A stretch of 10,233 nt of DNA from an uncultured Ruminococcus sp. (lineage in GTDB: Bacteria; Bacillota; Clostridia; Oscillospirales; Acutalibacteraceae), in NCBI GenBank assembly GCA_902803125.1, contig CADCOZ010000034.1:1-10233 (forward strand), in the 5' to 3' direction. Shown here in pieces: positions 1 through 10,233 of the stretch (its first letter is position 1; every line of letters starts with the position of its first letter). The notes beneath the pieces were generated by a model. The model was not told the origin of the DNA. It saw only the letters and a list, made by a program, of their open reading frames with translations, and ran no database searches. A program made the translations under genes and the position numbers.

Positions 1-85
1 CCCCCTGGACCCCCGTTGGGGGAACCCCTTTTCTGGCGAAAAAAGGGGTTCCCCCAAACCCCCTCCCTAAATTCGCTGACTTGAC
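1..85 (-). repeat. GC-rich hairpin repeat, copy A (cut by window edge)
   Basis: Read on the minus strand this follows whiA. It begins with AGTCAGCGAATTT (68-80), continues into a G-rich run, and forms a perfect 15-bp stem (18-32 with 41-55) around the 8-base loop 33-40, which reads TTCGCCAG on the minus strand. Bases 1-16 are the start of a second CCAGGGGG-type hairpin that runs off the window. The same order is seen at 3141-3229 and partly at 10099-10159. The stem sequence differs from those copies but stays paired. It could also act as a weak terminator after whiA, but there is no clean U tract after the stem. Confidence 0.85.
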
Positions 86-96
86 CTACATCAATG

Positions 97-145
97 TTAT
101 TCACTATTCTCTATTGCTTCTTCCCGAAGTTCGCTGACTTTTGGT
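97..145 (-). repeat. degenerate 7-mer units and AGTCAGCGAA segment
   Basis: Between whiA and hairpin copy A lie three decayed 7-base units (97-117: TTATTCA, CTATTCT, CTATTGC on the plus strand). Next to them is a 26-base segment (120-145) matching 10090-10115 with a single mismatch by eye; its minus-strand core is CCAAAAGTCAGCGAACTTC. The AGTCAGCGAA word occurs again at 68-80, so this end of the element appears to carry a partial internal duplication. Confidence 0.6.
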
Positions 146-155
146 TCCTCACACA

Positions 156-200
156 TTATTCATTATTCACTATTCACTATTCATTATTCATTTCTTCCGC
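156..200 (-). repeat. five-unit 7-mer array overlapping the whiA 3' end
   Basis: Five contiguous 7-base units (156-190) read on the minus strand as TGAATAA, TGAATAG, TGAATAG, TGAATAA, TGAATAA. They are preceded by GCGGAAGAAA (191-200), close to the GCGGAAATAG that precedes the arrays at 3006 and 10046. The array supplies the last codons of whiA (MNNE) and its TAG stop. Because seven is not a multiple of three, the TGA, TAA and TAG words fall in all three frames of this strand. Confidence 0.85.
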
Positions 201-1103
201 TATCGCCATCAAACGCTGAAGGCGGTGGTTAACGCCGGAACGGCTGATGGGAACGGACAGAGTTTGTCCTAACTCCCGCAGGTTATATTCGGGATGCTCC
301 AGCCGGATTTCTGCCAATTCCCGCAAATCATCGGGCAAAGAGGATAAGCCCTGCTGACGGCTGATTTTCTCAATGGCAATAATTTGCTTGGCCGCCGCCT
401 CCGCTGTTTTTTTGAGGTTGAAGGTTTCCGAATTGATTTGACGGTTCACACGGTTGCGGACAGATTTTCTCATACTGCTCTGCATAACGGCAATCGCCGA
501 CATGGACGCTCCCATATAGGTGAGCATATCCGCAATAATGTCGCTTTCTTTGAGGTAGACAACATAGCTGCCCTGTCGGCGTACCGTGTGGGGTTCCGGC
601 TTGATTTCGGTAATCTCTGCAATGATTCGCTCCAAATCGGCGGCTAAATTTTTGTGAGGAACGGCAAATTCTAAATGATAGTCCTTGTCGGGGTCTGTCA
701 CACTGCCGCAGACCAGAAAAACACCCCGCAGAAAATAGGCTGTGCAGTCATCACCGTCAATATTGCCCCGATTGATACGCAGACAAGGGGAAGAGGAACG
801 ATGGCCGAACCGGTCGAATATCTTGGCACAATCGTTCTTGTCGGGGATATGAAGGGTAAAGACACTGTTTTCACCCCGCCGGCGGGTCAGCTTGACGGTC
901 ATTTCCACAATTACGCCGGTCAGCGACACCAAGGTTTCGGAATAGGCCATCGCCGCCGCACGGGATTCTGTGGTGAAGGAAATGGCAGAGGCACTGAAGC
1001 TTTTAGAGAACAACAGCATACCATACAGCAGGGCTTCCTGCTGTTCTTTTGTCAGTTCTGCGGGCGTACATAATTCTTTTTTGACTTCTTTTGAAAAGGA
1101 CAT
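177..1103 (-). CDS. whiA: WhiA, sporulation/division-associated DNA-binding protein
   Basis: 308 residues, a normal WhiA length. The N-terminus (MSFSKEVKKEL) and the LAGLIDADG-like domain with the segment LRGVFLVCGSVTDP are typical. A C-terminal helix-turn-helix carries LRELGQTLSVPISRSGVNHR. WhiA is a DNA-binding protein that controls sporulation division genes in Streptomyces and is tied to chromosome segregation and division in Bacillus; it shares its fold with homing endonucleases but is not a nuclease. The ATG at 1103 has GGTGA about six bases upstream. It lies 12 bases after rapZ and is probably the last gene of this operon within the window. Oddity: the final residues and stop lie inside a 7-base tandem repeat, so the tail after AIAEEM may not be ancestral. 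Confidence 0.96.
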   Translation of the reverse strand: MSFSKEVKKELCTPAELTKEQQEALLYGMLLFSKSFSASAISFTTESRAAAMAYSETLVSLTGVIVEMTVKLTRRRGENSVFTLHIPDKNDCAKIFDRFGHRSSSPCLRINRGNIDGDDCTAYFLRGVFLVCGSVTDPDKDYHLEFAVPHKNLAADLERIIAEITEIKPEPHTVRRQGSYVVYLKESDIIADMLTYMGASMSAIAVMQSSMRKSVRNRVNRQINSETFNLKKTAEAAAKQIIAIEKISRQQGLSSLPDDLRELAEIRLEHPEYNLRELGQTLSVPISRSGVNHRLQRLMAIAEEMNNE

Positions 1104-1115
1104 ACTCCATCACCG

Positions 1116-1979
1116 CTATTCTTTTGCAATATCTCTATGATGCACAATGACCCGCTGACCGGCCTCCTGAATATGCTGATACAGCACCCTTGTCATGGTG
1201 ACAGAACGGTGCTTGCCGCCGGTACAGCCTGCCGCAATCACTAACTGACTTTTGCCTTCCTGATGGTACAGCGGCAGAGAAAAGTCCACCAAAGACAGCA
1301 TTCGCTGAGCAAAGCCTTGGGACTGTTCGAACTGCATCACATAATCATAGACGCACGCTTCCAGACCGGTATGACGCTTCAGTTCCGGAATATAGAACGG
1401 ATTGGGCAGACAGCGCACATCAAAGACTAAATCCGCTTCGGACGGCAAACCGTACTTGAAGCCGAACGATAAACAGGTCACCGTCATGCCAAGGGACGCA
1501 TCTCCCAAAAACAGCGAAGAAATGCGTTCTTTGAGCTGCTTTTGAGCAAGCAGGGAGGTGTCGATGACATAATCCGCCCGTGCTTTGACCTGCATCAGCA
1601 GTCGTCTTTCCAAAAATAAAGCGTCCTCCGTGGAACCTTTGGTCACATCTGACAGCGGGTGTTTACGGCGGGTTTCTTTATACCGCCGCAGCAGTACCGC
1701 ATCCTGTGCATCTAAAAACAACAATTTATAGGGCTTTTCTTCTGCCCGCAAACGATCCAGCACCGTAAATAAATCGGTAAAGACCTCTCCGGAACGCACA
1801 TCGGTAACCACAGCCATTTTTTTCATGCGTTCGTCCGAGGATTTCTCAAACAAATCGTAAAAAGTCGTGACCAGTGCCGGCGGAATGTTATCCACACAGT
1901 AATAGCCGATATCTTCCATACTCCGCATGGCCACCGATTTGCCCGCTCCGGATAAGCCCGTAATAATCACAAACTCCAT
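1116..1979 (-). CDS. rapZ: RapZ/YvcJ-type nucleotide-binding regulator
   Basis: 287 residues from ATG 1979. The start MEFVIITGLSGAGKS contains a Walker A loop (GLSGAGKS, residues 8-15). DIGYYCVDNIPP, the FLDAQD segment and the C-terminal CTGGKHRSVT signature identify the RapZ/YvcJ family of ATP/GTP-binding proteins. In E. coli RapZ delivers the sRNA GlmZ to RNase E; in Firmicutes YvcJ is a nucleotide-hydrolysing protein whose target is less clear, so sRNA function should not be assumed here. An upstream in-frame GTG at 1994 is possible, but AGGTGA about six bases before ATG 1979 and the family's usual start favour the shorter form. It sits 20 bases after murB and 12 before whiA. The yvcK gene common between rapZ and whiA elsewhere is missing. 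Confidence 0.95.
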   Translation of the reverse strand: MEFVIITGLSGAGKSVAMRSMEDIGYYCVDNIPPALVTTFYDLFEKSSDERMKKMAVVTDVRSGEVFTDLFTVLDRLRAEEKPYKLLFLDAQDAVLLRRYKETRRKHPLSDVTKGSTEDALFLERRLLMQVKARADYVIDTSLLAQKQLKERISSLFLGDASLGMTVTCLSFGFKYGLPSEADLVFDVRCLPNPFYIPELKRHTGLEACVYDYVMQFEQSQGFAQRMLSLVDFSLPLYHQEGKSQLVIAAGCTGGKHRSVTMTRVLYQHIQEAGQRVIVHHRDIAKE

Positions 1980-1999
1980 TTTTTTCACCTGCACACCGC

Positions 2000-2911
2000 T
2001 TATTTTCTGCCTACAAATTTGACCTCACAACATAGGTTGATATGCTTCTTTTCGCTCACAACCTGCCGGATATGCTCTATCAGGTGCAAAACATCTTCTG
2101 CGGTGGCACCGTTATCATTGACAATAAAGCCGGCGTGTTTCGGACTGACCTGTGCTCCGCCGCAGCGATAACCCTTCAATCCGCATTCTTCAATCAGTGC
2201 CGCCGCAAAAGCTCCTTCCGGCCGCTTAAAGACACTGCCGGCACTCGGATGGTTCAGCGGCTGTTTTAACTTGCGGCGTTCCATCAGCTCGTTCATTTTT
2301 TCCGCAATAGCGTTCTGCTCTTTCGGAGTCAGGCAAAAGGCGGCACTCAGAATGATATCCTCTGTATCCGTGAACCGGCTGTGACGGTAGGAAAATTGCA
2401 GTTCGTCTGCCCGACACCGCTTGATTTGACCGTCCTTATCCATATAGTCTACGGCCACTGTCACCTGTTTTATTTCGCCGTTATAGGCTCCGGCGTTCAT
2501 ATAGACCGCACCGCCAACGGAACCGGGAATGCCCCAAGCAAATTCCAGTCCGCTCAGCGACATTTCTTTGGCAAACATACACAGCTTGGCCAGTGTACAG
2601 CCCGCTCCCGCTCGGATAACATTTTCTTCCGTGAGGGAAACCTCGCAAAATTCACCGCCCAGCGTAATGACCAGTCCTTCAATGCCCTGATCCGATACCA
2701 ACAGGTTGGAGCCTCGCCCCAGAATAAAATACGGTACGCCGTATTCTCTGCACAGTGCTGTCACCGCCCGCAGGGACGGCACATCCTTCACTTCACATAA
2801 TGCATCGGCACAGCCCCCGATACGGAAGCTGGTATGGTGCTTCATCGGTACATTAAAAGCCAAGGTGACATTCTCTTTTTGGAGTTTTTCTATCAATTGA
2901 TTGTCTATCAT
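2000..2911 (-). CDS. murB: UDP-N-acetylenolpyruvoylglucosamine reductase
   Basis: 303 residues, full length. MurB is a cytoplasmic FAD enzyme that uses NADPH to reduce enolpyruvyl-UDP-GlcNAc to UDP-MurNAc, the second committed step of peptidoglycan precursor synthesis. Visible signatures: FAD-domain TSFRIGGCADAL (27-38), ILGRGSNLLVSD (63-74) and WGIPGSVGGAVYMNAGAY (126-143); substrate residues in SYRHSRF (R176); and the C-terminal domain with SAGSVFKRPEG, where S226 fits the catalytic serine, and CCEVKF, where E296 fits the catalytic glutamate. The pattern resembles the shorter type II enzymes of Gram-positives. It opens a compact murB-rapZ-whiA cluster. The ribosome site is only moderate (AGGGGTAG), and the upstream region holds a repeat block, so the promoter is unclear. 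Confidence 0.97.
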   Translation of the reverse strand: MIDNQLIEKLQKENVTLAFNVPMKHHTSFRIGGCADALCEVKDVPSLRAVTALCREYGVPYFILGRGSNLLVSDQGIEGLVITLGGEFCEVSLTEENVIRAGAGCTLAKLCMFAKEMSLSGLEFAWGIPGSVGGAVYMNAGAYNGEIKQVTVAVDYMDKDGQIKRCRADELQFSYRHSRFTDTEDIILSAAFCLTPKEQNAIAEKMNELMERRKLKQPLNHPSAGSVFKRPEGAFAAALIEECGLKGYRCGGAQVSPKHAGFIVNDNGATAEDVLHLIEHIRQVVSEKKHINLCCEVKFVGRK

Positions 2912-2995
2912 AAACTACCCCTATCTTTGAATTGTGATTATGAATTGTTGTTTAACGTGCATTCGATGATAAATGCAGTCGTACTCCCCCTGTCA

Positions 2996-3040
2996 GCGGA
3001 AATAGTGAATAATGAATAGTGAATAACGAATAATGAATAA
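2996..3040 (+). repeat. five-unit 7-mer array B
   Basis: GCGGAAATAG (2996-3005) is followed by exactly five 7-base units: TGAATAA, TGAATAG, TGAATAA, CGAATAA, TGAATAA (3006-3040). The flank, the unit count and the CGAATAA variant in fourth place all match the array at 10036-10080. The following bases, TGTATGAG, resemble TGTGTGAG after array A. It lies between murB and hprK and is the entry module of the longer repeat that runs to 3284. Confidence 0.88.
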
Positions 3041-3160
3041 TGTATGAGCAGGCAAGTCGTTCAAGAATCGGTGAGGTAAATGATAAAGCGACGAAAGAAT
3101 ACAATCGCTTTGCTTGTCAAGTTCTTAAAAGACCTCAACACAGCGAATTTTGAAAGGGGG
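3040..3160 (+). repeat. spacer segment shared with 4652-4749
   Basis: From 3060 this segment aligns with 4652-4749 at about 80% identity by hand, with one in-frame 3-base gap, ending in AACACAGCGA and an A/T then G-rich run. It also holds a short open frame: ATG 3040 to TGA 3151-3153, 37 codons, with no ribosome site I trust because the 7-mer array is immediately upstream. The peptide core SRIGE...EYNRFACQ...QHSEF is partly kept in the other copy. It may be a fossil of a gene end carried by the repeat, or noncoding repeat DNA. Confidence 0.6.
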
Positions 3161-3284
3161 TTTGGGGGAAAACTTTTTTTCGCCAGAAAAAGTTTTCCCC
3201 CAACGGGGGTCCAGGGGGAGCCCCCCTGGTGGGGTCCAGGGGCAACGCCCCTGGTGGGAGGTTTGGAGGGCAAAGCCCTCCAAC
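3155..3284 (+). repeat. four-hairpin cassette, copy B
   Basis: Four consecutive perfect or near-perfect hairpins. H1 is a 15-bp stem, 3164-3178 with 3187-3201, loop TTCGCCAG. H2 pairs CCAGGGGG (3211-3218) with CCCCCTGG (3222-3229). H3 pairs CCAGGGGC (3236-3243) with GCCCCTGG (3247-3254). H4 pairs TTGGAGGGC (3263-3271) with GCCCTCCAA (3275-3283), loop AAA. The block ends 7 bases before the hprK stop codon, so on the minus strand it forms the 3' UTR of hprK and separates it from murB. H1 recurs in copies A and D, H4 at 4751-4771. Confidence 0.9.
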
Positions 3285-3290
3285 ATTCTT

Positions 3291-4253
3291 TTAGAACGGA
3301 ATGGTTTTCACGCCGCTTTCCTCTTCTTCGGGCAGCTCTAAGCCTAACAGCTGGAACAGTTCACGGGCAGCGTTATAGCCCATCTTTCGCTGACGGTTAT
3401 TCATCGCCGCAACCTCAATAATGACCGCAAGGTTTCGGCCGGGCTTGACGGGAATCGTCAGAATCGGCACCTGATTGCCCAGAATCTCTGTCATTTCGTT
3501 GCTCATGCCCATGCGGTCATAAACCTTCTTGCTGTCCCACAGCTCCAGATTGATGACCATGTCGATTTTCTCGCTCATTTTAACCGAGCCCATACCGAAC
3601 AGCCTTCTGGCGTTGATAATGCCAATGCCTCTCAGCTCAATAAAATGACGAATATTCGCCGGTGACTGTCCAATCAGCTGACGGTTGGAAACCTTGCGAA
3701 TCTCTACCGCATCGTCTGCAATCAGTCGGTGACCACGCTTGACCAGTTCGATGGCTGTTTCGCTTTTGCCGACACCGCTGTCGCCGACAATGAGCAGTCC
3801 TTCACCATAGACTTCTACCAGTACGCCGTGACGGGTCACACGGGGGGCCAGTTCGGTATTCAGCATGGAAATCAGAGAAGCCGACAGCACCGAGGTGGTT
3901 TCTGCACTGCGTAAGACAGGGATTTTATACTTTTCTGCCGCCGACATCAATTCGCCGTAGGGAATAATATTGCGTGTGACAATAATAGATGGCGGCTGAA
4001 GCGCAAACATTCGTTCAATCACATGATACCGCTGTTCCGTGCTGAAGCGGTTCAGATAGCTGTTTTCGGTATTGCCGAAGATCATCATGCGGGTATTATC
4101 GAAAAAATCAAGAAAGCCTGTCAGTTCCAGTCCCGGCCGAATAATATCGCGGGACACAATCTTGATTTTTTCCGGTTCTTCGGGCATATAGGCCACTTCC
4201 AGATCCAATTCCTTGATGATTTTGTCCAGTGTCACAGAAAATTTTGTTTCCAT
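3291..4253 (-). CDS. hprK: HPr kinase/phosphorylase
   Basis: 320 residues from ATG 4253. HprK phosphorylates HPr on Ser46 using ATP or pyrophosphate and removes the phosphate, linking glycolytic state to catabolite repression through CcpA. The C-terminal kinase domain shows RHGVLVEVYG with the conserved His142, the Walker A loop GDSGVGKS (157-164), ADDAVEI with Asp180/181, and the family signature ELRGIGIINARRLFG (206-220). The N-terminal domain (about 1-130) is also normal. An in-frame TTG at 4271 overlaps the ribosome site GGAGGT (4264-4269) and is unlikely to be the start. It has its own promoter candidate (4384-4412). It has the same orientation as murB, but the 379-base gap full of hairpins suggests partial or complete uncoupling. 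Confidence 0.97.
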   Translation of the reverse strand: METKFSVTLDKIIKELDLEVAYMPEEPEKIKIVSRDIIRPGLELTGFLDFFDNTRMMIFGNTENSYLNRFSTEQRYHVIERMFALQPPSIIVTRNIIPYGELMSAAEKYKIPVLRSAETTSVLSASLISMLNTELAPRVTRHGVLVEVYGEGLLIVGDSGVGKSETAIELVKRGHRLIADDAVEIRKVSNRQLIGQSPANIRHFIELRGIGIINARRLFGMGSVKMSEKIDMVINLELWDSKKVYDRMGMSNEMTEILGNQVPILTIPVKPGRNLAVIIEVAAMNNRQRKMGYNAARELFQLLGLELPEEEESGVKTIPF

Positions 4254-4263
4254 TATGATTAGC

Positions 4264-4269
4264 ACCTCC
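4264..4269 (-). promoter_or_regulatory. hprK ribosome binding site
   Basis: GGAGGT on the minus strand lies 10 bases before ATG 4253. The TTG codon at 4271-4269 overlaps it, so this site decides the start at 4253. Confidence 0.75.
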
Positions 4270-4278
4270 AAAAGCTGT

Positions 4279-4355
4279 CTGCTGAAAAGTAACCGTTCTT
4301 TTTGTGAGCAAAAAATAGTTCTGCATCAAAAGCACCCTTCCGGTTTTCTCAGCAG
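4279..4355 (-). other. long-range stem in the hprK leader
   Basis: In the hprK 5' leader, minus-strand CTGCTGAGAAAA (4344-4355) can pair with TTTTCAGCAG (4279-4288), apart from one bulge, enclosing about 55 bases. The 3' arm ends roughly 10 bases before the ribosome site. It could be a leader fold affecting initiation, but a single copy gives no covariation support. Confidence 0.3.
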
Positions 4356-4383
4356 GAAAGAAGTAATCCTCAATGATATATTC

Positions 4384-4412
4384 ATTATATACTATTTTTT
4401 TTGTTTTTGAAA
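4384..4412 (-). promoter_or_regulatory. candidate sigma-A promoter for hprK
   Basis: On the minus strand a perfect TATAAT -10 box (4384-4389) lies 17 bases after TTTCAA (4407-4412), a weak -35. The surroundings are strongly A/T rich, and the predicted leader is about 125 bases. Confidence 0.55.
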
Positions 4413-4450
4413 GAGTTTTATTATAATTTTAACAGGATTTCAAAAAACTC

Positions 4451-4479
4451 TTTTGTTCATGGATTTTTCATGCTATAAT
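4451..4479 (+). promoter_or_regulatory. candidate promoter for the glycosyltransferase
   Basis: TATAAT (4474-4479) with an extended -10 TG two bases earlier (ATGCTATAAT) and TTGTTC/TTTGTT-type -35 words at 4452-4458 (spacing 15-16). It is divergent from the hprK promoter and would give a leader of about 315 bases before the start at 4804. Confidence 0.55.
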
Positions 4480-4486
4480 ACCTCTA

Positions 4487-4651
4487 AGGGTATTGTTTCC
4501 AAGTGAGACTAAGGAAACGCTGACAGCTCCCCGCTGAACCAATGGGGGAGAGCTGTCCGTATAAAAAGCTGATGGCGGTTGTGTTTCTCAAAGCCCCTGT
4601 TTAATATCTTACCGCAGAGAAAAAAGTATAACGTGTGGGGAAGGCGGGTTT
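4487..4651 (+). other. structured leader upstream of the glycosyltransferase
   Basis: No gene is seen here. Two local hairpins follow the promoter candidate: GTTTCC (4495-4500) with GGAAAC (4513-4518), and GACAGCTC plus CCC (4522-4532) with GGG, a bulged A and GAGCTGTC (4546-4557). No U tract follows the second, so it does not look like a terminator. It matches no riboswitch I can name. Confidence 0.35.
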
Positions 4652-4772
4652 TTCGAGAATTGGTGAGGCAAAAGCTAAAGTGACAGAATACAACAGTTTT
4701 GCTCGCCAAGCACTTGAAAGACTACAACACAGCGATTTTTGGAAAGGGGTTTGGAGGGTAAAGCCCTCCAAC
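4652..4772 (+). repeat. diverged repeat, copy C (spacer plus last hairpin)
   Basis: Aligns with 3060-3160 at about 80% by hand, then passes directly from GGAAAGGGGTT into the last hairpin TTGGAGGG (4751-4758) / CCCTCCAA (4764-4771) with loop AAA and a T-G closing pair. The 7-mer array and hairpins H1-H3 are absent, so this looks like an internally deleted relative of copy B. A frame from GTG 4635 to TGA 4785 stays open through the segment (50 codons) and stops 16 bases before the glycosyltransferase; I see no ribosome site for it. Confidence 0.75.
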
Positions 4773-4803
4773 ATTACGAAATGCTGATGGGTTGGTGATG
4801 ATA

Positions 4804-5997
4804 ATGCGTGTGTTGATTTTTAGTGAAGTATACACTCCTTTTGTGAGCGGCGTAGCCAGTTATGTGGATATCCTGAAAAAAGGGCTGACCTCCTTGTCCC
4901 ATGAAGTAATGGTGGTCACATCCAATCCCATGCTCAAAGAGGTATTTTATTCCCAGTTGGAAAAAAATATCTATTGTCCCGCCAGACGAGCCAATAATAA
5001 ATATGGCTTTGAGTGTCGGGGCATCCATAACGGCAGTCTGATTGACTTTATTGCCGGTTTCAATCCGGACGTGGTGCATATTCATACCGACACCAAAATC
5101 GGTTATTTGGGGCTGACGGTGGCGGATAAATGCAGTGTGCCGGTTGTTTTTACCATTCATGACTATTTTATGGATCGGTTTGCCGCTGATACCTCCCGCA
5201 TGACATGGAATATCAAGACGTTTTTTGAAAAGCGGCATTTTTGTGATATGCTGGACAATGCCGATATTGTGACTTCTTCCTGCGGACGAGCCGCCCTGTT
5301 TGTGCAGAAAGCCGAACGAAACCGCCGTGTGATGCTCATTCATTCCAATACGGATACCGAGAGGTTTGATTATCACAAAACATCAAGAGAGGCTATTCTG
5401 AAAACAAGAGCCAAATTCGGGTTGTCCGCTGAGGCCACCGTGGCGGTTTTTGCAGGCAAGCTGACGGTTGAAAAGAATTTAGAGTTTGTTTTGACTGCCT
5501 TTGCCAAGTATATCAAGCCTTCCGAGAATATTCAAATGCTGATTGTTGGTGACGGCACGGAAGTGGATTATCTGCGGCGGCTGTGCCACACGCTCAAATT
5601 AGAGAATCGCATTATTTTTGCCGGTGCGGTGGCCAACACTATGATGCCTGCTATTTACTCCTCCTGTGATATTTATGTATGCTCTGCCGATGACAGTCTG
5701 ATGTCGATGTCCTTTGTGGAAGCGATGGCCTGCGGCTTGCCGGTGCTGGTCAAGGAAGATAAAGAAGGCATTGTTCGCAGTACGGTCAGCCACGGGGTCA
5801 ACGGCTTTGTGTACAGCAAGCGGTCGGAGTTGGCTCGTTATCTCAAAAAGCTGTCCAGTCTGGACGATGAACAGCGAACCATTATTCGGCAGAGTGTTCG
5901 GGATTCTTTGGTCACCATTGATGACACCCATATGGCACAGCAGTATCTGAAAGCCTATCAAATTGCCATCAAAAAATATCAAGCCAATAACGATTAA
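4804..5997 (+). CDS. GT4-type glycosyltransferase, group 1
   Basis: 397 residues, GT-B fold. The N-terminal acceptor domain starts MRVLIFSEVYTPFVSGVASY, as in glucosyl-diacylglycerol synthases and mannosyltransferases of family GT4, followed by DVVHIHT and FTIHDYF segments. The C-terminal donor-binding domain has FAGKLTVEKNLEFVL, MLIVGDGTE and FVEAMACGLPVLV. It likely transfers a sugar from a nucleotide donor to a membrane lipid or envelope glycan on the cytoplasmic side; the substrate cannot be read from sequence. Oddity: in the family's E-x7-E motif the second Glu is E306, but the first position is S298 (preceded by D296-D297). Start choice: in-frame TTG 4792, GTG 4795 and ATG 4798 also exist; ATG 4804 fits the family start, with a weak GGTGA just upstream. 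galK follows after a hairpin. Confidence 0.9.
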   Translation: MRVLIFSEVYTPFVSGVASYVDILKKGLTSLSHEVMVVTSNPMLKEVFYSQLEKNIYCPARRANNKYGFECRGIHNGSLIDFIAGFNPDVVHIHTDTKIGYLGLTVADKCSVPVVFTIHDYFMDRFAADTSRMTWNIKTFFEKRHFCDMLDNADIVTSSCGRAALFVQKAERNRRVMLIHSNTDTERFDYHKTSREAILKTRAKFGLSAEATVAVFAGKLTVEKNLEFVLTAFAKYIKPSENIQMLIVGDGTEVDYLRRLCHTLKLENRIIFAGAVANTMMPAIYSSCDIYVCSADDSLMSMSFVEAMACGLPVLVKEDKEGIVRSTVSHGVNGFVYSKRSELARYLKKLSSLDDEQRTIIRQSVRDSLVTIDDTHMAQQYLKAYQIAIKKYQANND

Positions 5998-6013
5998 ATT
6001 CCTATCGGTCAAA

Positions 6014-6054
6014 AGGGAATCCTTGTTACGAAACGGGGATTCCCTGCTTATTTT
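6014..6054 (+). terminator. hairpin between glycosyltransferase and galK
   Basis: AGGGAATCC (6014-6022) pairs perfectly with GGATTCCCT (6037-6045), followed by GCTTATTTT. The U tract is interrupted, so this is a moderate terminator that may let some transcription reach galK, for which I see no separate strong promoter. Confidence 0.55.
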
Positions 6055-6073
6055 GCGGAAAGGAAGCATGAAG

Positions 6074-7213
6074 ATGAAGGCATTATCATTGGCGTTTATA
6101 AAAGTCTATCAAAAAGAAGAACAGGTACAGTGTTTTGCGCCGGGTCGGGTGAATCTGATAGGAGAGCATATTGACTATAACGGCGGGTATGTTCTGCCTT
6201 ATGCCATTCCTTTGGGGGTATCCTGTGCGGCCAGCCGCCGGAATGACCGTATGATCCAGCTGTATTCCTGTCAATATCCCGCTGACGGCATCGTTACCTA
6301 CCACCTTGACGATCTTACCCTGAAAGGCAGCTGGGCGGACTATCCGGTCAGTGTCATAAAGGTTCTGCTGTCCTTGGGCTATGCAGTCGATGAAGGGGTT
6401 CAGCTTATGTTTGACAGCAGTCTGCCTGTAGGGGCGGGTCTGTCCTCTTCAGCCGCTATAGAGGTCGCAGTGCTGTCTGCACTCAAGGAGTTGTTCTCCC
6501 TTTCCATCACCAACAAGCAGGCCGCTTTGATTTGTCAATGGGCAGAAAACCGGTTTATGGGCGTGAACAGCGGTATTATGGATCCCTTCGTCAGCGTGTT
6601 GGGACAAAAAAACAGTGCCGTCCTGTTGCATACCGATACCCTTGATTATCGGTATATCCCGCTCGGTGATGTCGCTGTGGTCATTGTCAACAGCGGCGTG
6701 AAACACTCCCTCGCCGCTTCGGCTTATAATCAGCGGCGGCAGGAATGTATGCAGGCCGCCAAAGACCTTGGCGTTTCTTCCTTGTGTTCCCTCACGCCGG
6801 AAGCCTTTGAACAAAAAAAGCATTTGATTACCAATCCCGTTAGCCTGAAACGGGCTTATCATGCCGTCTATGAAAATGACCGCACCATTCGTGCCGCCAA
6901 AGCACTTGAACAGCAGGATTGGCTGTCTTTCGGACAATTGATGACCGCTTCTCATATTTCTTTGCGGGATGCTTTTGAAGTCAGCTGTGAAGAACTCGAT
7001 TTCTTAGCGGAACAAGCCCTTCATTGGCCGGGGGTTTATGGGGCCAGAATGACAGGCGGCGGCTTTGGCGGCTGTACGGTCAACTTGATGGCTCCCTCTG
7101 CGGCAGAATCCTTCTCGGCCGCTCTTGGGCAATGGTATGAACAGCGGTTCGGCTTCCGGCCGGCTGTTTATATCTGTGCCGCAGGACACACGGGAATCAA
7201 TTTTGTGCCGTAA
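6074..7213 (+). CDS. galK: galactokinase
   Basis: 379 residues, close to the usual 380-395. GalK phosphorylates alpha-D-galactose with ATP to galactose-1-phosphate, the entry to the Leloir pathway. All three GHMP-kinase motifs are present: the galactokinase signature FAPGRVNLIGEHIDYNGG (21-38), the phosphate-binding PVGAGLSSSAA (about 118-128) and the C-terminal MTGGGFGGCTV (about 326-336). Asp170 in SGIMDPF fits the catalytic aspartate, but the next residue is Pro where many homologues have Gln. ATG 6074 is chosen because AAAGGA lies about nine bases upstream and MKALSLAF fits the family; ATG 6068, two codons earlier, sits too close to that site. galT and galE are not in this window. It may be co-transcribed with the glycosyltransferase through the 6014 hairpin. 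Confidence 0.95.
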   Translation: MKALSLAFIKVYQKEEQVQCFAPGRVNLIGEHIDYNGGYVLPYAIPLGVSCAASRRNDRMIQLYSCQYPADGIVTYHLDDLTLKGSWADYPVSVIKVLLSLGYAVDEGVQLMFDSSLPVGAGLSSSAAIEVAVLSALKELFSLSITNKQAALICQWAENRFMGVNSGIMDPFVSVLGQKNSAVLLHTDTLDYRYIPLGDVAVVIVNSGVKHSLAASAYNQRRQECMQAAKDLGVSSLCSLTPEAFEQKKHLITNPVSLKRAYHAVYENDRTIRAAKALEQQDWLSFGQLMTASHISLRDAFEVSCEELDFLAEQALHWPGVYGARMTGGGFGGCTVNLMAPSAAESFSAALGQWYEQRFGFRPAVYICAAGHTGINFVP

Positions 7214-7384
7214 TTTCTTGGGGGGCTTGCTTGTTGGCTCGATTCGGTGCTTTGACCTGCCAAAACGCTGTCTTAACAGTCGCTTTACGCAAAACGATAA
7301 ACCAAGTTTTAGAAAATTGATTGCCGTACGCAGGCCGGTATGCTTGCATGATCCATTGATTCTGAACAAAACCGCTGAGGAACG
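7214..7384. other. gene-free stretch after galK
   Basis: I see no gene, repeat or clear promoter here. It is the 3' untranslated region of galK leading to the terminator at 7385. A TTGACC word at 7252 has no convincing -10 partner. Confidence 0.5.
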
Positions 7385-7430
7385 GCGGCAGGAAACGGGT
7401 GTGACCATCGCCTGTTCCTGCCGCTTTTTT
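7385..7430 (+). terminator. intrinsic terminator downstream of galK
   Basis: GCGGCAGGAA (7385-7394) pairs perfectly with TTCCTGCCGC (7415-7424), followed by six T (7425-7430). A classic Rho-independent terminator on the plus strand, about 170 bases after galK. Confidence 0.88.
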
Positions 7431-7459
7431 ATTGGCGTGGTGAATAATATTCAAAACAC

Positions 7460-7537
7460 TTCTGCCGTTCGGAGAAAGGCAGAAGCTGAATCGTAACCCG
7501 ACCGAGTATTCCAAATCATCGGTACGGGTTTTTCTTA
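7460..7537 (+). terminator. second terminator-like hairpin pair
   Basis: TTCTGCC (7460-7466) with GGCAGAA (7478-7484), then AACCCG-ACCGA (7495-7505) with TCGGT-A-CGGGTT (7519-7530, one bulged A) running into TTTCTT. The second hairpin resembles an intrinsic terminator and would insulate the recombinase region from the galactose genes. Confidence 0.6.
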
Positions 7538-7671
7538 TTGGTCAGCTCTAAGGGAGTGTCGGAAAAGTTTTGTTTGATACCGTTACTTTGTCGTTTGTGC
7601 TGACGGTTCTTGAAAAGGATTCCACTTTCCACATTAAAGGAAAATGACCACAAAGCAGAATGAATAATAGC

Positions 7672-7688
7672 CTACACGAAACGTGTAG
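7672..7688. other. perfect inverted repeat upstream of the recombinase
   Basis: CTACACG (7672-7678), AAA, CGTGTAG (7682-7688), just before the degenerate 7-mer array and 84 bases before the recombinase ATG. It is too isolated for a terminator (no U tract). An operator or a recombinase recognition half-site pair are possible readings. Confidence 0.35.
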
Positions 7689-7701
7689 CCGCAGGAAAAA
7701 A

Positions 7702-7750
7702 TTATTCATTTTTCAGTCTTCAGTTTTCAGTATTCATTATTTCCGCATAC
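7702..7750 (+). repeat. degenerate five-unit 7-mer array before the recombinase
   Basis: Five 7-base units in exact phase: TTATTCA, TTTTTCA, GTCTTCA, GTTTTCA, GTATTCA (7702-7736), followed by TTATTTCCGC (7737-7746). On the minus strand this is GCGGAAATAA followed by five TGAAnAn-type units, the same flank-plus-five layout as the arrays at 156, 2996 and 10036 but with more substitutions. Confidence 0.75.
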
Positions 7751-7779
7751 GATGTGTCAGGAGGGATGGCCATGAAACA
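7732..7779 (+). repeat. inverted leader repeat, left copy
   Basis: 48 bases that match 10003-10050 in inverted orientation at 41 of 48 positions by my hand count. It includes ATTTCCGCATA, ATGTGTCAGGAGGGAT (with the ribosome site AGGAGGG at 7759-7765) and CATGAA with the recombinase start codon. Outside the start codon region the two genes do not resemble each other. Confidence 0.88.
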
Positions 7780-9322
7780 AAAAGCGGCGGTGTATTGCCG
7801 CCTGTCGGAAGAGGACCGCAACAAAAAGAATGCACAGGAGGATTCCGGCAGTATCACCAACCAAAAACTCATGCTGACCGCCTATGCCGATGCACAGGGC
7901 TGGGAGGTCTATGATATTTATGCGGATGATGACTATGCCGGCTCCGACCGCAGCCGCCCCGCCTTTCAACGGATGCTTTCCGATGCACAGAGGGGACGGT
8001 TCAATATCGTGCTGTGCAAGTCGCAGTCCCGCTTTACCCGTGAATTGGAAATGGTGGAAAAGTATATTCACGGGCTGTTCCCCGAATGGGGCATTCGCTT
8101 TGTCAGCGTGGTTGACCATGTGGATACGGCGGTGGCCGGCAGTAAAAAAGCACGGCAAATCAACGGCTTGCTCAACGAGTGGTATTTGGAGGATATGTCG
8201 GAAAGCATCAAAGCGGCCTTGCATACCCGTATGCGGGCAGGTTATTTTATCGGTTCCTTTGCTCCTTACGGGTATCAAAAAGACCCCGAACAAAAAGGCC
8301 ATCTATTGATAGATGAGGAGGCCGCCGCTGTGGTGCGGGAGATATTTCAGCTCTATAACAGCGGTATGGGTCGTGCGGCGATTGCCCGCTATTTGAACCG
8401 GCAGGGCATACCTTCTCCGGACACCTATGGCCGTTTGAAGGGACGGAAAAAGAAAAGCACAGGCAAAAGTCCGAATCCCTGCTGGCGGTATGAAACGGTG
8501 AGTCATATTCTGACCAACGAGGTATATCTCGGCCACCTGATACAGGGACGCACCCATAACCCTACCTACAAAAGCCGTCACAGCGTACCCTCAGACCCCG
8601 AAGCATGGGTTCGCACGGAGAATACCCACGAACCAATCATTGACCGTGCCGTATGGGACACGACCCGCTGTTTATGGAACACCCGTGCCAAGCCCTGTTA
8701 CACGGGTGAACGGAACAAGTATGCCGGAATATTGGTTTGTGCCAACTGCGGTTACCACATGGGGATATCCTATAACCGTCACAAACGGTTCTACCGCTGT
8801 ATACAGGCCAAAAACGGTCGGGAGCATTGTCAGGGGAGCTGTATCTTTGAATCCACGCTGGATAAGGCGGTGGCACAGGAAATCAAGAACCTGCGGTCAA
8901 TCTATCTGGACGAGGGTCTATTATCGGACAGTCAGCTTCTGTATGATGACACGACACTTCAAATCAAAGCGTTGACCGCACAGCTGCGGCGGCTGGAGGA
9001 AGAACACCGCAAACTGCTGTTTACTTTGAAGAGCTTGTACATGGATAAGGTGCAGGGTGTCGTCACCGAAGAACAGTTTATGGACTTGTCTTTGTCTTTG
9101 TCACAGGAACAGTCTGAAAACGAAGCCAAAGCCGATTATTTGCGGTCAGTCATAGCGGTCAAGAAACAGAACCGTCTGAACGATGAGCAAAAACGGCAGA
9201 GGATAGAAGCTATCTGTTCTTTTGAGGAGATTGACAACCTGTTTGTGCGTTCGTTCATCGAGCGGATAGAGGTAGGCGGGTCGAAACAGAACCGAGTGAT
9301 TCATATTTACTGGAAATTTTAA
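7772..9322 (+). CDS. large serine recombinase (resolvase/invertase family)
   Basis: 516 residues. The N-terminal resolvase domain starts KAAVYCRLSEED with the catalytic serine at S12 and Arg10, continuing with SITNQ, KSQSRFTRE and FVSVVDHVDT. A Recombinase domain follows (PYGYQ at about 170, the GRAAIARYLNRQGIPSP helix region, ILTNEVYLGHLIQG). The zinc ribbon has C323-x2-C326, C343 and C353/C357. The C-terminal part (about 390-490) is rich in charged heptads and likely coiled coil. Such enzymes integrate or excise elements by a two-base-overlap serine mechanism at att sites, often needing a directionality factor to excise. Start: AGGAGGG is six bases before ATG 7772; GTG 7754 is upstream of that site and rejected. 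No phage or conjugation genes accompany it here. All visible catalytic motifs are intact. Confidence 0.95.
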   Translation: MKQKAAVYCRLSEEDRNKKNAQEDSGSITNQKLMLTAYADAQGWEVYDIYADDDYAGSDRSRPAFQRMLSDAQRGRFNIVLCKSQSRFTRELEMVEKYIHGLFPEWGIRFVSVVDHVDTAVAGSKKARQINGLLNEWYLEDMSESIKAALHTRMRAGYFIGSFAPYGYQKDPEQKGHLLIDEEAAAVVREIFQLYNSGMGRAAIARYLNRQGIPSPDTYGRLKGRKKKSTGKSPNPCWRYETVSHILTNEVYLGHLIQGRTHNPTYKSRHSVPSDPEAWVRTENTHEPIIDRAVWDTTRCLWNTRAKPCYTGERNKYAGILVCANCGYHMGISYNRHKRFYRCIQAKNGREHCQGSCIFESTLDKAVAQEIKNLRSIYLDEGLLSDSQLLYDDTTLQIKALTAQLRRLEEEHRKLLFTLKSLYMDKVQGVVTEEQFMDLSLSLSQEQSENEAKADYLRSVIAVKKQNRLNDEQKRQRIEAICSFEEIDNLFVRSFIERIEVGGSKQNRVIHIYWKF

Positions 9323-9480
9323 GCGAAGAGGTGAGAGGGAAGAGCAGTACAGAGGTGCCAACGGAAGGAACCTTCTTGGAAGAGGAAGAGGTCATCTCCG
9401 AATGGGCTTAAGGGATAGAATAGCCATTTTTTGGTGGATTTCTGTCCCCGATTCGTTGCTTTGGTTGTCCATACCCATAG
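9323..9480 (+). other. junction between recombinase and catalase remnant
   Basis: No convincing gene. A 26-codon frame from GTG 9331 to TAA 9409-9411 (ending FLEEEEVISEWA) follows the purine-rich AAGCGAAGAG after the recombinase stop, but its start and length give little support. The stretch 9412-9480 has stops in the frame of the following catalase remnant and shows no CotJC-like sequence, so the break in that gene lies at or before 9481. Confidence 0.35.
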
Positions 9481-9687
9481 GCGGCAGAGCAAAAAGCCCG
9501 CACAACGTATGATAATATTCTGCGGTTTTGTGATGATTATGACGTAAAGGACGCTATCCGCTTTTTGAGGGAAAGAGAAATTGTGCATTATCAACGATTC
9601 GGTGAAGGCTTGCGTTTACTGACCGATAAACTTGACAGCAAAAACTTTTATGCCTTCAATCCATCGTTCGACAAATGTAAACCATAA
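9481..9687 (+). pseudogene. cotJC: 3' remnant of a CotJC-type manganese catalase gene
   Basis: A 68-codon open stretch without its own start, preceded by TAG (9478-9480) and ended by TAA 9685-9687. It encodes AAEQKARTTYDNILR, FLREREIVHYQRFGE and LDSKNFYAFNPSFDK, the C-terminal third of the CotJC spore-coat/manganese catalase family (full proteins are about 190-200 residues). Two metal-ligand positions are visible, Glu in AAEQK and His in REIVHY; they are 33 residues apart, the spacing of Glu148 and His181 in the Lactobacillus plantarum manganese catalase. The N-terminal part with the other three ligands is absent from the window. The fragment lies directly behind the recombinase gene, so loss of the 5' part probably accompanied insertion or rearrangement there. 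Inactive as it stands. Confidence 0.88.
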
Positions 9688-9710
9688 CGGCGAAGCCCCT
9701 GCAAGAAACG

Positions 9711-9754
9711 AGCCGCAGTCAAACCGATTGGTAAGGACTGCGGCTTTGTTTGCT
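9711..9754 (+). terminator. terminator after the catalase remnant
   Basis: AGCCGCAGTC (9711-9720) pairs perfectly with GACTGCGGCT (9736-9745), followed by TTGTTTGCT. It likely ends plus-strand transcription; on the other strand the stem is followed by CGTTTCTTG, so it may also serve the convergent small gene weakly. Confidence 0.7.
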
Positions 9755-9848
9755 CTGAAGGATAGACGGTGTACAGGAACTTTTGGCATACGGTCGGAAT
9801 GATTTGGTACGTTTTTCGATACACGGCCATAGACCGATGCGTAAGACT

Positions 9849-10010
9849 TTATTTTTTGGGTTTTTCCTGCTGACGGTCTTGTTTTTGTGTGAGGGGAGGC
9901 TTGGCCAATAAAGCCTCCCGCACCATAGAAGTGACAATTTGGTTAAACCTTCTTATTCTTTCGGATTCCTCTGCGGCAACATAATGCGACACAACAATAA
10001 CCTGATTCAT
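9849..10010 (-). CDS. small basic protein of unknown function
   Basis: 53 residues starting MNQVIVVSHYVAAEESERIR. AGGAGGG (10017-10023) is six bases before ATG 10010, an excellent ribosome site identical in layout to that of the recombinase. The first half (RIRRFNQIVTSMVREALLA) could form amphipathic helices; the last 13 residues are almost all Gln, Lys, Arg, Asp and Glu (TQKQDRQQEKPKK). I see no membrane segment or known domain. The 48-base leader is shared with the recombinase in inverted orientation, and the two genes converge. That pairing suggests a recombinase accessory role, for example a directionality factor, but no motif proves it. The strong ribosome site argues for a real gene despite its size. 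Confidence 0.65.
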   Translation of the reverse strand: MNQVIVVSHYVAAEESERIRRFNQIVTSMVREALLAKPPLTQKQDRQQEKPKK

Positions 10011-10050
10011 GCTTATCCCTCCTGACACATGATATGCGGAAATAGTGAAT
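10003..10050 (-). repeat. inverted leader repeat, right copy
   Basis: Inverted partner of 7732-7779, 41 of 48 positions alike by hand. Differences fall between the conserved blocks (CG versus TC before ATGTGTC; GGC versus AAG just before the start codon). Together the two copies bracket a 2.3-kb segment. Confidence 0.88.
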
Positions 10051-10080
10051 AATGAATAATGAATAACGAATAATGAATAA
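10036..10080 (+). repeat. five-unit 7-mer array D
   Basis: GCGGAAATAG (10036-10045) followed by TGAATAA, TGAATAA, TGAATAA, CGAATAA, TGAATAA (10046-10080). It differs from the array at 2996-3040 at a single position. It lies upstream of the small minus-strand gene, as the degenerate array lies upstream of the recombinase. Confidence 0.88.
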
Positions 10081-10089
10081 TATCGAAAT

Positions 10090-10160
10090 ACCAAAAGTCA
10101 GCGAATTTCGGGAAGGGGTTTGGGGAAACACCTTTTTTCGCCAGAAAAGGGGTTTCCCCA
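10090..10160 (+). repeat. hairpin repeat, copy D
   Basis: ACCAAAAGTCAGCGAATTTC (from 10090) leads into GGAAGGGGTTT and hairpin H1: 10122-10136 with 10145-10159, 15 positions with one A-G mismatch, loop TTCGCCAG. The CCAGGGG-type hairpins of copy B are absent; after 10160 the sequence passes to A-rich DNA (10161-10233) in which I see no feature. Confidence 0.85.
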
Positions 10161-10233
10161 AGTGACTACCCCTGAGATAAAGGTTTCCCCCGGTGAATGG
10201 CTGACATCAAAACTAACAAAAAAAGCAAAAAGG

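Follow-up and report, generated by a model that had tools for sequence, protein, structure and literature searches.

The window, by which we mean the whole stretch of 10,233 nucleotides that was analysed, is contig C34 of a draft genome (G000) of 1.91 Mb in 410 contigs that is 74% complete. On its minus strand lie whiA, rapZ, murB and hprK, and it further holds genes for a family-4 glycosyltransferase, a galactokinase and a large serine recombinase. Among the 80 HPr kinase relatives kept from a total of 276, 59 were 79-93% identical to the window protein, all of them from metagenome genomes and many from genomes labelled RUG or rumen; the hairpin-bearing genus belongs to the Ruminococcaceae/Oscillospiraceae and is represented here by metagenome genomes, of which many are of rumen origin. 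Between hprK and murB the window has a gap of 379 bp that contains a hairpin-bearing repeat; in 19 of the 20 relatives compared, the corresponding gap is 19-311 bp (one relative yielded no answer). The hairpins, repeat modules and one possible element of the window are the following:

18-55, minus strand: hairpin copy; its right module, a GC-hairpin type (R2), is truncated at the contig end
59-77, minus strand: leader AGCGAATTTAGGGAGGGGG of hairpin 18-55
155-200, opposite strand: related AATGAATA array, 87% complementary to 10036-10081
2996-3041, plus strand: left module type A, a AATGAATA-like array, 98% identical to 10036-10081
3093-3168, plus strand: left module type B; second copy at 4682-4757, 80% identical
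3142-3160, plus strand: leader AGCGAATTTTGAAAGGGGG of hairpin 3164-3201
3164-3201, plus strand: hairpin copy with a perfect 15-bp stem and loop TTCGCCAG
3202-3287, plus strand: right module R2, a chain of GC-rich hairpins ending CCAACATT
7189-7328, no strand assigned: possible hairpin-less element of 140 bp, ends matching CACGGAAATCAATTTTG with 1 and 3 mismatches
10100-10118, plus strand: leader AGCGAATTTCGGGAAGGGG of hairpin 10122-10159
10122-10159, plus strand: hairpin copy with one A-G mismatch

Re-inspection of the sequence bore out the preliminary description, which had reported three hairpins at these places with the loop TTCGCCAG and 15-position stems, down to the letters of the stems and the single A-G mismatch of the copy at 10122-10159. 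Folded as RNA, the three gave energies of -20.3 to -29.8 kcal/mol (z -3.5 to -5.0), and for each hairpin none of 200 shuffles reached the fold energy of the native sequence. The Rfam 15 families at gathering score had no match in the window, no T/U-tract was found on either side of the hairpin, and the terminator calls in 2900-3400 fall on two other stems. Throughout G000 the loop motif TTTTCGCCAGAAAA had 82+78 matches (160) at no more than one mismatch, compared with 1+5 for the reversed pattern, so that the recurrence of the hairpin is not due to chance. When copies were gathered by loop together with paired arms, as had been recommended, from the window and 80 further contigs with listed places (C278 to C298, eight contigs, being left out as whole contigs), 83 satisfied the stem filter (8 or more of 12 positions paired), and copies below it were dropped; both arms are complete in 81 of the 83, with 34 distinct arm pairs. 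No more than 3 of 146 hairpin copies lie within a called gene, genes being called by coding score and plain open reading frames set aside because they are polluted by reading frames inside repeats. Several G000 copies stand about 100 bp or less from contig starts (e.g. C9, C20, C59, C103, C140); assembly seems to break at the repeats, so that the actual number of hairpin copies may be higher.

Inverted ends of the CACGGAAATCAATTTTG type were not found around any of the three window copies, two of which lie near contig ends. A search for paired ends with a 10-nt core at no more than one mismatch, reaching 700 bp to the left and 300 bp to the right, gave one pair in the 83 G000 copies, which is not at a window copy, and a right end within 300 bp was found in only 9 of the 83. 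The three window copies are derived mosaic repeats rather than intact elements, and most of the fetched G000 copies are likewise mosaics without recognisable ISAs1 ends, in which left and right modules have been largely recombined around the hairpin: type A was paired with R1, R2 and R3 in 6, 11 and 12 copies, type C in 5, 4 and 1, and nested modules in 3, 7 and 5, and type B occurred solely with R2 (9). The hairpin may be a recombination or template-switch point in these mosaics. Arrays of AATGAATA/AATAGTGA (2996-3041, 10036-10081 and 155-200) recur beside hairpins, and at least two GAATA within 120 nt upstream were counted in 31 of the 83 G000 copies. The type-B repeat at 4682-4775 shares its left module and its terminal GC hairpin with 3093-3287 but lacks the TTCGCCAG hairpin; it is either an ancestral form or a deletion. 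The 79-bp inverted repeats at 7701-7779 and 10003-10081, 82% complementary, contain AATGAATA arrays and enclose about 2.3 kb of DNA that carries the serine recombinase gene (about 7766-9322); another gene, a short one, was called on the minus strand at 9849-10010 and starts next to the repeat at 10003-10081. A second element (GTGTCCGGTGGACACC, CCGACCGAG..GGCGAGAC) was repeatedly seen at the foot of the hairpin, inside one arm or in place of the hairpin in four species (L059, L068 and L077 in G000; L178 and L181 in G013; L264 in G007; L316, L336, L349, L350 and L354 in G037), and behaves as if it targeted the hairpin structure. The possible element at 7189-7328 overlaps the end of galK, its flanks CGCAGGACA and CGCAGGCCG agree at 7 of 9 positions, and its element-like ends may be a chance match.

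The preliminary description took paired stem changes around a fixed loop as a sign of selection on, or a copying process that preserves, the folded form. We compared stems in an alignment (A1) of 46 rows with 45 distinct stems from four species, from which nested-insert arms, register-shifted arms and contig cuts had been left out and identical arms merged (45 left), after which one row was exchanged for the identical window copy and window 18-55 was added. Changes on both sides occur at 7 of the 15 pairs, a number reached by none of 500 shuffles; 50 cells are changed on both sides, compared with 18.2 in shuffles and at most 10 when the partners are slid by 1-3 columns, and 93.6% of cells are paired. 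The covariation score was 0.227, compared with 0.110 for shuffled rows and at most 0.107 for slid partners; relatedness survives in the shuffles and is removed by the slid-partner control. The weakest measure was the number of further pair types, 15 compared with 12.3, which was equalled in 9 of 500 shuffles. The common stem forms, GGGGGAAAACTTTTT and GGGGGAACCCCTTTT in G000, GGGGAAAACCTTTTT in G012 and GGGGGAAACCATTTT in G055, each with its matching arm, differ from one another by several paired changes. Paired change beyond chance therefore stands; however, inserted G012 copies mostly decay one-sidedly. Compared with their consensus, 50 G012 stems (limit of 6 differences, exceeded by none; outermost pair omitted; copies one T short padded) showed 4 compensated pairs, in 3 copies, where 0.23 were expected, and 36 uncompensated substitutions. 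One-sided change, which had been set down in advance as the sign against the proposal, was in this way found in part of the material, in these G012 substitutions and in the 7 G000 copies that carry the one-mismatch (A-G) form. From both observations, the fold seems to be kept in the self-copying lineage and not in each insert, that is, maintained in propagating source elements and decaying after insertion.

Paired changes might also arise from copying itself, by hairpin-templated correction of one arm from the other or by template switching, in which case selection for the fold need not be invoked. That compensated pairs turn up even in single G012 copies, well above the expected number, would fit such a process, and the recombination of G000 modules around the hairpin would suit template switching in particular. 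Efficient correction should, however, leave one-sided changes rare, yet 36 of them remain in the G012 stems and the one-mismatch form recurs in G000, and between species the loops change while the stem stays. On balance we regard copying without selection for the fold as rather doubtful.

A universally fixed loop acting as a recognition site, the other part of the original proposal, is not supported, since the same kind of stem carries different loops in other species. The copies had first been collected by the loop, so that its invariance was partly built into that set; when the leader was used for collection, the exact loop was present in 10 of the 14 G012 copies that could be read among 15 loci (our own reading). 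The leader TTTWGGAARGGGGTYYGGGG is present in 32 of the 64 genus genomes, and among 30 loci inspected from the leader search, again by our own reading, 26 have paired arms with varied loops, 3 have no hairpin and 1 is cut; the alternative loops include CTCGCCAG, CCGCCGG and GTTTTCAAAC. TTTTTCGCCAGAAAA was found in 4 of the 64 genus genomes, with 123 matches in G000, 81 in G012, 9 in G055 and 8 in G013 and none in the other 60, and among 200 family genomes two besides G000 had one match each, neither of which passes the stem filter. Three pairs of loci (L435/L437, L436/L462 and L447/L461) hold leader-bearing hairpins without recognised ends and with apparently the same surroundings in each pair; some leader-bearing hairpins may, given these similar-looking surroundings, be old and inherited by descent.

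In relatives, and in one compact G000 copy (contig C298, locus L326), the hairpin module, ordered as leader AGCGAATTTNGGRAARGGGG, stem, loop and stem, lies inside elements of about 110-400 bp with 17-bp inverted ends CACGGAAATCAATTTTG. Alignment of 52 G012 copies gave an element of about 195 bp with these ends, and L326 is a 111-bp element with the TTCGCCAG hairpin and a target duplication matching at 8 of 9 positions. Among 74 non-identical elements with paired ends, 9-bp target duplications match at 9/9 in 21 and at 8/9 in 8, compared with 0.27 and 0.15 (about 0.4 together) under a null of shuffled flanks, and the match falls below 8/9 in the other 45. At no more than 2 mismatches the end motif occurs in 62 of the 64 genus genomes; matches per genome range from 0 to 128 and number at least 10 in 24 genomes, the reversed control giving 0-1 each way. 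Short length, TIRs common to an autonomous insertion sequence and target-site duplication, which together characterise MITEs, are thus all present in the elements of relatives and in L326. Of 79 TIR-paired elements, those flanked by 100 bp or more to the left and right had their flanks compared with all loci collected up to that point, and a clean empty site was not found; the sole spanning match was an older MITE common to G037 and G050. In other species, elements with CACGGAAATCAATTTTG ends carry the hairpin with other loops or no hairpin. Seven TTCGCCAG hairpins of G055 (L168, L172, L176, L179, L182, L186 and L190) lie, as seen by eye, in elements with the ends TATAGCA...TGCTATA, which make these seven copies candidates for an IS630/mariner-like type with a TA target. 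G055 also carries CACGGAAATC-ended elements with a different loop (L311), to which the TATAGCA ends are unrelated. The unrelated ends of the G055 elements suggest that the hairpin core is a module common to different transposon types.

The ends of the MITEs nearly match those of an autonomous insertion sequence of the ISAs1 family, about 1.2 kb long. A profile search with PF01609 gave matches in 7 of 10 genomes and led to three loci: L367, of 1193 bp, has both ends, encodes a transposase of 371 aa that matches PF01609 and PF13808, and lacks a target duplication; L374 is a partial copy with a perfect end beside its start, matching the ISAs1 model NF033564 at 2e-65; and L364 begins at a contig end. 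ISAs1 transposase was detected in 20 of the 64 genus genomes at E of 0.001 or less, 16 of them over the cut-off; the search did not detect it in G000, G012, G013 or G055, the four genomes that bear TTCGCCAG, whose assemblies are 74-94% complete. The closest plasmid relative, out of 810 plasmid records with a match, is on pRUMAL01 of the cultured Ruminococcus albus 7 (71.5% identical), where the element has identical 20-bp ends and a perfect 9-bp duplication, GTAAATGTA. Of the 17 end letters, the outer 16 are common to the MITEs, one end of L367 and the R. albus element. The MITE-bearing genomes examined are mostly fragmented assemblies, where repeats collapse, and R. albus gave one element, on the plasmid. 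Other candidates were considered and set aside. An IS256-type transposase is present in just 1 of 10 genomes; Y1 transposase (PF01797) was not found in the incomplete assemblies of G000, G012 and G013, and of its two matches in G055 one is interrupted by a stop and the other falls short of the cut-off; and the stretches between paired ends on G012 C204 and G050 C4, considered as autonomous elements, hold no transposase and proved to be separate MITE ends around host DNA.

These findings bear on two other views of the hairpin. The first takes it as an ordinary host RNA element, a bidirectional terminator or a stabiliser of mRNA 3' ends that is merely repeated, and would account for the strong fold and for the position mostly outside genes. 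It is distinctly unlikely, since there is neither a U-tract on either side nor a terminator call on the hairpin, relatives carry the hairpin in elements with inverted ends and target duplications, and the copy number is patchy, high in two genomes, low in two and nil in 60. On the second view the hairpin would be a palindrome like those of REP/BIME, mobilised by a Y1 transposase of the REP-associated kind. Inverted ends and 9-bp duplications, however, suit a DDE element, which makes this highly improbable, even though the scattered palindromes, arranged in mosaics and with stems that vary in a complementary way, resemble the GTAG/CGTC REPs, described in the sections of PMC3733652 drawn on here as palindromic units with such variation that are arranged in dimers and groups.

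A further property of the elements is their distance from promoters, the promoters being predictions in which a -35/-10 pair was scored against the generally known consensus hexamers. Reading outward from 56 right ends in G012, the best pair begins 17-19 nt away in 41 and exactly 18 nt away in 31, and the fullest 6-nt window holds 42 of the 56 ends; in 100 shuffles the fullest window averaged 11 ends and never exceeded 15. For 241 distinct ends from all groups, a set that overlaps the 56 G012 ends, we counted an end as hairpin-side if a stem-arm motif lay within 60 nt of it and pooled the loci of several genomes as 'other'; the -35 box stands at 17-19 nt in 62 of 83 hairpin-side ends (34 of 41 in G012) and in 51 of the 158 remaining ends, the summed shuffle means being about 5 and 9. 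The hairpin is thus not required for targeting, as ends without its arm are also found at this distance. Orientation is uneven: in 41 complete leader-bearing elements the -35 box is at 17-19 bp at 28 right ends, beyond the hairpin, compared with 6 left ends. Of the 35 G012 copies flanked by called genes to the left and right, 28 have a right-hand gene whose reading direction points away from the hairpin. In an ungapped profile of the right flank, TTG at +18..20 reaches 1.11, 1.25 and 0.84 bits and a TATAAT-like signal begins at +41, whereas the first 18 positions hold no more than 0.15 bits each; the left, opposite flank holds no more than 0.22. Since those 18 positions vary among copies and often contain the duplication, the right flank is not one copied sequence. 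The R. albus 7 element has TTGACA at +18 and TATACT after 17 nt, L364 and L367 have TTGACA at +18 with weak -10 boxes, and ends fall at exactly 18 in 4 of 9 in G083, which belongs to another genus, 1 of 2 in G159 and 0 of 1 in G131, as raw counts. A promoter at 18 was not found at four distant ISAs1 elements (Aeromonas, Azospirillum, E. coli and Vibrio), nor was a fixed spacing found at the G000 R2 and R3 module ends (42 and 8 ends) or at the ends of the seven G055 IS630-like copies.

From the fixed spacing we infer that insertion is aimed at promoters. The same pattern could come from selection after insertion, if the element end were a site for a regulator or for the transposase that is effective at one distance and insertions elsewhere were lost. 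The element end, at about -55 to -71 from the start site, would place the TIR where class I activators bind, and a few ends near 28 and 38-40 nt, roughly helical steps away, would be in keeping with such a role. Those classes are small, however, and neutral insertions elsewhere should persist under selection, yet the great majority of G012 hairpin-side ends are at 17-19 nt; the 1.2-kb R. albus plasmid element, which has its own transposase, is also at exactly 18. Selection is therefore an unlikely source of the spacing.

Our preferred reading as a whole, to which we give a probability of about 0.6, is that the hairpin is a stem-loop module of MITEs, that an ISAs1 transposase moves these MITEs and chooses promoters as their targets, and that the hairpin travels as a folded, insulating passenger. 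The ISAs1 transposase would mobilise the MITEs in trans, and, on the simplest reading, it or its complex would recognise a promoter held by RNA polymerase, a target suggested by the contrast between the 18 bp beside the insertion, which are almost motif-free, and the two promoter hexamers, which are not. The cut would fall about 54 to 45 bp upstream of the start site, and one end would more often face the promoter. Conservation of the hairpin, its presence in unrelated elements and its place upstream of promoters suggest that its role is most likely that of a folded RNA or DNA insulator and not of an intrinsic terminator. As a passenger it might work as folded RNA or single-stranded DNA, and would probably insulate or end read-through transcripts, in which case insertion before a promoter would be tolerated; an insulating role would also explain why the same module is found in the G055 elements with unrelated ends. 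A more general proposal, which we put forward at about even odds, is that an ISAs1 clade of gut and rumen Ruminococcaceae finds its targets through promoter-bound RNA polymerase or sigma, with biased orientation and about 54 bp upstream of transcription starts, and that an exchangeable, structure-conserved hairpin cassette allows its MITEs to be tolerated and to seed many promoters per genome.

If the spacing does reflect targeting, these elements would represent a bacterial DDE transposon that reads the transcription machinery and not a DNA motif, the link between transposition and RNA polymerase would become directly testable, and MITEs at a constant position before many promoters of a rumen lineage would amount to a natural experiment on promoter evolution. 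Why transposons retain folded passengers could well be studied on this hairpin, given its conservation by paired changes and its occurrence in elements whose ends are unrelated. Promoter targeting by ISAs1 or its MITEs was not found among the matches listed in a search of titles and abstract openings in the open-licence PMC literature. Insertion sequences have been described as often located in promoter regions within 100 bp of genes (PMC9208149, in the part drawn on here), a general statement that is background and not the same as fixed spacing.

Among known systems, the closest are the ISAs1-family insertion sequences (NF033564) and MITEs derived from them, with which our elements have in common the transposase family, the size of about 1.2 kb, inverted ends and direct target duplications, of 9 bp here and 10 bp in three of the four distant ISAs1 elements examined. 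They differ in that the ends are CACGGAAATC here and CAGGG/CACGG in those four, and the fixed distance before promoters is found in none of the four. ERIC and Correia elements are short intergenic stem-loop MITEs with a conserved fold and high copy number. Our elements resemble them in being short and intergenic, with a conserved fold and many copies, but have other ends and another sequence, and the stem-loop here, unlike theirs, is a module of elements with unrelated ends. REP/BIME stems measure 5-13 bp in the sections of PMC3733652 drawn on here, compared with 15 bp in our hairpin. Again unlike REP/BIME, the copy-rich genomes have no detected Y1 transposase and the hairpin sits in DDE-type elements in relatives. 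Some eukaryotic transposons, Ty3 among them, insert at a constant position beside RNA polymerase promoters. Our elements differ from these in having a bacterial DDE transposase and sigma-70-type promoters, and we claim no relationship; the likeness, if the targeting reading is right, is that insertion is tied to a promoter and not to a sequence motif.
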